Assembly: GCF_000717185.1 (NCBI RefSeq)
Contig: NZ_JNYE01000078.1
Coordinates: forward strand, 1-64,000
From: Kitasatospora phosalacinea
GTDB taxonomy: Bacteria > Actinomycetota > Actinomycetes > Streptomycetales > Streptomycetaceae
Direction of reading: 5' to 3'
DNA length: 64,000 bases
Below are positions 1 to 64,000 of this stretch, one piece after another. The notes under the pieces are model-generated. The model made no database searches, was not told the origin of the DNA, and worked only from the letters and a program-made list of their open reading frames with translations. The position numbers were made by a program, and so were the translations under genes. The number at the start of each line of letters is the position of its first letter. The stretch's first letter is position 1.

Positions 1-119
1 ACCGCCGCCGCGAACGGGGCGATCTTCGCCTCCGCCAGCGCACGCACCGACTCCCGGAGCATCACGTGCTCCTCGCCGAGCCGGTAGAGGTCGAAGTCCG
101 CCCCGGAGTTGCCCGCCAT
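1..119 (-). CDS. acyl-CoA dehydrogenase, N-terminal fragment (runs off window)
   Basis: Only the first 39 codons are inside the window, starting at the ATG at 119-117. The peptide begins MAGNSGADFDLYRLGEEH and continues into a helical LRESVRALAEAKIAPFA stretch. This is the usual N-terminal helix of actinobacterial acyl-CoA dehydrogenases, FAD flavoproteins that introduce the alpha-beta double bond into acyl-CoA during fatty acid or branched-chain amino acid breakdown. The FAD and catalytic-base regions lie outside, so substrate class cannot be judged. A GAGGGACGG Shine-Dalgarno region precedes the ATG. Family assignment rests on the N-terminus alone. Confidence 0.7.
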   Translation of the reverse strand, partial: MAGNSGADFDLYRLGEEHVMLRESVRALAEAKIAPFAAA

Positions 120-134
120 GTTGTCCGTCCCTCA

Positions 135-165
135 CGTTAATTACCGTTAAGTAGGGCCCATCCTA
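135..165 (-). promoter_or_regulatory. promoter and TTAACG direct repeat upstream of the acyl-CoA dehydrogenase
   Basis: Read on the minus strand, a -10-like TAGGAT (165-160) is followed by two copies of TTAACG exactly 10 bp apart (150-145 and 140-135), separated by GTAA. Helical-turn spacing just after the expected transcription start suggests a repressor site. The binding protein is unknown. Confidence 0.35.
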
Positions 166-235
166 GGCTCGTGGCCGCCCCGGCGGCAGGTGACCGGGAC
201 AACAGGGGGCGGCGGGGACGACGGGGGCGGCGGGG

Positions 236-1438
236 TCAGTCGACGTCCTGGCCGAGGGTGTCGGTGCTGGTGCGGTGCTCGGCGAGGTAGGCGTCCATCC
301 GGTCGGTGCGCATGGCGTTCCACAGGACGCCCGCGGCGCCCTCGTCCATCAGGACCACCGCCTGGCCGTCGATGGTGTCGAAGCCGCCGAAGGGGGCGTT
401 CATGAAGTGGACGTCGTCGGGGCGGACGTCGCGCAGGCTCCAGGCGAGGTCGTAGAGGTCGGTGTTGCTGAGCCGGTCGTCGACGCTGGCGACGTCGCCG
501 ATGGTGCCGAGCAGGCCGGTGAGCTTGGACGGGCTGGAGAGGGTGCCGGAGCTCATGGTCCTGACCATCAGGGCGCGCAGGAAGTTCTGCTGGCGCTTGG
601 TGCGGTCGAGGTCGCCGTTGGGCAGGCCGTGGCGCTCGCGAACGTAGAGCAGGGCCTCGGCGCCGTCCATGTGGTGGGTGCCGGCCAGCCACTCGCGGGC
701 GTCGCCCTTGGCCTCGATGGTGCGCGGGATGGTGATGTCGACGCCGCCGACGGCGTCGGTGAGGGCGCGGAAGCCGTTCCAGTCGATCACCGCGATGTGG
801 TCGATCTTGATCCGGGTGAGGTCCTGGACGGTCTGGATCGTCAGCGCCGGGCCGCCCCAGGAGTAGGCGGCGTTGATCTTCGCCTTGCCGTGGCCCGGGA
901 CGGGCACCCAGGTGTCGCGCGGGATCGAGACCAGCGAGACCGACTTCCGGTCCGCGGAGATGTGCATCAGCATCATGGTGTCGCTGCGCTGCGCACCCGC
1001 CTGCCAGGCCGGGGCCTTGGCGTCCTTGCCGGTGGTGGGCCGGTCGGAGCGGGCGTCCAGGCCGACCAGCAGGAAGGTCTGGCCGGTGTGCGGGACGGCG
1101 GGGGGCTGCTCGGACGCGGGCACGGTCGGGAAGGCGTTCGGGATCCGCTCGACCGAGGAGGCGTAGTGGTTCGTGAGCCACAGCAGGCCGCCGAACGCCC
1201 CGCCGCACAGCACCAGCAGCACCGCCAGCGTCCAGAGCAGCAGCCGCCGCCCGCGCCTGCGCCGCCGGGCCGGGGCGGGCGTCCCGGCGTCCGCGCCCCC
1301 GTCTGCACCCTCCGCGCCCTCGCCCCCGCCCTGCCCGCCGTCGTCCGCGCCGTCGCCGTGCCCGTCCTCCTCGCGCGCGAAGATGCTCAGCGGACCGGGG
1401 TCCTCGTCCGGCTCGTCGCCCCGTCCCTTGGAAGTCAT
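236..1438 (-). CDS. LytR-CpsA-Psr (LCP) family cell-wall polymer ligase
   Basis: 400 aa. LCP proteins move undecaprenyl-phosphate-linked glycopolymers (teichoic or teichuronic acids, capsule) onto peptidoglycan outside the membrane. The N-terminus is an acidic cytoplasmic tail of about 60 residues followed by an Arg-rich stop and one membrane helix (LLLWTLAVLLVLCGGAFGG). The extracellular LCP domain follows, with TFLLVGLDARSD, RSDTMMLMH, the SIPRDTWVPVPGHGKAKINAAYSWGG block and the late ALLYVRERHGLPNGDLDRTKRQQ block. These carry the Asp and Arg residues that bind the lipid pyrophosphate and Mg. Length is normal. It is divergent from the sugar-nucleotide dehydrogenase at 1579, which could supply uronic acid for the polymer it attaches; that link is inference. 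Confidence 0.9.
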   Translation of the reverse strand: MTSKGRGDEPDEDPGPLSIFAREEDGHGDGADDGGQGGGEGAEGADGGADAGTPAPARRRRRGRRLLLWTLAVLLVLCGGAFGGLLWLTNHYASSVERIPNAFPTVPASEQPPAVPHTGQTFLLVGLDARSDRPTTGKDAKAPAWQAGAQRSDTMMLMHISADRKSVSLVSIPRDTWVPVPGHGKAKINAAYSWGGPALTIQTVQDLTRIKIDHIAVIDWNGFRALTDAVGGVDITIPRTIEAKGDAREWLAGTHHMDGAEALLYVRERHGLPNGDLDRTKRQQNFLRALMVRTMSSGTLSSPSKLTGLLGTIGDVASVDDRLSNTDLYDLAWSLRDVRPDDVHFMNAPFGGFDTIDGQAVVLMDEGAAGVLWNAMRTDRMDAYLAEHRTSTDTLGQDVD

Positions 1439-1578
1439 GGCGGCATTGTGAACCTCTCGTACGGACCTTCGAGCCGAAACCGTGAAATCCGCGCATCCCC
1501 GGCACTCGGCGGGGCGGCTACCATCGGTGGCTGCGGCCGTCGCTCCCCCTGGTACGGCCCGGACCGAAGGGAACGCGT

Positions 1579-2922
1579 GTGGCTCCCCGCATCACGGTGA
1601 TCGGCACCGGCTACCTGGGCGCGACGCATGCCGCGTGCATGGCGGAGCTCGGGTTCGAGGTCCTGGGGCTCGACGTCGACCGGGACAAGCTGACGGCGCT
1701 CGCCGCGGGCCGGGTGCCGATGTACGAGCCGGGGCTGTCGGAGCTGCTGCTCAAGCACGTCGCGGGCCACGAGGGTTCGACCGGGCGGCTGCGCTTCACC
1801 GACTCCTGGGAGGAGGTCGCGGCCTTCGGCGACGTGCACTTCGTCTGCGTGAACACCCCGCAGCGCAAGGGCGAGTTCGCCGCCGACATGAGCTACGTCG
1901 ACTCCGCGTTCGACTCGCTGGCGCCGCTGCTGGAGCGGCCGGTGCTGGTGGTCGGCAAGTCGACGGTGCCGGTCGGCTCGGCGAACCGGCTGGCCGAGCG
2001 GCTGGCCGCGCTCGCCCCGGTCGGCGCGCGGGCCGAACTGGCCTGGAACCCGGAGTTCCTGCGCGAGGGCTTCGCGGTCGGCGACACCCTGCACCCGGAC
2101 CGGCTGGTGGTCGGCGTGCGCAGCGAGCGCGCCGAGCAGCTGCTGCGCGAGGTGTACGCGGGCCCGATCGCCGACGGCGTGCCGTTCGTGGTGACCGACT
2201 TCCCGACCGCCGAGCTGGTGAAGGCCGCCGCGAACTCCTTCCTCGCCACCAAGATCTCCTTCATCAACGCGATGGCGGAGGTCTGCGAGAGCGCCGGGGC
2301 CGACGTGGTGCAGCTGTCCAAGGCGCTGTCCTACGACGAGCGGATCGGCCGGAAGTTCCTGAACGCGGGCCTGGGCTTCGGCGGCGGCTGCCTGCCCAAG
2401 GACATCCGGGCGTTCATGGCCCGGGCCGGGGAGCTGGGCGCCGACCAGGCGCTGACCTTCCTGCGCGAGGTCGACTCGATCAACATGCGGCGCCGCTCCC
2501 GGATGGTGGAGCTGGCCCGCGAGCAGTGCGGCGGCGGCTTCCTGGGCCGCCGGGTCGCGGTGCTGGGCGCCGCGTTCAAGCCGAACTCGGACGACATCCG
2601 GGACTCGCCCGCGCTGAACGTGGCCGGGCAGATCCAGCTCCAGGGCGCCCAGGTCACGGTCTACGACCCGAAGGCGATGGACAACGCCCGCAAGATGTTC
2701 CCCAGCCTCTCCTACGCCGCCACCCCGCTGGAGGCCGCCGAGGGCGCGCACGTGGTGCTGCACCTCACCGAGTGGCAGGAGTTCCGCGAGCTCGACCCGG
2801 CCGAGGTCGGCGCGGTGGTCGCCGAACGCCGCCTGGTCGACGGCCGCAACGTGCTGGACGGCGAGTCCTGGCGCGCCGCGGGCTGGACCTACCGGGCGAT
2901 GGGGCGGCCCTCGGCGGAGTGA
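1579..2922 (+). CDS. UDP-glucose/GDP-mannose 6-dehydrogenase
   Basis: 447 aa from a GTG at 1579 with a GAAGGG ribosome site. The enzyme oxidises the C6 hydroxyl of a nucleotide sugar to a carboxylate using two NAD, most likely UDP-glucose to UDP-glucuronate. The N-terminal Rossmann motif is VIGTGYLGATHA. The central helix carries AAANSFLATKISFINAMAE, and the catalytic Cys lies in GLGFGGGCLPKD (about C271). The C-terminal UDP-binding domain contains AFKPNSDDIRDSPALN. All family landmarks are present at normal length. Whether UDP-glucose or GDP-mannose is used cannot be decided from sequence. The product would suit a wall or capsular glycopolymer, which fits the adjacent LCP ligase. Confidence 0.9.
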   Translation: MAPRITVIGTGYLGATHAACMAELGFEVLGLDVDRDKLTALAAGRVPMYEPGLSELLLKHVAGHEGSTGRLRFTDSWEEVAAFGDVHFVCVNTPQRKGEFAADMSYVDSAFDSLAPLLERPVLVVGKSTVPVGSANRLAERLAALAPVGARAELAWNPEFLREGFAVGDTLHPDRLVVGVRSERAEQLLREVYAGPIADGVPFVVTDFPTAELVKAAANSFLATKISFINAMAEVCESAGADVVQLSKALSYDERIGRKFLNAGLGFGGGCLPKDIRAFMARAGELGADQALTFLREVDSINMRRRSRMVELAREQCGGGFLGRRVAVLGAAFKPNSDDIRDSPALNVAGQIQLQGAQVTVYDPKAMDNARKMFPSLSYAATPLEAAEGAHVVLHLTEWQEFRELDPAEVGAVVAERRLVDGRNVLDGESWRAAGWTYRAMGRPSAE

Positions 2923-2974
2923 GCCGCGCGGGCCGCCCCGGAATGAGCGGTGCGGTGGCGCCGTTGCCCCTGGC

Positions 2975-3382
2975 ATGAGCTACGGAGACGACGCCACCGT
3001 CCGGAAGATCCTCACCGACTCCGGCGACACCTGGGCCGTGGTCGGCCTGTCCACCAACACCGCGCGCGCCGCGTACGGCGTGGCCCGGGTGCTGCAGCGG
3101 GCCGGGAAGCAGATCGTGCCGGTGCACCCGAAGGCCGAGGCGGTGCTCGGCGAGCAGGGCTACGCCTCGCTCGCCGAGATCCCCTTCCCGGTCGACGTGG
3201 TGGACGTGTTCGTCAACTCCGAGCTGGCCGGGGCGGTCGCCGACCAGGCGGTCGAGAAGGGGGCGAAGGCGGTCTGGTTCCAGCTCGGGGTGGTCGACGA
3301 GGCCGCCTTCGAGCGCACCCGCGCGGCCGGGCTGGACATGGTGATGGACCGCTGCCCGGCGATCGAGCTGCCCGGGCTGTGA
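2975..3382 (+). CDS. CoA-binding (YccU-like) protein
   Basis: 135 aa. A single Rossmann-type CoA-binding domain covers the whole protein: WAVVGLSTNTARAAYGVARVL near the N-terminus, IVPVHPKAEAVLGEQGYASL, then VDVVDVFVNSE and a C-terminal DRCPAIELP. This is the stand-alone family related to the N-terminal domain of succinyl-CoA synthetase. Members bind CoA, but no reaction is established for them. It lies 52 nt downstream of the nucleotide-sugar dehydrogenase on the same strand and may be co-transcribed. Confidence 0.85.
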   Translation: MSYGDDATVRKILTDSGDTWAVVGLSTNTARAAYGVARVLQRAGKQIVPVHPKAEAVLGEQGYASLAEIPFPVDVVDVFVNSELAGAVADQAVEKGAKAVWFQLGVVDEAAFERTRAAGLDMVMDRCPAIELPGL

Positions 3383-3399
3383 GCCTCGGCCGCCGCCCG

Positions 3400-4290
3400 T
3401 CAGCCGCTGATCGGGAAGGCGATGTCGCAGACCTGGTCGGACGGTTCGGCGGTGGCCCAGTCGGCGAAGTACACCTCGCGGCCGGGGCCGGTGCGCGGGG
3501 TGCCGGTGCGCTCCATCCAGGCGCACACCGCGTCGTAGGCGCTGAGGATCTGCGGGTACTCCACCTGCGCCTTGGTGATCGTGGTGTACGCCTCCCGGTG
3601 CGCGGGCTCGGTGCGGTGCGCGGCGGTCGGGCCCGCGGCGGTCAGCTCCCCGGCGCGGGCCGGGTCGACCGGGACGCAGACCTCCACCGGGCCGTCGGCG
3701 TCCTCGTTGACGTCCCCGTGGTAGACCACGAACGGGGCGGCCGCCACGCCGCCGTGGGCCGCCGCGACGGCCTCCAGCCGGGCGGTGGCCTCCGGGATGA
3801 AGCGGTCCAGCTCCTCCGGCTTGGCGCGGCGCTGCTCGGTGAGCACCAACTGCTCGGGCACGTCGCGCTGTTCGATCCGGTACATCTCGTCGATCCCTTC
3901 GAGTCCGCTGAGTTGGACGCGGAGGTGGTCGGCCAGCGTCCGCTGCGAGGCGGTCCGCCGTTCGACGGCGGCCCAGTACGCGGCGACCCGCTCGGCCGCC
4001 GCGGGGCCCGGCAGGGCGAGCACCTCGGCGACCACGGCCAGCGGCATGTCCAGGCCGCGCAGCCGGACGATCAGCCGCGCGGTGGCCAGCCGCTCCGGCC
4101 GGTAGTACCGGTAGCCGCTGTCCGGGTCGATCCGGTCCGGCGGCAGCAGCCCCTGCCGGTCGTACAGCCGCAGCGCCTTCGGCGACAGCAGGCCGCGGCG
4201 GGCGAACTCACCGGTGGTGAGCAGCCGTTCCTCCTCCGCACCGGCAACGCTGCGGCCTGCCCCAGGGGCGGGGTCAAGCCCGTGGTTCAC
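3400..4290 (-). CDS. MerR-family transcriptional regulator with GyrI-like effector domain
   Basis: 296 aa if translation starts at the GTG at 4290-4288. That start overlaps the TGA of the upstream dipeptidase gene (GTGA), so it is probably translationally coupled. The N-terminal MerR winged helix reads [21 protein letters not shown], then [20 protein letters not shown], followed by a dimerisation helix. From about residue 140 the protein resembles the GyrI/AraC effector-binding fold of TipA and BltR-type multidrug sensors. No Cys-rich metal site is visible, so a small organic ligand is more likely than a metal. It closes the purK-purE-dipeptidase unit. The target is unknown. Confidence 0.85.
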
Positions 4291-5480
4291 GCGCCGTCCA
4301 CCTGCTCGCGGGTGGCGTTCGAGGGGCGGCGCCCGGCCCGCAGCCGGGTGGCGACCGTCTCGGCGCCGCGCAGCACCCGCAGCGCGTTGTGCCAGGTCAG
4401 CTTGGCGAGGTCGGCCTCGGACCAGCCGCGGCGCAGCAGTTCGGCGACCAGCACCGGGTACCCGGAGACGTCCTCCAGGCCGGAGGGGGTGAAGGCGGTG
4501 CCGTCGTAGTCGCCGCCGATGCCGACGTGGTCGATGCCGGCGACCTCCCGCACGTGGTCGAGGTGGTCGGCGACGGTCCCGGCGGTGGCGACCGGGCGGG
4601 GGTGCGCGGCCTCGTGGGCGCGCTGCACGGCCATCGCCGCGGGGGTGGTCTCCAGCGGGTGCAGGCCGTGGGCGCGCATGTTCTCGTCGGCGGCGAGCGT
4701 CCACTCGACGGCGGCGGGCAGCACGAACTTCGGCACGAAGGTGACCATCGCGACGCCGCCGTTGGCGGGCAGCTGGGCCAGCACGTCGTCGGGGACGTTG
4801 CGCGGGTGGTCGCAGACGGCGCGGGCGGAGGAGTGCGAGAAGAGCACCGGCGCCTCGGAGACCCGCAGCGCGTCGCGCATGGTGTCGGCGGAGACGTGCG
4901 AGAGGTCGACCAGCATGCCGAGCCGGTTCATCTCCCGCACCACCTCCTCGCCGAACGGGCTCAGCCCGCCGTGCACGGGCTCGTCGGTCGCGGAGTCCGC
5001 CCACGGCACGTTGGAGTTGTGGGTGAGCGTCAGGTAGCGCACGCCCAGCTCGTACAGCGCGCGCAGGGTGGCCAGCGAGGAGTTGATGCTGTGCCCGCCC
5101 TCGGCGCCCATCAGCGAGGCGATCCGGCCCTCGGCGCGGGCGGCCTCCACCTCGTCGGCGGTCAGCGCGAGCCGCAGGTGCTCGGGGTGGCGGGCGGTCA
5201 TCGCCCTGACGAAGTCGACCTGTTCGAGCGTCGCGCTGACCGCGCCGTCCCCCGACAGCTCGGCCGGCACGTACACCGACCAGAACTGCGCACCGACCCC
5301 GCCCGCCCGCAGGCGGCCGAAGTCGGTGTGCAGCCGGTGGCTCTGGTCGGCCGTCAGGTCGACGGCGTCGAGGTCGTACCCCGCCTGGGCGCGCATCGCC
5401 CAGGGCAGGTCGTTGTGGCCGTCCAGCACCGGCGTGGTGCGCAGGACGGCCCGGGCGCGGTCGAGCAGTTCGGGGGTCAT
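4287..5480 (-). CDS. membrane dipeptidase family (peptidase M19)
   Basis: 397 aa. Family M19 zinc dipeptidases hydrolyse dipeptides, including those with a D-residue at the C-terminal position. The binuclear metal ligands are recognisable: HNDLPWA at the N-terminus (H, D), the bridging Glu in MGAEGGHSI, two His in VDLSHVS and FSHSSARAV, and Asp in GIGGDYDG. No signal peptide or membrane anchor is seen, so it is probably cytoplasmic despite the family name. The start ATG directly follows GGGGGG, 12 nt after the purE stop, so it belongs to the purK-purE operon. Its role there is not obvious. Confidence 0.88.
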
Positions 5481-5492
5481 CCCCCCGTTCTA

Positions 5493-6017
5493 CTACTTGC
5501 CGAACCCGAAGGAGTCGTTCCCCGCGACCTTGGCGCGCAGCTTGCGCCCCTTCTCGGTGGCCTGGCTGTTCAGCTCGGCCTGGAACTCGACCATCTTCTC
5601 GGCGAGTTCGGCGTCGAACGCGGCCAGCACCCGCACCGCGAGCAGCCCCGCGTTGCGCGCCCCCGCCACCGAGACCGTCGCCACCGGCACCCCGGCGGGC
5701 ATCTGGACGATCGACAGCAGGCTGTCCATCCCGTCCAGGTACCGCAGCGGCACCGGCACCCCGATCACCGGCAGCGGCGTCACCGACGCCAGCATCCCGG
5801 GCAGGTGCGCCGCCCCGCCGGCCCCGGCGATGATCGCCTTCAGCCCGCGCCCGTGCGCCTGCTCGCCGTACGCGACCATCTCGCGCGGCATCCGGTGCGC
5901 GGAGACGACGTCGACCTCGTACGGGATCTCGAACTCGTCGAGCGCCTGCGCGGCGGCCTCCATCACGGGCCAGTCGGAGTCGGAGCCCATCACGATGCCG
6001 ACAAGGGGAGAGGTCAT
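5493..6017 (-). CDS. purE: 5-(carboxyamino)imidazole ribonucleotide mutase PurE
   Basis: 174 aa from the ATG at 6017-6015, which overlaps the purK TGA (ATGA). It converts N5-CAIR to CAIR in purine biosynthesis. The signature [16 protein letters not shown] lies at the N-terminus, SAHRMPREM carries the catalytic His, and [13 protein letters not shown] follows. These are class I PurE landmarks. Translation is almost certainly coupled to purK, the preceding enzyme. Length is typical, with a slightly extended polar C-terminus. Confidence 0.97.
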
Positions 6018-7171
6018 TCGGTGATCGTTCCTCGCAGGTAGGCGGCCGCGTGGCGGGCGCGCTCGCGGACGTCTTCGAGGTCGTCCCCGAAGACGTTGAC
6101 GTGGCCGACCTTGCGGCCGGGCTTCACGTCCTTTCCGTACATGTGGATCTTGAGGCCGGGGTCGCGGGCCATGCAGTGCAGGAAGGCGCGGTACATGTCG
6201 GGGTAGTCGCCGCCGAGGACGTTGACCATGACGGTCCACCTGGCGCGGGGGCGGGGGTCGCCGAGGGGGAGGTCGAGGACGGCGCGCAGGTGGTTCTCGA
6301 ACTGGGAGGTGACGGCGCCGTCCTGGGACCAGTGGCCGGAGTTGTGCGGGCGCATGGCGAGCTCGTTGACCAGGATGCGGCCGTCGCGGGTCTGGAAGAG
6401 CTCGACGGCGAGGTGGCCGGTGATGTCGAGCTCCCCGGCGATCCGCAGGGCGAGCTGCTGGGCCTCGTCGGAGAGGGCGGGGTCGAGGTCGGGCGCGGGG
6501 GCGGTGACCTCGGCGCAGATGCCGTTCTCCTGGACGGACTCGACGACGGGGTAGGCGACGGCCTGGCCGCTGGGCGAGCGGACCACGTCGGCGGCGAGCT
6601 CGCGCAGGAAGTCGACCTTCTCCTCGGCGAGGACGGGGACGCCGGCGAGGAAGGGGGCGGCGGCCTCGGCCTCGTCCTTCACGACCCAGACGCCCTTGCC
6701 GTCGTAGCCGCCGCGGACGGTCTTCAGGACGACGGGGTAGCCCTCGCCCTCGGCGGCGAAGGCGGTGACGTCGGCCGGGTCGGCGACCAGGCGGTGCCGG
6801 GGGCAGGGGACGCCGATGGAGTCGAGCCTGGCCCGCATGACGCCCTTGTCCTGGGCGTTGACCAGGGCGTCCGGGCCGGGGCGGACGGCGATGCCCTCGG
6901 CCTGCAGGGTGCGCAGGTGCTCGGTGGGGACGTGCTCGTGGTCGAAGGTGATCACGTCGCAGTCGGCGGCGAAGGCCCGCAGCGTGTCGAGGTCGCGGTA
7001 GTCGCCGAGCACGGTGGTGCCGACCACCTGCGCGGCCGACTCCTGGGGGGTGTCGGCGAGGAGTTTGAAGCGGATGCCCAGCGGGATGCCCGCCTGGTGC
7101 ATCATGCGGGCGAGCTGCCCGCCGCCGATGACTCCGACCACTGGAAAGTTCGCATTGCCCGCTACAGTCAC
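6014..7171 (-). CDS. purK: 5-(carboxyamino)imidazole ribonucleotide synthase PurK
   Basis: 385 aa, GTG start. ATP-grasp enzyme that carboxylates AIR to N5-CAIR using bicarbonate. The N-terminal pre-ATP-grasp motif is [14 protein letters not shown]. The ATP-grasp lid and core carry [15 protein letters not shown] and VEELx-type acidic residues, and the C-terminal part has [14 protein letters not shown] plus [10 protein letters not shown]. It leads a four-gene unit (purK, purE, dipeptidase, merR) with 4-nt overlaps or very short gaps. A TATCCT -10 element sits 7 nt before the GTG, so the mRNA may be leaderless. Confidence 0.97.
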
Positions 7172-7178
7172 GCGCTCC

Positions 7179-7184
7179 AGGATA
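7179..7184 (-). promoter_or_regulatory. -10 element of purK, likely leaderless
   Basis: TATCCT on the minus strand ends 7 nt before the purK GTG, placing the transcription start at or next to the start codon. No convincing -35 is visible. Confidence 0.45.
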
Positions 7185-7261
7185 TCCGGGCCGGTGGGGG
7201 CGTCGGCACCGGCGTGCGCGGGGGTGGTGCGCGCCCGGATCCCGCCCCGGTCCCGGCCGGA

Positions 7262-7285
7262 GCACTCGCGGAGTGCGGGTAGCCT
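7262..7285 (+). promoter_or_regulatory. inverted repeat GCACTC-GCG-GAGTGC next to a TAGCCT element
   Basis: A perfect 6-bp inverted repeat with a 3-nt centre (7262-7276) lies immediately 5' of a possible -10 (TAGCCT, 7280-7285) in the purK/gtrA divergent region. The arms match the HrcA CIRCE half-sites, but the normal 9-nt spacer is absent, so this is probably a different operator. Confidence 0.35.
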
Positions 7286-7353
7286 GGTGGGCCGGATCGC
7301 ACGACACCTACTTATCCGACCATGTGAAGTAGACGTAGACGGAGACAGCCCGG

Positions 7354-7896
7354 ATGACGAGCACCATCGAGACGCGTCCCTCCCTGGTCCAGCGGATGCG
7401 CGGGATGCGGCTGGAAGCCCTGGGCTTCGCCCTGGTCGGCGCCTCGGGCGTGGTGGTCAACTTCGGACTGTTCTGGATCCTCAACCACGTCCTCGGCCTG
7501 GCCCCGCTGCGCTCCAACGTGGGCGCGACGGCGGTGGCGATCGCCTCCAACTACCTCGGCTACCGCTACTGGCTCTACAAGGACCGCGACGCCGCCTCCC
7601 GCAAGCGCGAGATCACGCTGTTCCTGCTGTTCAGCGGCATCGGCATGGCGATCGAGACCGGCACCCTGGAGTTCACCCAGCACGTGCTCGGCCTGGGCAC
7701 CTCGCTGGAACTGCTGGGCGGCAAGTTCCTCGGCCTGGCGGTCGCCACCGTCTTCCGCTTCGTCTCCTACCGCACCTGGGTGTTCAGGGCGATGCCGGAG
7801 CCGGCCGCCCCCGGGGCGGTGCAGGAGACCCCCGCGGTGGTGCAGGAGGCCGAACTGCTGCTGGCCGCCGAGGAGCGCCCCGCGCTGGCGAACTGA
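7354..7896 (+). CDS. GtrA family membrane protein
   Basis: 180 aa with four predicted membrane helices between residues about 20 and 150, including ALGFALVGASGVVVNFGLFWIL, the conserved SNYLGYRYWLYK motif and VATVFRFVSYRTWVFR. GtrA-like proteins are thought to help flip or move undecaprenyl-phosphate-linked sugars across the membrane. The C-terminal 35 residues are acidic and Ala/Glu-rich with no known domain. The ATG at 7354 follows GGAGA. It is divergent from purK and convergent with the histidine kinase gene. Confidence 0.88.
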   Translation: MTSTIETRPSLVQRMRGMRLEALGFALVGASGVVVNFGLFWILNHVLGLAPLRSNVGATAVAIASNYLGYRYWLYKDRDAASRKREITLFLLFSGIGMAIETGTLEFTQHVLGLGTSLELLGGKFLGLAVATVFRFVSYRTWVFRAMPEPAAPGAVQETPAVVQEAELLLAAEERPALAN

Positions 7897-7904
7897 CCCG
7901 CGGT

Positions 7905-9146
7905 TCAGTCGTCCCCGCGGGCGAGGAACAGCGCGAACACCGGCGGCCGCAGCGACAGCAGTTCGAGGCGTCCGCCGTCGGCCTCGGCGAGGTCGCGGGC
8001 GACGGCCAGCCCGATGCCGGTGGAGTTGCGGCCGCTGACCGCCCGCTCGAAGACCCGGTTGCCGAGCTCCCGGGGGACGCCCGGCCCCTCGTCCTGGACC
8101 TCGGCGACCACCGAGCTGCCGGAGCGGCGCACCCGCAGCGTGATGGTGCCCGCGCCGTGCATCAGCGAGTTCTCGATCAGGGTGGCGAGCACCTGGGAGA
8201 CGGTGCCGGGGGTGCCGACCACCCGGGCGCCGGGCAGGCCCTCGATGACCAGTCGCCGCCCGCCGTCGCGCAGGGTGGGGCCCCACTCCTCGACCTGCTG
8301 CTTGACCACCTCGTCGAGCCCGAAGGTCACCGCGGTGGGGTTGTTGGGGTCGCGCTGGTTGGTGAGCAGCCGCTGCACCACGTCGGTGAGCCGCTCGACC
8401 TGCTGGAGGCCGATGGCGGCCTCCTCGCGGACGGTGTCCGGGTCCTCGGCGAGCGCGGTGATCTCCTCCAGGCGCATGGAGAGCGCGGTGAGGGGGGTGC
8501 GCAGCTGGTGCGAGGCGTCGGCGGCGAGGCGGCGTTCGGCGGTGAGCATCCGGGCGATGCGTTCGGCGCTGGTGTCCAGCACCTCGGCGATCCGGTCGAG
8601 TTCGGGGACGCCGTAGCGGCGGCCCTGCGGCCTCGGGTCGCCGGAGCCGAGCCGTTCGGCGGTCTCGGCGAGGTCGGTGAGCGGCCGGGCCAGGCGCTTG
8701 GCCTGCCAGACGGCGAGCGCCACGGCGGCCTGGACGGCGAGCAGCGCGACCACGCCGAGCAGCAGCAGCATGTTGCCGATCTCGTGGTCGAGCGCGGTGC
8801 GGGACTGCGCGGCGGTGACGGTCTCCCCGCTGGCGCCGGTCTCGGTGGCGGTCAGCGCGTCGCCCCGGACGGGGTGGCCGAGGGCGATCTGCGGCTGTCC
8901 GGGGATGTCCACGGTGACGTGGTAGTCGTCGCCGGTGACCACGGCGGCGAACTTCTCGCCGCTGACCGGCTCGCCCGCGGCGAGCCGGCTCTCGACCAGG
9001 CCGAGCACCCGGACCGCCACCGCGTCCACCCGGTCGTTGGCGGCGTTGACGATCGTCTGCTTCTCGATCAGGGCCAGCGGCACGCAGAACACCGCGACCA
9101 CCACCAGGACGACGCCCAGCAGTGAGTTGATCATCCTGCGCTTCAC
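7905..9146 (-). CDS. sensor histidine kinase
   Basis: 413 aa. An N-terminal membrane helix (SLLGVVLVVVAVFCVPLALI) and a second near residue 130 flank a sensor of about 100 residues outside the membrane. A HAMP-like segment (KRLARPLTDLAETAERLGSGD) leads to the H-box DASHQLRTPLTAL with phospho-acceptor His near 213. The catalytic part has the N-box LIENSLMHG, G1 DEGPGVP and G2 GIGLAVARDLAEADGG. It is the cognate partner of the response regulator encoded just upstream on the same strand, separated by 65 nt. The signal is unknown. Confidence 0.93.
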   Translation of the reverse strand: MKRRMINSLLGVVLVVVAVFCVPLALIEKQTIVNAANDRVDAVAVRVLGLVESRLAAGEPVSGEKFAAVVTGDDYHVTVDIPGQPQIALGHPVRGDALTATETGASGETVTAAQSRTALDHEIGNMLLLLGVVALLAVQAAVALAVWQAKRLARPLTDLAETAERLGSGDPRPQGRRYGVPELDRIAEVLDTSAERIARMLTAERRLAADASHQLRTPLTALSMRLEEITALAEDPDTVREEAAIGLQQVERLTDVVQRLLTNQRDPNNPTAVTFGLDEVVKQQVEEWGPTLRDGGRRLVIEGLPGARVVGTPGTVSQVLATLIENSLMHGAGTITLRVRRSGSSVVAEVQDEGPGVPRELGNRVFERAVSGRNSTGIGLAVARDLAEADGGRLELLSLRPPVFALFLARGDD

Positions 9147-9211
9147 GCCGGGCGGTCCTTCGGTCGGGTCGGTTCGCTGCGGTGCCTGCGGTCAGCGCTG
9201 CTCGGGTCCGG

Positions 9212-9886
9212 TCAGTTCTTCTCGAAGCGGAAGCCGACGCCCCGCACGGTGGCGATGTAGCGGGGGTTCGCGGCGTCGTCGCCGAGCTTCTTGCGCAGCC
9301 AGGAGATGTGCATGTCCAGGGTCTTGGTGGAGGTCCACCAGGTGGTGTCCCAGACCTGGCGCATGATCTCCTCGCGGGTGACCACCCGTCCGGCGTCCCG
9401 GACCAGGACCCGCAGCAGCTCGAACTCCTTGGCGGAGAGGGTGAGTTCCTCCTCGCCGAGCCAGGCGCGGTGCGACTCGATGTCGATCTTCACGCCGTGC
9501 GCGCCGGTGGTCAGCTGGTCGACGTTGCCGCGCCGGAGCAGGGCCCGGACCCGGGCGAGCAGTTCGGCCAGCCGGAACGGCTTGGTGACGTAGTCGTCGG
9601 CGCCGGCGTCCAGGCCGACCACGGTGTCCACCTCGTCGGCGCGGGCGGTGAGCACCAGGACCGGGAAGCTCTTGCCGTCGGCGCGCAGCCGCCGGCACAC
9701 CTCCAGGCCGTCCATCTCGGGGAGCCCGAGGTCGAGCACGATCAGGTCGACGTCCTCGCCGAGGCCGGCGCCGAGGGCGGTCGGTCCGTCCTCGCGGACG
9801 AGCACCTCGTAGCCCTCGCGGCGCAGGGCGCGGGCCAGCGGTTCGGAGATTGCCGGGTCGTCCTCGGCCAGCAGCACACAGGTCAT
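9212..9886 (-). CDS. OmpR-family response regulator
   Basis: 224 aa. The receiver domain has the acidic pocket AEDDPAI, phospho-acceptor D52 in LIVLDLGLPEMDG, Thr in LVLTARAD and Lys in YVTKPF. The C-terminal winged helix (ELTLSAKEFELLRVLV, then VWDTTWWTSTKTLDMHISWLRKKLG and RYIATVRGVGFRF) is of the OmpR/PhoB type. It is first in a two-gene unit with the histidine kinase and divergent from the POT transporter gene. Regulation of that transporter or autoregulation is possible but not shown. Confidence 0.95.
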   Translation of the reverse strand: MTCVLLAEDDPAISEPLARALRREGYEVLVREDGPTALGAGLGEDVDLIVLDLGLPEMDGLEVCRRLRADGKSFPVLVLTARADEVDTVVGLDAGADDYVTKPFRLAELLARVRALLRRGNVDQLTTGAHGVKIDIESHRAWLGEEELTLSAKEFELLRVLVRDAGRVVTREEIMRQVWDTTWWTSTKTLDMHISWLRKKLGDDAANPRYIATVRGVGFRFEKN

Positions 9887-10202
9887 AGGGGCGATGGTAG
9901 ACCGCGCGAGGGCCGCCGATCAGGGGGTCTCCGGCCGTCCCGGCACGCCCGGACGGGCCGCTGTGAACACCGTCACAGCCCGTGATCAACTTGCTTTCCG
10001 GGCCCGCTTCGGCAGCAACTGCGCTTTCATGGACATTCTTCGCATCACCCTTGGTTTCGCAGGCAATCTTCCGCCAGCGGCGTCAAAATGTACGATGCAC
10101 AGCCGCAGAGCTTTACCTTCTGCATACCATTCACGCTCCGTGAGCAGCCGAACTCGCGACTTAGAGTGGTGGGGAACCCGAGAAAACAGGCAAGGAATCA
10201 GC
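9887..10202. other. 316-bp divergent intergenic region, response regulator / POT transporter
   Basis: No gene is supported here. GC is lower than in the flanks, notably 9990-10140. A TACGAT hexamer at 10091-10096 could be a -10 for the transporter, but it has no good -35 at 17-18 nt. The transporter ATG is preceded by AAGGAATC. No clear palindrome was found. Confidence 0.5.
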
Positions 10203-11711
10203 ATGGCTTCGACCACCCTGGAGCCCGGGGTACGGCCCTCCCCCACCCCGGGACGGACCTTCCTCGGCCACCCCCGCGGCCTGGCCACCCTCTTCATGAC
10301 CGAGACGTGGGAGCGCTTCAGCTTCTACGGCATGCGCGCCCTGCTGGTGGTCTACATGTCCACCGCGGCGGCGAAGGGCGGCCTGGAGCTCCCGGTGGCC
10401 ACCGCCGCCGCCGTGTACTCGGTCTACAACGCCATGGTCTACCTGCTCGCCCTGCCCGGCGGCTGGATCGCCGACCGGCTGCTCGGCGCCCGGCGCACCG
10501 TCGCCCTCGGTGGGCTGGTCATCATGGTCGGGCACTTCATGCTCGCCGTGCCCGGCGAGGCGTTCTTCTTCGCCGGCCTCGTCCCGATCGCGATCGGCTC
10601 CGGCCTACTCAAGGCCAACATCTCCACGATGGTCGGCCAGCTCTACGACGAGGACGACGACTCGCGCCGCGACGGCGGCTTCACCGTCTTCTACATGGGC
10701 ATCAACCTCGGCGCCTTCCTCGCCCCGCTGGTGATCGGCACCGTCGGGCAGGAGGTGAACTGGCACCTGGGCTTCGCGCTGGCGGGCGTCGGCATAGCGC
10801 TCGGCCTGGTCCAGTACCTGCTGGGCAGCCGCCACCTGAGCCCGCGCTCGGACGTCGTCGCCTCGCCGATGAGCCGGGACGAGCGCCGCACGGTGCTGCG
10901 CAGGGCCGGGGCCTGGCTGGCCGCCGCCGCGCTGTTCTACGGCGTGGTGGCCGGCACCGGGCACTTCACCGTCTCCTGGGCGATCTGGCCGCTCTCGCTG
11001 GCCGGCCTCGCCGTCCCCGCCCTGGTGTTCGCCCGGATCCGCCGGGACCGCGACCTGACCGGGGCGGAGCGCTCCCGGATGGGCGGCTACCTGTGGTTCT
11101 TCGTGGCGGCCGCGGTGTTCTGGATGATCTACGACCAGTCCGGCTCCACGCTGAGCGTGTTCGCCGAGCAGAAGACCGCCGGGAGCCTGTTCGGCGTCGA
11201 CTTCCCGTCCAGCTGGTTCCAGTCGCTGAACCCGCTGTACATCATGGCGCTGGCCCCGGTCTTCGCCTGGCTGTGGAACGCCGCCGCCCGGCGCGGCCGC
11301 AACCCCTCCACCACCGCGAAGTTCGCCTTCGGCCTGCTGATGATCGGCGCGTCCTTCCTGGTGATGATGCTCGCCATGGCGGCGGCCGCGGGCGGCACCG
11401 CGGTCTCGCCGCTCTGGCTGGCCGTGGTCTACCTGATCCAGACCACCGGCGAGCTGGCCCTCTCCCCGGTCGGCCTGTCCGTCACCACCAAGCTGGCGCC
11501 CGCCAAGTACGCCAGCCAGATGATGGGCGTGTGGTTCCTCGCCGTCACCGCGGGCGACTGCGTGGCCGCGCTCGCCCAGCTGCTGCTCGGCGACGACGTG
11601 GTCGGCTCGACCTGGTACTTCGCCGTCCAGGGCCTGCTGGCGGTCGCCGCGGGCGTCGGCCTGTTCGCCGCCCGCGGCCGGATCGGACGGCTGATGGGCG
11701 ACGCCCGCTGA
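10203..11711 (+). CDS. POT/PTR2 family proton-dependent oligopeptide transporter
   Basis: 502 aa from the ATG at 10203; the frame is open further upstream but the family N-terminus starts here. Proton-coupled uptake of di- and tripeptides across the cytoplasmic membrane. The N-terminal ExxER proton motif is seen in MTETWERFSFYGMRALLVVYM, and the PTR2 signature follows around GGWIADRLLGARR. About 14 hydrophobic helices run to the C-terminus, with FYMGINLGAFLAP and SPVGLSVTTKLAPAKYASQMMGVWF as further family blocks. The last three codons and stop lie inside a 10-bp tandem repeat. Confidence 0.93.
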   Translation: MASTTLEPGVRPSPTPGRTFLGHPRGLATLFMTETWERFSFYGMRALLVVYMSTAAAKGGLELPVATAAAVYSVYNAMVYLLALPGGWIADRLLGARRTVALGGLVIMVGHFMLAVPGEAFFFAGLVPIAIGSGLLKANISTMVGQLYDEDDDSRRDGGFTVFYMGINLGAFLAPLVIGTVGQEVNWHLGFALAGVGIALGLVQYLLGSRHLSPRSDVVASPMSRDERRTVLRRAGAWLAAAALFYGVVAGTGHFTVSWAIWPLSLAGLAVPALVFARIRRDRDLTGAERSRMGGYLWFFVAAAVFWMIYDQSGSTLSVFAEQKTAGSLFGVDFPSSWFQSLNPLYIMALAPVFAWLWNAAARRGRNPSTTAKFAFGLLMIGASFLVMMLAMAAAAGGTAVSPLWLAVVYLIQTTGELALSPVGLSVTTKLAPAKYASQMMGVWFLAVTAGDCVAALAQLLLGDDVVGSTWYFAVQGLLAVAAGVGLFAARGRIGRLMGDAR

Positions 11712-11750
11712 CGCCCGCTGGCTCCTGCTGACGCCCGCTGACTCCCGCTG
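11701..11750 (+). repeat. 10-bp tandem repeat, five copies, over the 3' end of the transporter gene
   Basis: Five consecutive units of consensus ACGCCCGCTG (variants GCTCCTGCTG and ACTCCCGCTG). The first copy holds the last sense codons and the second begins in the stop. It lies between convergent genes. It is not a hairpin, so replication slippage is the likely origin. Confidence 0.8.
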
Positions 11751-11758
11751 ACGCCGCT

Positions 11759-12925
11759 TCAGAGCCGGCGGACCCCGCCCTGCCACACCGCGGCGGTCAG
11801 CGGGACGCCCGGGCGGTACGCCAGGTGGACGTGCGAGGGCGCGTCCAGCAGGTGCAGGTCCGCCCGGGCGCCGGGGGCGATCCGGCCCACGTCGGTGCGG
11901 CGCAGCGCGAGCGCGCCGCCCGCGGTGGCGGCGTGCACCGCCTCGTCGGGGGTCATGCCCATCTCGCGGACCGCGACGGCCACGCAGAACGGCATCGAGC
12001 TGGTGAAGCTGGAGCCCGGGTTGCAGTCGGTGGACAGCGCGACCGCGGCGCCCGCGTCCAGCAGCCGCCGGGCGTCCGGGTAGGGCGCGCGGGTGGAGAA
12101 CTCGGCGCCCGGCAGCAGGGTCGCCACCGTCGTGCTCCCGGCCAGCGCGGCGACGTCCGCGTCGGTCAGGTGGGTGCAGTGGTCGGCGGACGCGGCGCCC
12201 AGCTCCACCGCGAGCTGCACGCCGGGGCCGTGGCCCAGCTGGTTGGCGTGGACGCGCGGCTGCAGGCCCTGCGCGAGGCCCGCGGTGAGCACCGCCCGGG
12301 CCTGGTCGCCGTCGAAGGCGCCGCGCTCGCAGAACACGTCCACCCAGCGGGCGTAGGGCGCGCACGCGGCGAGCATCTCGCCCGTCACCAGCTCCACGTA
12401 CCCGGCCGGGTCGTCGGCGTACTCGGGGGCGACCACGTGCGCGCCGAGGTAGGTGGTCTCCTCGGTGTGGCCCGCGGCGATCCGCAGTGAGCGGGCCTCG
12501 TCCGCGGTGCTCAGGCCGTAGCCGGACTTCACCTCGACGGTGGTGGTGCCCTGGCGCAGCATCTCGGCCAGGTAGCGGGTCAGGTTGGCGTTCAGCTCGG
12601 CGTCGGAGGCGGCCCGGGTCGCGGCGACGGTGGTGCGGATCCCGCCCGCGCTGTACGCCCGGCCCGACATCCGGGCGTGGAACTCGGCGGTGCGGTCCCC
12701 GGCGAACACCAGGTGCGCGTGGCTGTCCACGAACCCGGGCAGCAGCGCCCGGCCGCCCGCGTCCACCGCCTCGTCGGCCGCGGGCGCGGCCGGGCCCGGG
12801 CCGACCCAGGCGACGCGGTCGCCGTCCACCACCACGGCGGCGTCGGCGAGCAGGCCGAGCGGGCCCTCGCCGAGGGCGGGGTCGTTGGTGACCAGCGAAC
12901 CGATGTTGCTGATGAGCGTGCTCAT
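11759..12925 (-). CDS. hutI: imidazolonepropionase HutI
   Basis: 388 aa. Third step of histidine degradation: hydrolyses 4-imidazolone-5-propionate to N-formimino-L-glutamate. Amidohydrolase-superfamily metal site: [12 protein letters not shown] near residue 70, KSGYGLS, the His in [13 protein letters not shown] and the Asp in [11 protein letters not shown]. Normal length. It is last in the operon hutU-amidohydrolase-hutF-hutI and is separated from hutF by 184 nt of 13-bp tandem repeats, so its expression relative to the upstream genes may differ. Confidence 0.95.
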
Positions 12926-12958
12926 GGCGGGTCTCTGTCCTTGATCGGCCGGGCGGGC

Positions 12959-13101
12959 GTGTCGGGCGTGTGTGTCGGGCGGGCGTGTCGGGCGTGTGTG
13001 TCGGGCGGGCGTGTCGGGCGGGAGCGTCGGGCGCGTGTGTCGGGCGCGCGTGTCGGGCGTGCGTGTCGGGCGTGCGTGTCGGGCGCGCGTGTCGGGCGGG
13101 G
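12959..13101. repeat. 13-bp tandem repeat, 11 units, between hutF and hutI
   Basis: The motif GTGTCGGGCG plus three variable bases recurs with an exact 13-bp period at 12959, 12972, 12985, 12998, 13011, 13024 (GCGTC variant), 13037, 13050, 13063, 13076 and 13089. A 13-bp period shifts frame every unit and the encoded peptides are low-complexity, so it is not coding. The transcript of the operon crosses it. Confidence 0.9.
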
Positions 13102-13109
13102 GCGGGCCG

Positions 13110-14462
13110 TTACCGCAGGGCGCCGATGGCCGCGGCGAGGGCGCGCCCGGTCTCCGGGACGAGCTGGTGCACGCCGTCCTTGACCACGTGCCGTCCGCCG
13201 ACCACCAGGTGGCGGACGTCGGCGGCGGACGCCGCGAAGACCGCGGTCTCGGCGCCGAGCCGGGGCGGCGCCCCGACGGTGCGGACGGTGTCGAGCGCGA
13301 GGACGCAGAAGTCGGCGAGGGCGCCGGCCTCCAGGCGGCCCGCCTCGGGCCAGCCGAGCGAGGCGTGGCCGTCGGCGGTGCCCGCGCGGAGCAGCTCGTT
13401 GGCGGTCCAGTGGCCGCGGGTGCGGGTGCGCAGGCGCTCGTCGAGCTCCAGCGCGCGGGCCTCCTCGAACGGGTCGACGACGGCGTGGCTGTCGGAGCCG
13501 AGGCTGATCGGGCAGCCCGCGGAGGCGAGCTGCCGGGCCGGGCCGATGCCGTCGGCGAGGTCCCGTTCGGTGGTGGGGCACATGCAGACGGTGGTGCCGG
13601 AGCCGGCGAGCAGCCGGACGTCCTCGTCGGTGAGGTGGGTGGCGTGCACGGCGCTGGTGCGCGGGCCGAGGACGCCGTGGTCGGCGAGCAGCCGGGTGGG
13701 GGTGACGCCGTGCGCGGCGAGGCAGGCGTCGTTCTCGGCGGTCTGCTCGGAGAGGTGGACGTGCAGCGGGGCCCGGCGCGCCTCGGCCCAGTGCGCGACG
13801 GTGCCCAACTGCCCGGCGGGGACGGCGCGGACGCTGTGCACGGCGGCGCCGATCCGGGCGTGCTCGGCGCCCCGCAGGGCGGCGGCCCGTTCGGCCCAGG
13901 CGTCCGCGTCGCCGTCGGAGAAGCGCAGCTGGTGCCGGTTCGGTTCGGCGCCGAAGCCGGAGGACAGGTAGCAGGTGTCGAGCAGGGTGATCCGGATCCC
14001 GGCCCGGTCGGCGGCCTCGATCAGCGCCTCGCCCATCGCGTTCGGGTTCGCGTACGGGGTGCCGTCGGGCCCGTGGTGCAGGTAGTGGAACTCGCCGACG
14101 GCGGTGGTGCCCGCGAGCGCCATCTCGGCGTACACGGCGGTGGCGAGCGCCAGGTAGCGGTCGGGGTTGAGCGCGGCGGCGGCCCGGTACATGGTGTCGC
14201 GCCAGGTCCAGAACGTCCCGGAGCCGACCTGCACGGTGGAGCGCAGCGCCCGGTGGAAGGCGTGCGAGTGCGCGTTGGCCTGCCCGGGCAGGGCGAGCCC
14301 GGCCAGCCGGACGGCCCCGGCGGGGCAGGGCCCGCTGCCGGGGGCGACCTCGGCGATCCGGCCGTCCGGCCCGACGGTGATCCGCACCTCGGGCTGGACG
14401 GCGGGGCCGTTCGGGTGCGGCAGCCAGGCGTGCTCGGCCCAGTACGTCACGACGGACGGCAT
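13110..14462 (-). CDS. hutF: formimidoylglutamate deiminase HutF
   Basis: 450 aa from the ATG at 14462-14460, overlapping the preceding amidohydrolase gene by 16 nt. It hydrolyses N-formimino-L-glutamate to N-formyl-L-glutamate and ammonia. Amidohydrolase-superfamily metal ligands are in [35 protein letters not shown] and [26 protein letters not shown] is characteristic of formiminoglutamate deiminases. Its presence means the pathway runs through N-formylglutamate and so needs the neighbouring amidohydrolase or an equivalent deformylase. Confidence 0.93.
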
Positions 14463-15649
14463 GCGAGGTCCTCCAGTACGCGGGCCAGTGCGGTGACCCC
14501 GGCGTGGCAGTCGGCCCGTTCGGCGTGCTCGGCCGGGGAGTGCGAGACCCCGCTGGGGTTGCGCACGAACAGCATGGCGGTCGGGACGGCGGCGGCCAGG
14601 ACCCCGGCGTCGTGTCCCGCGCCGGTGGGCAGGACGGGGGCGTCCAGCAGCTGCGCGAGGCGGTCGCGCAGCGGGCCGTCGAAGTCGACGACGGGGGTGT
14701 ACGACTCGCGGGTGAGCTCGACCCGGACGCCGTCGCGTTCGCCGCGCTCGGCCGCCGACTGCTCGATCCCTGCGACGAGTCGGCCGAGGGTCTGCTCGTC
14801 GGGGGCGCGCGAGTCCAGCCAGCCGCGGACCAGCGAGGCGATGGCGTTGGTGCCGTTGGGCTCGACGGCGACCTTGCCGAAGGTGGCGAGCGCCCCGGCG
14901 AGCCGGGCCTTCTTGCGGGCGGCGAGCACGGTGGTGGCGTAGGTCAGCATCGGGTCGCGGCGGTCGGCGAGCAGGGTGGTGCCGGCGTGGTTGGCCTCGC
15001 CGTGGAAGTCGAACCGCCACCGGCCGTGCGGCCAGATCGCACTGGCCACGCCGACCGGCCTCCCCTCGGTGAGGAAGCGGCCCTGCTCGACGTGGAGTTC
15101 GACGAACGCGCCGATCCGGCCGAGCAGTTCGGGGTCGGGGCCGATCAGCGCGGGGTCGTGCCCGGCCCGCTCCATCGCGTCGGGCAGCCGGACGCCGTCG
15201 GCGTCGCGCAGCGCGTGCGCGGCCTCCCGGTCGAGCACGCCGGTGGCCAGCCGGGAGCCGACGCAGGCGACGCCGAACCGGGCGCCCTCCTCGTCGCCGA
15301 AGTTGACGATGCCCAGCGGACGGGTGAACTCGGCGCCGCGGGCCCGCAGTTCGTCGTACGCGGCGAAGGCGGAGACCACTCCGAGCGGGCCGTCGTAGGC
15401 GCCGCCGTCGGGGACGGAGTCCAGGTGCGAGCCGGTGACGACGGCGTTCCCGGCGGCCGGGTCGCCGTGCCAGGCCCACTGGTTGCCGTTGCGGTCGCTC
15501 CTGTACGCCAGGCCGCGGGAGCGGGCCTGCTGCTCGAACCAGGCCCGGCACTCGGCGTCGGCGGAGTTCCAGGCGTGCCGCCGGTAGCCGCCGGTGGCGG
15601 CGGAGCGGCCCACGGGGAGCAGCTCCGCCCACATCGCGTCGAAGCTCAC
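14447..15649 (-). CDS. M20-family amidohydrolase (allantoate/N-carbamoyl amino acid hydrolase type) in the hut operon
   Basis: 400 aa; the GTG start at 15649 overlaps the hutU TGA (GTGA). Family markers: [37 protein letters not shown] and the dimerisation-lid [17 protein letters not shown]. By sequence it belongs with allantoate amidohydrolases and N-carbamoyl-L-amino acid hydrolases. It sits between hutU and hutF with overlapping reading frames. The likely role is therefore hydrolysis of N-formyl-L-glutamate to glutamate and formate, the one step of this pathway with no dedicated HutG here. The family is seen; the substrate is inferred from context. Confidence 0.85.
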
Positions 15650-17313
15650 AGCTCGTTCATCGGGACGCGCACCCCGCGCTCCGCCGCGACCTCGGCCGCC
15701 CGGTCGTAGCCCGCGTCGACGTGCCGGATGACGCCCATGCCGGGGTCGTTGGTGAGGACGCGGCGGATCTTCTCCCCGGCCAGCGCGGTGCCGTCGGCGA
15801 CGGTGACCTGCCCGGCGTGGATGGAGCGGCCGATGCCGACGCCGCCGCCGTGGTGGATGGACACCCAGGAGGCGCCGGAGGCCACGTTGACCATGGCGTT
15901 GAGCAGCGGCCAGTCGGCGATCGCGTCGGAGCCGTCGAGCATCGCCTCGGTCTCCCGGTAGGGGGAGGCGACCGAGCCGCAGTCCAGGTGGTCGCGGCCG
16001 ATCACGATCGGCGCGGACAGCTCGCCCGAGGCCACCATGTCGTTGAACCGCTCGCCCGCCCGGTCGCGCTCGCCGTAGCCGAGCCAGCAGATCCGCGCGG
16101 GCAGGCCCTGGAAGTGCACCTTCTCCTGGGCCATGGTGATCCAGCGGTGCAGCGACTCGTTCTCCGGGAAGAGGTCGAGCACGGCCTTGTCGGTCTTGTG
16201 GATGTCCTTCGGGTCGCCGGAGAGCGCGGCCCAGCGGAACGGGCCCTTGCCCTCGCAGAACAGCGGCCGGATGTACGCGGGGACGAACCCGGGGAAGTCG
16301 AACGCCCGCTCGTACCCGGCGAGTCGGGCCTCGCCGCGGATCGAGTTGCCGTAGTCGAAGACCTCCGCGCCGCGGTCCTGGAAGCCGACCATCGCCTCCA
16401 CGTGCCGGGCCATCGACTCGCGGGCCCGGACGGTGAACTCGGCGGGCTTCTCGGCCGCGTACGCTGCCATGTCCTCGAAGGCGACGCCGGACGGCAGGTA
16501 GGCGAGCGGGTCGTGGGCGCTGGTCTGGTCGGTGACGATGTCGATCGGGGCGTCCGCCGCGAGCAGTTGCGGCAGCAGGTCGGCGGCGTTGCCGAGCAGG
16601 CCGATCGAGAGCGGCTGCCGCCTGTCACGGGCCTCGACGGCCAGCTGCAGGGCGTGGTCGAGGCCGGACGCCTCGACGTCGAGGTAGCGGTGCTCGATCC
16701 GGCGGGCGATCCGGGACGGGTCGCAGTCGATGCAGATCGCCACGCCGCCGTTCATGGTGACGGCCAGCGGCTGGGCGCCGCCCATGCCGCCGAGGCCGGC
16801 GGTGAGGGTGACGGTGCCCTCCAGGGTGCCGCCGAACTTCTTGTTCGCGACCGCGGCGAAGGTCTCGTAGGTTCCCTGGAGGATGCCCTGGGTGCCGATG
16901 TAGATCCAGGACCCGGCGGTCATCTGGCCGTACATGGTGAGGCCGAGCGACTCCAGGCGGCGGAACTCCTCCCAGTTCGCCCAGTCGCCGACCAGGTTGG
17001 AGTTGGCGATCAGCACCCGCGGCGCCCACTCGTGGGTCTGCATCACGCCGACCGGGCGGCCGGACTGCACCAGCATGGTCTCGTCCTGCTTGAGCCCCTC
17101 CAGGGTGCGCACCATCGCGTCGAAGGAGCGCCAGTCCCGGGCCGCCTTGCCGGTGCCGCCGTAGACCACCAGCTTCGACGGGTGCTCGGCGACCTCCGGG
17201 TCCAGGTTGTTCATCAGCATCCGCAGGGCCGCCTCCTGCTGCCAGCCCTGCGCGCTCAGCCCGCTCCCCCGCGCCGCGCGGACCTCGCGCGGGCCGCTCG
17301 TCTGCTCTGCCAT
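15646..17313 (-). CDS. hutU: urocanate hydratase HutU
   Basis: 555 aa from the ATG at 17313-17311, chosen because GGGAGG lies 7 nt upstream. Second step of histidine degradation: urocanate to imidazolonepropionate with tightly bound NAD. Signature blocks: [69 protein letters not shown] and the C-terminal [18 protein letters not shown]. Full family length. First gene of the hut operon. Confidence 0.96.
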
Positions 17314-17333
17314 GGGCCAGCCTCCCTGCCGGA

Positions 17334-17371
17334 TGGAATTCATTCACGATCTACGAGACTGAATATATCCA
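17334..17371 (-). promoter_or_regulatory. hutU promoter with operator-like inverted repeat
   Basis: TGGAATTCATTCA (17334-17346) and TGAATATATCCA (17360-17371) form an imperfect inverted repeat around a 13-nt centre. On the minus strand the right arm contains TATATT, a good -10, about 50 nt before the hutU ATG. No clear -35 is seen at 17-18 nt. The overlap suggests repression or activator dependence by a hut regulator. Confidence 0.45.
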
Positions 17372-17444
17372 AACAGCACCACGGCGGCCAGAGCCCGCGC
17401 GGGGCGCGAACCCGGGGACTCGCCGCGGTGCGCGCCCTCTCGGG

Positions 17445-18037
17445 TCAGGAGGGGAGCAGGACCGGCGTGCCGCCGGAGAAGTCGTAGACCTCGGTCGCCA
17501 GGTCGGTGCTGACGGTGACCCGGTCGGGGCCGCTCCAGTGCGCCCCGGTGAAGGCGCCGCCGCCCGGGAACCTGCCGACCGCCGTGAGCAGCGTCCAGCG
17601 GCGGCCGGACCAGCCGGAGCCGTTCTCGACCTGGACCTCCCAGACCTGCGACTCGGTCTCGGTGGTGGTCGTCCCGTGGCGGATCACCGTCAGGACGCGG
17701 TCGGCGCCGCCGGGAGCGGCGCTGCGGGTCCTCTCCTCCGGGTAGCGGACGGGTTCCTCGCCGATCAGCAGCCCCATCGCTCCCACCGACACCGCCAGGG
17801 CGGCGAGCAGGGCCAGGCCGGCCTTCGCCGACTTCCGCACCAGGCGGCCGCCGAGCAGGAGGCCCGCCGCCAGGCCCCCACCAGGACGACGCCGCCCAGC
17901 CAGTCCGCCCGGCCCAGGGTGTCGGCCACCACCGTCCGCCCGCCGGAGCGGGTCTCGTGGTCCCCCCAGGCCAGGGCGGCCTCGGCGAGCAGCGCGAGCC
18001 CGGCGCACCCCCACCCGGCGATCGTTCGAACCTTCAT
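17445..18037 (-). pseudogene. small membrane-anchored protein gene, apparent 1-bp frameshift
   Basis: From the ATG at 18037 (preceded by GGAGAGGGGG) one frame reads MKVRTIAGWGCAGLALLAEA and continues to about residue 52 (ADWLGGVVLVGA), then degenerates. The next frame takes over seamlessly with LAAGLLLGGRLVRKSAKAG, a hydrophobic helix, and a soluble tail ending EVYDFSGGTPVLLPS at 17445. One extra base in the C5 run at 17875-17879 would join them into about 197 aa with two or more membrane helices. No family is recognised. This may be a real frameshift or a homopolymer sequencing error. Confidence 0.6.
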
Positions 18038-18080
18038 CCGCCCCCTCTCCGGCGGACACCCTAGCGCTCCCGACGGGCCG

Positions 18081-18431
18081 TCAGGCGGCCTCGTCGCCGT
18101 CCCAGTCGATGCCGATCTCGGCCAGCCAGCGGCGGTCCGCCGCGTCGGGTTCGGGGGTCGGCCGGCCGGGGCTGCCCGGGGGGCGCGGGATGTGCTGGAC
18201 GGGGCCGACGCCGTAGCGGTCGGCGGCCCGGTCGGCGGCGGCGGCCGCGTCGCTGCCCGGCTCCAGGACGCCGATGTGCACGGCCTCCTCGTCGCCGGGG
18301 TCGAGGACGGTCAGTTCGGGGTGCGGCGGACGGCGCAGCGCGATGCGGCGGCCGCAGAGCGGGCAGGACCATTCGTCGGCCCCGGAACCGAGCCGTCCGG
18401 TCAGTCTCATCTGGTGGATCGGCGGTGGCAT
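18081..18431 (-). CDS. hypothetical protein with single CxxC motif
   Basis: 116 aa from the ATG at 18431-18429, which has GGGGGAAG 4 nt upstream; a TTG further up is less likely. It has a CPLCGRRI knuckle near residue 25, a hydrophobic middle (PELTVLDPGDEEAVHIGVLEP) and an acidic C-terminus (EIGIDWDGDEAA). One CxxC is too few for a lone zinc ribbon unless it dimerises. Family and function not recognised. Confidence 0.65.
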   Translation of the reverse strand: MPPPIHQMRLTGRLGSGADEWSCPLCGRRIALRRPPHPELTVLDPGDEEAVHIGVLEPGSDAAAAADRAADRYGVGPVQHIPRPPGSPGRPTPEPDAADRRWLAEIGIDWDGDEAA

Positions 18432-18535
18432 TGGACTTCCCCCGTCCAAGCTGTCGTTCTCCCTACGGAGAGGGATGCCCGCTCAGCACCCGTCGCCAAC
18501 CCGGCGCGAAGGTGTCATTCGGCGAACAACGGGTG

Positions 18536-19408
18536 TCAGTCCAGGAAGAGTTGACGGGCCGTCGCGGACTGCTCGATGGCCTCCAGCCGGGCCTCGGCGC
18601 CCGGCAGCTCGTCGCACATGGTCTGCAGCAGGACGCGGCCGAGCATCATCGGCGCGCAGGCGGTGTCGAAGACCAGGCCGGTGCCGACGGCGGCGGGCAG
18701 CAGCACGTCGGAGAGCTTGGCGACGGGGGCGAACGCCGAGTCGGCGACGGTGAGCACCGTCAGCCCGCACTCCCGGGCCACCGCGAGGGCGTCCATCAGC
18801 TCGCGCGGGTAGCGCGGCAGGGCGAAGCAGAGCAGCGCGGTGGCCCCGGCGGCGGCGACCTGCTCCAGCCGGTCGGCGAGCATCGAGCCGCCCTCGTCGA
18901 GCAGCCGGACGTCGGGGTGCACCTTGCCCGCGAAGTACGAGAAGCCGCGGGCCTGCGCGGAGGCGGCCCGCAGGCCGAGCACCGGCAGCGGGCGGGAGGC
19001 GGCCAGGATCCGGGCGGCCCGGACGATCGGGGCCGGGTCGGCGAGCAGTTCGGCGAGGTGCCGCAGGTGCTCGATCTCGGCCAGCACGGCCTGCTGGTGC
19101 TCGTTGCGCACCACCTCGTCGTGGCTCTCGGGCGCGCCGCCGTCGCCGACGCCGAGCTCGCGCAGCTGCTTGCGCAGCGCCGGGTAGCCGTCGTAGCCGA
19201 GCGCGACCGCGAACCTGGTCACCGAGGGCTGGCTGACCCCGGCGAGTTCGGCGACCTCCACGCTGGACAGGAAGGGCGCCTCGGTGGCGTGCCGGACCAG
19301 GGAGTGGGCGATCCGCCGCTGGGTCGGCGTCAGCCGGTGGCCCTCGAAGAGGTGGAGCAGCCGGGCGGAGGGCCCGGTGGTGGTGCCGGTCTCGTCCAGG
19401 GCGGTCAT
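18536..19408 (-). CDS. MurR/RpiR family transcriptional regulator
   Basis: 290 aa from the ATG at 19408-19406 with GGAGG 8 nt upstream. The N-terminal HTH_6 region reads LTPTQRRIAHSLVRHATEAPFLSSVEVAELAGVSQPSVTRFAVALGYDGY (in part). The C-terminal SIS domain (from about residue 130: LPVLGLRAASAQARGFSYF, GATALLCFALPRYPREL, LTVLTVADSAFAPVAKLSD) normally binds a phosphosugar or similar small ligand. It lies downstream of hutH in the same direction but beyond a strong hairpin, so it probably has its own promoter. Control of hut genes is suggested only by position. Confidence 0.88.
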   Translation of the reverse strand: MTALDETGTTTGPSARLLHLFEGHRLTPTQRRIAHSLVRHATEAPFLSSVEVAELAGVSQPSVTRFAVALGYDGYPALRKQLRELGVGDGGAPESHDEVVRNEHQQAVLAEIEHLRHLAELLADPAPIVRAARILAASRPLPVLGLRAASAQARGFSYFAGKVHPDVRLLDEGGSMLADRLEQVAAAGATALLCFALPRYPRELMDALAVARECGLTVLTVADSAFAPVAKLSDVLLPAAVGTGLVFDTACAPMMLGRVLLQTMCDELPGAEARLEAIEQSATARQLFLD

Positions 19409-19503
19409 GTGCGGTACCTCCACGCTCGGTTGGGCGGTCGCCGGTGGCTTCGACGGTGGGACGACTGTGGCGCAGTCCCGGCAGGTGGGCAATCGCGTAT
19501 CGA

Positions 19504-19572
19504 CTGGCGGGACGGGCGGGTCCGGAGGCCGGTGGGCCGCCTCCGGTGGGTGCGGCCCGCCCGTCCCGCCAG
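19504..19572 (-). terminator. strong stem-loop after hutH
   Basis: Perfect 17-bp arms CTGGCGGGACGGGCGGG and CCCGCCCGTCCCGCCAG, enclosing a second hairpin (GGAGGC/GCCTCC). It begins 15 nt past the hutH stop and has no U-tract, as is usual for actinobacterial terminators. It separates hutH from the RpiR-type regulator. Confidence 0.8.
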
Positions 19573-19587
19573 GGGTCGGGCGGGCGG

Positions 19588-21156
19588 TCAGGCGAGCGGT
19601 CCGGTGACCGCCTCGACCGCCGCCAGCAGGGCGCCGGAGGCGACCAGGTCGGCGGCGGCCTCCAGGTCCGGGGAGAGGAAGCGGTCCCGGCCGGGGCCGC
19701 CGACCCCGGCCGCGCGGGCGGCGGCGACGGCGGCGGCGGTCGCCGGGGCGAGCACGCCCGGCTGCTCGGCGGCCTGCTCCCGGATCTCCAACGCCCGTGC
19801 GGCCGCGACGAGTTCCACCGCCAGCACGCGTCCGAGGTTGGCCACCGACTGCCGCAGCTTGCGGGCCGCGGACCAGCCCATCGAGACGTGGTCCTCCTGC
19901 ATCGCCGAGGACGGGATGGAGTCGACCGAGGCGGGCACCGCGAGCCGCTTGTTCTCGCTGACCAGCGCGGCCTGGGTGTACTGGGCGATCATCAGTCCGG
20001 AGTCCACGCCCGGGTCGTCGGCAAGGAAGGCGGGCAGGCCGTGCGAGCGGGCCTTGTCGAGCAGCCGGTCGGTGCGCCGCTCGGAGATCGAGGCCAGGTC
20101 GGCGGCGGCGATCGCCAGGAAGTCCAGCACGTAGCCGACGGGCGCGCCGTGGAAGTTGCCGTTCGACTCGACCCGGCCGTCCGGGAGCACCACCGGGTTG
20201 TCCACCGAGGCGGCCAGCTCCCGCTCGGCGACCAGCGCGGCGTGCGCCAGGGTGTCCCGTCCGGCGCCCGCGACCTGCGGGGCGCAGCGGATCGAGTACG
20301 CGTCCTGCACCCGCGGCGCGTCGTCCTGGTGGTGGCCGGTGAGGCCCGAACCGCGCAGCACCGCCAGCATGTTGGCGGCGGACGCGGCCTGCCCGGGGTG
20401 CGGGCGGATCGGGGCGTGCAGCTCGGGGGCGAGCACCTTGTCGGTGCCCAGCAGCGCCTCCAGCGTCATCGCGGCGGTGACGTCGGCGGTGGCGTACAGG
20501 CGACGCAGGTCGGCCAGCGCCATCACCAGCATGCCGAGCATGCCGTCGGTGCCGTTGATGAGGGCCAGGCCCTCCTTCTCCAGCAGTTCGACGGGGGCGA
20601 TCCCGGCCTCGGTGAGGAGTTCGCCGGTCGGCCGCTCCACCCCGTCCGGCCCGAACGCGGTGCCCTCGCCCATCAGCGCCAGCGCGCAGTGCGAGAGCGG
20701 CGCGAGGTCGCCGGAGCAGCCCAGTGAGCCGAACTCCCGCACCACCGGGGTGATCCGGGCGTTCAGCAGCGCGGCCATCGTCTCGGCGACCAGCGGGCGC
20801 ACGCCGGTGCGGCCGGACGCCAGGGTCTTCATCCGCAGGAACACCAGGGCCCGGACCACCTCGGTCTCCACCACCGGCCCCATGCCCGCCGCGTGCGAGC
20901 GCACCAGCGAGCGCTGCAGCTGGGCCCGCAGCTCCGGGCTGATGTGCCGCACGGCCAGCGCGCCGAACCCGGTCGAGACCCCGTACACCGGCCGCGGCTC
21001 GGCCGCCAGCGCGTCGATCCGGGCCCGGGCCGCGGCCATCTCGGCGAGCGCGTCCGGCCCGATCTCGACCCGGGCCCCGCCGCGGGCGACGGCGAGGACG
21101 TCCTCGGCGCTGACGTCGGCCTTGCCGACCTGGACGACGACACTGTGCATATCCAT
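19588..21156 (-). CDS. hutH: histidine ammonia-lyase HutH
   Basis: 522 aa from the ATG at 21156-21154; a second in-frame ATG follows at 21150-21148. First step of histidine degradation: non-oxidative deamination to urocanate. Family blocks: VYGVSTGFGALAVRHI with the catalytic Tyr, REFGSLGCSGDLAPLSH, KEGLALINGTDGMLGML, QDAYSIRCAPQVAGAGRD, SNGNFHGAPVGYVLD and SAMQEDHVSMGW. The triad that cyclises to the MIO electrophile reads Cys-Ser-Gly (about 147-149) instead of the usual Ala-Ser-Gly. The Ser is kept, so MIO formation is expected. Upstream lies a palindrome overlapping both ATGs. Confidence 0.94.
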   Translation of the reverse strand: MDMHSVVVQVGKADVSAEDVLAVARGGARVEIGPDALAEMAAARARIDALAAEPRPVYGVSTGFGALAVRHISPELRAQLQRSLVRSHAAGMGPVVETEVVRALVFLRMKTLASGRTGVRPLVAETMAALLNARITPVVREFGSLGCSGDLAPLSHCALALMGEGTAFGPDGVERPTGELLTEAGIAPVELLEKEGLALINGTDGMLGMLVMALADLRRLYATADVTAAMTLEALLGTDKVLAPELHAPIRPHPGQAASAANMLAVLRGSGLTGHHQDDAPRVQDAYSIRCAPQVAGAGRDTLAHAALVAERELAASVDNPVVLPDGRVESNGNFHGAPVGYVLDFLAIAAADLASISERRTDRLLDKARSHGLPAFLADDPGVDSGLMIAQYTQAALVSENKRLAVPASVDSIPSSAMQEDHVSMGWSAARKLRQSVANLGRVLAVELVAAARALEIREQAAEQPGVLAPATAAAVAAARAAGVGGPGRDRFLSPDLEAAADLVASGALLAAVEAVTGPLA

Positions 21157-21163
21157 ATGCACA
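21144..21163 (-). promoter_or_regulatory. 20-bp palindrome over the hutH start codons
   Basis: Perfect arms TGTGCATAT and ATATGCACA with a CC centre. On the minus strand it contains both candidate hutH ATGs. A TTGTCA -35-like hexamer lies about 23 nt upstream. The position fits a repressor that blocks transcription start or early elongation of a nearly leaderless mRNA. Confidence 0.55.
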
Positions 21164-21250
21164 ATCTCATCAGGTGAATGGTGATGTGACAAGCAGGGTC
21201 GCGAACCGGCCCACTGTGATCCGCACACGCATACGACCGAAGGGGCGGCG

Positions 21251-21582
21251 ATGGGCACCGAGGACGACGGAAGCGGCATCCTGACGGTCCGGGCGGTCGG
21301 GCCCGGCCGCAACCGGTTCCGCATCGACAGCGGTGGCACCGCACTCGGCCGGGCCGGGCCCGGGGCACCGCCCCCGTCGTCCTGGCCCCCTGTGCCCGCC
21401 GGGTCCGGGTCGAGTTCCGCAGCACCTGCCTCGTCGTCCTGCTGCTCGTCCCGCTCGCGGTCGCCGTGTGCTTCGGCCGGACGTACGGCCCGGGCGCGAC
21501 GGCGCTGTTCGGCGCCACCCTCCACGGCGTCCCCGGCGCCGCGGTCCGGCTGCGCGCCGCGGAGGCCCGACGGAGTGGTTGA
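21251..21582 (+). pseudogene. small one-helix membrane protein gene, apparent 1-bp frameshift
   Basis: The ATG at 21251 has AAGGGG 6 nt upstream and encodes MGTEDDGSGILTVRAVG and on to about residue 36 (ALGRAGPG), after which this frame becomes low-complexity. Another frame then reads VVLAPCARRVRVEFRS, a clear membrane helix (TCLVVLLLVPLAVAVCFG) and a tail ending RLRAAEARRSG before TGA at 21580. That second frame has no start codon of its own before the helix. One missing base in the G/C-rich stretch near 21355-21370 would give one protein of about 110 aa. No family recognised. Confidence 0.55.
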
Positions 21583-21606
21583 CTGGCCCGCGGAGGTGCG
21601 AGACGC

Positions 21607-22422
21607 ATGGCGCGGGCGACGGAACGACGACGAGTGGTGCGGCTGCGCGGGGAGGAGCGCTCCGCGCGGCCCGACAGCCTCGCCGCCGAGGAGCCGCTGG
21701 AGATCCGGATCGGCGGCGAGGCGCTGACCGTCACCATGCGCACCCCCGGCCACGACTTCGACCTGGTCGCCGGGTTCCTGGTCGGCGAGGGCCTGGTCGG
21801 CGCCACCGAGGAGCTCGCCGCGCTGCGCTACTGCGCCGGGACGGACGCCGACGGCGCCAACACGTACAACGTCGTCGACGCCACCGTCCGCGGCGCCCGC
21901 CCCGCGCTCTCCGCCCACCGCAACCTGCTCACCACCAGCGCGTGCGGCCTCTGCGGCCGCGACACCGTCGACGCCGTCCGCACCCGCTCCCGCTGGGACG
22001 TCGCCCCCGACCCGCTGCGCGTGCCCGCGGCCGTCCTGTACGGGCTGCCCGACCGGCTGCGCGCCGCCCAGCGCGCCTTCGACACCACCGGCGGGCTGCA
22101 CGCCGCCGGGCTCTTCACCGCGGACGGCACGCCGCTGTGCGTCCGCGAGGACGTCGGCCGCCACAACGCCGTCGACAAGGTGGTCGGCTGGGCGCTGCGC
22201 GAGGGCCGCCTCCCGCTGACCGGCCACCTGCTCGCGGTCTCCGGCCGCGCCTCCTTCGAACTCACCCAGAAGGCCGCCCTGGCCGGCCTCCCCCTGCTCG
22301 CCGCCGTCTCCGCCCCCTCCTCCCTCGCCGTCGACCTCGCCGAGGAGCTCGGCCTCACCCTGGTCGGCTTCCTCCGCGACCGCACCGCGAACGTCTACAC
22401 CCGGGCCGACCGGATCGGCTGA
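21607..22422 (+). CDS. fdhD: formate dehydrogenase accessory sulfurtransferase FdhD
   Basis: 271 aa; ATG at 21607 with GGAGG upstream. FdhD passes sulfur from a cysteine desulfurase to the molybdenum cofactor so that formate dehydrogenase becomes active. Seen: EEPLEIRIGG, TPGHDFDLVAGFLVGEG, the sulfur-carrying loop TTSACGLCG with C113 and C116, TGGLHAAGLF, REDVGRHNAVDKVVG and SGRASFELTQKAA. All family blocks are present at normal length. No formate dehydrogenase gene is in the window. The formate released by the hut route could be a substrate for one elsewhere, but that is inference. Confidence 0.93.
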   Translation: MARATERRRVVRLRGEERSARPDSLAAEEPLEIRIGGEALTVTMRTPGHDFDLVAGFLVGEGLVGATEELAALRYCAGTDADGANTYNVVDATVRGARPALSAHRNLLTTSACGLCGRDTVDAVRTRSRWDVAPDPLRVPAAVLYGLPDRLRAAQRAFDTTGGLHAAGLFTADGTPLCVREDVGRHNAVDKVVGWALREGRLPLTGHLLAVSGRASFELTQKAALAGLPLLAAVSAPSSLAVDLAEELGLTLVGFLRDRTANVYTRADRIG

Positions 22423-22441
22423 GCGCCCCGGACGCGCGCCG

Positions 22442-24229
22442 CTACGCCGGAGGCGGTGAGCAGGGGCCCGCCAGGGCGACCGCGACCAGGGCCCGCAGGG
22501 CGGGGGCGGCCTGGGTGAGGGGGAGGGTGGACTCGTCGGCGAAGAGTTCGAGGAGCCAGCCCCCGGCCGGGTTGCAGCCGCCCGCGGCGGCCATCGCGCG
22601 GTAGCCGGAGACGACCATGACGGCCTCCTCGGCGGCGTCGTTGCCGGGGGCGCCGGCCCGGAGGGCGAAGGAGCCGCCGGTGACGGTGCGGGAGGTGAGG
22701 GGGTAGTGGCGGAGGTCGAAGACCGCGTCGGGGGCCTCGATCTGGGCGCGCTGGGTCTGGGCGCGGGCGCTGGCGGGGCCGCCGGTCATCCGGTAGACCG
22801 CGTGCCGGGCGGTGCGCATCAGCGGGGAGCCGGGCGGGACGTAGGAGATCCACCAGCCGACGGCGTTGAGCAGCCGGGAGGCGGTCTCGGCGACCAGGGC
22901 GAGCCGGCCGAGGGTGTCGGCGGGGTGGGTGCCGCCGCCCTGGTCGAGGGCGGCGAGGACGGCGGTGACGAGCTGGCCGGGGTCGGCGCTGTGCGCGGAG
23001 CCGCGGAAGCGGCGGCGGTCGCCGTTCTGGCGCCCGCCGGGGGCCTTGCGCCGGGGGTCGGCGGCGTCGGCGAGCTGGACGGTCGGGTCGGGGGCGTACG
23101 CGGGGCCGTGGCTGCGTCCGGCGACGACGGGGTGGGCGGCGCGGCCGGCCTTGGCGCGGTACTGGGCGGCGTCGGCGAGGCGGAAGAGGCGGTCGGGGGT
23201 GGTGACCGGGCCGATCGAGTCGCCGGTGGAGGCGACGCCGCAGGCCACGCCCTCGCCGTCGGTCAACTCCAGGGCGCGGGCGCAGAGTTCCTCGGCGACG
23301 GCGACCACCTCGTCGGCGGACTGGCCCTCCGCGAGCAGGCAGAACTCGTCGCCGCCGAGGCGGGCGGCCAGGCTGCCGGGGAGTTTCGCGGCGGACAGCG
23401 AGAGCTGGTGGGCGAAGCGTTCGAGGAGGCGGTCGCCCATCTCGTGGCCGAGCTGGTCGTTGACCCGCTTGAGGCCGTTGACGTCGCAGACGACCAGGGA
23501 GACGACCGCGCCGTCCCGGGTGTGCGCCTTGAGCGCGGCGTCGAGGCGGGCGTCGACGGCGCGGCGGTTGGCGAGGCCGGTGAGGGCGTCGGTGAAGGCG
23601 AGGCGGCGCAGGTCGGCGACGCGTTCGGTCTGGGCGAGGCCGGCCGAGACCTGGGCGGCGAGCAGGGTGGCGTACTCGGCGTCGGCGCCGGTGAAGTACG
23701 GCATGCCGGTGCCGCGGGCGAGGTAGAGCTCGCCCCAGGCCTGGCCGTGCAGGACGATCGGGGCGACCAGGCAGCAGCCGCGGCCGCGGCGGCGCAGTCC
23801 GGCGGCGCGCTGGCGGCAGAACGCGCCGGAGCCGTGCGGCGGGTGGCCGGTGTGCGGGCCGACGTCCTCGGCGGTCTGGGTCCAGGCGCGGGGCAGGCGG
23901 CCGGTGGTCCAGTGCTCTTCCAGGTAGGTGACGATCTCGGGGAAGTCGGCGACGGGGTACGACTCGTCCTCGGGGATCTCCTCCTCGCCGGGGGCGAGTT
24001 CGCCGTGGTTGACCAGCACCCGCAGCCGCCCGGACTCGCGGTCCCAGACGGAGACGGCGGCCATGGTGGCGCCGAGCGCGGAGACGGCCCGGGCGGCGGC
24101 GGCCCGGACGGCCTCCAGCGGGGTCATCGCGCCCGCCATGTCCTGGGCGAGCTCCACCACGGCCTGTAGCCGCAGGTCGGGCGCCGCCGCCTCGAACGAG
24201 GCCCGCTCGTCCATGGTCGCCTCACTCAC
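22442..24229 (-). CDS. GAF-GGDEF protein, probable diguanylate cyclase
   Basis: 595 aa from the GTG at 24229 (GGGAGAAGG 6 nt upstream); an ATG 15 nt further in is possible. A GAF-like sensor covers about residues 20-220. Next is a GGDEF domain, with FTDALTGLANRRA, VVCDVNGLKRVND, GHEMGDRLL and the intact active site LGGDEFCLL near 290. The RxxD inhibitory site expected about five residues before GGDEF is absent, so product inhibition is unlikely. A C-terminal region of about 170 residues (WWISYVPPGSPL through SGYRAMAAAGGCNPAGGWLLELF) looks like a second sensor fold. The predicted product, cyclic di-GMP, controls development in streptomycetes. Confidence 0.88.
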   Translation of the reverse strand: MSEATMDERASFEAAAPDLRLQAVVELAQDMAGAMTPLEAVRAAAARAVSALGATMAAVSVWDRESGRLRVLVNHGELAPGEEEIPEDESYPVADFPEIVTYLEEHWTTGRLPRAWTQTAEDVGPHTGHPPHGSGAFCRQRAAGLRRRGRGCCLVAPIVLHGQAWGELYLARGTGMPYFTGADAEYATLLAAQVSAGLAQTERVADLRRLAFTDALTGLANRRAVDARLDAALKAHTRDGAVVSLVVCDVNGLKRVNDQLGHEMGDRLLERFAHQLSLSAAKLPGSLAARLGGDEFCLLAEGQSADEVVAVAEELCARALELTDGEGVACGVASTGDSIGPVTTPDRLFRLADAAQYRAKAGRAAHPVVAGRSHGPAYAPDPTVQLADAADPRRKAPGGRQNGDRRRFRGSAHSADPGQLVTAVLAALDQGGGTHPADTLGRLALVAETASRLLNAVGWWISYVPPGSPLMRTARHAVYRMTGGPASARAQTQRAQIEAPDAVFDLRHYPLTSRTVTGGSFALRAGAPGNDAAEEAVMVVSGYRAMAAAGGCNPAGGWLLELFADESTLPLTQAAPALRALVAVALAGPCSPPPA

Positions 24230-24309
24230 CGTAAGCCTTCTCCCTAGCCCGCGTGACCCTTTTACCCAGCCTAGGTCGGTGCGTGCGGTTTTCCGGTGAA
24301 GTGCGGTGG

Positions 24310-25374
24310 TCAGTCGGTGGCGGGCACCCGGGTGAGCAGCCAGGGTTCGACCAGGCCGAGGCCGCGGACGGGGCGGCGCCACATCGGCTGGAGGTTGAAG
24401 CGGTGGCCGGGGGCGGGTTCGCTCTCGGGGAGGCTCGCGGTGCCGTGCTGGTCGAGCGCGGCGGCGAGTTCGCCGTCGACCAGGACGGCGTCCTTGGGGG
24501 CGATGGAGGTGAGCCGGGAGGCGAGGTTGACGGTGGTGCCGAAGACGTCGCCCATCCGGGAGGTGACGGTGCCGAAGGCCATGCCGACCCGCAGGGCGGG
24601 CATGTTGTCCTCCTTGGCGAGCGTCTCGACCAGGGAGAGGGCGATCTCGGCGACGGTGGCCGGGTCCTCGGAGACGAACAGGATCTCGTCGCCCAGGGTC
24701 TTGACCACCCGGCCGCCCTGTCCGGCGATCAGGTCGGAGCAGGTGTTCTCGAAGCCCTCGACGAGTTCGCCGAGTTCCTCCTCCTCCAGGCGGCGGGAGA
24801 GCCGGGTGAAGCCGACCAGGTCGGCGAAGGCGACGGCGAGGCGGCCGGAGGTGACCTCGTGGTCCTCGGCGGCCTGGACGACCCGGCCGGTGACGGCGGC
24901 GAGCTGGCGGCGCCAGACGTACACCAGGAACTGCTCCAGCTCGGGCAGCAGCAGTTCGACCAGCGGGTAGGCGACGTCGGAGCGGCTCATGCCGGGTTCG
25001 ACGGGCTGGGTGAGGTTGTCGAGGAAGGTGTCCATCTGCCAGCCGGCCAGCCGGGCGGTGGTCTGGCCGGTGGAGCGGGCGACCTGGATCGCCATGGGTT
25101 CGCTGAGCAGCCCGGACTCGATCAGGCCGGCCAGGCGGCGCAGCGCGATCACGTCGTTGTCGGTGAGCGCGCGGGACTGGCCGATGTCGGGGAAGCCCAT
25201 GGCGCGCCAGAACCGGGTGGCCAGGTCCATCGGGACCTCGGCGGCGCGCGCGGCCTGGTACGGGGTGTACTTGCGCGGCGCGTCGAGGATCAGCCGCTCC
25301 AGGTCGGTGGCGACGGTGGTCTCGTCCGTCGCGCCGCTGCCGGAGCCCGTCGTGCCGCCGCCGTTGTCTGTCAC
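24310..25374 (-). CDS. cya: class III adenylate cyclase
   Basis: 354 aa from a GTG at 25374. The N-terminal half (PYQAARAAEVPMDLATRFWRAMG, then DVIALRRLAGLIESG) is a helical regulatory region typical of the single streptomycete adenylate cyclase. The C-terminal catalytic domain has metal-binding D185 in VAFADLVGFTRL and D229 in RVVKTLGDEILF, with the adenine-selecting Lys in KTLGDE. N283 and R287 in TVNLASRL stabilise the transition state. No membrane helix, so cytoplasmic. Gene order birA-cya-GGDEF matches my memory of S. coelicolor SCO4927-4931, where SCO4928 is the cAMP-forming enzyme. Confidence 0.9.
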   Translation of the reverse strand: MTDNGGGTTGSGSGATDETTVATDLERLILDAPRKYTPYQAARAAEVPMDLATRFWRAMGFPDIGQSRALTDNDVIALRRLAGLIESGLLSEPMAIQVARSTGQTTARLAGWQMDTFLDNLTQPVEPGMSRSDVAYPLVELLLPELEQFLVYVWRRQLAAVTGRVVQAAEDHEVTSGRLAVAFADLVGFTRLSRRLEEEELGELVEGFENTCSDLIAGQGGRVVKTLGDEILFVSEDPATVAEIALSLVETLAKEDNMPALRVGMAFGTVTSRMGDVFGTTVNLASRLTSIAPKDAVLVDGELAAALDQHGTASLPESEPAPGHRFNLQPMWRRPVRGLGLVEPWLLTRVPATD

Positions 25375-25550
25375 CGGTCCGTCCCCGTGCGGTGGGCCGC
25401 ACTTGTGTCTTGCCGTCTCCGAGGTGCGGGCAGCCGACCACCGCGGGGGGTAGTGGCGAGCCTCACACCGCTGCCAGGTGGAATGTTCGCACGGAATCGC
25501 GTAATCCGGGGCATCCGCCCGGCAGCCGGTCGGCCGGTCCCGCAGGGTGA

Positions 25551-25583
25551 GACCGGACCCTCCCGGAGCGGAGGGCTCCGGTC
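25551..25583 (-). terminator. stem-loop after birA
   Basis: Arms GACCGGA/TCCGGTC and CCCTCC/GGAGGG around a 6-nt loop, with one bulged base. It begins 25 nt past the birA stop and lies in the cya upstream region. Confidence 0.65.
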
Positions 25584-25607
25584 CTCGCGGTCCCGGCCCC
25601 GCCGCGC

Positions 25608-26504
25608 TCAGTCCTGCGGGCGCACGTGCACCACGTCCCCGGCGGCGACGGGGTGCCGGGCGCCGTCGGGGGTGCGCACCACCAGTCGGCCGTCGCCGTC
25701 CACCGCGACGGCCTCGCCGAGCAGTTCGCGCTCCCCGGGCAGGTGGACCCGCACCTGCCGGTTCAGCGTGGTGCAGCGGGCGGTGTACGCGGGCAGCAGG
25801 CCGCTGGCGTGCGGGTCGCCCGCGGCGGCGGTCCACTCGCCGTACAGTTCGGCGAACTCGCGCAGCACGGCGCGCAGCAGGGTGGGCCGGTCGGTGGTCG
25901 CGGCGCCGGCCAGGGCGAGCGAGGTCGCGGTGGGGACGGGCAGTTCGTCGGCGCGCAGCGAGACGTTCAGGCCGACCCCGGCCACCACGGCGCCGCCGGA
26001 GAGTTCGGTGAGGATGCCGCCGAGCTTGCGCTCCTGCCCGTCGACGACGGCCTGCAGGTCGTTGGGCCACTTCAGGCCGGTGCGCAGTTCGGCGACCCGG
26101 TCGAGGGTCGCGGAGACGGCGGTGCCGATCAGGATCGGCAGCCAGCCGTAGCGCTCCGCCGGCACGCCCTGCGGGCGCAGCAGCAGCGACAGGAACAGCC
26201 CGGAGCGCGGCGGCGCGTTCCAGCGGCGGTCCAGGCGGCCGCGTCCGGCGTGCTGCGACTCGGCGACCAGGACGGCGCCCTCGGGTGCGCCGTCCTTCGC
26301 GCGGGCGGCGAGGTCGGCGTTGGTGGAGCCGGTCTCGCTCACCACATCGAGTGAGGTCCACAGCGCCCCGGTGCGCAGCAGGTCGAGCCGCAGCGCCCGT
26401 TCGTCCAGCGGCGGGCGCTCCAGGTCGGTCCACGGGGAGGGGCCGTCGTGGCCGAAGCCGCGCAGGCCGGAGCGGCGGGGGCGGGGGCTGTCGGGTGTGG
26501 TCAC
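25608..26504 (-). CDS. birA: biotin-[acetyl-CoA-carboxylase] ligase BirA
   Basis: 298 aa, GTG start. It adenylates biotin and attaches it to the biotin carrier lysine of carboxylases. Ligase landmarks: VSETGSTNADLAARA, the biotinyl-AMP loop AGRGRLDRRWNAPPRSGLFLSLLLRP (in part), TGLKWPNDL, KLGGILTEL and VVAGVGLNVSL, then the C-terminal SH3-like domain. There is no N-terminal HTH, so it is a monofunctional ligase and not a biotin repressor. It is divergent from pccB, and the alpha chain it would biotinylate is encoded 5.5 kb away. A TAGGCT -10 sits 6 nt before the GTG, suggesting a leaderless message. Confidence 0.94.
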   Translation of the reverse strand: MTTPDSPRPRRSGLRGFGHDGPSPWTDLERPPLDERALRLDLLRTGALWTSLDVVSETGSTNADLAARAKDGAPEGAVLVAESQHAGRGRLDRRWNAPPRSGLFLSLLLRPQGVPAERYGWLPILIGTAVSATLDRVAELRTGLKWPNDLQAVVDGQERKLGGILTELSGGAVVAGVGLNVSLRADELPVPTATSLALAGAATTDRPTLLRAVLREFAELYGEWTAAAGDPHASGLLPAYTARCTTLNRQVRVHLPGERELLGEAVAVDGDGRLVVRTPDGARHPVAAGDVVHVRPQD

Positions 26505-26510
26505 CCGGCC

Positions 26511-26516
26511 AGCCTA
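26511..26516 (-). promoter_or_regulatory. -10 element of birA, likely leaderless
   Basis: TAGGCT on the minus strand, 6 nt before the birA GTG. The same hexamer at the same distance precedes the gamma-glutamylcyclotransferase-like gene, and 7 nt before maf. Confidence 0.45.
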
Positions 26517-26618
26517 GGCTCCGCAGCGGTCGGCGCACGCCGCATCATCGTCCCGCAGGACGGGCAGGTGGGCGATGTGTCGATGGCCATAAACACGGAC
26601 GCCCCCGTCCTGGATACG

Positions 26619-26632
26619 CTACCGAACGGTAG
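26619..26632. promoter_or_regulatory. palindrome CTACCG-AA-CGGTAG upstream of pccB
   Basis: Perfect 6-bp arms in the birA/pccB divergent region, 72 nt before the pccB ATG and next to a TACGCT hexamer (26615-26620) that could be the pccB -10. The shape is typical of TetR-type operators. A GGACG/CGTCC hairpin lies just upstream. The regulator is unknown. Confidence 0.5.
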
Positions 26633-26704
26633 ACCGCAGCGCCGCCCTGCCCGCAACCCTCGCGCGCCGGGCCGGCGGCCGAGGACGCAGGGAGAGCCAC
26701 CCGA

Positions 26705-28294
<1,590 letters not shown>

Positions 28295-28315
28295 CCCCGA
28301 AGGGACTCCCGCACC

Positions 28316-28516
28316 ATGACCCCCATTCAGGTGCTGCACGGGCAGCCGACCCCCGAGGAGCTGGCCACCGTCCTGGCGGTGGTCCAATCCCGGGCCGCGA
28401 CCCGGGCCGCCACCGGCCCCGCCCGCGGCCCGGCCACCGCCTGGACCACCCGCACCCCCCGTCCCCTCCCGCCCCCGGGCCCGCACGCCTGGCGCACCAG
28501 CCTCTGGACGCGCTGA
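28316..28516 (+). CDS. acyl-CoA carboxylase epsilon subunit
   Basis: 66 aa, directly downstream of pccB with GAAGGGA as ribosome site. The N-terminal IQVLHGQPTPEELATVLAVVQSRAA is the conserved helix by which actinobacterial epsilon chains bind the beta subunit. The rest is Pro/Arg-rich and ends in AWRTSLWTR, the usual Trp-containing tail. It stimulates activity of the alpha-beta complex. Confidence 0.92.
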   Translation: MTPIQVLHGQPTPEELATVLAVVQSRAATRAATGPARGPATAWTTRTPRPLPPPGPHAWRTSLWTR

Positions 28517-28607
28517 ACCTTTCAGCGGGAGGGACGCGCGGAGGGCGCGGACCGGGGCCGCTGCGCAGCACGGAGCGAGCCGTTCCCCGCGCCCGGGGCG
28601 GGGCTCC

Positions 28608-29027
28608 TTACGGCTCCCCCCGGCCGGTCAGCGCGAAGCTGCCCGGTCCGAGGGCCGCGATCAGGAGGAACGCCCAGCAGAACAGGACGGCGGGCTCGCC
28701 GCCGTTCTGGAGCGGGAAGAGGGCGTTCTCCTGGTGGACGGTGAAGTAGGCGTAGGCCATGGAGCCGGAGGCGACGAGCGCGGCGATCCGGGTGCCGAGG
28801 CCGAGCGCGACGAGGACGCCGCAGGCCAGCTGGATGACGGCGGCGTACCAGCCGGGCCAGGTGCCGGCCTTGACGGTGCCGCCGCCGTGGGCCCCGCCGA
28901 GGACGCCGAACAGCGAGGCGGCGCCGTGGCAGGCGAAGAGCAGGCCGACCACGGCGCGGTGGAGCGCGATGAGGTGGGGGCGGGCCGCGGCGGTGGTGGT
29001 CCGCGCGGTGGTGAGGAACTGGGACAC
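28608..29027 (-). CDS. DoxX family membrane protein
   Basis: 139 aa from a GTG with GAGGAG 8 nt upstream. Four hydrophobic helices: ALHRAVVGLLFACHGAASLFG, WYAAVIQLACGVLVALGLG, IAALVASGSMAYAYF and AVLFCWAFLLIAALGPGSFAL. The order and the small-residue first helix fit the DoxX/DoxD family, several members of which take part in thiol or quinone redox processes at the membrane. Function here is unknown. Convergent with the carboxylase epsilon gene. Confidence 0.85.
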   Translation of the reverse strand: MSQFLTTARTTTAAARPHLIALHRAVVGLLFACHGAASLFGVLGGAHGGGTVKAGTWPGWYAAVIQLACGVLVALGLGTRIAALVASGSMAYAYFTVHQENALFPLQNGGEPAVLFCWAFLLIAALGPGSFALTGRGEP

Positions 29028-29289
29028 GGGGGCTTCTCCTCAGTCGTAACCAGTGGGGTGGTCCTGAGAGGTGCGTGCGTGCGTGCCCTGACCATGTGGG
29101 AGGCATGGTGTCGGGCGCAGCAGCGGACCGGCGGCCCGCACGCCGCCGATCATGGACCCGACAATCCAATTGCTCCATTGCAGGGAACCGGGGCCGGAAC
29201 GTCAAGCGGGCACCCGAACCAATTCCGGTGCGGCGGACTGAGTACGGATACTCAGGCGCGCCCCGCACCGCCCGTTGCAGGCTGGTGAG

Positions 29290-29415
29290 GTGCTCTGGTC
29301 AGACCCCCGCGACGAGCCGTCGCAAGAGGCCCGCGAGGTGCTGCGCAGGCTGCGGCGGACGGCCCTGGTGCTCGCGCTGCTGGTGCTCGCGGGGGCCGCC
29401 CTGGTGCTGGTGTAG
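29290..29415 (+). CDS. small single-helix membrane protein (41 aa)
   Basis: GTG at 29290 to TAG at 29413-29415. Reads [19 protein letters not shown] after the start residue, then a basic stretch (RLRRT) and one hydrophobic helix of about 18 residues ([17 protein letters not shown]) to the end. I recall similar short proteins upstream of maf in other streptomycetes, but no function is known. The ribosome site (CAGG) is weak. Support comes from charge/helix architecture, codon bias and position 26 nt before maf. Confidence 0.55.
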
Positions 29416-29428
29416 CCGGGCGCGGCCC

Positions 29429-29434
29429 TAGGCT
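29429..29434 (+). promoter_or_regulatory. -10 element of maf, likely leaderless
   Basis: TAGGCT ends 7 nt before the maf ATG. There is no Shine-Dalgarno sequence in between, consistent with a leaderless transcript. Confidence 0.45.
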
Positions 29435-29441
29435 TGGCCGC

Positions 29442-30062
29442 ATGACCGCTCGCCGCCCGCTGGTTCTCGCGTCCGCCTCCCCCGCCCGGCTGGGCCTGCT
29501 GCGGCAGGCGGGCCTGGATCCGCTGGTGCGGGTGAGCGGGGTGGACGAGGACGCGCTGAGCGCCGCGACGCCCGGGGAGCTGGCGCTGGTGCTGGCGGTG
29601 GCCAAGGCGGAGAAGGTGGCGCAGGAGCTGGCCGCGGAGCCGGGCGAGCCGCCGCTCGTGGTCGGCTGCGACTCGGTGCTGGAGCTGGACGGCGTCGCGC
29701 TGGGCAAGCCCGCCGACGCGGCGGAGGCGGTGGCCCGCTGGCGGTCGATGCGGGGGCGTTCGGGCGTGCTGCGCACCGGCCACTGCGTGATCGACGCCGC
29801 GACCGGGCGGCGGGCGGCCGAGACCGCCTCCACCACCGTCCGGTTCGGGACGCCCGACGACGCCGAGGTCGCCGCCTACGTCGCCTCCGGCGAACCGCTG
29901 CACGTGGCCGGGGCGTTCACCCTGGACGGCCGTTCGGCACCGTTCGTGGAGGGCGTCGACGGCGACCCCGGCAACGTGATCGGGCTGTCGCTGCCGCTGC
30001 TGCGCCGCCTGCTCGCCGAGTTGGACGTGCGCATCACCGACCTGTGGACGCCGGCCTCCTAA
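29442..30062 (+). CDS. maf: Maf-family nucleotide pyrophosphatase
   Basis: 206 aa. Maf proteins hydrolyse non-canonical or modified NTPs to the monophosphate. Conserved features: N-terminal [18 protein letters not shown], the catalytic-base region [22 protein letters not shown], and the C-terminal [19 protein letters not shown] and [14 protein letters not shown]. Its stop overlaps that of the convergent hydrolase gene by 2 nt. Position between carboxylase genes is conserved in streptomycetes as I recall it, with no known functional link. Confidence 0.93.
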
Positions 30063-30811
30063 CCCGCCGCGGGGGCGTGCTCGGCCAGGTAGCCGAGGAC
30101 GTCGGGCAGGGCGCCGTCCTGGAGCAGCGGGGCGCCGTGGTTGCTGCCGGGGTAGATCTTGAGCCGCTTGTCCTCGGCGACGGAGGCGTCGTAGAGGGCC
30201 CGGGCGTCGTCGGCGAACGGGGAGTCGAGCTGCTCGGCGGCGAAGTAGGTGGGCGTCCTGACCACGGTCACCGCGAGCGCGGCGTTGAACAGCGAGTACG
30301 CCTCGGGCGAGCTGAGCGAGACCACGGCCTTGACCGGCAGCGGGTTGTCGAGCTTGGCCGCGACCAGCGAGGCGGCGGCGCCCTTGGAGGCGCCGACCAG
30401 GACGACCTGGGTGACGCCCTTGCCCTGGTAGTAGCGTTCGGCGGCCTTGATGGCCTCGGTGACGTCGCCCGAACAGGTGACGGCGAGGATCGCGTACCCG
30501 GCCCCGGTGAACCGGTCGAAGTCCGGGGCCCACTCGCAGAGCGAGCCCTCGGCCTGGTGCGAGAAGATCACGCCGACCTTGGCGTGCCCGGCGTCGGAGT
30601 CGCGGTAGTAGGCGTCCAGGTAGTTCCCGGCGGCGGTGCCGCCGTCGAGGGTGAAGGCGCCCGCGGCGGCCTGGTCCCGGGTGAGGCAGCCGTAGGTGTT
30701 GACGCTCGGACTGGGCGGGGCGGCGGCCCCGCCGGAGCCGGAGCCGCCGGAGCAGGCGGTGAGCAGCAGCGCGGTCGCGGCCAGCGCGACGGGCAGCGTG
30801 GAACGCTTCAC
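30059..30811 (-). CDS. alpha/beta-hydrolase-type lipoprotein
   Basis: 250 aa. Lipoprotein signal peptide: KRST, hydrophobic core, lipobox LLTAC with the acylated Cys at about 20, then a Gly/Ser linker. The mature part looks like a dienelactone-hydrolase-style alpha/beta hydrolase: [16 protein letters not shown], the nucleophile elbow [13 protein letters not shown] with S142 (GxSxG) and a late His in [11 protein letters not shown]. An extracellular esterase or amidase is likely; substrate unknown. A 16-bp palindrome resembling the DasR site lies about 70 nt upstream of the start. Confidence 0.82.
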
Positions 30812-30880
30812 GTTTCCCCCGTGAATCGTGCGGACGGTGCGGTGGTGGCTGAGACGCTAGGGAGCGGGCGGATCGGGGTC

Positions 30881-30896
30881 AATGGTCCGGACCATT
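30881..30896. promoter_or_regulatory. 16-bp perfect palindrome resembling a DasR (GntR/HutC) site
   Basis: AATGGTCCGGACCATT. The published dre consensus for DasR is A(G/C)TGGTCTAGACCA(G/C)T. Here the TGGTC and GACCA arms match, while the centre is CG in place of TA and the second base differs. It lies 70 nt upstream of the lipoprotein hydrolase start and 168 nt from the opposite gene. Confidence 0.5.
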
Positions 30897-31064
30897 CCGT
30901 TATCGCGGGGGCGCGGCGGGAAATGGAGCGCCGTGTTCCGCTTCCGGGGTGCGGAATCGGACAGAACCGGGCCCGCACATCTGTCGCAGAGTTCCACTCC
31001 GCTGCCCGCGGGGCCCCGTTAGGCTGACGCAGCCGGGCCGGAGAGGAGCGACGAGGAGCGGAAG

Positions 31065-31817
31065 ATGACCGATGGTGTGCTCAACGTCGTTCTGGGGGTG
31101 GTCGCTTCGGCGGTCAGCGGCGGGCTCGGCTGGCTGGCCCAGTCGCTGCGCCGGCGCCGCCGCCTGGAGCGGGAGCGGGCCTTCTTCGGCCTCCCGGCCG
31201 CCGGTGAGGCGCTGCTGGTGGTGAACCGTCAGGCCGGTGCGCCGGACCGGGCGAGCGTGGCCCGCGACGACGTGTACGCGCTGATGGAGCTGGCCGCGCT
31301 GGTGCGCGGCTGCGGCGCGCAGGCGACGCTGACCGGGCACGACGAGGTCCGGCAGGGGCTGGGCGACAAGACCGAGTTCTGCGTGGGCGGCCCGACCAGC
31401 AACAAGCGGACGGCCGCGCACCTGGCGTCCTGGCTGCCCGGGATCTCCTACCGCGACCCGCTGCCGGACGCCGGGCACCCGGTGCCGACGCTGGTGGTCG
31501 GCCCGCGGGAGTACGCCTTCCGGACGTCCGCGGAGCAGCCGGGCGGGCAGGCGTACGTGCTGCTGGCCCGGGTGCACCTGCGCGCGGGCAGCCGTCCGGT
31601 GTTCGTGATAGCCGGGCAGACGGCGGTGTCCAACCACGCGGCGGCCCGCTACCTGGCCTCGCACCACCGGACGCTGGCCCGCAGGCACGGCCGGGACGGC
31701 GCGTTCGCGGTGGTGCTGCGCCTGGTGAACGCCAGGGCCTACGGACCGGACGTGGTCGAGTTCGAGGCCGACGTGACGGCCGCGGCGACCACCCGCCCCC
31801 AGCCGGCGGCCGTCTGA
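31065..31817 (+). CDS. conserved membrane-anchored protein of unknown function
   Basis: 250 aa; ATG at 31065 preceded by GAGGAGCGGAAG, with a TAGGCT -10 at 31020. An N-terminal helix ([24 protein letters not shown]) is followed by RRRRR, so the remainder is cytoplasmic. The body has [56 protein letters not shown] and [20 protein letters not shown]. The repeated GG-P and G-Q-T loops suggest ligand binding, but I do not recognise a family. It precedes the carboxylase alpha gene. Confidence 0.8.
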
Positions 31818-31951
31818 ACCGACCCGGTGTGGCCAAGGCCACCCCGACCCCGCGGACCCTCCCGCACCGCGGCGCGCGGGCGCTCCGGCCCCGCTGCCTG
31901 CGGCGCGGCGCCAACCTCCGCCGCCCGTACGGGAGTCCGACCACCGAGCGT

Positions 31952-31965
31952 GTGAGCACGCTCAC
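31952..31965. promoter_or_regulatory. palindrome GTGAGC-AC-GCTCAC upstream of the carboxylase alpha gene
   Basis: Perfect 6-bp arms, 70 nt before the GTG of the biotin carboxylase gene and about 38 nt before a TAGACT hexamer (32003-32008) that could be its -10. A LacI-like TGAGC core is visible. The regulator is unknown. Confidence 0.4.
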
Positions 31966-32034
31966 CACCAGGGACTACTCGCCGGTAGCGCCCTCCAATC
32001 CATAGACTCGACGAGGTTCGAGAAGGGAGCCACA

Positions 32035-33813
32035 GTGCGCAAGGTGCTCATCGCCAACCGCGGAGAAATCGCCGTCCGCGTCGCCCGGGCCTGCCGGGAT
32101 GCGGGTATCGCCAGCGTCGCGGTGTACGCGGAGCCTGACCGGGACGCGCTGCACGTGCGGGCGGCCGACGAGGCGTACGCGCTGGGCGGCGACACCCCCG
32201 CCACCAGCTACCTGGACATCGCCAAGGTGCTCAGGGCCGCCGCGGACTCGGGGGCGGACGCGGTCCACCCCGGGTACGGCTTCCTGTCCGAGAACGCCGA
32301 GTTCGCGCAGGCCGTCATCGACGCGGGCCTGACCTGGATCGGCCCGCCGCCGCAGGCCATCCGCGACCTGGGCGACAAGGTCACCGCCCGGCACGTCGCC
32401 CAGCGCGCCGGCGCCCCGCTGGTCGCGGGCACCGCCGACCCGGTCTCGGGCGCCGAGGAGGTGGTGGCCTTCGCCGCCGTGCACGGCCTGCCGGTCGCCA
32501 TCAAGGCGGCGTTCGGCGGCGGCGGCCGCGGCCTGAAGGTCGCCCGCACGCTGGACGAGATCCCCGAGCTGTACGACTCGGCGGTCCGCGAGGCGGTCGC
32601 CGCGTTCGGCCGCGGCGAGTGCTTCGTCGAGCAGTACCTGGACAAGCCGCGGCACGTGGAGACCCAGTGCCTGGCCGACCAGCACGGCAACGTGGTGGTC
32701 GTCTCCACCCGCGACTGCTCGCTGCAGCGCCGCCACCAGAAGCTGGTCGAGGAGGCGCCCGCGCCGTTCCTCACCCCCGAGCAGAACGCCGAGCTGTACC
32801 GCGCCTCCAAGGCGATCCTGCGCGAGGCGGGCTACGTCGGCGCCGGCACCTGCGAGTTCCTGGTCTCCCAGGACGGCCTGATCTCCTTCCTGGAGGTCAA
32901 CACCCGCCTGCAGGTCGAGCACCCGGTCTCCGAGGAGGTCACCGGCCTCGACCTGGTCCGCGAGATGTTCCGGATCGCGGACGGCGAGGAGCTCGGCTAC
33001 GACGACCCGGAGGTCCGCGGCCACTCCTTCGAGTTCCGGATCAACGGCGAGGACCCGGGCCGCAACTTCCTGCCCGCGCCCGGCACCGTCACGCTGTTCG
33101 CCCCGCCGTCCGGCCCGGGCGTCCGGCTGGACGCCGGTGTCGAGTCCGGCTCGGTGATCGGCCCCGCCTGGGACTCCCTGCTGGCCAAGCTGATCGTCAC
33201 CGGCACCGACCGCAAGCAGGCCCTGCAGCGCGCCCGGCGCGCCCTGGAGGAGTTCAAGGTCGAGGGCATGGCCACCGCCATCCCGTTCCACCAGGCCGTG
33301 GTGACCGACCCCGCCTTCGCCCCCGAACTGACCGGCTCCACCGAGCCGTTCAAGGTCTTCACCCGGTGGATCGAGACCGAGTTCGAGAACACCATCCCGG
33401 CGTTCGCCGGTGCCGGTGCCGACGGCGAGGAGCCCGAGGGCCGGGAGACCGTGGTCGTCGAGGTCGGCGGCAAGCGGATCGAGGTCTCGCTGCCGTCCTC
33501 GCTGGGCGTCGCCGCGGCCCCCGCGGCCGGTGCGTCCGCCGCCAAGGCCAAGCGCCGGGCGGGCACCGCCAAGAAGGCCGGCTCGGCGGTCTCCGGCGAC
33601 ACCCTGGCCTCGCCGATGCAGGGCACCATCGTGAAGGTCGCCGTGGAGGAGGGCCAGGTCGTCGCCGAGGGCGAGCTGATCGTCGTCCTGGAGGCGATGA
33701 AGATGGAGCAGCCGCTGAACGCCCACAAGGCCGGCACCGTCGTCGGCCTCAAGGCCGAGGTCGGCGCCTCGGTCTCCAGCGGCGCCGCGCTCTGCGAGAT
33801 CAAGGACGTCTGA
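32035..33813 (+). CDS. acyl-CoA carboxylase alpha chain (biotin carboxylase plus BCCP)
   Basis: 592 aa, GTG start with GAAGGGAGC upstream. The N-terminal biotin carboxylase (about 1-450) has [19 protein letters not shown], the ATP-grasp loop [30 protein letters not shown] and [10 protein letters not shown] linker rich in Ala/Lys (about 500-520) leads to a C-terminal biotinyl domain with EAMKMEQPL, biotin-accepting Lys near 556. It carboxylates its own biotin with bicarbonate and ATP, then hands it to the beta subunit. With PccB, epsilon and BirA nearby the whole enzyme is encoded within 8 kb. Equivalent to the AccA2-type chain of S. coelicolor. Confidence 0.95.
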
Positions 33814-33828
33814 GCACCGGACGCACGA

Positions 33829-33868
33829 CGGAAGGGCGGCGGGGTCCCCGGACCCCGCCGCCCTTCCG
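33829..33868. terminator. bidirectional stem-loop between convergent genes
   Basis: A perfect 19-bp inverted repeat: CGGAAGGGCGGCGGGGTCC pairs with its complement at 33850-33868. It starts 15 nt after the carboxylase alpha stop and ends 1 nt before the stop of the condensation-domain frame, so it serves both strands. Confidence 0.88.
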
Positions 33869-33869
33869 G

Positions 33870-35222
33870 CTACCCGGCCGCGCCCAGCACCAACTCCTCG
33901 ACGCCGCACAGGAACTGCGCCATCTGCTCGCGGTCCAGCAGCGCGCCGTCCACCACCATCCGCAGCTCCACCGCACCGGGCACCATGACCACGTCCACCG
34001 CGACGGACACCCCCGGGCGGGCCGGGAACACGTCGGGGAAGCTCAACTCCCGCTCCACCGCCGCCGCCTGCTCCGTCCCGTCGGGCATCAGCGCGGCCAG
34101 GGGGTCCCGGGTGTCGTTCCAGAACACCGAGTGGTCGGCCAACTCGACGCCCGCGGACCGCAGTTCCGCCAGGTCGGCGTCCAACTTCGGCTTGTCGTAA
34201 CCGGAGTGGCGGTAGGCGGTGAGCGCCGGGCCGTGGGCGCGGCGGACGGTCTCGGCGAACTCGTCGGCGACCTCCGGGAGGTGGAACAGGCCCTCCTGGG
34301 CGAGCGTGGTGACGGCCTCGGCGGCCTGCCCGGTGAACCGGTTGCCGACCACCACCTGGCACAGGAAGCCGCGCTGCCCGCCGAGCCGCGCCAACTCGGT
34401 GGCGGCGGCGGCCAGCAGCACCGTGGCGTCGCTGCTGCGCAGCCGGGCGGCGGCCACCGGCAGCGCGGCGGCCAGCGCCGGGGAGCGCAGCAGCGCGTAC
34501 GGGAAGGGCCGCTCCGGGTCGGGCTCGGCGGCCGGGCGGGGCAGCAGGGCGCGCGGGCCGAGCGCCAGCTTCTCCCGCCAGTGCCGCCGGGCGGCGGCGT
34601 CCCGGCGGCGGCCGCGCGGCGAGCACTGCTCGGCGGCCTCCTCCAGCGGCTGGGCGAACTCCCGTTCGGCGCGCAGCTCCCCGGCGGTGCGCCCGGCGGT
34701 CAGCAGCATCAGGTCGCGGACCATCCGGCGCATCCCCCAGCCGTCCGCGGCGGTGTGCGAGAGCACGATCACGGCCTGCCGGACCAGGCCGTCGACCAGC
34801 ACCAGGGCCAGCCGCAGCGGCCAGCCGCGGGCCAGGTCGAAGGGCTCGGCGGCGTACGCGGCGGCCAGGTCCGCGGCGTCCGCGGCGGCCCGTTCGGGCG
34901 TGTCCCGGTGCAGCAGCGCCACCGGGAGGACGCCGTCCGCGTCGACGACCTGCACCAGGTCGCCGTCCTCCACGACCAGCCGGGTGCGCAACGCGTCGTG
35001 CAGGTCCAGCAGTTCGGCGTAGGCGCGGAGCACCGCCGCCGGCTCCGTGCCGGGGCCGACGGGGGCCGCCAGCCGCAGGTTGTAGCGGGGCGCCTCGGTG
35101 CCGAGCCGGACCAGGGCGGAGTGGATGGCGCGCTGGCCCCAGGTCGCGGGGCCGCGGCCGCCGCGGGCCCGACGCACCGTCAGTTCGGTCGTGCGGTCGA
35201 GTGTTTCGCTCGCTGCGTCCAT
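33870..35222 (-). CDS. condensation-domain protein, alternative separate gene (internal start)
   Basis: 450 aa if translation starts at the ATG at 35222-35220 (MDAASETLDRTTELTVRR). No Shine-Dalgarno is visible, but TAGCGT lies about 12 nt upstream and may act as a -10 for a short-leader message. The domain carries WGQRAIHSALVRLG, LHDALRTRLVVEDG, the HxxxDG-type motif SHTAADGWGMRRMVRDL (first His of the classical HHxxxDG is Ser), GFLCQVVVGNRF and DVFPARPGVSVAVDVV. Stand-alone condensation proteins join or transfer acyl groups. With no adenylation or carrier domain nearby, the substrate is unknown. Listed as the alternative to the fused frame. Confidence 0.5.
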   Translation of the reverse strand: MDAASETLDRTTELTVRRARGGRGPATWGQRAIHSALVRLGTEAPRYNLRLAAPVGPGTEPAAVLRAYAELLDLHDALRTRLVVEDGDLVQVVDADGVLPVALLHRDTPERAAADAADLAAAYAAEPFDLARGWPLRLALVLVDGLVRQAVIVLSHTAADGWGMRRMVRDLMLLTAGRTAGELRAEREFAQPLEEAAEQCSPRGRRRDAAARRHWREKLALGPRALLPRPAAEPDPERPFPYALLRSPALAAALPVAAARLRSSDATVLLAAAATELARLGGQRGFLCQVVVGNRFTGQAAEAVTTLAQEGLFHLPEVADEFAETVRRAHGPALTAYRHSGYDKPKLDADLAELRSAGVELADHSVFWNDTRDPLAALMPDGTEQAAAVERELSFPDVFPARPGVSVAVDVVMVPGAVELRMVVDGALLDREQMAQFLCGVEELVLGAAG

Positions 35223-36371
35223 GGGGGCAGACGCTACAAGCGGGGCGGTCGGGGCGGCCAGGGGTCGGCGACGGGCGGGCCGGAACCGGTCAGCGGGGCG
35301 GGCAGGCCGGGGGTCAGCGGATCCGCCCGGCGAGCCGGGCGGCGGTCGGCGGGGAACCGGGGGCAGTGCGGTGGTCGGCGGGGAGCCGGGCGGTGGTCGG
35401 CGGGGCCGCCCGTCAGCGGATCCGCCCGGCGAGCCGGGCGGCGGTCGGCGGGGAACCGGGGGCAGTGCGGTGGTCGGCGGGGAGCCGGGCGGTGGCTGGC
35501 CGGGCAGCGGGCTGCCGGGGGCCAGGCCGGGCGGCCCGGCCGGGCGGCGGGCGGCCTGCTGGTGCGCCCCGGACTCGGCGGCGGCCAGGCCGAGCGAGGC
35601 CACCGAGACCTGCACCCCGCAGTCGGCGAGCGCGTGCTGCTCGCGGGAGGTGAGGTCGTCCAGCAGGGTGCGCTCGTCGGTGACCAGCCGGGTGATCGCC
35701 TCGGTGGCGACGGTCTGGAACATGCTGTCCGCGCCGAGCTTGGTGTGGTCGGCCAGCACGATCACCTCGCTGGCGGCCTGCACCAGCGCCCGGTCCACCG
35801 AGGCGGAGAGCATGTTGGCGGTGGACAGGCCGCGTTCGGCGGTCAGGCCGCTGCCGGAGATGAACGCCTTGGTGACCCGCAGCCCGGCCAGCGACTGCTC
35901 GGCGCCGCTGCCCACCAGGGCGTAGTTGGAGCCGCGCAGGGTGCCGCCGGTCATCACCACCTCGACCCGGTTGGCGTGCGCCAGCGCCTGGGCGACCAGC
36001 AGCGAGTTGGTGACCACCGTCAGCCCCGGCACCCGGGCGAGCCGGCGGGCCAGCTCCTGGGTGGTGGTGCCGGCGCCGACCACGATGGCGTCGCCCTCCT
36101 CGACCATGTCCGCGGCGAGGTCGGCGATGGCGCTCTTCTCGGCGGTGGCGAGGTGGGTCTTCTGCGGGTAGCCCGGGTCACGGCTGAACCCGCCGGGCAG
36201 CACCGCTCCGCCGTGGCGGCGGTCGAGCAGCCCTTCGGACTCCAGCGCCCGGACGTCCCGGCGGACGGTGACTTCGGAGGTCTGGACGACGCGGGCCAGT
36301 TCGCGGAGCGACACGGCTCCGTTGGCGCGCACCATCTCGAGGATCAACTGGCGACGTTCTGCTGCAAACAC
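33870..36371 (-). CDS. DeoR-type regulator continuous with a condensation-domain protein (833-aa open frame)
   Basis: One frame, no stop, GTG start at 36371. Residues 1-260 are a complete DeoR/GlpR regulator: AAERRQLILEMVRANGAVSL, the recognition helix QTSEVTVRRDVRALESEGLL, then the sugar-phosphate sensor with GAGTTTQELARRL, VTNSLLVAQAL, VMTGGTLRGSNYAL and VLADHTKLG. Residues about 275-375 are a Pro/Gly-rich linker holding a 28-residue repeat twice. Residues 384-833 form a condensation (CoA-dependent acyltransferase) domain with the active-site variant SHTAADGWG. DeoR proteins normally end after the sensor, so this is either a true fusion or two genes whose intergenic DNA lacks a stop in this frame. 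An internal ATG at 35222 fits the second view. Confidence 0.6.
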   Translation of the reverse strand: MFAAERRQLILEMVRANGAVSLRELARVVQTSEVTVRRDVRALESEGLLDRRHGGAVLPGGFSRDPGYPQKTHLATAEKSAIADLAADMVEEGDAIVVGAGTTTQELARRLARVPGLTVVTNSLLVAQALAHANRVEVVMTGGTLRGSNYALVGSGAEQSLAGLRVTKAFISGSGLTAERGLSTANMLSASVDRALVQAASEVIVLADHTKLGADSMFQTVATEAITRLVTDERTLLDDLTSREQHALADCGVQVSVASLGLAAAESGAHQQAARRPAGPPGLAPGSPLPGQPPPGSPPTTALPPVPRRPPPGSPGGSADGRPRRPPPGSPPTTALPPVPRRPPPGSPGGSADPRPARPADRFRPARRRPLAAPTAPLVASAPMDAASETLDRTTELTVRRARGGRGPATWGQRAIHSALVRLGTEAPRYNLRLAAPVGPGTEPAAVLRAYAELLDLHDALRTRLVVEDGDLVQVVDADGVLPVALLHRDTPERAAADAADLAAAYAAEPFDLARGWPLRLALVLVDGLVRQAVIVLSHTAADGWGMRRMVRDLMLLTAGRTAGELRAEREFAQPLEEAAEQCSPRGRRRDAAARRHWREKLALGPRALLPRPAAEPDPERPFPYALLRSPALAAALPVAAARLRSSDATVLLAAAATELARLGGQRGFLCQVVVGNRFTGQAAEAVTTLAQEGLFHLPEVADEFAETVRRAHGPALTAYRHSGYDKPKLDADLAELRSAGVELADHSVFWNDTRDPLAALMPDGTEQAAAVERELSFPDVFPARPGVSVAVDVVMVPGAVELRMVVDGALLDREQMAQFLCGVEELVLGAAG
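35313..35495 (-). repeat. 99-bp tandem duplication in the DeoR/condensation linker
   Basis: An 84-bp sequence starting GTCAGCGGATCC at 35313 recurs identically at 35412, a period of 99 bp (33 codons). The reading frame is preserved and gives two copies of a 28-residue Pro-rich peptide (PPPGSPPTTALPP and so on). The 84 bp are identical, so the duplication is recent. Confidence 0.9.
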
Positions 36372-36378
36372 AGGACCG

Positions 36379-36408
36379 ACGGTAACCCGAGTGACCGTCT
36401 GCTTTCAG
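36379..36408 (-). promoter_or_regulatory. promoter of the DeoR-type regulator, likely leaderless
   Basis: CTGAAA (36408-36403), an 18-nt spacer and TACCGT (36384-36379), ending 7 nt before the GTG. Several GCAAA/TTTGC words occur across 36370-36435 and could be autoregulatory sites. Confidence 0.4.
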
Positions 36409-36532
36409 GCGTTTGCACCTGGTAACGGGATTTGCTCACCTCGGAACGGCGCACGACCGTACAATGCGCGCCCCGCCGACCGGGTGAGCCGGGCAGGGTG
36501 CGCCCGGCTCACTCCTGCGGACCCGCGCGCCC

Positions 36533-37978
36533 CTAGGACCCCGCGCCCTCGCGCTTGCGGATGTGCAGCTGGCGGGCCGCCTCGGCGGTCGAGCCGGACA
36601 GCGACGGGTAGACCGTGAAGGCGCTCGCGACCTGCTCCACCGTCAGGTTGTTGTCCACCGCCAGCGAGATGGAGTGGATCAGCTCGGAGGCGCGCGGGGC
36701 TACCACCACGCCGCCGACCACGATGCCGGTGCCGGGGCGGGCGAACAGCTTCACGAAGCCGTCCCGGATGCCCTGCATCTTGGCGCGCGGGTTGCCGCGC
36801 AGCGGGAGCTTGACCTCGACGGCGTCCATCTTCCCGCAGGACACGTCGGCGTGGGTGTAGCCGACGGTGGCGATCTCCGGGTCGGTGAACACGTTGGACG
36901 CCACGGTCTTCAGGTTCAGCGGCTGCACCGCGTCGCCGAGCGCGTGGTACATCGCGATCCGGCCCTGCATGGCGGCCACCGAGGCCAGCATGAAGACGCC
37001 GGTGCAGTCGCCCGCCGCGTACACGCCGGGGGCGGAGGTGCGGGAGACCCGGTCGACCTTGATCTGGCCCCAGTCGTTGACCGCGACCCCGGCCTCCTCC
37101 AGGCCCAGGTCCGCGGTGTTGGGGATGGAGCCGACCGCCATCAGACAGTGCGTGCCGGTGATCACCTTGCCGTCGGCCAGGGTCACCTCCACCCGGTCGC
37201 CGATCCTCTTGGCGCTCTCCGCGCGGGAGCGGCTCATCACGTTCATGCCGCGGCGGCGGAACACGTCCTCCAGCACCTCGGCGGCGTCCGGGTCCTCGCC
37301 GGGGAGCACCCGGTCGCGCGAGGAGACCAGCGTGACGTCCGAGCCGAGCGCCTGGTAGGCGCCGGCGAACTCGGCGCCGGTGACGCCGGAGCCGACCACG
37401 ATCAGCTCGCGCGGCAGCTCCTCCAGGTCGTACACCTGCGTCCAGGCGAGGATCCGCTCGCCGTCCGGCTGGGCGTCGGGCAGCTCGCGCGGGCGGACGC
37501 CGGTGGCGATCAGCACCGCGTCGGCGCGCACCGACTCGACGCCGCCGTCGGCGAGGTCGACCAGCACCTCGCGGGAGCCGTCGATCGCCTGGCCGCCGGT
37601 GCCGAGCCGGCCGCGGCCGCGCAGCACGGTGACCCCGGCGCGGGTGACCGCCTGGGTGATGTCGTGGGACTGGGCGATCGCCAGGCGCTTCACGCGCCGG
37701 TTGACCTTGCCGAGGTCGACGCCGACCACCCGGGCCGGGTCGGCCGGGTCCGGCGTGCCGTCCGCGACCAGGATGCCGAGTTCCTCGTAGGAGCTGTCGA
37801 AGCTGGTCATCACCTCGGCGGTGGCGATCAGCGTCTTCGACGGCACGCAGTCCGTCAGCACCGCCGATCCGCCCAGACCGTCGCGGTCGACGACGGTCAC
37901 CTCCGCGCCGAGCTGGGCGGCCACGAGGGCCGCCTCGTATCCGCCTGGTCCGCCACCGATGATCACGATCCGAGTCAC
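36533..37978 (-). CDS. lpdA: LpdA-type NAD(P)H-quinone dehydrogenase (flavoprotein disulfide reductase family)
   Basis: 481 aa from the GTG at 37978; an in-frame ATG at 37987 would overlap the -10-like GACAAT, so GTG is preferred. FAD-binding IVIIGGGPGGYEAALVA, NAD-binding LIVVGSGVTGAEFAGAY and second FAD motif PGVYAAGDCTG are clear. The redox-disulfide segment reads GGSAVLTDCVPSK: the first Cys of the lipoamide dehydrogenase CxxxxC pair is Ala. It therefore cannot be a dihydrolipoamide dehydrogenase. As for M. tuberculosis Rv3303c, a quinone reductase activity is expected. Confidence 0.9.
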   Translation of the reverse strand: MTRIVIIGGGPGGYEAALVAAQLGAEVTVVDRDGLGGSAVLTDCVPSKTLIATAEVMTSFDSSYEELGILVADGTPDPADPARVVGVDLGKVNRRVKRLAIAQSHDITQAVTRAGVTVLRGRGRLGTGGQAIDGSREVLVDLADGGVESVRADAVLIATGVRPRELPDAQPDGERILAWTQVYDLEELPRELIVVGSGVTGAEFAGAYQALGSDVTLVSSRDRVLPGEDPDAAEVLEDVFRRRGMNVMSRSRAESAKRIGDRVEVTLADGKVITGTHCLMAVGSIPNTADLGLEEAGVAVNDWGQIKVDRVSRTSAPGVYAAGDCTGVFMLASVAAMQGRIAMYHALGDAVQPLNLKTVASNVFTDPEIATVGYTHADVSCGKMDAVEVKLPLRGNPRAKMQGIRDGFVKLFARPGTGIVVGGVVVAPRASELIHSISLAVDNNLTVEQVASAFTVYPSLSGSTAEAARQLHIRKREGAGS

Positions 37979-38042
37979 GTGCCCCATTGTCCCGCATGCC
38001 GGAACCGATTCCACGCCGGGGCCGTTGTTGTTCCCCTCCCGG

Positions 38043-38627
38043 TCAGCCGGTCTGCCGGATCGAGGCCCCGACGAGCAGCCCGTTGGACACCGTGTAGGTG
38101 CCCTCGTAGGTCTTCGTGCTGCCGTCGGTCTGCACCGCGTAGATCACCGCGCGGACCTGGCCCGAGCCGAACTCGCTGCTGGTGCCGAGGTAGATCCTCG
38201 CCGTGGTGGCGTAGCCCTTCACCCAGCCGTCGTAGTCGCTGCCGCCGATGTACTTCCCGCCCAGCGCCCAGGCCGCGGCGTAGTCGTGGTCGGTGATGTC
38301 CTCGTAGTACTGGGTGACCACGGCGGTGGCGTTGGTGAGCGTCGGGTTGCCGCCCCGCGCGGTGGTGACCGTGACGGTCGGGTTCGGCGTGACGGTCGGG
38401 TTCGGCGTGGCGGTGACCGTCCGCGGGGTGACGGTGACCGTCGGGGTCGGGGTCGGGGTGACGGTGACCGTCGGCGTCGGGGTCGGCGTCGCGGTGACCG
38501 TCACCGCAGCCGGCGGGCTGGCTCCCGCCTGCCCGCCGCTGCCGCCGTTCGACCCGCAGCCGACCGCGGTCGCCAGCAGCACCGCCGCCACGACCGGGAC
38601 ACCCGCCACCACCGGTAGTTGTCGCAT
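38043..38627 (-). CDS. lipoprotein with Val/Thr/Pro repeat linker
   Basis: 194 aa from the ATG at 38627-38625 (GGGAG upstream). A lipoprotein signal ends in TAVGC, then a linker of about 50 residues is built from PTPTPTVTVTP and PNPTVTPNPTVT units. These are encoded by GACGGT/GGGGTC-type DNA repeats. The C-terminal domain of about 95 residues (ATAVVTQYYEDITDHDYAAAW, GGKYIGGSDYDGWVKGYA, YEGTYTVSNGLLVGASIRQ) resembles the NTF2-like fold of secreted actinobacterial proteins. Function unknown; the extracellular location is secure. Confidence 0.8.
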   Translation of the reverse strand: MRQLPVVAGVPVVAAVLLATAVGCGSNGGSGGQAGASPPAAVTVTATPTPTPTVTVTPTPTPTVTVTPRTVTATPNPTVTPNPTVTVTTARGGNPTLTNATAVVTQYYEDITDHDYAAAWALGGKYIGGSDYDGWVKGYATTARIYLGTSSEFGSGQVRAVIYAVQTDGSTKTYEGTYTVSNGLLVGASIRQTG

Positions 38628-38748
38628 CAGGACGCTCCCGTCCGGCGCGCACCCCGCCCCCGACCCGACGGGTCCGCCCGCGGGGTGAGACCTCCCTCCA
38701 CGGTAGGCCCGCTCCGGACGCGCAGCCCGGTGGACCGTCCCGCTCCCG

Positions 38749-38754
38749 TAGGCT
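38749..38754 (+). promoter_or_regulatory. -10 element, likely leaderless
   Basis: TAGGCT ends 6 nt before the ATG at 38761, with no Shine-Dalgarno between them. Confidence 0.45.
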
Positions 38755-38760
38755 GGCGCC

Positions 38761-39198
38761 ATGTCGCTCTACGCCGCCTACGCCACCAACCTCGACGCCC
38801 GGCAGATGTCCCGCCGCGCCCCGCACTCCCCGCTGCGCGGCACCGGCTGGCTGCCCGGCTGGCGGCTGACCTTCGGCGGCGAGCAGCTCGGCTGGGAGGG
38901 CTCGCTGGCCACCGTGGTGGAGGACGAGAAGGAGCAGGTCTTCGTCTCGCTCTACGACGTCGCCCCGATGGACGCGGACGGCCTGGACCGCTGGGAGGGC
39001 GTGCAGCTCGGCATCTACCGCAAGGTGAAGCTGCGCGCGCAGACCCTGGACGGCGAGGTCGCGGTCTGGACGTACGTGCTGAACGACTACGAGGGCGGGC
39101 TGCCCGCCGCCCGCTACCTGGGCCTGATCGCGGACGCGGCGGAGAGCGCCGGTGCCCCCGACGACTACGTGCTGGACCTGCGCCGCCGCCCCTGCTGA
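38761..39198 (+). CDS. gamma-glutamylcyclotransferase-family protein
   Basis: 145 aa. The N-terminal SLYAAYATNLDARQM is the family's substrate loop (YGSNL-like), followed by GTGWLPGWRLTFGG, VFVSLYDVAPMDADGLDRWEGV with the catalytic acidic residue of the fold, and ARYLGLIADAAES. The fold releases 5-oxoproline from gamma-glutamyl amines or peptides, but small bacterial members have varied or unknown substrates. Single domain of normal size. Confidence 0.85.
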   Translation: MSLYAAYATNLDARQMSRRAPHSPLRGTGWLPGWRLTFGGEQLGWEGSLATVVEDEKEQVFVSLYDVAPMDADGLDRWEGVQLGIYRKVKLRAQTLDGEVAVWTYVLNDYEGGLPAARYLGLIADAAESAGAPDDYVLDLRRRPC

Positions 39199-39318
39199 CG
39201 GGCGCGCCGCCCCTCGCCGGCCGTGGTGGGTTCCGCCGGGAACCCTTGCCGCCGCGGGGACGAATGCCGTGCTTCCACGCAATCCGGGTAACGATCCGGC
39301 ATGGCCTGGGCGTGCTGT

Positions 39319-39348
39319 CTACGCGCGTAGGCAGATTTGACCTATCCT
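39319..39348 (+). promoter_or_regulatory. operator CTACGCGCGTAG and -10 of purine nucleoside phosphorylase
   Basis: A perfect 12-bp palindrome (39319-39330) overlaps the -35 position of a TATCCT -10 (39343-39348) that ends 7 nt before the GTG. The same palindrome precedes deoC at 63656, in a similar arrangement, so a shared repressor of nucleoside genes is likely. Confidence 0.65.
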
Positions 39349-39355
39349 CGACCGT

Positions 39356-40189
39356 GTGAACGCATCTCCTCAGACGGTCGTCTCCGCCGACCCCTACGCC
39401 GCCGCCCGGGGCGCCGCCGACCGGCTGCGCGAACTCACCGGCGCCGAGCGCCACGACGTCGCCCTGGTGATGGGCTCCGGCTGGGTGCCGGCCGCCGACG
39501 CCCTGGGCGAGACACTCGCGGAGTTCCCGGTCACCGACCTGCCCGGCTTCCCCGCCCCCGCGGTGGCCGGCCACGCCGGGACCATCCGCTCGGTGCGGAT
39601 CCCCGGCGCGGGCGAGGAGCGCCGGGCCCTGGTCTTCCTCGGCCGCAACCACTACTACGAGGGCCACGGCGTGGCCACCGTGGTGCACGGCGTGCGCACC
39701 GCCGCCGCGGCGGGCTGCCGGACGATCGTGCTCACCAACGGCTGCGGCGGCCTGCGCGAGGGCTGGGTCCCCGGCCAGCCGGTGCTGATCAGCGACCACA
39801 TCAACCTGACCGCGGACTCCCCGATCGTCGGCGCCAACTTCGTCGACCTCACCGACCTGTACTCCAAGCGCCTGCGCACCCTCTGCCGCGAGATCGACCC
39901 GTCCCTCGACGAGGCCGTCTACGTGCAGTTCCGCGGCCCGCACTACGAGACCCCGGCCGAGGTCAACATGGCCCGGGTGATCGGCGGCGAACTCGTCGGC
40001 ATGTCCACCACCCTGGAGGCCATCGCCGCCCGCGAGGCCGGCGCCGAGGTGCTCGGCATCTCGCTGGTCACCAACCTGGCCGCGGGCATCACCGGCGAGC
40101 CCCTCAACCACGCCGAGGTGCTGGAGGCCGGCAAGGCCTCCGCCGAGCGGATGGGCGCGCTGCTGGCGAAGGTCCTGGAGCGGATCTGA
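39356..40189 (+). CDS. purine-nucleoside phosphorylase (trimeric class)
   Basis: 277 aa, GTG start, probably leaderless. It splits inosine or guanosine (ribo- or deoxyribo-) with phosphate into base and sugar-1-phosphate. Family blocks: VALVMGSGW near residue 35, [55 protein letters not shown] and [22 protein letters not shown]. Length and motifs fit the low-molecular-mass trimeric PNPs, not the hexameric DeoD type. Followed by a phosphohexomutase/phosphopentomutase-like gene, which would process the sugar phosphate. Confidence 0.93.
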
Positions 40190-40638
40190 CACCCCGGCGG
40201 GGGCCGGACTCCCGCCCCGCGCCGCCCGCCTGACGGAGAATCGGGTGATGTGGCGAGCAGCAGCACGGGGCGACGGGGCGGGAGCCGGACCGCCGCACCG
40301 GGACGGGGCCGGAGGCGGAGCGACGACGGCCGGCCCCGCGACCGGGCGGCCGGGCGACCGGCCGGAGCACGCCGGTCCGCAGAACCGGAACCGGCGCCGG
40401 CGCCGGCGCCGGGCGAACGGAAACCGGGCCCGCGGCACCGCGGCCATGCCGCTCGCCGGGCGCGGAGCGGCCCGGAGCCGGACGACCGGCGGAGCGGCCC
40501 GGCGCCGGCCGCCCGGCCCCGCACCGCGCCCCACCGCACGTCCTCGCCCTCGTTCCCGTCCGCACCCTCCGTACCTCTCCGCCCTCGTCCTCACACCTCT
40601 CTCACCCCTCGTCCTCACACCCCCAGGGAGCGGTCCGC
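40190..40638. other. 449-bp intergenic region, very GC-rich
   Basis: No credible gene: all open frames encode Arg/Pro/Ala-rich low-complexity peptides. It holds a GCCGGC-repeat block near 40390-40415, a pyrimidine-rich stretch from 40545, and a 15-bp direct repeat CCTCGTCCTCACACC at 40583 and 40607. AGGGAG at 40624 is the ribosome site of the next gene. Confidence 0.6.
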
Positions 40639-42336
40639 ATGTCGCAGGCACCCACCAACGACCTCCTCGACCGGGCCCGCGCCTGGCTGGCCGAGGACCC
40701 CGACCCGGAGACCCGGGCCGAGCTGACCGCGCTGCTGGCCGCCGCCGAGGGCCCGGAGGCCGAGGCGGAGGAGCGGATCGCCTGGTCCCGGCTGGCCGAA
40801 CGCTTCGCCGGACGCCTCCAGTTCGGCACCGCCGGGCTGCGCGGCGAGCTGGGCGCCGGGCCGATGCGGATGAACCGGGCCGTGGTGATCCGGGCCGCCG
40901 CCGGACTGGCCGGGTACGTCCGCAAGCACCCGGAACTCGGCGACCTGGTGGTGATCGGCTACGACGCCCGGCACAAGTCGTACGACTTCGCGCTGGACAC
41001 CGCCGCCGTGGTGGTCGGCGCCGGGCTGCGCGCCGCGCTGTTGCCCCGCGCACTGCCCACGCCCGTCCTCGCGTTCGCGATCCGGCAGCTGGGCGCGGCG
41101 GCCGGCGTGGTGGTGACCGCCAGCCACAACCCGCCGCAGGACAACGGCTACAAGGTGTACCTGGGCGACGGTTCGCAGATCGTCCCGCCCGCGGACGTCG
41201 ACATCGCCGCCGAGATCGACGCGCTGGGCGCGCTCGCCGACGTCCCGCGCGCGGGGGGCGGCTGGGAGGTGCTCGGGGACGACGTGCTCGCCGCCTACCT
41301 GGCCCGCGCCGTCTCCGTTCTGGACGCCGACGGGCCGCGCGAGCTGACCACCGTCTACACCCCGCTGCACGGCGTCGGCCGCGACATCCTGCTCGCCGCG
41401 TTCGCCGCCGCCGGGTTCCCCGCACCGACCGTGGTCGCCGAACAAGCCGAGCCGGACCCGGACTTCCCCACCGTCGCGTTCCCCAACCCGGAGGAGCCGG
41501 GCGCGATGGACCTCGCCTTCGCCACCGCCCGCGCGGCCCGCCCCGACCTGGTGATCGCCAACGACCCGGACGCCGACCGCTGCGCCGTCGCCGTCCCCAC
41601 CACCGACGGCGACTGGCGGATGCTGCGCGGCGACGAGGTCGGCGCGCTGCTCGGCGCGGCCGTCGCCGCCAAGGGCGCCACCGGCGTCTTCGCCACCACC
41701 ATCGTCTCCTCCACCCTGCTCGGCAAGATCGCCGCCGCGGCCGGCCTGGGCTACGCCGAAACCCTCACCGGCTTCAAGTGGATCGCCCGCGCCGAGGACA
41801 TCCGCTACGGCTACGAGGAGGCGCTCGGCTACTGCGTCGACCCGGAAGGCGTCCGCGACAAGGACGGCATCACCGCCGCCCTCCAGATCGCCGAACTCGC
41901 CGCGGGCCTCAAGCGCGACGGCCGCACCCTCACCGACCTCCTCGACGACCTCGCCCTCGCGCACGGCCTGCACGCCACCGACCAGCTCTCCGTCCGCGTC
42001 GACGACCTCACCGTCATCACCGACGCGATGACCACCCTCCGCGACAAGCCCCCCGTCGAACTCGCCGGCCTGACCGTCACCCGCGCCGACGACCTCACCG
42101 CCGGCGCCCCCGACCTCCCCCCGACCGACGGCCTCCGCTACCTCCTCACCGGCCCCGCCGTCACCTCCGCCCGCGTCGTCGTCCGCCCCTCCGGCACCGA
42201 GCCCAAGCTCAAGTGCTACCTGGAGACCGTCCTCCCGGTTGCCACCCCCGCCGACCTCCCGGCCGCCCGCGCCACCGCCCAGGAGCTGCTGGACGCCCTC
42301 AAGCGCGACTTCGCCACGGCGGCGGGGCTGGCCTGA
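40639..42336 (+). CDS. phospho-sugar mutase (phosphomannomutase/phosphopentomutase type)
   Basis: 565 aa. Alpha-D-phosphohexomutase superfamily: sugar-binding N-terminus FGTAGLRGELGAGP, phosphoserine loop VVVTASHNPPQDNGYK with S162, metal loop IANDPDADRCAVAV, specificity loop GYEEALGYCVDP (with VRDKDG) and phosphate loop VRPSGTEPKLKCYLE. In streptomycetes this paralogue follows purine nucleoside phosphorylase, so conversion of (deoxy)ribose-1-phosphate to the 5-phosphate is likely, feeding DeoC. Mannose or glucose phosphates cannot be excluded from sequence. Confidence 0.9.
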   Translation: MSQAPTNDLLDRARAWLAEDPDPETRAELTALLAAAEGPEAEAEERIAWSRLAERFAGRLQFGTAGLRGELGAGPMRMNRAVVIRAAAGLAGYVRKHPELGDLVVIGYDARHKSYDFALDTAAVVVGAGLRAALLPRALPTPVLAFAIRQLGAAAGVVVTASHNPPQDNGYKVYLGDGSQIVPPADVDIAAEIDALGALADVPRAGGGWEVLGDDVLAAYLARAVSVLDADGPRELTTVYTPLHGVGRDILLAAFAAAGFPAPTVVAEQAEPDPDFPTVAFPNPEEPGAMDLAFATARAARPDLVIANDPDADRCAVAVPTTDGDWRMLRGDEVGALLGAAVAAKGATGVFATTIVSSTLLGKIAAAAGLGYAETLTGFKWIARAEDIRYGYEEALGYCVDPEGVRDKDGITAALQIAELAAGLKRDGRTLTDLLDDLALAHGLHATDQLSVRVDDLTVITDAMTTLRDKPPVELAGLTVTRADDLTAGAPDLPPTDGLRYLLTGPAVTSARVVVRPSGTEPKLKCYLETVLPVATPADLPAARATAQELLDALKRDFATAAGLA

Positions 42337-42353
42337 CGAGCCGCCGCATCCGC

Positions 42354-42391
42354 ACCGAGGGCTCGGGGGCTTCGGCCCCCGAGCCCTCGGT
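42354..42391. terminator. stem-loop with TTCG loop between convergent genes
   Basis: A 17-bp perfect stem (ACCGAGGGCTCGGGGGC and complement) closed by TTCG, 17 nt after the mutase stop. A second GC hairpin follows at about 42393-42418. It terminates the mutase gene and, from the other side, the putative immunity gene. Confidence 0.9.
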
Positions 42392-42435
42392 CGGCGCCGC
42401 CCGGCCTGCGGGCGGCGCGGTCGCGCTTCCCGTGC

Positions 42436-43074
42436 TTACTCGTTCCGCGCGCCCCCCGCGTCCCCCTCCCAGGACGCGAGGGCCCGGGCAGCGACTTCCC
42501 GGTGGCCGTCGTGAACGCTTTCGGCCAGGACCGTCCGAATCATCGGCGAGACTTCGGAGCGGTACGAGTGGAGCCTGGGGTCGTCCAAAAGGTGGGCGGC
42601 CGCGAGAAGGGCGGCTTCCTGGACTTCCCCTGCCGGGGAATGCAGATGGGGAGCGACGCCGAGGAAAATCCTCGGACGGATTTCCTGAAACTCCCTGAAA
42701 AGGGTAGTGCGATCCGGCCCGAACCACTCTTCCAACTGCCGCTCCCGGTGGTCGCTTACGGTGTATGCCGATTCGGCCAGCCATGACAGGAGCCGCCGCC
42801 GGTGCTTGGGGTCCAGGAATTCACCGCTACCGGCGTCGTACAGCAGCGCGGCGACGTAGCAGGCGACCGGGGCAGTGGCGGAGCAGAGGGAACCCTGGTG
42901 GAGGACCTCTCCCCACAGGTGGTCAAGGGCGGCTTCTGCGGCGGCAGGCTCGCCGGACAGCAGTCCGGCCAGCTTCAGGGGGGTCTCGGGGGCAGCCGGG
43001 CCGTAGGCGTGCTCAAGGCCGGACCAATCGGTCTCCGCGAGGATCGCACGGGGGTCGGGGATTCTACTTTCCAC
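42436..43074 (-). CDS. putative immunity protein for the RHS toxin (HEAT-like)
   Basis: 212 aa from a GTG at 43074 with GAGAGG 8 nt upstream. All-helical composition; the opening AETDWSGLEHAYGPAAPETPLKLAGLLSGEPAAAEAALDHLWGEVLHQGSLCSATAPV (in part) matches a HEAT-repeat-like actinobacterial family. No signal peptide, so cytoplasmic. It lies 115 nt downstream of the RHS toxin stop on the same strand, and its base composition is clearly less GC-rich than the core genes, like the toxin tip. Position makes immunity the best guess. The family itself is not proof and resemblance to known DddA immunity proteins was not established. Confidence 0.65.
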   Translation of the reverse strand: MESRIPDPRAILAETDWSGLEHAYGPAAPETPLKLAGLLSGEPAAAEAALDHLWGEVLHQGSLCSATAPVACYVAALLYDAGSGEFLDPKHRRRLLSWLAESAYTVSDHRERQLEEWFGPDRTTLFREFQEIRPRIFLGVAPHLHSPAGEVQEAALLAAAHLLDDPRLHSYRSEVSPMIRTVLAESVHDGHREVAARALASWEGDAGGARNE

Positions 43075-43112
43075 GGAATTATCCTCTCACACAGCGGGGT
43101 GGAATCGGATCG

Positions 43113-43151
43113 GGCCCGCCCGCCCCCCGAAGCGGGGGAGACGGGCGGGCC
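43113..43151 (-). terminator. stem-loop between toxin and immunity genes
   Basis: GGCCCGCCCG/CGGGCGGGCC arms enclose a second CCCCC/GGGGG stem. It begins 38 nt past the toxin stop. It may stop or attenuate read-through into the immunity gene, which then needs its own promoter; a GATAAT-like hexamer sits just before the immunity ribosome site. Confidence 0.7.
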
Positions 43152-43189
43152 GTCGGTCAGGGATTCAACGGATGAAAACGAGCCGTCGG

Positions 43190-46100
43190 CTAGTTCCCCA
43201 CGAATGTCCCCGCCTTGTAGAATTTCCTGCCCCTCTGGAAGTAGACGGTGAGTGTTGATCCCGTCGGCAGCATGTCCCGGATGGTGGCGAGGCAGGTGTA
43301 GCAGACACCGCGCGGGTGGGTGATCATCAGGATCCCGCTCTTCACCTCGTCCTTGTATTTGTGCATGAGCGCCGCGGCTTGCGCCTCGACGTGGGTTTCC
43401 CAGCCTTCCTTGGCCCCCTTGGGGGGCTTGTAGCCGGGGTACGGCTTGCTCGACACCAGGTCGTGGTCGCTGTGGCCCTGCAGCCTGAGGAAGCCGCCGG
43501 TCGCACCCTCGTCCCCGGTGGAACCACCGGGGTTGGAGGAACGCGCCGCACTCTCCGACGCCCTCGCGTGGGCGCCTTCCTCTGCGGTCGGACAGTTGTG
43601 GACCAGCAGAGGTGTCGCGCCGGCCAGCACGTAGTACGTGTGGAGGTCTGCGACGGTGAGGTTGTACGCGCTGCTCGGCGGGGTGCCGTAGCTCCGGGTC
43701 GCGATGACGGTGACATCGGTGCCATCGACCGTGCGGAGCTCGTGACCGACGGGAACGTCGGTGGCGTCCACCCAGCTCCGGGACGTCTCGTCCCAGTAGG
43801 CGTGGTGGGCCGTGGACGTGATCTTCTCAAGCTCGGAGTCGGAACTCCCGCGAACCGTCAGATCGGTGAAATCGATGTCGTTGTGGCCGACGATGGTGGC
43901 CACGACCGGTTCGGGCCTGGTCTCACCGGTCTGCGGATCGGTGGCCAGAACCAGGTCGCCGAGTTCGAGCTGGTTGATCGGCTCGGTGCTTCCGTCAGCG
44001 AGTTGGACCAGCGTCCCCGCAGGGAAGCTGTTGCCGTTGATCGGGCATGAACCACCGCTGTCCGCCTTCGCGGCATCCGCTTCCACCGCCTTCGCGGCAT
44101 CCGCTTCAGCGGCCTTGGCCGCTTGCGCCTCGGCCTCCGCGACCTCCTTCTCGGTCTTGCGGGCGACGGAGAGCGCTTCCTCGGCTCCCTTGGCCACGCG
44201 TTCCGCGCTACGGATGGCGTCGTAGGCCTTCTCGCCCTCGCGCCACAGCTTGAATGCCTTGATGCCGACCTTGACGGCCTTGAAGACCTTGCTCCACGGA
44301 ACGAAGTTCAGGGCCGTGTTGACGCAGCCCATGACGTCGCCCTTGGTGAAGCAGTCGCGGGCGTCGTTGAAGCCGATCAGGTCGCCGACGACGTCGATGA
44401 TCTGCTTGACCAGTTCCTCGCGGGCCTGCTTGGCCTTGGCGAGCGCCGCGTCGGCGGCCTGCTTCTGCCGCAGGGCCTCGTTCTTGGCGCCCTGCGCGGC
44501 CTTGGAGGCCGGAGTGGTGCTCGAGGAATCCTTGCCGCTTCCACCGTTGCCCTGGTCGAGGCCGGTCTTCCCGGCGGCGTAGGCGTCCCAGCCGGCGGCC
44601 GACATGCAGCGGCCGGTGTCGTCGGGGATGCAGGTGCCGTCCGGGTCGGCGTGGTCGACGGGGTTGTTGTCGGCGTAGGCGTAGGCGTTCCACGACTGCG
44701 GGTCCGAGCCGTTGAAGACCGGGTCGACGGACAGGAAGCGCCCTGTCTTCGGGTCGTATTGTCGGGCGCCGAGGTTGGTGAATCCGGTGCCTTCGATGGT
44801 GCCGCCGACGAAGCCCTTGTCGCCGGCCCAGACGCCGTTGCCGGGCTGGGTGCCGCGGGCGTTGCCGAAGGGGTCGGTGGGGCGTCGGGCGACGGTCAGG
44901 TTGGCGGCGTCCAGTTGGACGCCGGCGGTGCCGTGCGGGTCGGACGCCTGGTAGTAGAGCACCGTGGCGCCGGCGTCGTCGGCGGTTCGGGTGATGGTCA
45001 GGCCGCCCGGAGCCGGGTAGTACCGGGTGGCGGTGGTCTTGCCGGTGGCGGTGTCGAGGGTGACCTCGTCGGTGCCCAGGTTGAGGGTGGTCTTGCCGCC
45101 CACGCGCCGGATCAGCTGGCTACCGTCCGGTCCGTAGACGTAGCTGGTGTCGGCGGCCGGGGCCGCGGTGTCGTGGACCTTGGTGAGCTTGCCCTGGTTG
45201 TCCCAGGTCAGCGTCTTGGTCCCGGTGGTGTCCGTGACGGACGTGGTGTTGCCGGTCGCGTCGTAGGTGGACGTGGTGACCTTGCTGGTGCCGTTCGCGC
45301 TGGTCTTGGAGGTGAGCAGCGCGTGGGGTCCGCCGGTGCCGCCGCCCGTGGTGGGGTCGTTGGTGGCGGTGTTGGGGCCGGGGGCGAAGGTCTGGTCGGT
45401 CTGCCGGTCGTTGACGACCGCGCCGGTGATGTCGTGCTGGACCAGCTTGGTGCGGTTGCCGGTCAGGTCGTAGGAGTAGGTCTGCCAGTAGGGGGCTGGG
45501 CCGCCGATCCGGGCCGAGGCGGTGGCCGCGGTGGGCTCGGTGGCGTTGGTGCAGCTGCCGATGCCCTGCACGGAGGGTGCGGGGGCGGTGGTGGTGGTGC
45601 CCTTGTCGGTCCAGGCCGAGCTGAGGCGGCCGAGGTAGTCGTAGGTGAAGCACTGCAGGTCGGTGGAGGTACCGTCCTGGACGGTCTTCGCCGAGGTCAT
45701 CGAACCCACCTTGTTGTAGGTGTAGTTCGTGAGGTCGACGTGGGTGGTGGCCGCGGTCTGCTTGTCCAGGGTGGACTGCACGACGTTGCCGGTGCCCGGG
45801 TCGTACTGCTGGGTGGAGACGACCTGCTTGCCGGACGCGCCCACCGTGGTGCGGGTGGGGCGGCCGAACGCGTCGTACTGCATGTCCTGGACGTAGTAGT
45901 CCAGGCCGCTGGAGGTCTGGAAGTTGCCGTCGACGTCGTAGGAGTTGCCGACGGTCTCGGCTGCCAGACCGCCCACCGCGGGCAGCGTGGTGCTCCTGGC
46001 CAGCCCGAGGACCAGCGAGTAGCTGTTCGTCCAGCTGTAGGTCTTGGCCAGCTTCTCTTCCTTGGCCACCGACGGGATCGTGATCGACGTCCCGGTCGGC

Positions 46101-49100
46101 CGGTAGCCGAGGTCGTAGCCGGTGACCGCGCTGACGTACGCCACCTTGCCGGATCCGTCGGGGGCGTCGGCGTAGGTGGTCGTGCTGGTGGGCTTGCCCA
46201 GGACCAGGGAGTCGTACGTCCACTCGGCGAGCTTCTTGCTCGCGTCGGTGGTGCCGGTCCCGTCGTACGAGGCGACCTGTCGGCCGAGCAGGTCGTAGGT
46301 GACACTGGTGGACTTGCCGCGCGCGTCGGTGGTGGTGACGGGGTGTCCGGCCTTGTCGTAGAGCATGGTCGACGTGCCGGCGTCCGGGTCGGTCGAGCTG
46401 GTCTGCTGGCCGAGCAGGTCGTAGGTGTACGTCCACCGGTGGGCCGGGGTGCTGCTGTCCTGGATCCAGAGCGGCTTGCCCGCGACGTCGTACCCGTAGG
46501 TCGTCGCGTCGTAGACGCCGGTCGGGGTGCCGGCCTTGTACTGCCGGATCTCGACCGGGGAGCCGGTGGCGTCGGTGATCGTGGTGGTCGCGTAGCCGCC
46601 GGGCGGCGGGGTGGCGTCGGTGCGCTCGGCGCCCGGGTAGGAGGCCGTGCTGCGCCACTGCTCCTGGCCGTAGGAGATGAACTTGCTGGCGGTGATCCGG
46701 CCGAGGCCGTCGTACTCGTTCCAGGTCTGGGTCGGCACCTGCGAGTCCTGCGGCAGGAACACGGTCGCGATCGGGCCCGAGTCGGCGTTGTGGTACGCCG
46801 GGGTGGACTTGATCTGCCAGCCGTGCGAGTCGTAGGTCGCCTCGGAGATCAGTCGGCCGACCTGGCCCTGCACCGGCATCGACTGCGACTGGCGGACGCG
46901 GCCGAGGCCGTCGTAGATCTGCAGGCTCTTGGCGTAGGTGCGGTCCTCGCGGATGCTCTCGCTGGTGACGACCGACGGGGAGGTCGAGCCGTTCAGCGCG
47001 TAGGTGAACTTCCGGTTGGGCGCGGTCTTCCGGGCGTCCGTGCTGTTCGGGTCGCGGCCGGGCAGCCAGACCGCGGTGAGGCGGCCGAGGGCGTCGTAGG
47101 TCTCCAGCGTGGTGCGGCCGTTCTCGTCGGTCGCCTTGGTGGGCAGGCCGCGAGCGGGGTCGACGACGGTGGTGGACTTCCAGCCGAGCGGGTTGGTGAC
47201 GTCCACCTGGGAGGGCAGCTCACCGGTGGCGGGGGTGTACGCCGTGGTGGTGGTCGCGCCGTTGGGGTGGGCGGTGTCGGTGCGGTTGGGGTCGGTGGTG
47301 GAGACCTGGCGGCCGTAGGCGTCGAACTGCGCCTTGGCGGTCACCCGGTAGTTCGGGGTGTTGTTGGCGCCGTAGGACTCCAGGACGCGGGTCTCGGTCT
47401 GGTCGGCCTTGTCGCCGATGGTGCCCAGCGCCTGGCCGTCGTAGATGGTCAGCGCGTCGGAGACGGTGTTGGCCTGGGTGGGCGTCTGGCCGCAGGCGCC
47501 GGCCAGGGTGAGGATGCGCGAGGGCAGCTCGACCAGGGCCGGGTTGCTGCCCGAGGCGTACGTCATCGAGGTGCACTGGCGCTGCGGGTAGCCGCTGAGC
47601 GTGGTGTCGCCGAGGACGTCCATGGTGACGACGCGTCCGGCGTGGTCCTCGTCGTAGGTGGCGCTGCGCTCGGTGGTCCGCCACTGGCCGTTGGACAGCA
47701 GCGAACGGTTCTTCACGTTGGCCGTGTTGATGTAGCGGGCGGTGACCTTGGGCAGGGTGCCGGGCTGGGTGTGGGTCGCGGTGATCTTGGAGAGCCACGG
47801 GGTGGTGAGCTCGCCGCCGACGACCTTGGCGCCCGCCGCGTCCGACTCGTAGTTCTGGGTCTCCCGGACGAATCCGGCCAGTTCCTCGGCGTCGGTGATC
47901 GACTCGCCCCAGCTGTCGGTGACCTGGCCGCCCATGCCGCGCAGGTAGGTGCTGACCGACTTGGTGCGGGGGCCGTCCGAGCCGGAGCCCGTCGTGGTGG
48001 TGACGGTCTGGTAGCCGCGGAAGTTGTCGTAGGTGCGGGTGTCGTCGTCCGCGAACTCGGAGTCGTTGCGGTGCCAGGCGGCGCCGCCGCCGTAGGCGTA
48101 CTGGGTCTCCTTGGCCACGGTGGAGCTGGTGACCGGCGAGGACTCGACGATCGAGGAGACCAGGTACTTGTGGAACCAGTCGTCGATCGGCTTGGTGCCG
48201 GCCTGCGAGCCCGGGGGGACCCACTTCACCGGCATGCACGCCATGGTGTTCCCGGCCTCGGAGGCCGGCATGGTGTTGTTGACGCGGGAGCACTCGGCGG
48301 GCTTGTAGTTGACGGTGATCCGGCCACCGGTCTCGGTGGTGACCTCCTTCATCCGGGGCCGGTTGAACTGCGGGGCCGCCGGGACCAGGCCGTCGACCCG
48401 GTTGGCCATCTGCATCGCCGTGAAGGACACGGCGGGCAGCGCGATGTCCGCCTGGCCGTTCTTGCCGGTGCGCTGGATCGAGCTCAGCCACAGCGTCGGC
48501 GCGTTGCCGTCACCCGGGTCCGAGAAGACCTGGTTGAGCGCCCAGGAGTCCACCACGCGGGCGGCGCCGCCCACGTACACGGTGGTCTGGATGCCGGTCA
48601 GGCGCTTGGAGGTCCAGAACGACGGGCCGTAGTTGGTGCAGGTGCCGGAGGCGGTGCAGGCCTGGTCGAGCGGGGTGTCGGGCCAGGAGGACTGGTTGGC
48701 CACCACGCGCTGGGCGTCGCTGCAGGTGATCGAACCCGAGGCGAAGCAGCGCTCCGCCGTCGTGAAGTCGATCTTCGAAGCGGGGTTGCCCGCGCCCTTG
48801 GAGGCGATCTGGTCGGACAGCCGCAGGCCGTACTGGATCGAGGAGACGTTGGAGTACCGGTCGTACGCGGTGCGGGTGCCGGTGCCGTTGTTCTGGCCGC
48901 CGCCGCGCGCGTAGTAGTTGGACTCCTTCGCGTACTTGTACTTGATCAGGTTGCCGTGCAGGTCGACGATGTGGTCGAGGTTCCACTGCCAGCCCATCTG
49001 GCACCAGGAGGCCAGGCCGGTCGAGGAGTTGTAGCACGGGTCGCCGGCGTGCGGGTGGTACACCGGGACGGTGTTGACCGAGTTGCTGGCCGGATCGGTG

Positions 49101-50488
49101 TTGTCGCCGCCGGGCAGGTGGTTGGCACCGAAGTAGTACTGGGTGCCGTCGGTGGTGGTGACCTTGAAGCCTTCGCCGTTCCAGGCCCCGTTGGCCAGGC
49201 CGGTCAGCGGGGTGACCAGGGTGCCGTCGTCGCCCTGCAGCCGCAGCACGCCGGTGGTGTCGTCCTTGACCAGGACGCCGGAGTGGCCGGCCAGGTTGAG
49301 CTGGAGCGACTGCCCGGCCCAGCACTCGTCGCCGGACATGTCGATGCCGGCCTTGGCACAGGGCTTGTACGAGCGGGAGATGGAGCCGGCCGAGTAGTCC
49401 CAGCCGTCACCGATCCAGCCCGACTGCGAGTTGGTCGACGCGGTGCGCCCGTCCACCGACGAGGAGTCGTAGCCCAGCACCACGCTGGGAGCGGACCCGC
49501 CGACCGCGGTCGGCATGTCGAAGGTGTACGAGTAGGTGAAGTTGCCGGCGTTCGAGCCGGCGCTCCAGGCCGCGGACGGGGCGATCGCGGTCGCCGCGAA
49601 CGAGCCCGAGGAGCCGGACGGGGCGGCCTGCGCGGCCAGCACCATCGCGCCCGAGGACGCGGCGGCGGTCTGCTGGACGAACCCGGCCTGCACGACGGCG
49701 CTGGTCGAGCCGCCCTCGGCCGAGGCGCGGGTGGTGCCCGCGGCGGGTGCCTCGGGCAGTTGCACGTCGGCGGTCAGCAGGCCCGACAGCGGGTCGACGC
49801 TGGAGGGCACCGGGGTGCTGGTGCGGCACTCCTGGGCGTCCGGCGTGGTGAGCGCGCACTCGGGCAGCAGCACCAGCCGGGCCCGGTCGGACCACATCGC
49901 GTTGCCGGTCAGCGCCTTGACGTCGAGCGAGACCTGGAGCTTGTGGCCGCCCTTGGCGGCGCCGCCGGCCCCTTCCAGCCGGACCACCGGACCGGTCGAG
50001 CCGGCCGCCTTGGCCTTGCCCTCGTCCAGCAGGTCGACCTTGACCGAGGGCGTGCCCGCAGCCTTGTCCTTCGCGGTGCCCAGGTCGGTCAGGAACACCG
50101 GCAGGTCGCCGGCCTTGACCCTGGCCTTGCCGCCGGCCGCCGGAGCGGCCCCGCCACCCAGGCGGCGCGCCGCCTCCTGGTCCGCCGACACGTCGACGAC
50201 CTCGACGGTCGCGCTGCCGGCCTTCGCCGGAGCCACCGCCGAGCGCTTCCACTCCCGCGGCACGCCGCCGGTGGCGGCCGTCCCGCCCGCGCCGTCCGAG
50301 CGCCCGGCCACCGAGTCCGCCTCTTGCAGCGGCGTGGTCGGCGGCACCCAGATCTTCGGCGGCTTCTCGGCGAACGCCGGCGGCGCGCCGAGCAGTGACC
50401 CGGTCACTGCCATGAGCGTCAGCAACCCCAGCGCCCTCGACCGGCCTCTCAACCGGTGGCGCGGGGTGCGTTCACGCTGTGCCCCCAT
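43190..50488 (-). CDS. RHS polymorphic toxin with Hint domain and SCP1.201/DddA-like cytosine deaminase tip
   Basis: 2432 aa; ATG preceded by GGGGAGA. A signal peptide ends APPAFA near 40. The body (about 300-1900) is YD/RHS repeat shell (YDALGRL, YDLLGQQ, YDGLGRV and similar), closing with the RHS core GARQYDPKTGRFLSVDP at about 1910 and ADPDG near 1945. A pretoxin helix region and an Ala/Glu/Lys coiled segment (about 2090-2140) follow. Residues 2148-2298 are a Hint domain: Cys after GGS, FPAGTLVQLADGS, TSTAHHAYW and a C-terminal VHN before C2299. Self-cleavage there would free a 134-residue tip with ETHVEAQ (H2366, E2368) and HPRGVCYTC (C2396, C2399), the zinc deaminase signature of the SCP1.201/DddA family. 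The toxin probably deaminates cytosine in DNA of competitors. Confidence 0.9.
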   Translation of the reverse strand: MGAQRERTPRHRLRGRSRALGLLTLMAVTGSLLGAPPAFAEKPPKIWVPPTTPLQEADSVAGRSDGAGGTAATGGVPREWKRSAVAPAKAGSATVEVVDVSADQEAARRLGGGAAPAAGGKARVKAGDLPVFLTDLGTAKDKAAGTPSVKVDLLDEGKAKAAGSTGPVVRLEGAGGAAKGGHKLQVSLDVKALTGNAMWSDRARLVLLPECALTTPDAQECRTSTPVPSSVDPLSGLLTADVQLPEAPAAGTTRASAEGGSTSAVVQAGFVQQTAAASSGAMVLAAQAAPSGSSGSFAATAIAPSAAWSAGSNAGNFTYSYTFDMPTAVGGSAPSVVLGYDSSSVDGRTASTNSQSGWIGDGWDYSAGSISRSYKPCAKAGIDMSGDECWAGQSLQLNLAGHSGVLVKDDTTGVLRLQGDDGTLVTPLTGLANGAWNGEGFKVTTTDGTQYYFGANHLPGGDNTDPASNSVNTVPVYHPHAGDPCYNSSTGLASWCQMGWQWNLDHIVDLHGNLIKYKYAKESNYYARGGGQNNGTGTRTAYDRYSNVSSIQYGLRLSDQIASKGAGNPASKIDFTTAERCFASGSITCSDAQRVVANQSSWPDTPLDQACTASGTCTNYGPSFWTSKRLTGIQTTVYVGGAARVVDSWALNQVFSDPGDGNAPTLWLSSIQRTGKNGQADIALPAVSFTAMQMANRVDGLVPAAPQFNRPRMKEVTTETGGRITVNYKPAECSRVNNTMPASEAGNTMACMPVKWVPPGSQAGTKPIDDWFHKYLVSSIVESSPVTSSTVAKETQYAYGGGAAWHRNDSEFADDDTRTYDNFRGYQTVTTTTGSGSDGPRTKSVSTYLRGMGGQVTDSWGESITDAEELAGFVRETQNYESDAAGAKVVGGELTTPWLSKITATHTQPGTLPKVTARYINTANVKNRSLLSNGQWRTTERSATYDEDHAGRVVTMDVLGDTTLSGYPQRQCTSMTYASGSNPALVELPSRILTLAGACGQTPTQANTVSDALTIYDGQALGTIGDKADQTETRVLESYGANNTPNYRVTAKAQFDAYGRQVSTTDPNRTDTAHPNGATTTTAYTPATGELPSQVDVTNPLGWKSTTVVDPARGLPTKATDENGRTTLETYDALGRLTAVWLPGRDPNSTDARKTAPNRKFTYALNGSTSPSVVTSESIREDRTYAKSLQIYDGLGRVRQSQSMPVQGQVGRLISEATYDSHGWQIKSTPAYHNADSGPIATVFLPQDSQVPTQTWNEYDGLGRITASKFISYGQEQWRSTASYPGAERTDATPPPGGYATTTITDATGSPVEIRQYKAGTPTGVYDATTYGYDVAGKPLWIQDSSTPAHRWTYTYDLLGQQTSSTDPDAGTSTMLYDKAGHPVTTTDARGKSTSVTYDLLGRQVASYDGTGTTDASKKLAEWTYDSLVLGKPTSTTTYADAPDGSGKVAYVSAVTGYDLGYRPTGTSITIPSVAKEEKLAKTYSWTNSYSLVLGLARSTTLPAVGGLAAETVGNSYDVDGNFQTSSGLDYYVQDMQYDAFGRPTRTTVGASGKQVVSTQQYDPGTGNVVQSTLDKQTAATTHVDLTNYTYNKVGSMTSAKTVQDGTSTDLQCFTYDYLGRLSSAWTDKGTTTTAPAPSVQGIGSCTNATEPTAATASARIGGPAPYWQTYSYDLTGNRTKLVQHDITGAVVNDRQTDQTFAPGPNTATNDPTTGGGTGGPHALLTSKTSANGTSKVTTSTYDATGNTTSVTDTTGTKTLTWDNQGKLTKVHDTAAPAADTSYVYGPDGSQLIRRVGGKTTLNLGTDEVTLDTATGKTTATRYYPAPGGLTITRTADDAGATVLYYQASDPHGTAGVQLDAANLTVARRPTDPFGNARGTQPGNGVWAGDKGFVGGTIEGTGFTNLGARQYDPKTGRFLSVDPVFNGSDPQSWNAYAYADNNPVDHADPDGTCIPDDTGRCMSAAGWDAYAAGKTGLDQGNGGSGKDSSSTTPASKAAQGAKNEALRQKQAADAALAKAKQAREELVKQIIDVVGDLIGFNDARDCFTKGDVMGCVNTALNFVPWSKVFKAVKVGIKAFKLWREGEKAYDAIRSAERVAKGAEEALSVARKTEKEVAEAEAQAAKAAEADAAKAVEADAAKADSGGSCPINGNSFPAGTLVQLADGSTEPINQLELGDLVLATDPQTGETRPEPVVATIVGHNDIDFTDLTVRGSSDSELEKITSTAHHAYWDETSRSWVDATDVPVGHELRTVDGTDVTVIATRSYGTPPSSAYNLTVADLHTYYVLAGATPLLVHNCPTAEEGAHARASESAARSSNPGGSTGDEGATGGFLRLQGHSDHDLVSSKPYPGYKPPKGAKEGWETHVEAQAAALMHKYKDEVKSGILMITHPRGVCYTCLATIRDMLPTGSTLTVYFQRGRKFYKAGTFVGN

Positions 50489-50819
50489 ATGAATCTCCCC
50501 AGATTATGTGGGACCACGCACAAAAGACGCCCCGTCAGGAAACAGGACGCCATGAATTGCATGCGCGATGGTCGACACCGAAACTAGAGATCATGGGACT
50601 GTCAACACCAGCCCCCAACAGGCAACTTAACCATTCTGTTACCGCCGACCCCGACCGGCCGAGAACTTTCTCGAAATCCCCCCGGGAAACCATGGGGAAG
50701 ATGCGCCTGATACCGCCCCGGCGGAATTCCTCCAGCGAATTCCGGGCGGATTTCCGGGGCGGTGGGCCGGGCCGGGGGCGCGAGTGGCACCCCCGGCCGG
50801 GCTGGTCAGGCCGGTCCGG
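50489..50819. other. 331-bp intergenic region upstream of the RHS toxin
   Basis: No gene supported. It is less GC-rich than its flanks at 50500-50700. On the minus strand a perfect TTGACA (50605-50600) lies about 110 nt before the toxin ATG, but no good -10 follows at 16-18 nt. A GGAATTC/GAATTCC hairpin lies near 50728-50748, and the terminator of the lectin gene at 50766-50802. Confidence 0.5.
50766..50802 (-). terminator. stem-loop after the LamG/lectin gene
   Basis: A 13-bp stem with one mismatch (arms GCCGGGCCGGGGG and CCCCCGGCCGGGC) and an 11-nt loop, 18 nt past the stop at 50820. It suggests the lectin gene and the RHS toxin gene are separate transcripts. Confidence 0.75.
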
Positions 50820-53800
50820 TCAGGCGATCGCCCCCATGCCCCAGCGCTGCGGGTAGGTCTGGTTGCAGTCCCAGATCTGGAGCTGCGTCCCGTTGGTGAG
50901 GGTGCCGTTCGGGATGTCCAGGCAGCGGCCGGACATCGGGTTGTAGAGCGAGCCGTCGGCGCGGTAGAGCCACTGCTGGGCGGCATTGCCCTTGCAGTCC
51001 CAGAGCTGGATCTTGGTGCCGTTGCCGGTGGCCGCGCCCGTCACGTCGAGGCAGCGGGTGAGCACCTTGATGGAGCCGTCCGACTGCGCGGTGGCCTGCT
51101 GGGCGGTGCTCGGGTTGCAGTCCCAGAGCTGGATCGCGGTGCCGTTGGCGTCCACGCTGCTGTTGGCGTCCAGGCACTTGTTGGAGCCGACGGCGGTCGG
51201 CAGGTTCGCCATGATCCGGCTGGCGGCGGTGCTCGGGTCGGTCGGGACGTCGAACACCTCGACGTCGCTGACGTTGCCGTTGAACGCGGCGGAGAGCGCG
51301 CCCGCCTCCTGGGAGTTGCCGATCACCAGCGGTCCGCTGTAGCCGAACTTGCCGGCGTGGTAGCTGCTGCCCGCGAGCACCCCGTTGACGTACAGCGACA
51401 TGCCTCCGGTGGTGGCGTTGTAGCTGGCGGTCAGCCGGTCCCAGCGGTCCGCCTGGTAGCGGGCGGCGCTGGTGCTGGCGTCCGCCGTCTGGTGGTAGCT
51501 CGGGCTGGCGTTGTCGGTGGTGGCCATGCCGAAGCGCCAGGTGCCGTCCTTGTCCGGCCAGAGGATGAACCCGCTGGAGGTGGCGCCCTTGCTGGACAGG
51601 ACCGAACCGCTCACGCCGGCCGGCTTGGCCCAGACGCTGACGGTGAACGACTTCGAGGTGTCGACCTTGACCTGCTGGGTCTGGCCGGCCCCGTAGGAGA
51701 TCACCGAGTTGGCACCGGCCGCGCCGGTACCGCCGCCGAAGTGCGCGACGGTGGTGCTCCTGCCGTTGACCGTGTCGGCCGGGAAGGTGACCGCGCTGCC
51801 GGCCGTCATCGGGCTCTTGCCGTAGACGTCGGTGACGATGGAGCCGCCGGGGTTGGTGAGCTTCAGCCGGGCGACCGTGCGGCGGCTGTCACCCTGGTCG
51901 TACGGGGTGGTGGCGAAGCCGTTCACCACGGTGGAGCCGGTGGCGGCGGTGCCGGGCCACACCTTGAGGCGGTTGGTGGTGTCCAGGGCCCAGAGGTCGG
52001 GCAGGCCGTCCTTGGTGGCGTCGCCGCTGGAGCCGATCTGCGGGTAGGCGGCGACGGTGAACTTCTGGGTGCCGACGGTCCGGGCCTTGCTGGTCGGGTC
52101 GACCAGGTTGCCGAAGTCCAGGCGGCCGTTGGCGTCGAGCTTGATGTCGTAGGCCCGGATGGTGCCGTCGGCCTTGTCCCGGGTCCACACGGTGGGCTGG
52201 GCGGTGCCGGAGGCCTTGCCGGGGTTGATCAGCTCGTAGTTGTCCCAGTTCGCGGCCGAGACCTTGACGACCGGAGCCGCCACGTCGTTGGTGAACAGGG
52301 TGCGGTAGAGCCAGAGGTTGCCGTTCTCCACGGTGAGCAGCGCGGTCTGGTCCTGCGGGACCTTGCTGGTCTCGCCCTTGGCGGCGGGGGCACTGGTACG
52401 GCCGAGCGCGACCACCTGGGTCAGCTTGCTCCAGTCGTAGGTCCAGTTGGCCGGCTCCGTCTGGGAGACAGTGCCGTCCGCGCCGACGAAGTCGGGGTAG
52501 TCCGGCTTGGCGAGGAGCACCGGCGCCTTGAAGGTGCCGTCGCCGTTGTTCTGGTACAGGTACAGGTTGGAGGCCAGGGGCGTGGTGCCGGAGACCGCGT
52601 TGGTCCACGCGACGGTGTCGTCCACCGGGGTGGGCGTCTGGCGCAGGGCGCCGAGGTGGGTGGTGCGGACGGTCGTGGTGGCGTCGCCCTTCCAGGAGGT
52701 GCCGCCGGGGGCGAGGCCGACCGGGGCGCCCTGGATGGCGGTCATGTCGCTGTCCAGGCCGATGACCCGCAGGTTGCCGAGGGCGTCCGGGGCGAGGACG
52801 TCGCCGCGGCCGTCGCCGTCGAGGTCGCCGGGGGCACCGGCGGCGCTGCTGGCGTCCCAGGGGGCGTAGAAGGTGTAGGGCAGCGGCTGGCTGTAGTTGC
52901 CGGCCACGTCCATCGCCTGCACGTACAGGGTGTTGGTGCCCCAGCGGGGCGGCCGGTAGGAGATGGTTCCGGTGACGCGGGTGGCGTCGCTGAGGTCCCG
53001 GGTCTTCACCACGCCGTCCTTGTTGGCCGTACCGGTGGCGTCGCAGGACCAGCCGGTGACGGCGGTCGGGTCGGTGCTCCAGCGGATGCAGGCCGGGCCG
53101 GAGGCGCGCAGGCCGGACGCGGGAGCCGGGTCGCTGGCGGTGAGGGTGAGGGTGCCGTCCTCGCCGGCCTTCTTCTTCGGGACGGCGCCGATGGTGCCGC
53201 TGGCCGGGAAGTCGGCGGAGGAGACGCCCACCCGGGGCGGGGTCTTGTCGACCCGGAAGTAGCACCAGGGGGTGTCACCGGAGGTCAGCGAGCCGTCGGT
53301 GACGTTCGCCAGCCAGCCGTACTGGTGGCCGTCGGTCATCCGGTCGACGGAGGCCGTGGCACTGCCGTAGCTGCCGGCCCCGCCGCTGCTGGGGTAGGCG
53401 TGCCAGGTGCTGTCGTTGTCGTCCCAGATGTGGAAGTTGACGGTGGTGCCGGCGCCGATCGGCGACCAGGCGCTGGCGTTCAGGTAGACGTACTGGTTGG
53501 CGCCGACCCAGCCCGCGTTGTCCCAGGCGTTGCCGCCCGGGGTCTGGCAGTCGTTGCCCTGGGTGCCGAAGGTCGGGTCGTTGGTGAAGCCGGGCATCGG
53601 GGTGGTCCGCGGGTACCAGATCGTCGGCGTGATGTCGTAGACGGTGCTGATGTGCGCGTTGGAGCCGATGTGGTGGCGCAGCAGCTTGTCGGTCTCGTTC
53701 TCGGCCGAGATGCCGATCGTCCAGTTGGGGGTCTTCTCGTTGACGATCTTCTGCATCCACCAGGTGACGTCCCAGCTGATGGTGCCGGTGCCGGTGCCGG

Positions 53801-55223
53801 TGACGTCGGCGTTGGACGCCCAGGTGCAGCCGGTCATCTTGCCGTTGGTGCCGCACGGCTGGTTGTTCCAGGTGGTGGTGCCCTGGAAGGCCGGGGCGCT
53901 GTACACGTTCAGCGTCGACTTGGTGGACGGGGAGGAGGCGTCGACGACGGTGGTGGACAGGGTGGCGCGGTTGACGGTCGCGGTGCCGTGGCCGCCGCCC
54001 TCGAACAGGCCGTCGGGGCTGGGGATCTGGTAGTACGCGCGGTAGCGGCCGTAGCCGGTGCAGTCCGAGTAACCGCAGTAGCCGACGCCCAGCGAGCTGA
54101 GGGTGTTGACGTTGGCGGTGTCGGGGTGGTTCTCCTGGACCTGCGCGTTGACCGTGGCGCCCTTGTCGACGCTGGTCTCGGGGTCGAGGTACCAGGGGCC
54201 GGTGCCCTGGCCGAAGGTGGCCGGGTCCGGGGTCAGCACCAGCTCGGTGTCACTGACGGAGATCCCGATCTCGGAGACCGCGGCGGCGGCGCCGGGCCGC
54301 TCGGCGTTCGAGGACTCGGCCTCGGCCTCCGCCTCGGCGGCGCCGGGCGCGGCGAACAGCGACTTGGCCTGGACGCCATCGGACTTGACCACGGGGGCAG
54401 GCTCGGGGACGGGGGTGGAGTCCCACTGGAACGGGGTCGGCGCGTGGAAGCGCGTCCTGCCCTGGGCGTCCTTGAACGAGACGTTGCCTGCCTCGTCGGT
54501 GTCGGCCTTCACGCCGGTGGTCTCCAGCGGGAAGCGCAGGCTCTTCAGCCGCGGGTCGGCGGCGGCCTGCGCGGTCTTGACCACGATCACGTCGCGCCAG
54601 CCGCCGTCCGGACGGGCCGTCACCAGCAGGTCCACGTCGGGCAGCACGGAGGCGTAGGTCGCGGTCGGGCCGTCCAGGGTCGGCTTCGGCAACGGGAACG
54701 GGGCGCTGATCGCCATCGAGGTGCCGTCGGCCGTGGTGATCTTCGCCAGCGGGCCGCTGCCGCCGCCGGAGAGCACCAGGTCGGAGCCGGTCAGCGCCGG
54801 GGTGACGGTGCCGTCCGCGTTGGCCCGCAGGCTCGCGTCGAGTTCCTGCCAGGTGCCGTTGCGCTTGGTCCGGACGTCCTGGGCGTTGGCCTCCGAGGAC
54901 AGCGTCCGGCCGTCGGGGTTGGCGAAGACCTCGGTCGTCTCGTTGGTCATCGAGTCGATCCGGACCTGCTTGCCGGTCTCCTGGGCCTGCCGGAGCGCCG
55001 AGCGGATCGCCCTGGTCTGCTCGCTCTCGGCCTGCGGCTGCGCGCTGTCCGCGCCCGCGGTGGACGCCGGCACGGGCGTCTGGTCGACGGCCCGGGCGGC
55101 CGGGGAGCAGAGCGCGGTGAGCACGAGCGCCGTGGCCGCGGCCACCGTCGCGCGACCGAGCACGCCCCTCCGGTCGGTTCCGGCACACCGGGGACGGTGT
55201 CTCGGTGAGGTCGTATCGGACAT
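50820..55223 (-). CDS. large secreted protein with FG-GAP, LamG and ricin-type lectin domains
   Basis: 1467 aa from the ATG at 55223. The signal peptide has a hydrophobic core ATVAAATALVLTALC and a cut near ARA|VDQ. A broad N-terminal region of the DNRLRE-like type found beside actinobacterial RHS proteins (TYASVLPDVDLLV, TFGQGTGPWYLDPE, TTWNNQPC) is followed by Ig-like segments. FG-GAP-like repeats come next (GDLDGDGRGDVLAPD, DATKDGLPDLWALD). A LamG jelly roll spans about 1150-1325 (SFTVSVWAKP, SLYVNGVLAG, NGNVSDVEVFD), and a C-terminal ricin-B trefoil has three QLWDC/QIWDC units. Carbohydrate or surface binding is expected. It is encoded just upstream of the toxin on the same strand and may be an accessory or adhesin; no catalytic domain is evident. 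Confidence 0.85.
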   Translation of the reverse strand: MSDTTSPRHRPRCAGTDRRGVLGRATVAAATALVLTALCSPAARAVDQTPVPASTAGADSAQPQAESEQTRAIRSALRQAQETGKQVRIDSMTNETTEVFANPDGRTLSSEANAQDVRTKRNGTWQELDASLRANADGTVTPALTGSDLVLSGGGSGPLAKITTADGTSMAISAPFPLPKPTLDGPTATYASVLPDVDLLVTARPDGGWRDVIVVKTAQAAADPRLKSLRFPLETTGVKADTDEAGNVSFKDAQGRTRFHAPTPFQWDSTPVPEPAPVVKSDGVQAKSLFAAPGAAEAEAEAESSNAERPGAAAAVSEIGISVSDTELVLTPDPATFGQGTGPWYLDPETSVDKGATVNAQVQENHPDTANVNTLSSLGVGYCGYSDCTGYGRYRAYYQIPSPDGLFEGGGHGTATVNRATLSTTVVDASSPSTKSTLNVYSAPAFQGTTTWNNQPCGTNGKMTGCTWASNADVTGTGTGTISWDVTWWMQKIVNEKTPNWTIGISAENETDKLLRHHIGSNAHISTVYDITPTIWYPRTTPMPGFTNDPTFGTQGNDCQTPGGNAWDNAGWVGANQYVYLNASAWSPIGAGTTVNFHIWDDNDSTWHAYPSSGGAGSYGSATASVDRMTDGHQYGWLANVTDGSLTSGDTPWCYFRVDKTPPRVGVSSADFPASGTIGAVPKKKAGEDGTLTLTASDPAPASGLRASGPACIRWSTDPTAVTGWSCDATGTANKDGVVKTRDLSDATRVTGTISYRPPRWGTNTLYVQAMDVAGNYSQPLPYTFYAPWDASSAAGAPGDLDGDGRGDVLAPDALGNLRVIGLDSDMTAIQGAPVGLAPGGTSWKGDATTTVRTTHLGALRQTPTPVDDTVAWTNAVSGTTPLASNLYLYQNNGDGTFKAPVLLAKPDYPDFVGADGTVSQTEPANWTYDWSKLTQVVALGRTSAPAAKGETSKVPQDQTALLTVENGNLWLYRTLFTNDVAAPVVKVSAANWDNYELINPGKASGTAQPTVWTRDKADGTIRAYDIKLDANGRLDFGNLVDPTSKARTVGTQKFTVAAYPQIGSSGDATKDGLPDLWALDTTNRLKVWPGTAATGSTVVNGFATTPYDQGDSRRTVARLKLTNPGGSIVTDVYGKSPMTAGSAVTFPADTVNGRSTTVAHFGGGTGAAGANSVISYGAGQTQQVKVDTSKSFTVSVWAKPAGVSGSVLSSKGATSSGFILWPDKDGTWRFGMATTDNASPSYHQTADASTSAARYQADRWDRLTASYNATTGGMSLYVNGVLAGSSYHAGKFGYSGPLVIGNSQEAGALSAAFNGNVSDVEVFDVPTDPSTAASRIMANLPTAVGSNKCLDANSSVDANGTAIQLWDCNPSTAQQATAQSDGSIKVLTRCLDVTGAATGNGTKIQLWDCKGNAAQQWLYRADGSLYNPMSGRCLDIPNGTLTNGTQLQIWDCNQTYPQRWGMGAIA

Positions 55224-55281
55224 GGCGCGCGCGGTCTCCCTCCGAGCTGCCCGCCCTCGATGAGCAGGCATTCGAACGGGA

Positions 55282-55311
55282 ACAATGCAGCCTCCACGAA
55301 GAGGGGGTCAA
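55282..55311 (-). promoter_or_regulatory. candidate promoter of the LamG/lectin gene
   Basis: On the minus strand TTGACC (55311-55306), 18-nt spacer and CATTGT (55287-55282), giving a leader of about 55 nt to the ATG at 55223. Confidence 0.45.
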
Positions 55312-55560
55312 GCCCCGGCAACGAGATGCCCGATATTGCCCCGAATATTCGTCAATGAATCCTCTCGGGCGCCTTCTTCAACCGATTTCGCGGCACGACC
55401 GAATGCCGCTGACCTGCATTGACGATGAGTTCGTTGACAGATCAAGGCACTTCGGGAAAGTGGGTGGGAGCGAAGATTGGAGACGCATCGTCAGATTCCG
55501 ATGGACGGTCAGATCAAGTCACTTCCAAGCGCATTGGACGAACTGACCGTGCATCAGAAA

Positions 55561-55586
55561 GCGGTCGGCGCATATGTGCCGACCGC
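55561..55586 (-). terminator. stem-loop after arsR
   Basis: Perfect 9-bp arms GCGGTCGGC/GCCGACCGC with an 8-nt loop, 28 nt past the ArsR stop. Confidence 0.65.
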
Positions 55587-55614
55587 CTGACTTGTCCCAC
55601 TACGGCAGGACCGC

Positions 55615-55986
55615 TCACCCCTCACGCACTTCGCCCCCGCCTGCGACCTTCTCGACCGCTTCGCCCCGGTACGCCGCCACCACGGTGGACAGCAGGCCCG
55701 GGAAGCGCTCCTCCAGGTCGGCCGCGCGCAGCATGGTCAGCCGGCGGTTGGCCTCCTCGCGGTGGCGGATCACGCCCGCCTCGCGCAGCACCTTGAAGTG
55801 GTGGCTGAGGGTGGACGGCGCGACGTCCACCGGGAAGGTGCCGCAGGCCCGTTCGGGCTCGACGCTGAGCGTCCGCACGATGGTCATCCGGGTCGGGTCG
55901 GCCAGCGCGTGCAGCACGTCCAGTAGGTCGATGTCGGCGGTGTCGGGGTAGTGCGGCGCCTCGCGGCGGCGACCGGGACGGGGCAC
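55615..55986 (-). CDS. ArsR-family transcriptional regulator
   Basis: 123 aa from the GTG at 55986-55984 with AGGAGG 6 nt upstream. Winged-helix ArsR fold: IDLLDVLHALADPTRMTIVRTL, then the recognition helix VDVAPSTLSHHFKVLREAGVIRHREEANRRLTMLR (in part). The ELCVCD-type metal site in alpha-3 is absent; one Cys in ERACGTFP is the only candidate sensor. It is divergent from a quinone oxidoreductase gene, with two palindromes between them, and probably represses both until an oxidant or electrophile is sensed. Confidence 0.9.
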   Translation of the reverse strand: MPRPGRRREAPHYPDTADIDLLDVLHALADPTRMTIVRTLSVEPERACGTFPVDVAPSTLSHHFKVLREAGVIRHREEANRRLTMLRAADLEERFPGLLSTVVAAYRGEAVEKVAGGGEVREG

Positions 55987-56008
55987 GGGACGCCTCCTTC
56001 CAGGGATG

Positions 56009-56056
56009 TTCGACAGGTCTCGAATAAGCGTGGTATCAATTTCGACGTTCGTAGAA
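56009..56056. promoter_or_regulatory. two operator-like palindromes between arsR and the oxidoreductase gene
   Basis: TTCGA-CAGGTC-TCGAA (56009-56024, perfect arms) and TTCGACGTTCGTAGAA (56041-56056, one mismatched pair) have centres 32 bp apart, three helical turns. Both begin TTCGAC and lie between the divergent starts, as expected for ArsR autoregulation. Confidence 0.6.
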
Positions 56057-56088
56057 CATCGTAGATGCAGACGCCCCAGGGGGGAACC

Positions 56089-57078
56089 ATGCGCGCACTC
56101 GTCATGACCGAGGCCGGCGGCTCCGAGCACAGCCACGTCCTCGACGTCGAAGCCCCCGAGCCCGGCCCCGGCCAGGTCGCGATCGACGTCGCCCACGCCG
56201 GGCTCAACTTCGTCGACGTGATGGCCCGCCGCGGCGACGGCGGCTACGGCGCCGCCTGGCCGCACCACCCCGGCAAGGAGGTCGCCGGCACCGTCCGCGC
56301 CCTCGGCGCGGGCGTCACCCACCTCGCCGTCGGCACCCCCGTGGTCGCCGCCACCCGGGCCGGCGGCCTCGCCGAGACCGCCGTCGCCGACGCCGTCCTC
56401 ACCGTCCCCGTCCCCGCCGGCGTCCCGCTGGAGGCCGCCGCCACCGTCCCGCTCGGGCTCGCCACCACCCTCCTGCTGCTCACCGACGCCGGACGCTTCG
56501 CCCCCGGCGAGAGCGTCCTCGTCCACTCCGCCGGCGGCGGCATCGGCACCGCCGTCGCCCGCCTGCTCCCCCACCTCGGCGGCGGCCGCCTGCTCGGCAC
56601 CGTCGGACGCCCCGAGAAGGCCGCCGCCGCCCTGCGCCACGGCTACCACGCGGTGCACGCCCGCGGCACCGACCCCGCCGACCTCGCCGCCCGTCTGCGC
56701 GCGGCCAACGACGGACGCGGCATCGACCTCGTCCTCGACCCGCTCGGCACCGCCGCCGTCGACCTCGACCTCGACCTGCTCGCCCCCGGCGGCCGCATCG
56801 TCCTGTTCGGCAACGCGGGCGGCGGCGCCCCCGACCCGCTGCCGACCCTCCCCCGGCTGCTCGCCGCCAACGCCACCCTCACCGGCTTCAGCCACAACGG
56901 ACTGCTCACCAGCGCCCCCGCGAAGGTCGCCGCCGCGATCCGCCGCGCCCTCGACCTGCTCGCCACCGGCATCCTCGACACCCCGGTGACCGTCCTCCCC
57001 GGCCTCAGCGCCGTCCCCGCCGCCCACGACCTGCTCGCCACCGGCCAGGGCGAGGGCAAGTACGTCGTCGCTCTCTAG
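56089..57078 (+). CDS. NADPH:quinone oxidoreductase-like (zinc-type MDR superfamily)
   Basis: 329 aa from the ATG at 56089, chosen for the GGGGGGAA upstream; an ATG 24 nt earlier has no ribosome site. Medium-chain reductase fold: GroES-like N-half with AHAGLNFVDVMARRG and HHPGKEVAGTVRALG, then the cofactor domain with VLVHSAGGGIGTAVARLLPHL and DLVLDPLGTAAVD. The catalytic-zinc Cys/His set of true alcohol dehydrogenases is missing, so a quinone or enone reductase using NADPH is expected. Divergent from the ArsR gene. Confidence 0.88.
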   Translation: MRALVMTEAGGSEHSHVLDVEAPEPGPGQVAIDVAHAGLNFVDVMARRGDGGYGAAWPHHPGKEVAGTVRALGAGVTHLAVGTPVVAATRAGGLAETAVADAVLTVPVPAGVPLEAAATVPLGLATTLLLLTDAGRFAPGESVLVHSAGGGIGTAVARLLPHLGGGRLLGTVGRPEKAAAALRHGYHAVHARGTDPADLAARLRAANDGRGIDLVLDPLGTAAVDLDLDLLAPGGRIVLFGNAGGGAPDPLPTLPRLLAANATLTGFSHNGLLTSAPAKVAAAIRRALDLLATGILDTPVTVLPGLSAVPAAHDLLATGQGEGKYVVAL

Positions 57079-57120
57079 AAACACCGTTGGGGCCCGGTGC
57101 GAACGGCGGGATGCACCTTC

Positions 57121-57271
57121 AGGGGCCCGGGGAACGGCGGGTCCGTGCTGCTGACGGCCGGAGCCCATCGAAGTGTCCGTGCTGCTGCGTGCCGTGGACA
57201 GAACCAGAAGCCGATGCGCTGGGCGGCAGTGCACCGTCAGCAGATCCGGGCTCGCCGTTCCCCGAGCCCCT
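57121..57271. repeat. palindromic repeat element, copy 1
   Basis: A 151-bp element with near-identical inverted ends (AGGGGCCCGGGGAACGGCG and the complement of CGCCGTTCCCCGAGCCCCT). An internal pair CTGCTGACGG/CCGTCAGCAG lets it fold as one long hairpin. It shares most of its length with the element at 59644. The A-T pair at 57154/57237 is G-C in copy 2, a compensatory change. It sits between convergent genes. Confidence 0.8.
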
Positions 57272-57279
57272 GGCGGGGC

Positions 57280-57957
57280 TCAGGTCGCCGCGATCACCGA
57301 GACGAGCGCGACCAGCCCGGCCAGGGTCGGGGCGATGATCCACCAGCACCAGGTGGCCTGGAGCTCGCCGCCCGCCGAGGGCTTGTGCGCGTTGCGCTCG
57401 GCCTGGTCCTGGAGCGCGTTGACGACCGCGTCGGACCAGGCGCGGGTGGGGTCGAGCTGGTCGGGTCGGGGCGTGCGCGGGGCCTTGCCGGGGCGGGCGG
57501 GACCGCGCAGCGCGGGGTCGCCCTCGGCGGTGGCGCGGGTCGCCCGGCGGGTGGCCTTCTTGCGCTGGCGGATCGAGACCGGGATCGCCCAGACCTGGAA
57601 CTTGCGCCCGGAGGCGAAGAGTTCGACCGAGTACCCGGCCTTGAGCCCCTCGACCGTGGACCAGGGCGCGACGATCGTCCGCAGCGGGTTGCGGACGACC
57701 AGCCGCCGCTCGTTGGCGCGCACCACGGGCCGCAGGGTGTAGGCGATCACCGGGAAGACGAAGACGGGGGCGGCGGCGAGCGCGACCCAGGGGGTGGCTC
57801 CGCTGCCGGACACCACGGCGTCGGCGATCAGCCAGGCGGCGACGGCGAGCATCATGACGCCCGCGATGACGCTGGGGACGGAGCGGTAGACGCGGTCGGC
57901 GTACACGGGCTCCTCGGTGGCGGAACCCTGGTGGGGTGTCCGGTCGGATTCGGTCAT
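57280..57957 (-). CDS. PH-domain-like membrane protein
   Basis: 225 aa from the ATG at 57957-57955. Two adjacent N-terminal helices (SVIAGVMMLAVAAWLIADAVV and VALAAAPVFVFPVIAYTLRP) precede a bacterial PH-like segment (RANERRLVVRNPLRTIVAPWSTVEGLKAGYSVELFASGRKFQVWAIPVSI in part). A charged linker follows, and a last helix (WIIAPTLAGLVALVSVIAAT) ends the protein. Conserved in actinobacteria; role unknown. Confidence 0.82.
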   Translation of the reverse strand: MTESDRTPHQGSATEEPVYADRVYRSVPSVIAGVMMLAVAAWLIADAVVSGSGATPWVALAAAPVFVFPVIAYTLRPVVRANERRLVVRNPLRTIVAPWSTVEGLKAGYSVELFASGRKFQVWAIPVSIRQRKKATRRATRATAEGDPALRGPARPGKAPRTPRPDQLDPTRAWSDAVVNALQDQAERNAHKPSAGGELQATWCWWIIAPTLAGLVALVSVIAAT

Positions 57958-58034
57958 GCCGTCGATTCTGCCCCAGGGCCCGGGCCGTCCCCAACGACGA
58001 CCCGGGCACGGGTCGGTCACGAACTCCGCCGCGG

Positions 58035-58778
58035 TCAGTCGGTGCGCCGCCGCAGCGTCGCGGCACCGAGCAGGAGCGCGAGCAGGGCGCTCCCGGCGAC
58101 CACGGCGAGGTCGGCGAGGACCCGCCCGCTGACGCCGCCCTCCACGGTGATCCGCCCCATCGCGTCGACGGCGTACGAGAGCGGCAGGACGTCGGAGAGC
58201 AGCCGCAGCACCGGCGCCATGTCGTCGCGGGCCACGAACAGCCCGCAGAGCAGCAGCTGGGGCAGCAGCACGGCGGGCAGGAACTGGACGGCCTGGAACT
58301 CGGTGGCGGCGAACGCGGAGACCAGCAGGCCGAGCGCCATGCCGAGCAGCCCGTCGGCGACCGCGACGGCGAACAGCATCCAGGTCGGCCCGGCGACGTC
58401 GAGGCCGAGCACGCCGATGGCGAGCGCGGAGGCGAGGGCGGCCTGCAGCAGGGCGACGGCGCCGAAGGCGAGCGCGTAGCCGAGCAGCAGGTCGAGCTTG
58501 CCGATCGGCATGGTGAGCAGGCGTTCCAGGGTGCCGCCGGTGCGTTCGCGCAGCATCGCGACCGAGGTGACCAGGAACATCACCAGCAGCGGGAAGACGC
58601 CGAGCAGCTCGGGGCCGATCCGGTCGAAGGTGGCGGGCTGCGCGTCGTACATGTAGCGCAGCAGCACCAGCAGCAGGCAGGGCACGAACAGCAGCATGGC
58701 CACCGTCCGCGGGTCGTGCCGCAGTTGGGCCAGCACGCGGGCGGCGGTGGCGAGGGTGCGGCGGGCGGCGGCGTTCAT
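58035..58778 (-). CDS. ABC-2 type transporter permease
   Basis: 247 aa; its ATG overlaps the ATPase TGA (ATGA). Six helices with the ABC-2 layout: VAMLLFVPCLLLVLLRYMY, LGVFPLLVMFLVTSVAML, the ERTGGTLERLLTMPIGKLDLLLGYAL coupling region (in part), then PAVLLPQLLLCGLFV and a last helix near the C-terminus. It forms an exporter with the adjacent ATPase; small antibiotic- or lipid-like substrates are typical. Substrate unknown. Confidence 0.9.
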   Translation of the reverse strand: MNAAARRTLATAARVLAQLRHDPRTVAMLLFVPCLLLVLLRYMYDAQPATFDRIGPELLGVFPLLVMFLVTSVAMLRERTGGTLERLLTMPIGKLDLLLGYALAFGAVALLQAALASALAIGVLGLDVAGPTWMLFAVAVADGLLGMALGLLVSAFAATEFQAVQFLPAVLLPQLLLCGLFVARDDMAPVLRLLSDVLPLSYAVDAMGRITVEGGVSGRVLADLAVVAGSALLALLLGAATLRRRTD

Positions 58779-59524
58779 CGGGCGGCCTCCGGCGCGGTGC
58801 GGACGAGGGTGAGGAAGGCGGTCTCGACGTCGGGCGCGCCGGTGGCGGCGAGCAGCGCGGCGGGGGTGTCGTGGGCGAGCAGGCGGCCCTCGCGCATCAG
58901 CAGCAGCCGGTCGCAGCGGGTGGCCTCGTCCATGACGTGGCTGGAGACCAGCAGGGTGGCGCCGTCCGCGGCGAGGGCCCGGAACAGCTGCCACAGCTCC
59001 TGCCGCAGGACGGGGTCGAGGCCGACGGTGGGCTCGTCCAGGACGAGCAGTTCGGGGTGTCCGAGCAGGGCGGCGGCGAGCGAGACGCGGGCCCGCTGGC
59101 CGCCGGAGAGCCGGGCGACGGGGGTGCGGCGGTGGGCGTCCAGGCCGACCTGGGCGGTGACCCGGGCCGGGTCGCCGGGCGGGGCGCCGAGGATCGCGGC
59201 GAAGTGGTCGAGGTTCTCGGCGACGGTCAGGTCCCCGTACACCGAGGGCGCCTGGGTGACGTAGCCGACCCGGTCGCGCAGCGCGGCGGCCCCGGCCGGG
59301 CGGCCGAGCACGGTGACGGTGCCCGCGGTGGTCCGCTGCACCCCGACGACGCTGCGCAGCAGGGTGCTCTTCCCGCACCCGCTGGGCCCCAGCAGCCCGG
59401 TCACGCTGCCGCGCTCCACCACGAGGTCGAGCCCGGGCAGCACGGTCGTGCCGCCGCGCCGCACCACCAGCCCGTCGATCCGGATCGCGGGGTCGCCGGA
59501 CGACCCCGCCGAAGAATTCATCAT
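58775..59524 (-). CDS. ABC transporter ATP-binding protein
   Basis: 249 aa from the first of two adjacent ATGs (59524, 59521). Walker A GPSGCGKST, Q-loop VTQAPSVYGDLTVAENL, signature LSGGQRARVSLA, Walker B LLVLDEPTVGLDP and the switch His in VSSHVMDEATRC. This is the drug-export (DrrA/CcmA-like) class. A TTGACG-18-AAAACT promoter puts transcription start at the first ATG, and an inverted repeat overlaps the start. A TetR gene 2.2 kb away across metG is a candidate regulator. Confidence 0.92.
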   Translation of the reverse strand: MMNSSAGSSGDPAIRIDGLVVRRGGTTVLPGLDLVVERGSVTGLLGPSGCGKSTLLRSVVGVQRTTAGTVTVLGRPAGAAALRDRVGYVTQAPSVYGDLTVAENLDHFAAILGAPPGDPARVTAQVGLDAHRRTPVARLSGGQRARVSLAAALLGHPELLVLDEPTVGLDPVLRQELWQLFRALAADGATLLVSSHVMDEATRCDRLLLMREGRLLAHDTPAALLAATGAPDVETAFLTLVRTAPEAAR

Positions 59525-59560
59525 GTGATGAGTTTTGCGCCGCGCACCGCCCCGCGTCAA
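59518..59560 (-). promoter_or_regulatory. promoter and palindrome at the ABC exporter start
   Basis: On the minus strand TTGACG (59560-59555), 18-nt spacer and AAAACT (59536-59531), 6 nt before the ATG. TCATCA-TG-TGATGA (59518-59531) is a perfect inverted repeat spanning the start codons, consistent with a TetR- or GntR-type operator. Confidence 0.55.
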
Positions 59561-59984
59561 GACACGCGGCCGCCACCGGGAAGAGCCCCCGGCGAGCCCC
59601 GTCAGGGGCTCGGGGAACCCTTCGGCGGACGAGCACGCACAGCAGGGGCTCGGGGAACGGCGGGTCCGAGCTGCTGGCGGCCGGAGCCCACCGGAGGTCC
59701 GTGCTGCTCCGGGCCGCAGGAACAGAACCCGAAGCCGATGCCGCGCACCGGCAGTGCACCGCCAGCAGCCCCGACCCCGCCGTTGCCCGGGCCCCCGATT
59801 GCGCGTCCCGCCGTTCCCACCGGGCCCCTTGACAGCCTCCCGATAACCGGTGCGGCCGGGACACCCCGGTTCGGTACGATTGGCGTCGGCCGGACGGCAG
59901 CCGAAACGCCCCGCACCGGCTCTTCCGAACCACAGCCCGCGGGCGCCCCGGGGCGCCCGCCGGAGAGCATGGGAGCCCCCCAGG
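59525..59984. other. 460-bp divergent region, ABC exporter / metG
   Basis: No gene supported. It contains the exporter promoter, a CGAGCCCC-gtca-GGGGCTCG hairpin (59593-59612), the second palindromic repeat element (59644-59796), a TTGACA at 59829-59834 and a TACGAT hexamer at 59875-59880 that could be the metG -10. Open frames through it encode repeat-derived peptides. Confidence 0.6.
59644..59796. repeat. palindromic repeat element, copy 2
   Basis: 153 bp related along its length to 57121-57271: ends AGGGGCTCGGGGAACGGCGGG and CCGCCGTTGCCCGGGCCCCC, internal pair CTGCTGGCGG/CCGCCAGCAG, and shared GAACAGAACC and GAAGCCGATG words in the loop region. The 14-mer GGGGCTCGGGGAAC also occurs just upstream at 59605. 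Confidence 0.8.
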
Positions 59985-61694
59985 ATGACTCGGCAGTTGA
60001 TCACCAGCGCGCTTCCCTACATCAACGGGATCAAGCACCTGGGCAACATGGTCGGGTCGATGCTCCCGGCGGACGTCTACGCCCGGTACCTGCGCCAGCG
60101 CGGCCACGAGGTGCTGTACATCTGCGCGACCGACGAGCACGGCACCCCCGCCGAGCTGGCCGCGCAGGAGGCCGGGCTGCCGGTGGCCGAGTTCTGCGCC
60201 CGCGCGCACGACCAGCAGAAGGCGGTCTACGACGGCTTCCAGCTGTCCTTCGACTACTTCGGCCGCTCCTCCTCGCCGCAGAACCGGGAGATCACCCAGG
60301 AGATCGCCCGCGAGCTGCAGGCCAACGGCTTCATCGAGGAGCGGGCGATCCGCCAGGTGTACTCGGTCGCGGACGGCCGCTTCCTGCCGGACCGCTACAT
60401 CGTCGGCACCTGCCCGCACTGCGGCTACGACAAGGCGCGCGGCGACCAGTGCGAGAACTGCACCCGCGTGCTCGACCCCACCGACCTGCTGGAGCCGCGC
60501 TCCGCGATCAGCGGCAGCTCGGAGCTGGAGGTCCGCGAGACCAAGCACCTCTTCCTCCTCCAGTCGAAGCTGACCGACGAGGTCGAGCGGTGGATCGCCG
60601 CCAACGGCGACAACTGGCCGGTGCTGGCCTCCTCGATCGCCCGCAAGTGGCTGACCGAGGGCCTGCAGGACCGCGCGATCACCCGCGACCTGGAGTGGGG
60701 CGTCCCCGTCCCGGCCGACGTGTGGCCCGAACTGGCCGCCGAGGGCAAGGTGTTCTACGTCTGGTTCGACGCCCCGATCGAGTACATCGGCGCGACCAAG
60801 GAGTGGGCGGACGCGACCGGCGGCGACTGGCGCTCCTGGTGGTACGAGGCGGACGACACCGTCCGGTACACCGAGTTCATGGCGAAGGACAACGTCCCGT
60901 TCCACACGGTGATGTTCCCGGCGACGATCCTGGGCTCGCGCCAGCCGTGGAAGAAGGTCGACTACGTCAAGGCGTTCAACTGGCTGACGTACTACGGCGG
61001 GAAGTTCTCCACCAGCCAGAAGCTCGGCATCTTCACCGACGTGGCGCTCGAACTGCTGCCCGCCGACTACTGGCGCTACTACCTGATGGCGAACGCCCCG
61101 GAGTCCGACGACTCCAGCTTCACCTGGGACCTCTTCGCGGCGACCGTCAACAAGGACCTCGCCGACACCCTGGGCAACTTCGTCAACCGGGTGCTGTCCT
61201 TCAGCCGCAAGCGCTTCGGCGACGAGGTCCCGGCGGGCGCGGCGAACGGCGAGGCCGAGCTCGCCCTCGGCGCCCAGATCGCCGACCTGCTGGCCGAGTA
61301 CGAGGCCCAGCTGGACGCGCTGAACTTCCGCAAGGCCGCGCAGGCTCTGCGCGCGCTGTGGTCGGCGGGCAACGCGTACCTGGACGTCACCGCGCCGTGG
61401 ACCGAGATCAAGACCGACCCGGAGGCGGCCGCGCGCACCCTGCGCACCGCGATCAACCTGATCCACCTGTACGCGGTGGTCTCCGAGCCGTTCATCCCCG
61501 CCGCGGCCAAGGCGATCCGGGAGTCCTTCGCGCTGGAGGGCGACACCCGCACCTGGGTGTCCGCCGAGGAGGCCCGCGCGCTCGCGCTCGTCCCGGCCGG
61601 GACGGGCTTCACCGTCCCGCCGGTGCTGTTCGCCAAGATCACCGACGAGGACCTGGCGGCCTGGACCGAGCGCTTCGGCGGCGGGCAGGCCTGA
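59985..61694 (+). CDS. metG: methionyl-tRNA synthetase
   Basis: 569 aa from the ATG at 59985. Charges tRNA-Met. Class I motifs: HLGN (residues 18-21, HIGH equivalent) in [18 protein letters not shown] and [11 protein letters not shown] zinc domain has two knuckles, [19 protein letters not shown]. The KMSKS loop reads KFSTSQKLG (about 339-347), the variant normal for this MetRS group. The C-terminal anticodon-binding helices are complete, and no tRNA-binding appendix is present. The stop is 4 nt from that of the convergent TetR gene. Confidence 0.96.
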
Positions 61695-61698
61695 CCGC

Positions 61699-62289
61699 TC
61701 AGCCCGTCAGGCACCCCTGGAGCGCGCGTCCCAGCAGCGGGACGACCGCCTCCGGGGGTGCCGACGCGAGCGGCTCGACCGCGATCACGTACCGGGCCAT
61801 CGCCAGCCCGATGATCTGCGACATCGCCATCTCCACCCGCAACTCCGGCTCCGCGCCCTCCAGCCGGGACGCCACCCGGCCCACCAGCTCGGCCACCATG
61901 AAGCCGCGCATCAGGGCCGCCACCTCCTCGCTGGTCGCCGCCGTCCGCACCAGCGCCAGCAGCCGCTCCCGGACCTCCGGCCGCTCCCACATCCCCACCA
62001 CGAAGCCCGCGACCCGCTCGCCGACCGTGGCCGGGTCGCCCGCGAACACGTCCTCCGCCACCGCCCGCGGGTCCAGCGGGAACTCCAGGGCCGCCATGAA
62101 CAGCCGGTCCTTCGTGCCGAAGTAGTGGTGCAGCAGCGCCGCGTCCACCCCCGCACCGCGGGCGATCGCCCGCATGCTGGCCTTCTGGTAGCCGCGCGCC
62201 GCGAACTCCGCCCGGGCCGCCGCCAGCACCGCCCCCCGGGTGTCCTCGCCCCCGGGCCGCCGCCCCCGCGCCTTCGCTCCGCCGTCCAT
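61699..62289 (-). CDS. TetR-family transcriptional regulator
   Basis: 196 aa from the ATG at 62289-62287. N-terminal HTH: TRGAVLAAARAEFAARGYQKASMRAIARGAGVDAALLHHYFGTKDRLF (in part), followed by an all-helical ligand domain. It is convergent with metG. Genes of this kind usually sit next to an ABC-2 exporter; here metG separates them (58.0-59.5 kb). Control of that exporter is plausible but unproven. Confidence 0.9.
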   Translation of the reverse strand: MDGGAKARGRRPGGEDTRGAVLAAARAEFAARGYQKASMRAIARGAGVDAALLHHYFGTKDRLFMAALEFPLDPRAVAEDVFAGDPATVGERVAGFVVGMWERPEVRERLLALVRTAATSEEVAALMRGFMVAELVGRVASRLEGAEPELRVEMAMSQIIGLAMARYVIAVEPLASAPPEAVVPLLGRALQGCLTG

Positions 62290-62376
62290 CCCGCCATTGT
62301 CGCCGCCGGGCCCGCCCCCAACGAAAACCGCCCGTGGTTCGTGGTACCGGGTGGGAGGACGACGGAGGGGGACGGA

Positions 62377-62895
62377 GTGGCGGACTGGACGGGTCTGCTC
62401 AGCGAACTGGTGGCGACGCGCGGTACCGAACTGAACCGGTACGGCTTCCTGTTGACCGGCGACCGGGCGGAGGCAGCGGACCTGGTGCAGGAGGCACTGG
62501 TGCGGGTCTTCGCCCGACCGCACCGGTCCTGGGAGCTCGGACGGCTGGAGGGGTACGTCCGCCGGACGATGCTCAACCGCTTCCTCGACCAGCACCGGCG
62601 GCGGCAGCGCTACGCCCTGCTGGTGCCGAAGGTGGCCGGGCCCGAGGCCGACGCCGACCACAGCGGGCCGGTCGCCGACCGGCTGCGACTGCTGACCGCG
62701 CTGGACGCGCTCTCGCCCGCCCAGCGGGCCTGCGTGGTGCTGCGCTACTACGAGGACCTGTCGGTGGCGGGGGTGGCGGACCGGCTGGGTTGCCGCGAGG
62801 GCACCGTGAAGCGACACCTCAGCGACGGGCTGGCGCGCCTGGGCGCGGCGCTGGGGACGGACCGACGGGCGCCCGAGGAAGGCGGTGGCGCGTGA
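62377..62895 (+). CDS. SigE-family ECF RNA polymerase sigma factor
   Basis: 172 aa from a GTG with GGAGGGG upstream. Region 2: RYGFLLTGDRAEAADLVQEALVRVF. Region 4: ALSPAQRACVVLRYYEDLSVAGVADRLGCREGTVKRHLSDGLARL (in part). This matches the SigE (SigM-like) actinobacterial ECF group. The stop overlaps the next start (GTGA), so the downstream membrane protein is probably its partner or anti-sigma factor. Confidence 0.92.
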   Translation: MADWTGLLSELVATRGTELNRYGFLLTGDRAEAADLVQEALVRVFARPHRSWELGRLEGYVRRTMLNRFLDQHRRRQRYALLVPKVAGPEADADHSGPVADRLRLLTALDALSPAQRACVVLRYYEDLSVAGVADRLGCREGTVKRHLSDGLARLGAALGTDRRAPEEGGGA

Positions 62896-63593
62896 ACCCC
62901 GAGGAGATCCGCGAACGGCTGTCCGGCGCGGCCGAGTCGGCCGGTCCGCCGGAGCTGGACACCGCGCTGCTGGTGCGCCGGGTCCGCCGCGGCCGGCTGG
63001 CCCGGCGGGCGCTGACCGGCGGCACGGCGCTGGCGCTGGCGGCCGCGGCGGTGCTGGGCGCGGTGCGCTGGTCCGGCTCCGGCGGCGCGGTCGGCCCGGC
63101 CGGGGCCGCCGACCCGCTGCGGGGCCCGTACGTCTGCGGCCAGCGGCTGCCGGTCGAGGGCGCCTCCGCCACCGCCGGCGGGATCACCCTGTCGGTGTCC
63201 GCGGCCCGGGGGGCGGGCGACGGCAGCGGCCCGGAGGTCACGGCCGGGTTCGGCGCGGACCGGGTGCTCACGGTGATCGGCGCACCGCCGCAGTACCTGG
63301 AGGCGCTGTACCTGCGCGACGGCGTGGTGGTGGGCGGCGGCCCGCTGCTGAACGCCCCCGGCGACCGCTCCGTGCAGTCCGGGAACTACGCCGGCCACCG
63401 GTACCTCCTCGCGCCGGGACCGCCGCTGGCGGTGCCGCTGGGTGCGCGCGACCGGCTCTGCCCGTCGGTGGCGTGGCCGCAGGTGTGGGCGGAGCCGGGC
63501 CGGTACGAGGTGGCGCTGCTGGTGAGCCTGCCGCTGGGGGAGGCGGGTGCCCCGACGCAGGTGCTGGTGGCCCGCGCGCCCCTCCCGCAGTAA
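62892..63593 (+). CDS. membrane-anchored partner of the sigma factor, putative anti-sigma
   Basis: 233 aa, GTG start within the sigma gene stop (GTGA). A short cytoplasmic N-terminus (NPEEIRERLSGAAESAGPP, VRRVRRGRLARRA), one helix (LTGGTALALAAAAVLGAVRW) and an extracellular domain with two Cys (YVCGQRLPVEG, DRLCPSVAW). Such proteins follow SigE-family sigma genes in actinobacteria. No zinc-type anti-sigma motif (HxxxCxxC) is present, so the mechanism is unclear. Confidence 0.8.
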   Translation: MNPEEIRERLSGAAESAGPPELDTALLVRRVRRGRLARRALTGGTALALAAAAVLGAVRWSGSGGAVGPAGAADPLRGPYVCGQRLPVEGASATAGGITLSVSAARGAGDGSGPEVTAGFGADRVLTVIGAPPQYLEALYLRDGVVVGGGPLLNAPGDRSVQSGNYAGHRYLLAPGPPLAVPLGARDRLCPSVAWPQVWAEPGRYEVALLVSLPLGEAGAPTQVLVARAPLPQ

Positions 63594-63599
63594 CCGCCC

Positions 63600-63644
63600 G
63601 GCGGGGCGGGGCACATTTCGGTCAGGACTCGAAACCGCCCCGCC
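63600..63644 (+). terminator. stem-loop after the sigma/partner operon
   Basis: 10-bp arms GGCGGGGCGG/CCGCCCCGCC with a 25-nt loop, 6 nt past the stop at 63593 and 11 nt before the deoC operator. Confidence 0.5.
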
Positions 63645-63655
63645 CTACCGGCTTC

Positions 63656-63674
63656 CTACGCGCGTAGATATGCT
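63656..63674 (+). promoter_or_regulatory. operator CTACGCGCGTAG and -10 of deoC
   Basis: The perfect 12-bp palindrome (63656-63667) directly abuts a TATGCT -10 (63669-63674), 6 nt before the GTG at 63681. The same palindrome occurs before purine nucleoside phosphorylase at 39319. A shared nucleoside-responsive repressor is inferred. Confidence 0.65.
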
Positions 63675-63680
63675 GCTCTG

Positions 63681-64000
63681 GTGACTATGTCCACTCTTGC
63701 AGCCAACGCCCCCGGCGCCGCGGGCGGCGGCCTCTCGGACGTCGCGGCGTCCGAGGCCACCTTGCGCCGTTTCCTGCACGGCCTGCCCGGGGTCGATCAG
63801 GTCGGTCTGGAGTCGCGGGCCGCGACCCTCGGCACGCGGTCGATCAAGACGACCGCCAAGGCCTTCGCCATCGACCTCGCCATCTCGATGATCGACCTGA
63901 CCACGCTGGAGGGCGCGGACACGGCCGGCAAGGTCCGCTCGCTGTGCGCGAAGGGCCTGCACCCGGACCCGACGGACCGCTCCGTCCCGCAGGTCGCGGC
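63681..64000 (+). CDS. deoC: deoxyribose-phosphate aldolase, N-terminal part (runs off window)
   Basis: 106 codons in view from a probably leaderless GTG (an ATG two codons later is an alternative). DeoC splits 2-deoxyribose-5-phosphate into glyceraldehyde-3-phosphate and acetaldehyde. Visible blocks: FLHGLPGVDQVGLESRAATLGTRSIKTTAKAFAIDLAISMIDLTTLEGADTAGKVRSLCAKGLHPDPTD (in part), the N-terminal extension plus the DLT(T)L substrate strand of actinobacterial DeoC proteins. The catalytic Lys lies outside. Together with purine nucleoside phosphorylase and the mutase it completes deoxynucleoside catabolism. Confidence 0.88.
   Translation, partial: MTMSTLAANAPGAAGGGLSDVAASEATLRRFLHGLPGVDQVGLESRAATLGTRSIKTTAKAFAIDLAISMIDLTTLEGADTAGKVRSLCAKGLHPDPTDRSVPQVA

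Follow-up and report, generated by a model that had tools for sequence, protein, structure and literature searches.

An RHS protein of Kitasatospora phosalacinea with a divergent CxxC DddA-like deaminase tip and a helical putative immunity partner

In the window, that is, the 64,000-nucleotide stretch of Kitasatospora phosalacinea DNA (contig NZ_JNYE01000078.1, forward-strand positions 1 to 64,000) that was analyzed and to which all unlabeled coordinates refer, a large RHS gene ends in a short C-terminal portion which a preliminary description had proposed to be a cytosine deaminase of the DddA/SCP1.201 type. The locus raises the question of which substrate this tip would act on and by what means the producing cell would be protected. 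The reading favored here, with a probability of about 0.65, is that of an exported, self-cleaving, likely antibacterial RHS toxin, the tip of which would likely deaminate cytosine in DNA, probably in the single-stranded form, with the 212-amino-acid product of the neighboring gene as likely immunity protein. The novelty would likely reside in a divergent clade of CxxC deaminase tips that has its own likely immunity family as well as altered DNA-opening residues.

Layout of the RHS protein

The open reading frame of 2432 amino acids is present, as previously indicated, and is uninterrupted (50488 to 43190, minus strand; Table 1). Its domain content, which is observed directly, is that of an RHS polymorphic toxin; RHS repeats (RHS_repeat, PF05593, E 5.1e-17 in Pfam), the RHS-associated core TIGR03696, the pretoxin HINT domain PF07591, and, finally, the deaminase family PF14428 are all matched. 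The N-terminus, judged by eye, combines a basic stretch, a hydrophobic run, and the tripeptide Ala-Phe-Ala, and the protein would be exported via the Sec pathway. In such proteins, the C-terminal part is enclosed in a shell made up of the RHS repeats. The Pfam range of the HINT domain comprises residues 2161-2298, and the intein_Cterm motif of NCBIfam (TIGR01443) residues 2274-2299; the domain terminates with HN2298, which is followed by C2299. From the domain and this HN|C boundary, the HINT domain is predicted to cleave after N2298, by which a tip of 134 residues would be freed. It is this junction that sets the limits of the tip, and the limits proposed earlier, residues 2299-2432, coincide with it (VHN2298|C2299).

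Directly upstream of the RHS gene, a gene (50820-55271, minus strand) encodes a protein of 1483 amino acids in which a DNRLRE domain is combined with a ricin-type lectin at the C-terminus; this protein is possibly a co-secreted or target-binding partner of the RHS toxin. In one relative of the toxin (L088), a ricin-type lectin is located within the toxin open reading frame itself. A library of defense systems returned no match for either the RHS toxin or its partner.

Table 1. Coordinates of the toxin locus in the window.
Feature	Coordinates	Strand	Description or basis
RHS protein gene	43190..50488	minus	2432 aa, ATG start, frame open throughout
Putative Sec signal peptide, residues 1-41	50366..50488	minus	judged by eye
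RHS-associated core, residues 1872-1951	44636..44875	minus	NCBIfam TIGR03696 (Rhs_assc_core), E 2.1e-15
Pretoxin HINT self-cleaving domain, residues 2148-2298	43595..44047	minus	PF07591, E 1.2e-14; TIGR01443
Deaminase tip, residues 2299-2432 (134 residues)	43193..43594	minus	PF14428, PDB sequence and fold matches, tree
HVE motif, residues 2366-2368	43385..43393	minus	H2366 zinc ligand, E2368 catalytic, by homology with DddA
CYTC motif, residues 2396-2399	43292..43303	minus	C2396 and C2399 zinc ligands, by homology with DddA
GC hairpin, strong and lacking a T run, in the gap that separates toxin and partner	43113..43151	minus	folding of the gap
Partner gene (P0002 type), 212 aa	42436..43074	minus	GTG start after AGAGGA; predicted helical, HEAT-like, putative immunity protein

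Family membership and relatives of the tip

A profile search of the isolated 136-amino-acid tail against deaminase families did return a match, namely PF14428 (DddA-like) with 43.2 bits and an E-value of 4.7e-11 at a curated cut-off of 25; in the whole RHS protein, the match extends over residues 2347-2422 (37.8 bits, E 2.2e-9) and again lies above the curated cut-off. The motifs on which the preliminary description had been based are found in place: ETHVEAQ at residues 2364-2370, HPRGVCYTC at residues 2391-2399, and LPTGSTLTVYF downstream of the cysteine pair. Only the distance between the first two had to be amended, which is 27 residues from start to start instead of 28. The HxE plus PxGxCxxC zinc signature is intact, and its residues H2366, E2368, C2396, and C2399 are invariant across eight aligned tips and likewise in a further alignment. 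DddA chains in the PDB are matched by the tail sequence alone with an E-value of 0.003 and by a profile of eight related tips with 3.9e-9. GC3 in the frame of the tip is 0.87, as in a coding frame.

The single-sequence model of the tip has a mean pLDDT of 57, residues 7-34 and 48-65 being under 50; its strands and helices follow each other in the order expected of the deaminase fold, which is weak evidence by itself. In the comparison with DddA for which the preliminary description had called, the best 12 PDB matches obtained with Foldseek from this low-confidence model are nevertheless exclusively DddA, DddA-editor, or DddB entries (TM-scores 0.42-0.49 by query length; just six at E 0.001). 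The DYW, BURPS668_1122, and other deaminase families were dropped, since PF14428 is the sole Pfam match of the tail at E <= 1. An NCBIfam match to OppD (E 0.012, 14.4 bits, cut-off 575) is regarded as due to chance. Among four relatives scanned, L087 (18.7 bits) and L066 (21.3 bits) stay under the PF14428 cut-off, and for L088 the family is absent from the Pfam listing at E 0.01.

As judged from profile, PDB sequence match, and fold search, which agree with the original proposal, the tip is a member of the DddA-like (PF14428) deaminase family, and it is very probably a DNA cytosine deaminase. By homology, the tip would bind zinc in a rival cell by H2366, C2396, and C2399, and E2368 would convert cytosine to uracil in DNA. 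It is quite improbable that this deaminase fold acts on another substrate, such as RNA or free nucleotides, or is now inactive. The earlier remark that few members had been characterized is outdated; 76 SCP1.201 proteins (PMC10847098) and 28 homologues (PMC10587121) have been assayed.

Two long relatives of the tip, P0003 from Embleya (61% identity) and P0004 from Actinomadura (58%), were obtained from a first protein search, in which 99 candidates sharing exact words were considered; since candidates were selected by exact words, more distant relatives may be missed. A scan of genome contigs contributed at least one new clade member, namely an Actinomadura locus, L066, of the same identity as P0004; in 394 genomes of the class, no further clade member was found at E <= 1e-9. 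A search of short proteins with an eight-row profile gave one distant match (P0014). PF14428 matches occur in 44 of 396 related genomes, at 47 places, and a profile of the three closest tips matches 18 of 391 genomes of the order, G505, G557, and G644 among them. The 57 tip loci compared consist of these 47 places, nine from the three-tip profile search, and L066; with P0003 added, they make up the midpoint-rooted tree of 58 tips.

This tree separates 28 CxxC tips from 30 tips without CxxC (support 94/83); in the latter, the cysteines are further apart in 26 cases, and in four cases no pair is matched by the pattern. The window clade, an observed group of six rows with support 100/99, is composed of the window tip, P0003, L066, L087, L088, and L089, all of the CxxC type, and is nested in a set of 16 CxxC tips (support 97/89). 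Also located in the CxxC half is L096, which matches DddA at E 1.4e-19 and has L099 and L137 as tree neighbors. On other contigs of the window's own genome, two long open reading frames (L064 and L065) have CxxC tips of PF14428 that do not belong to the window clade; three different deaminase tips are therefore present in this genome, and at neither of the two loci is a gene of the partner type found.

Single- or double-stranded DNA as substrate

DddA belongs to the SCP1.201-like subfamily, which has members in Actinobacteria (De Moraes et al. 2021, PMC7901873). The Burkholderia cenocepacia enzyme (BaDTF1; PDB 6u08, 8e5d, 8e5e) and the tip have PF14428, HVE, and PxGxCxxC in common, and within the PDB, DddA is the best sequence match of the tip and one of its best fold matches. 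In DddA, Phe1375 intercalates into the helix; activity was lost in the variants F1375A, F1375R, M1379A, and M1379R, and F1375Y retained residual activity (Yin et al. 2023, PMC10442228). In the ungapped alignment around the cysteine pair, these two positions are occupied in the tip by T2398 and T2402. Further differences from DddA are the identity of 19-25% in fold alignments and the mode of delivery; DddA depends on a type VI system for delivery, whereas the tip forms part of an RHS-HINT protein whose N-terminus is signal-like.

Among the 28 CxxC tips, the position of Phe1375 is taken by Thr in 11 (the window tip, P0003, and L066 included), by Tyr in five (including L096, L099, and L137), by Phe in five (L087-L089, L101, and L135), and by another residue in seven. 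Since the sisters L087-L089 keep Phe, the window clade as a whole need not be specific for single strands. Double-strand activity has been tied to SPKK-like tails, which were seen in four active homologues (Mi et al. 2023, PMC9935910); the tip ends in KAGTFVGN, in which no SPKK-like motif was noticed by eye. When 28 homologues with HVE and CxxC were examined as split halves on double-stranded DNA, seven were active, all of them within DddA's own clade (Sun et al. 2023, PMC10587121). As reported in a commentary (PMC10847098) on the work of Huang et al. 2023, 45 of 76 SCP1.201 proteins gave a base-editing reporter signal, and many proteins of this group are described as acting on single- and not on double-stranded DNA; the Sdd single-strand deaminases presented there are of the same Pfam family as the tip. 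UmbC1 is an example of a deaminase toxin from Streptomyces that is able to mutate DNA (PMC11062931).

On the strength of the two Thr residues in place of DddA's intercalating Phe1375 and its Met1379, single-strand preference is the likelier prediction, and, taken together with the SPKK-less tail and the results of Sun et al. and of the commentary, the balance tilts that way; the tip would thus rather prefer single- over double-stranded DNA. A true double-strand deaminase that opens the helix in another way than DddA does is a less probable, though not negligible, alternative. It would fit the location of the tip in the CxxC half of the tree along with the DddA-like L096 and its tree neighbors L099 and L137, the Phe kept by the sisters at the intercalating position, and the fact that HVE and CxxC were the very motifs by which Sun et al. 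2023 (PMC10587121) chose their candidates. However, the residues whose Ala or Arg variants inactivated DddA (PMC10442228) are replaced in the tip, the motif common to the tails of the four active homologues (PMC9935910) is lacking, and the seven of 28 split halves that were active in human cells are confined to the DddA clade (PMC10587121). Since two residues needed by DddA are changed in the tip, its resemblance to DddA should not be taken as a sign of double-strand activity.

The neighboring gene and the toxin cassette

The partner gene starts 115 bases past the toxin stop, and neither Pfam nor NCBIfam yields a match to its product at E <= 1. With the window partner alone, tblastn detected a homologue adjoining the Actinomadura tip, with 41% identity and on the opposite strand. 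The tip loci were then searched with a profile built from the window partner, the Actinomadura copy, and seven relatives taken from databases. A homologue adjoins the tip in all five clade members with known neighborhood (the window, L066, L087, L088, and L089, thus all of the clade but P0003) and in none of the 52 other tip loci at E <= 1; at four of the 57 loci, the sequence following the toxin stop is shorter than 800 bases. This linkage is observed, with the reservation that the matches of the window and of L066 are not independent, because both sequences were part of the profile, unlike those of L087-L089; since the latter three are near relatives of one another, the pairing has the backing of about three lineages. 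At L089 (positions 3885-5488 of that locus), a tip of the window clade with a broken frame is followed by an intact partner frame. The window partner ends 17-30 residues earlier than most of seven aligned relatives (42436-42470, minus strand), six of which end in PPF.

The AlphaFold2 model of the partner, calculated from eight sequences (mean pLDDT 89, pTM 0.88), consists of twelve helices and contains no strand of three residues or more. A Foldseek search gave nothing at E <= 0.001 (best E 0.033), and many of the weak matches are HEAT, ARM, or designed helical-repeat proteins; given this empty result, "HEAT-like" denotes a shape and not a proven family. Weak Pfam matches to HEAT occur in three of eight family members (best E 0.049) and to HEAT_EZ in one of eight (E 0.0034); the window partner itself has no Pfam HEAT match. 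HEAT-repeat immunity proteins have been described as paired with Tox-REase-7 and not with a deaminase (Zhang et al. 2012, PMC3482391). The partner is like them in being all-helical by prediction, in adjoining a polymorphic toxin, and in its occurrence in Actinobacteria, one of several groups in which they are found, and differs from them in adjoining a deaminase tip and in the missing Pfam HEAT match.

According to the same survey, the listed partner of SCP1.201 deaminases in Actinobacteria is PF14430 (Imm1); there, too, a polymorphic toxin tip stands next to an immunity gene, but in the window clade this place is taken by a helical partner. In the 53 genomes carrying tip loci that were searched for PF14430 (the record of L066 lies outside this search), 20 of the 30 tips that lack CxxC have Imm1 at a distance of up to 1.5 kb, versus none of the 26 CxxC tips covered; one CxxC locus, L136, has Imm1 at a distance of 2.9 kb. 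From these counts, the type of zinc motif is associated with the immunity family among the sampled tips, and the window clade has a partner of its own. The window's genome has no PF14430 match at E <= 0.001, and the partner shows no profile match to Imm1, as nothing in Pfam is matched at E <= 1; nor does the partner gene match any other Pfam immunity family, which is a further point of difference from DddA. At another locus (L107:5300-7600, genome G014), a split-cysteine tip is followed by three consecutive Imm1 genes, an arrangement that resembles an immunity-gene array. In the open-licence literature searched, no helical partner of an SCP1.201 deaminase was found described; one may be in print.

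Of 199 related genomes, 84 contain partner matches; many of these matches are partial and lie inside longer frames, and 29 such loci (L005-L033) show no RHS core, HINT domain, or tip within up to 1.5 kb on each side. Since the family is thus common elsewhere and these elements are lacking at the 29 loci, membership in it proves no immunity by itself; the genes concerned may be orphan antidotes or have some other function. The same abundance could suggest that the neighbor is an unrelated helical protein present by chance, as could the 115 bases and the strong hairpin that separate it from the toxin and its convergent orientation relative to the tip gene in Actinomadura. Against such a coincidence, which is judged rather remote, stands the distribution of five out of five in the clade versus none of 52 at other loci, which chance would hardly produce when a genome of about 8 Mb contains a few copies; moreover, the combination of broken tip gene and intact partner frame in L089 is what a retained antidote would leave. 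Very probably, the partner is the cognate immunity protein of the tip, and in the producer cell this helical protein would block the tip.

The gap between toxin and partner is, as a whole, more stably folded than most shuffled versions (z -2.53; 7 of 200 shuffles as stable), and a terminator scan of it found no T-run terminator. A promoter-like match at 43090-43061 overlaps the partner start (shuffle mean 0.1) and proves nothing. GC3 is highest in the RHS body (0.97) and lower in the HINT domain (0.86), the tip (0.87), and the partner (0.79), which is in line with an exchange of the C-terminal cassette. Searches for the tip with tblastn were negative in 72,556 plasmid records (E 1e-5) and in 50,697 phage records (E 0.01), and none of 68 pattern matches in IMG/VR contigs was confirmed; in these collections there is, accordingly, no sign of the tip travelling on plasmids or phages. 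A more far-reaching scenario can be put forward tentatively, at slightly less than even odds. A separate CxxC branch would have departed from the DddA mode by the change of Phe to Thr; it would act as a single-strand mutator, would rely on a helical-solenoid immunity protein in place of Imm1, and would move between RHS proteins as a mobile cassette of HINT domain, tip, and antidote.

DddA and its kin serve as a source of base editors for mitochondria and plants, and the preference for single- or double-stranded DNA decides on such use. The association of zinc-motif type with immunity family provides a rule for finding further antidotes, and the partner family is a gene to be sought where Pfam misses the toxin. 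In the window clade, sister enzymes occur naturally that have an immunity family in common but differ by Thr or Phe at DddA's key double-strand residue; because of this difference, the role of that residue can be tested on natural proteins.
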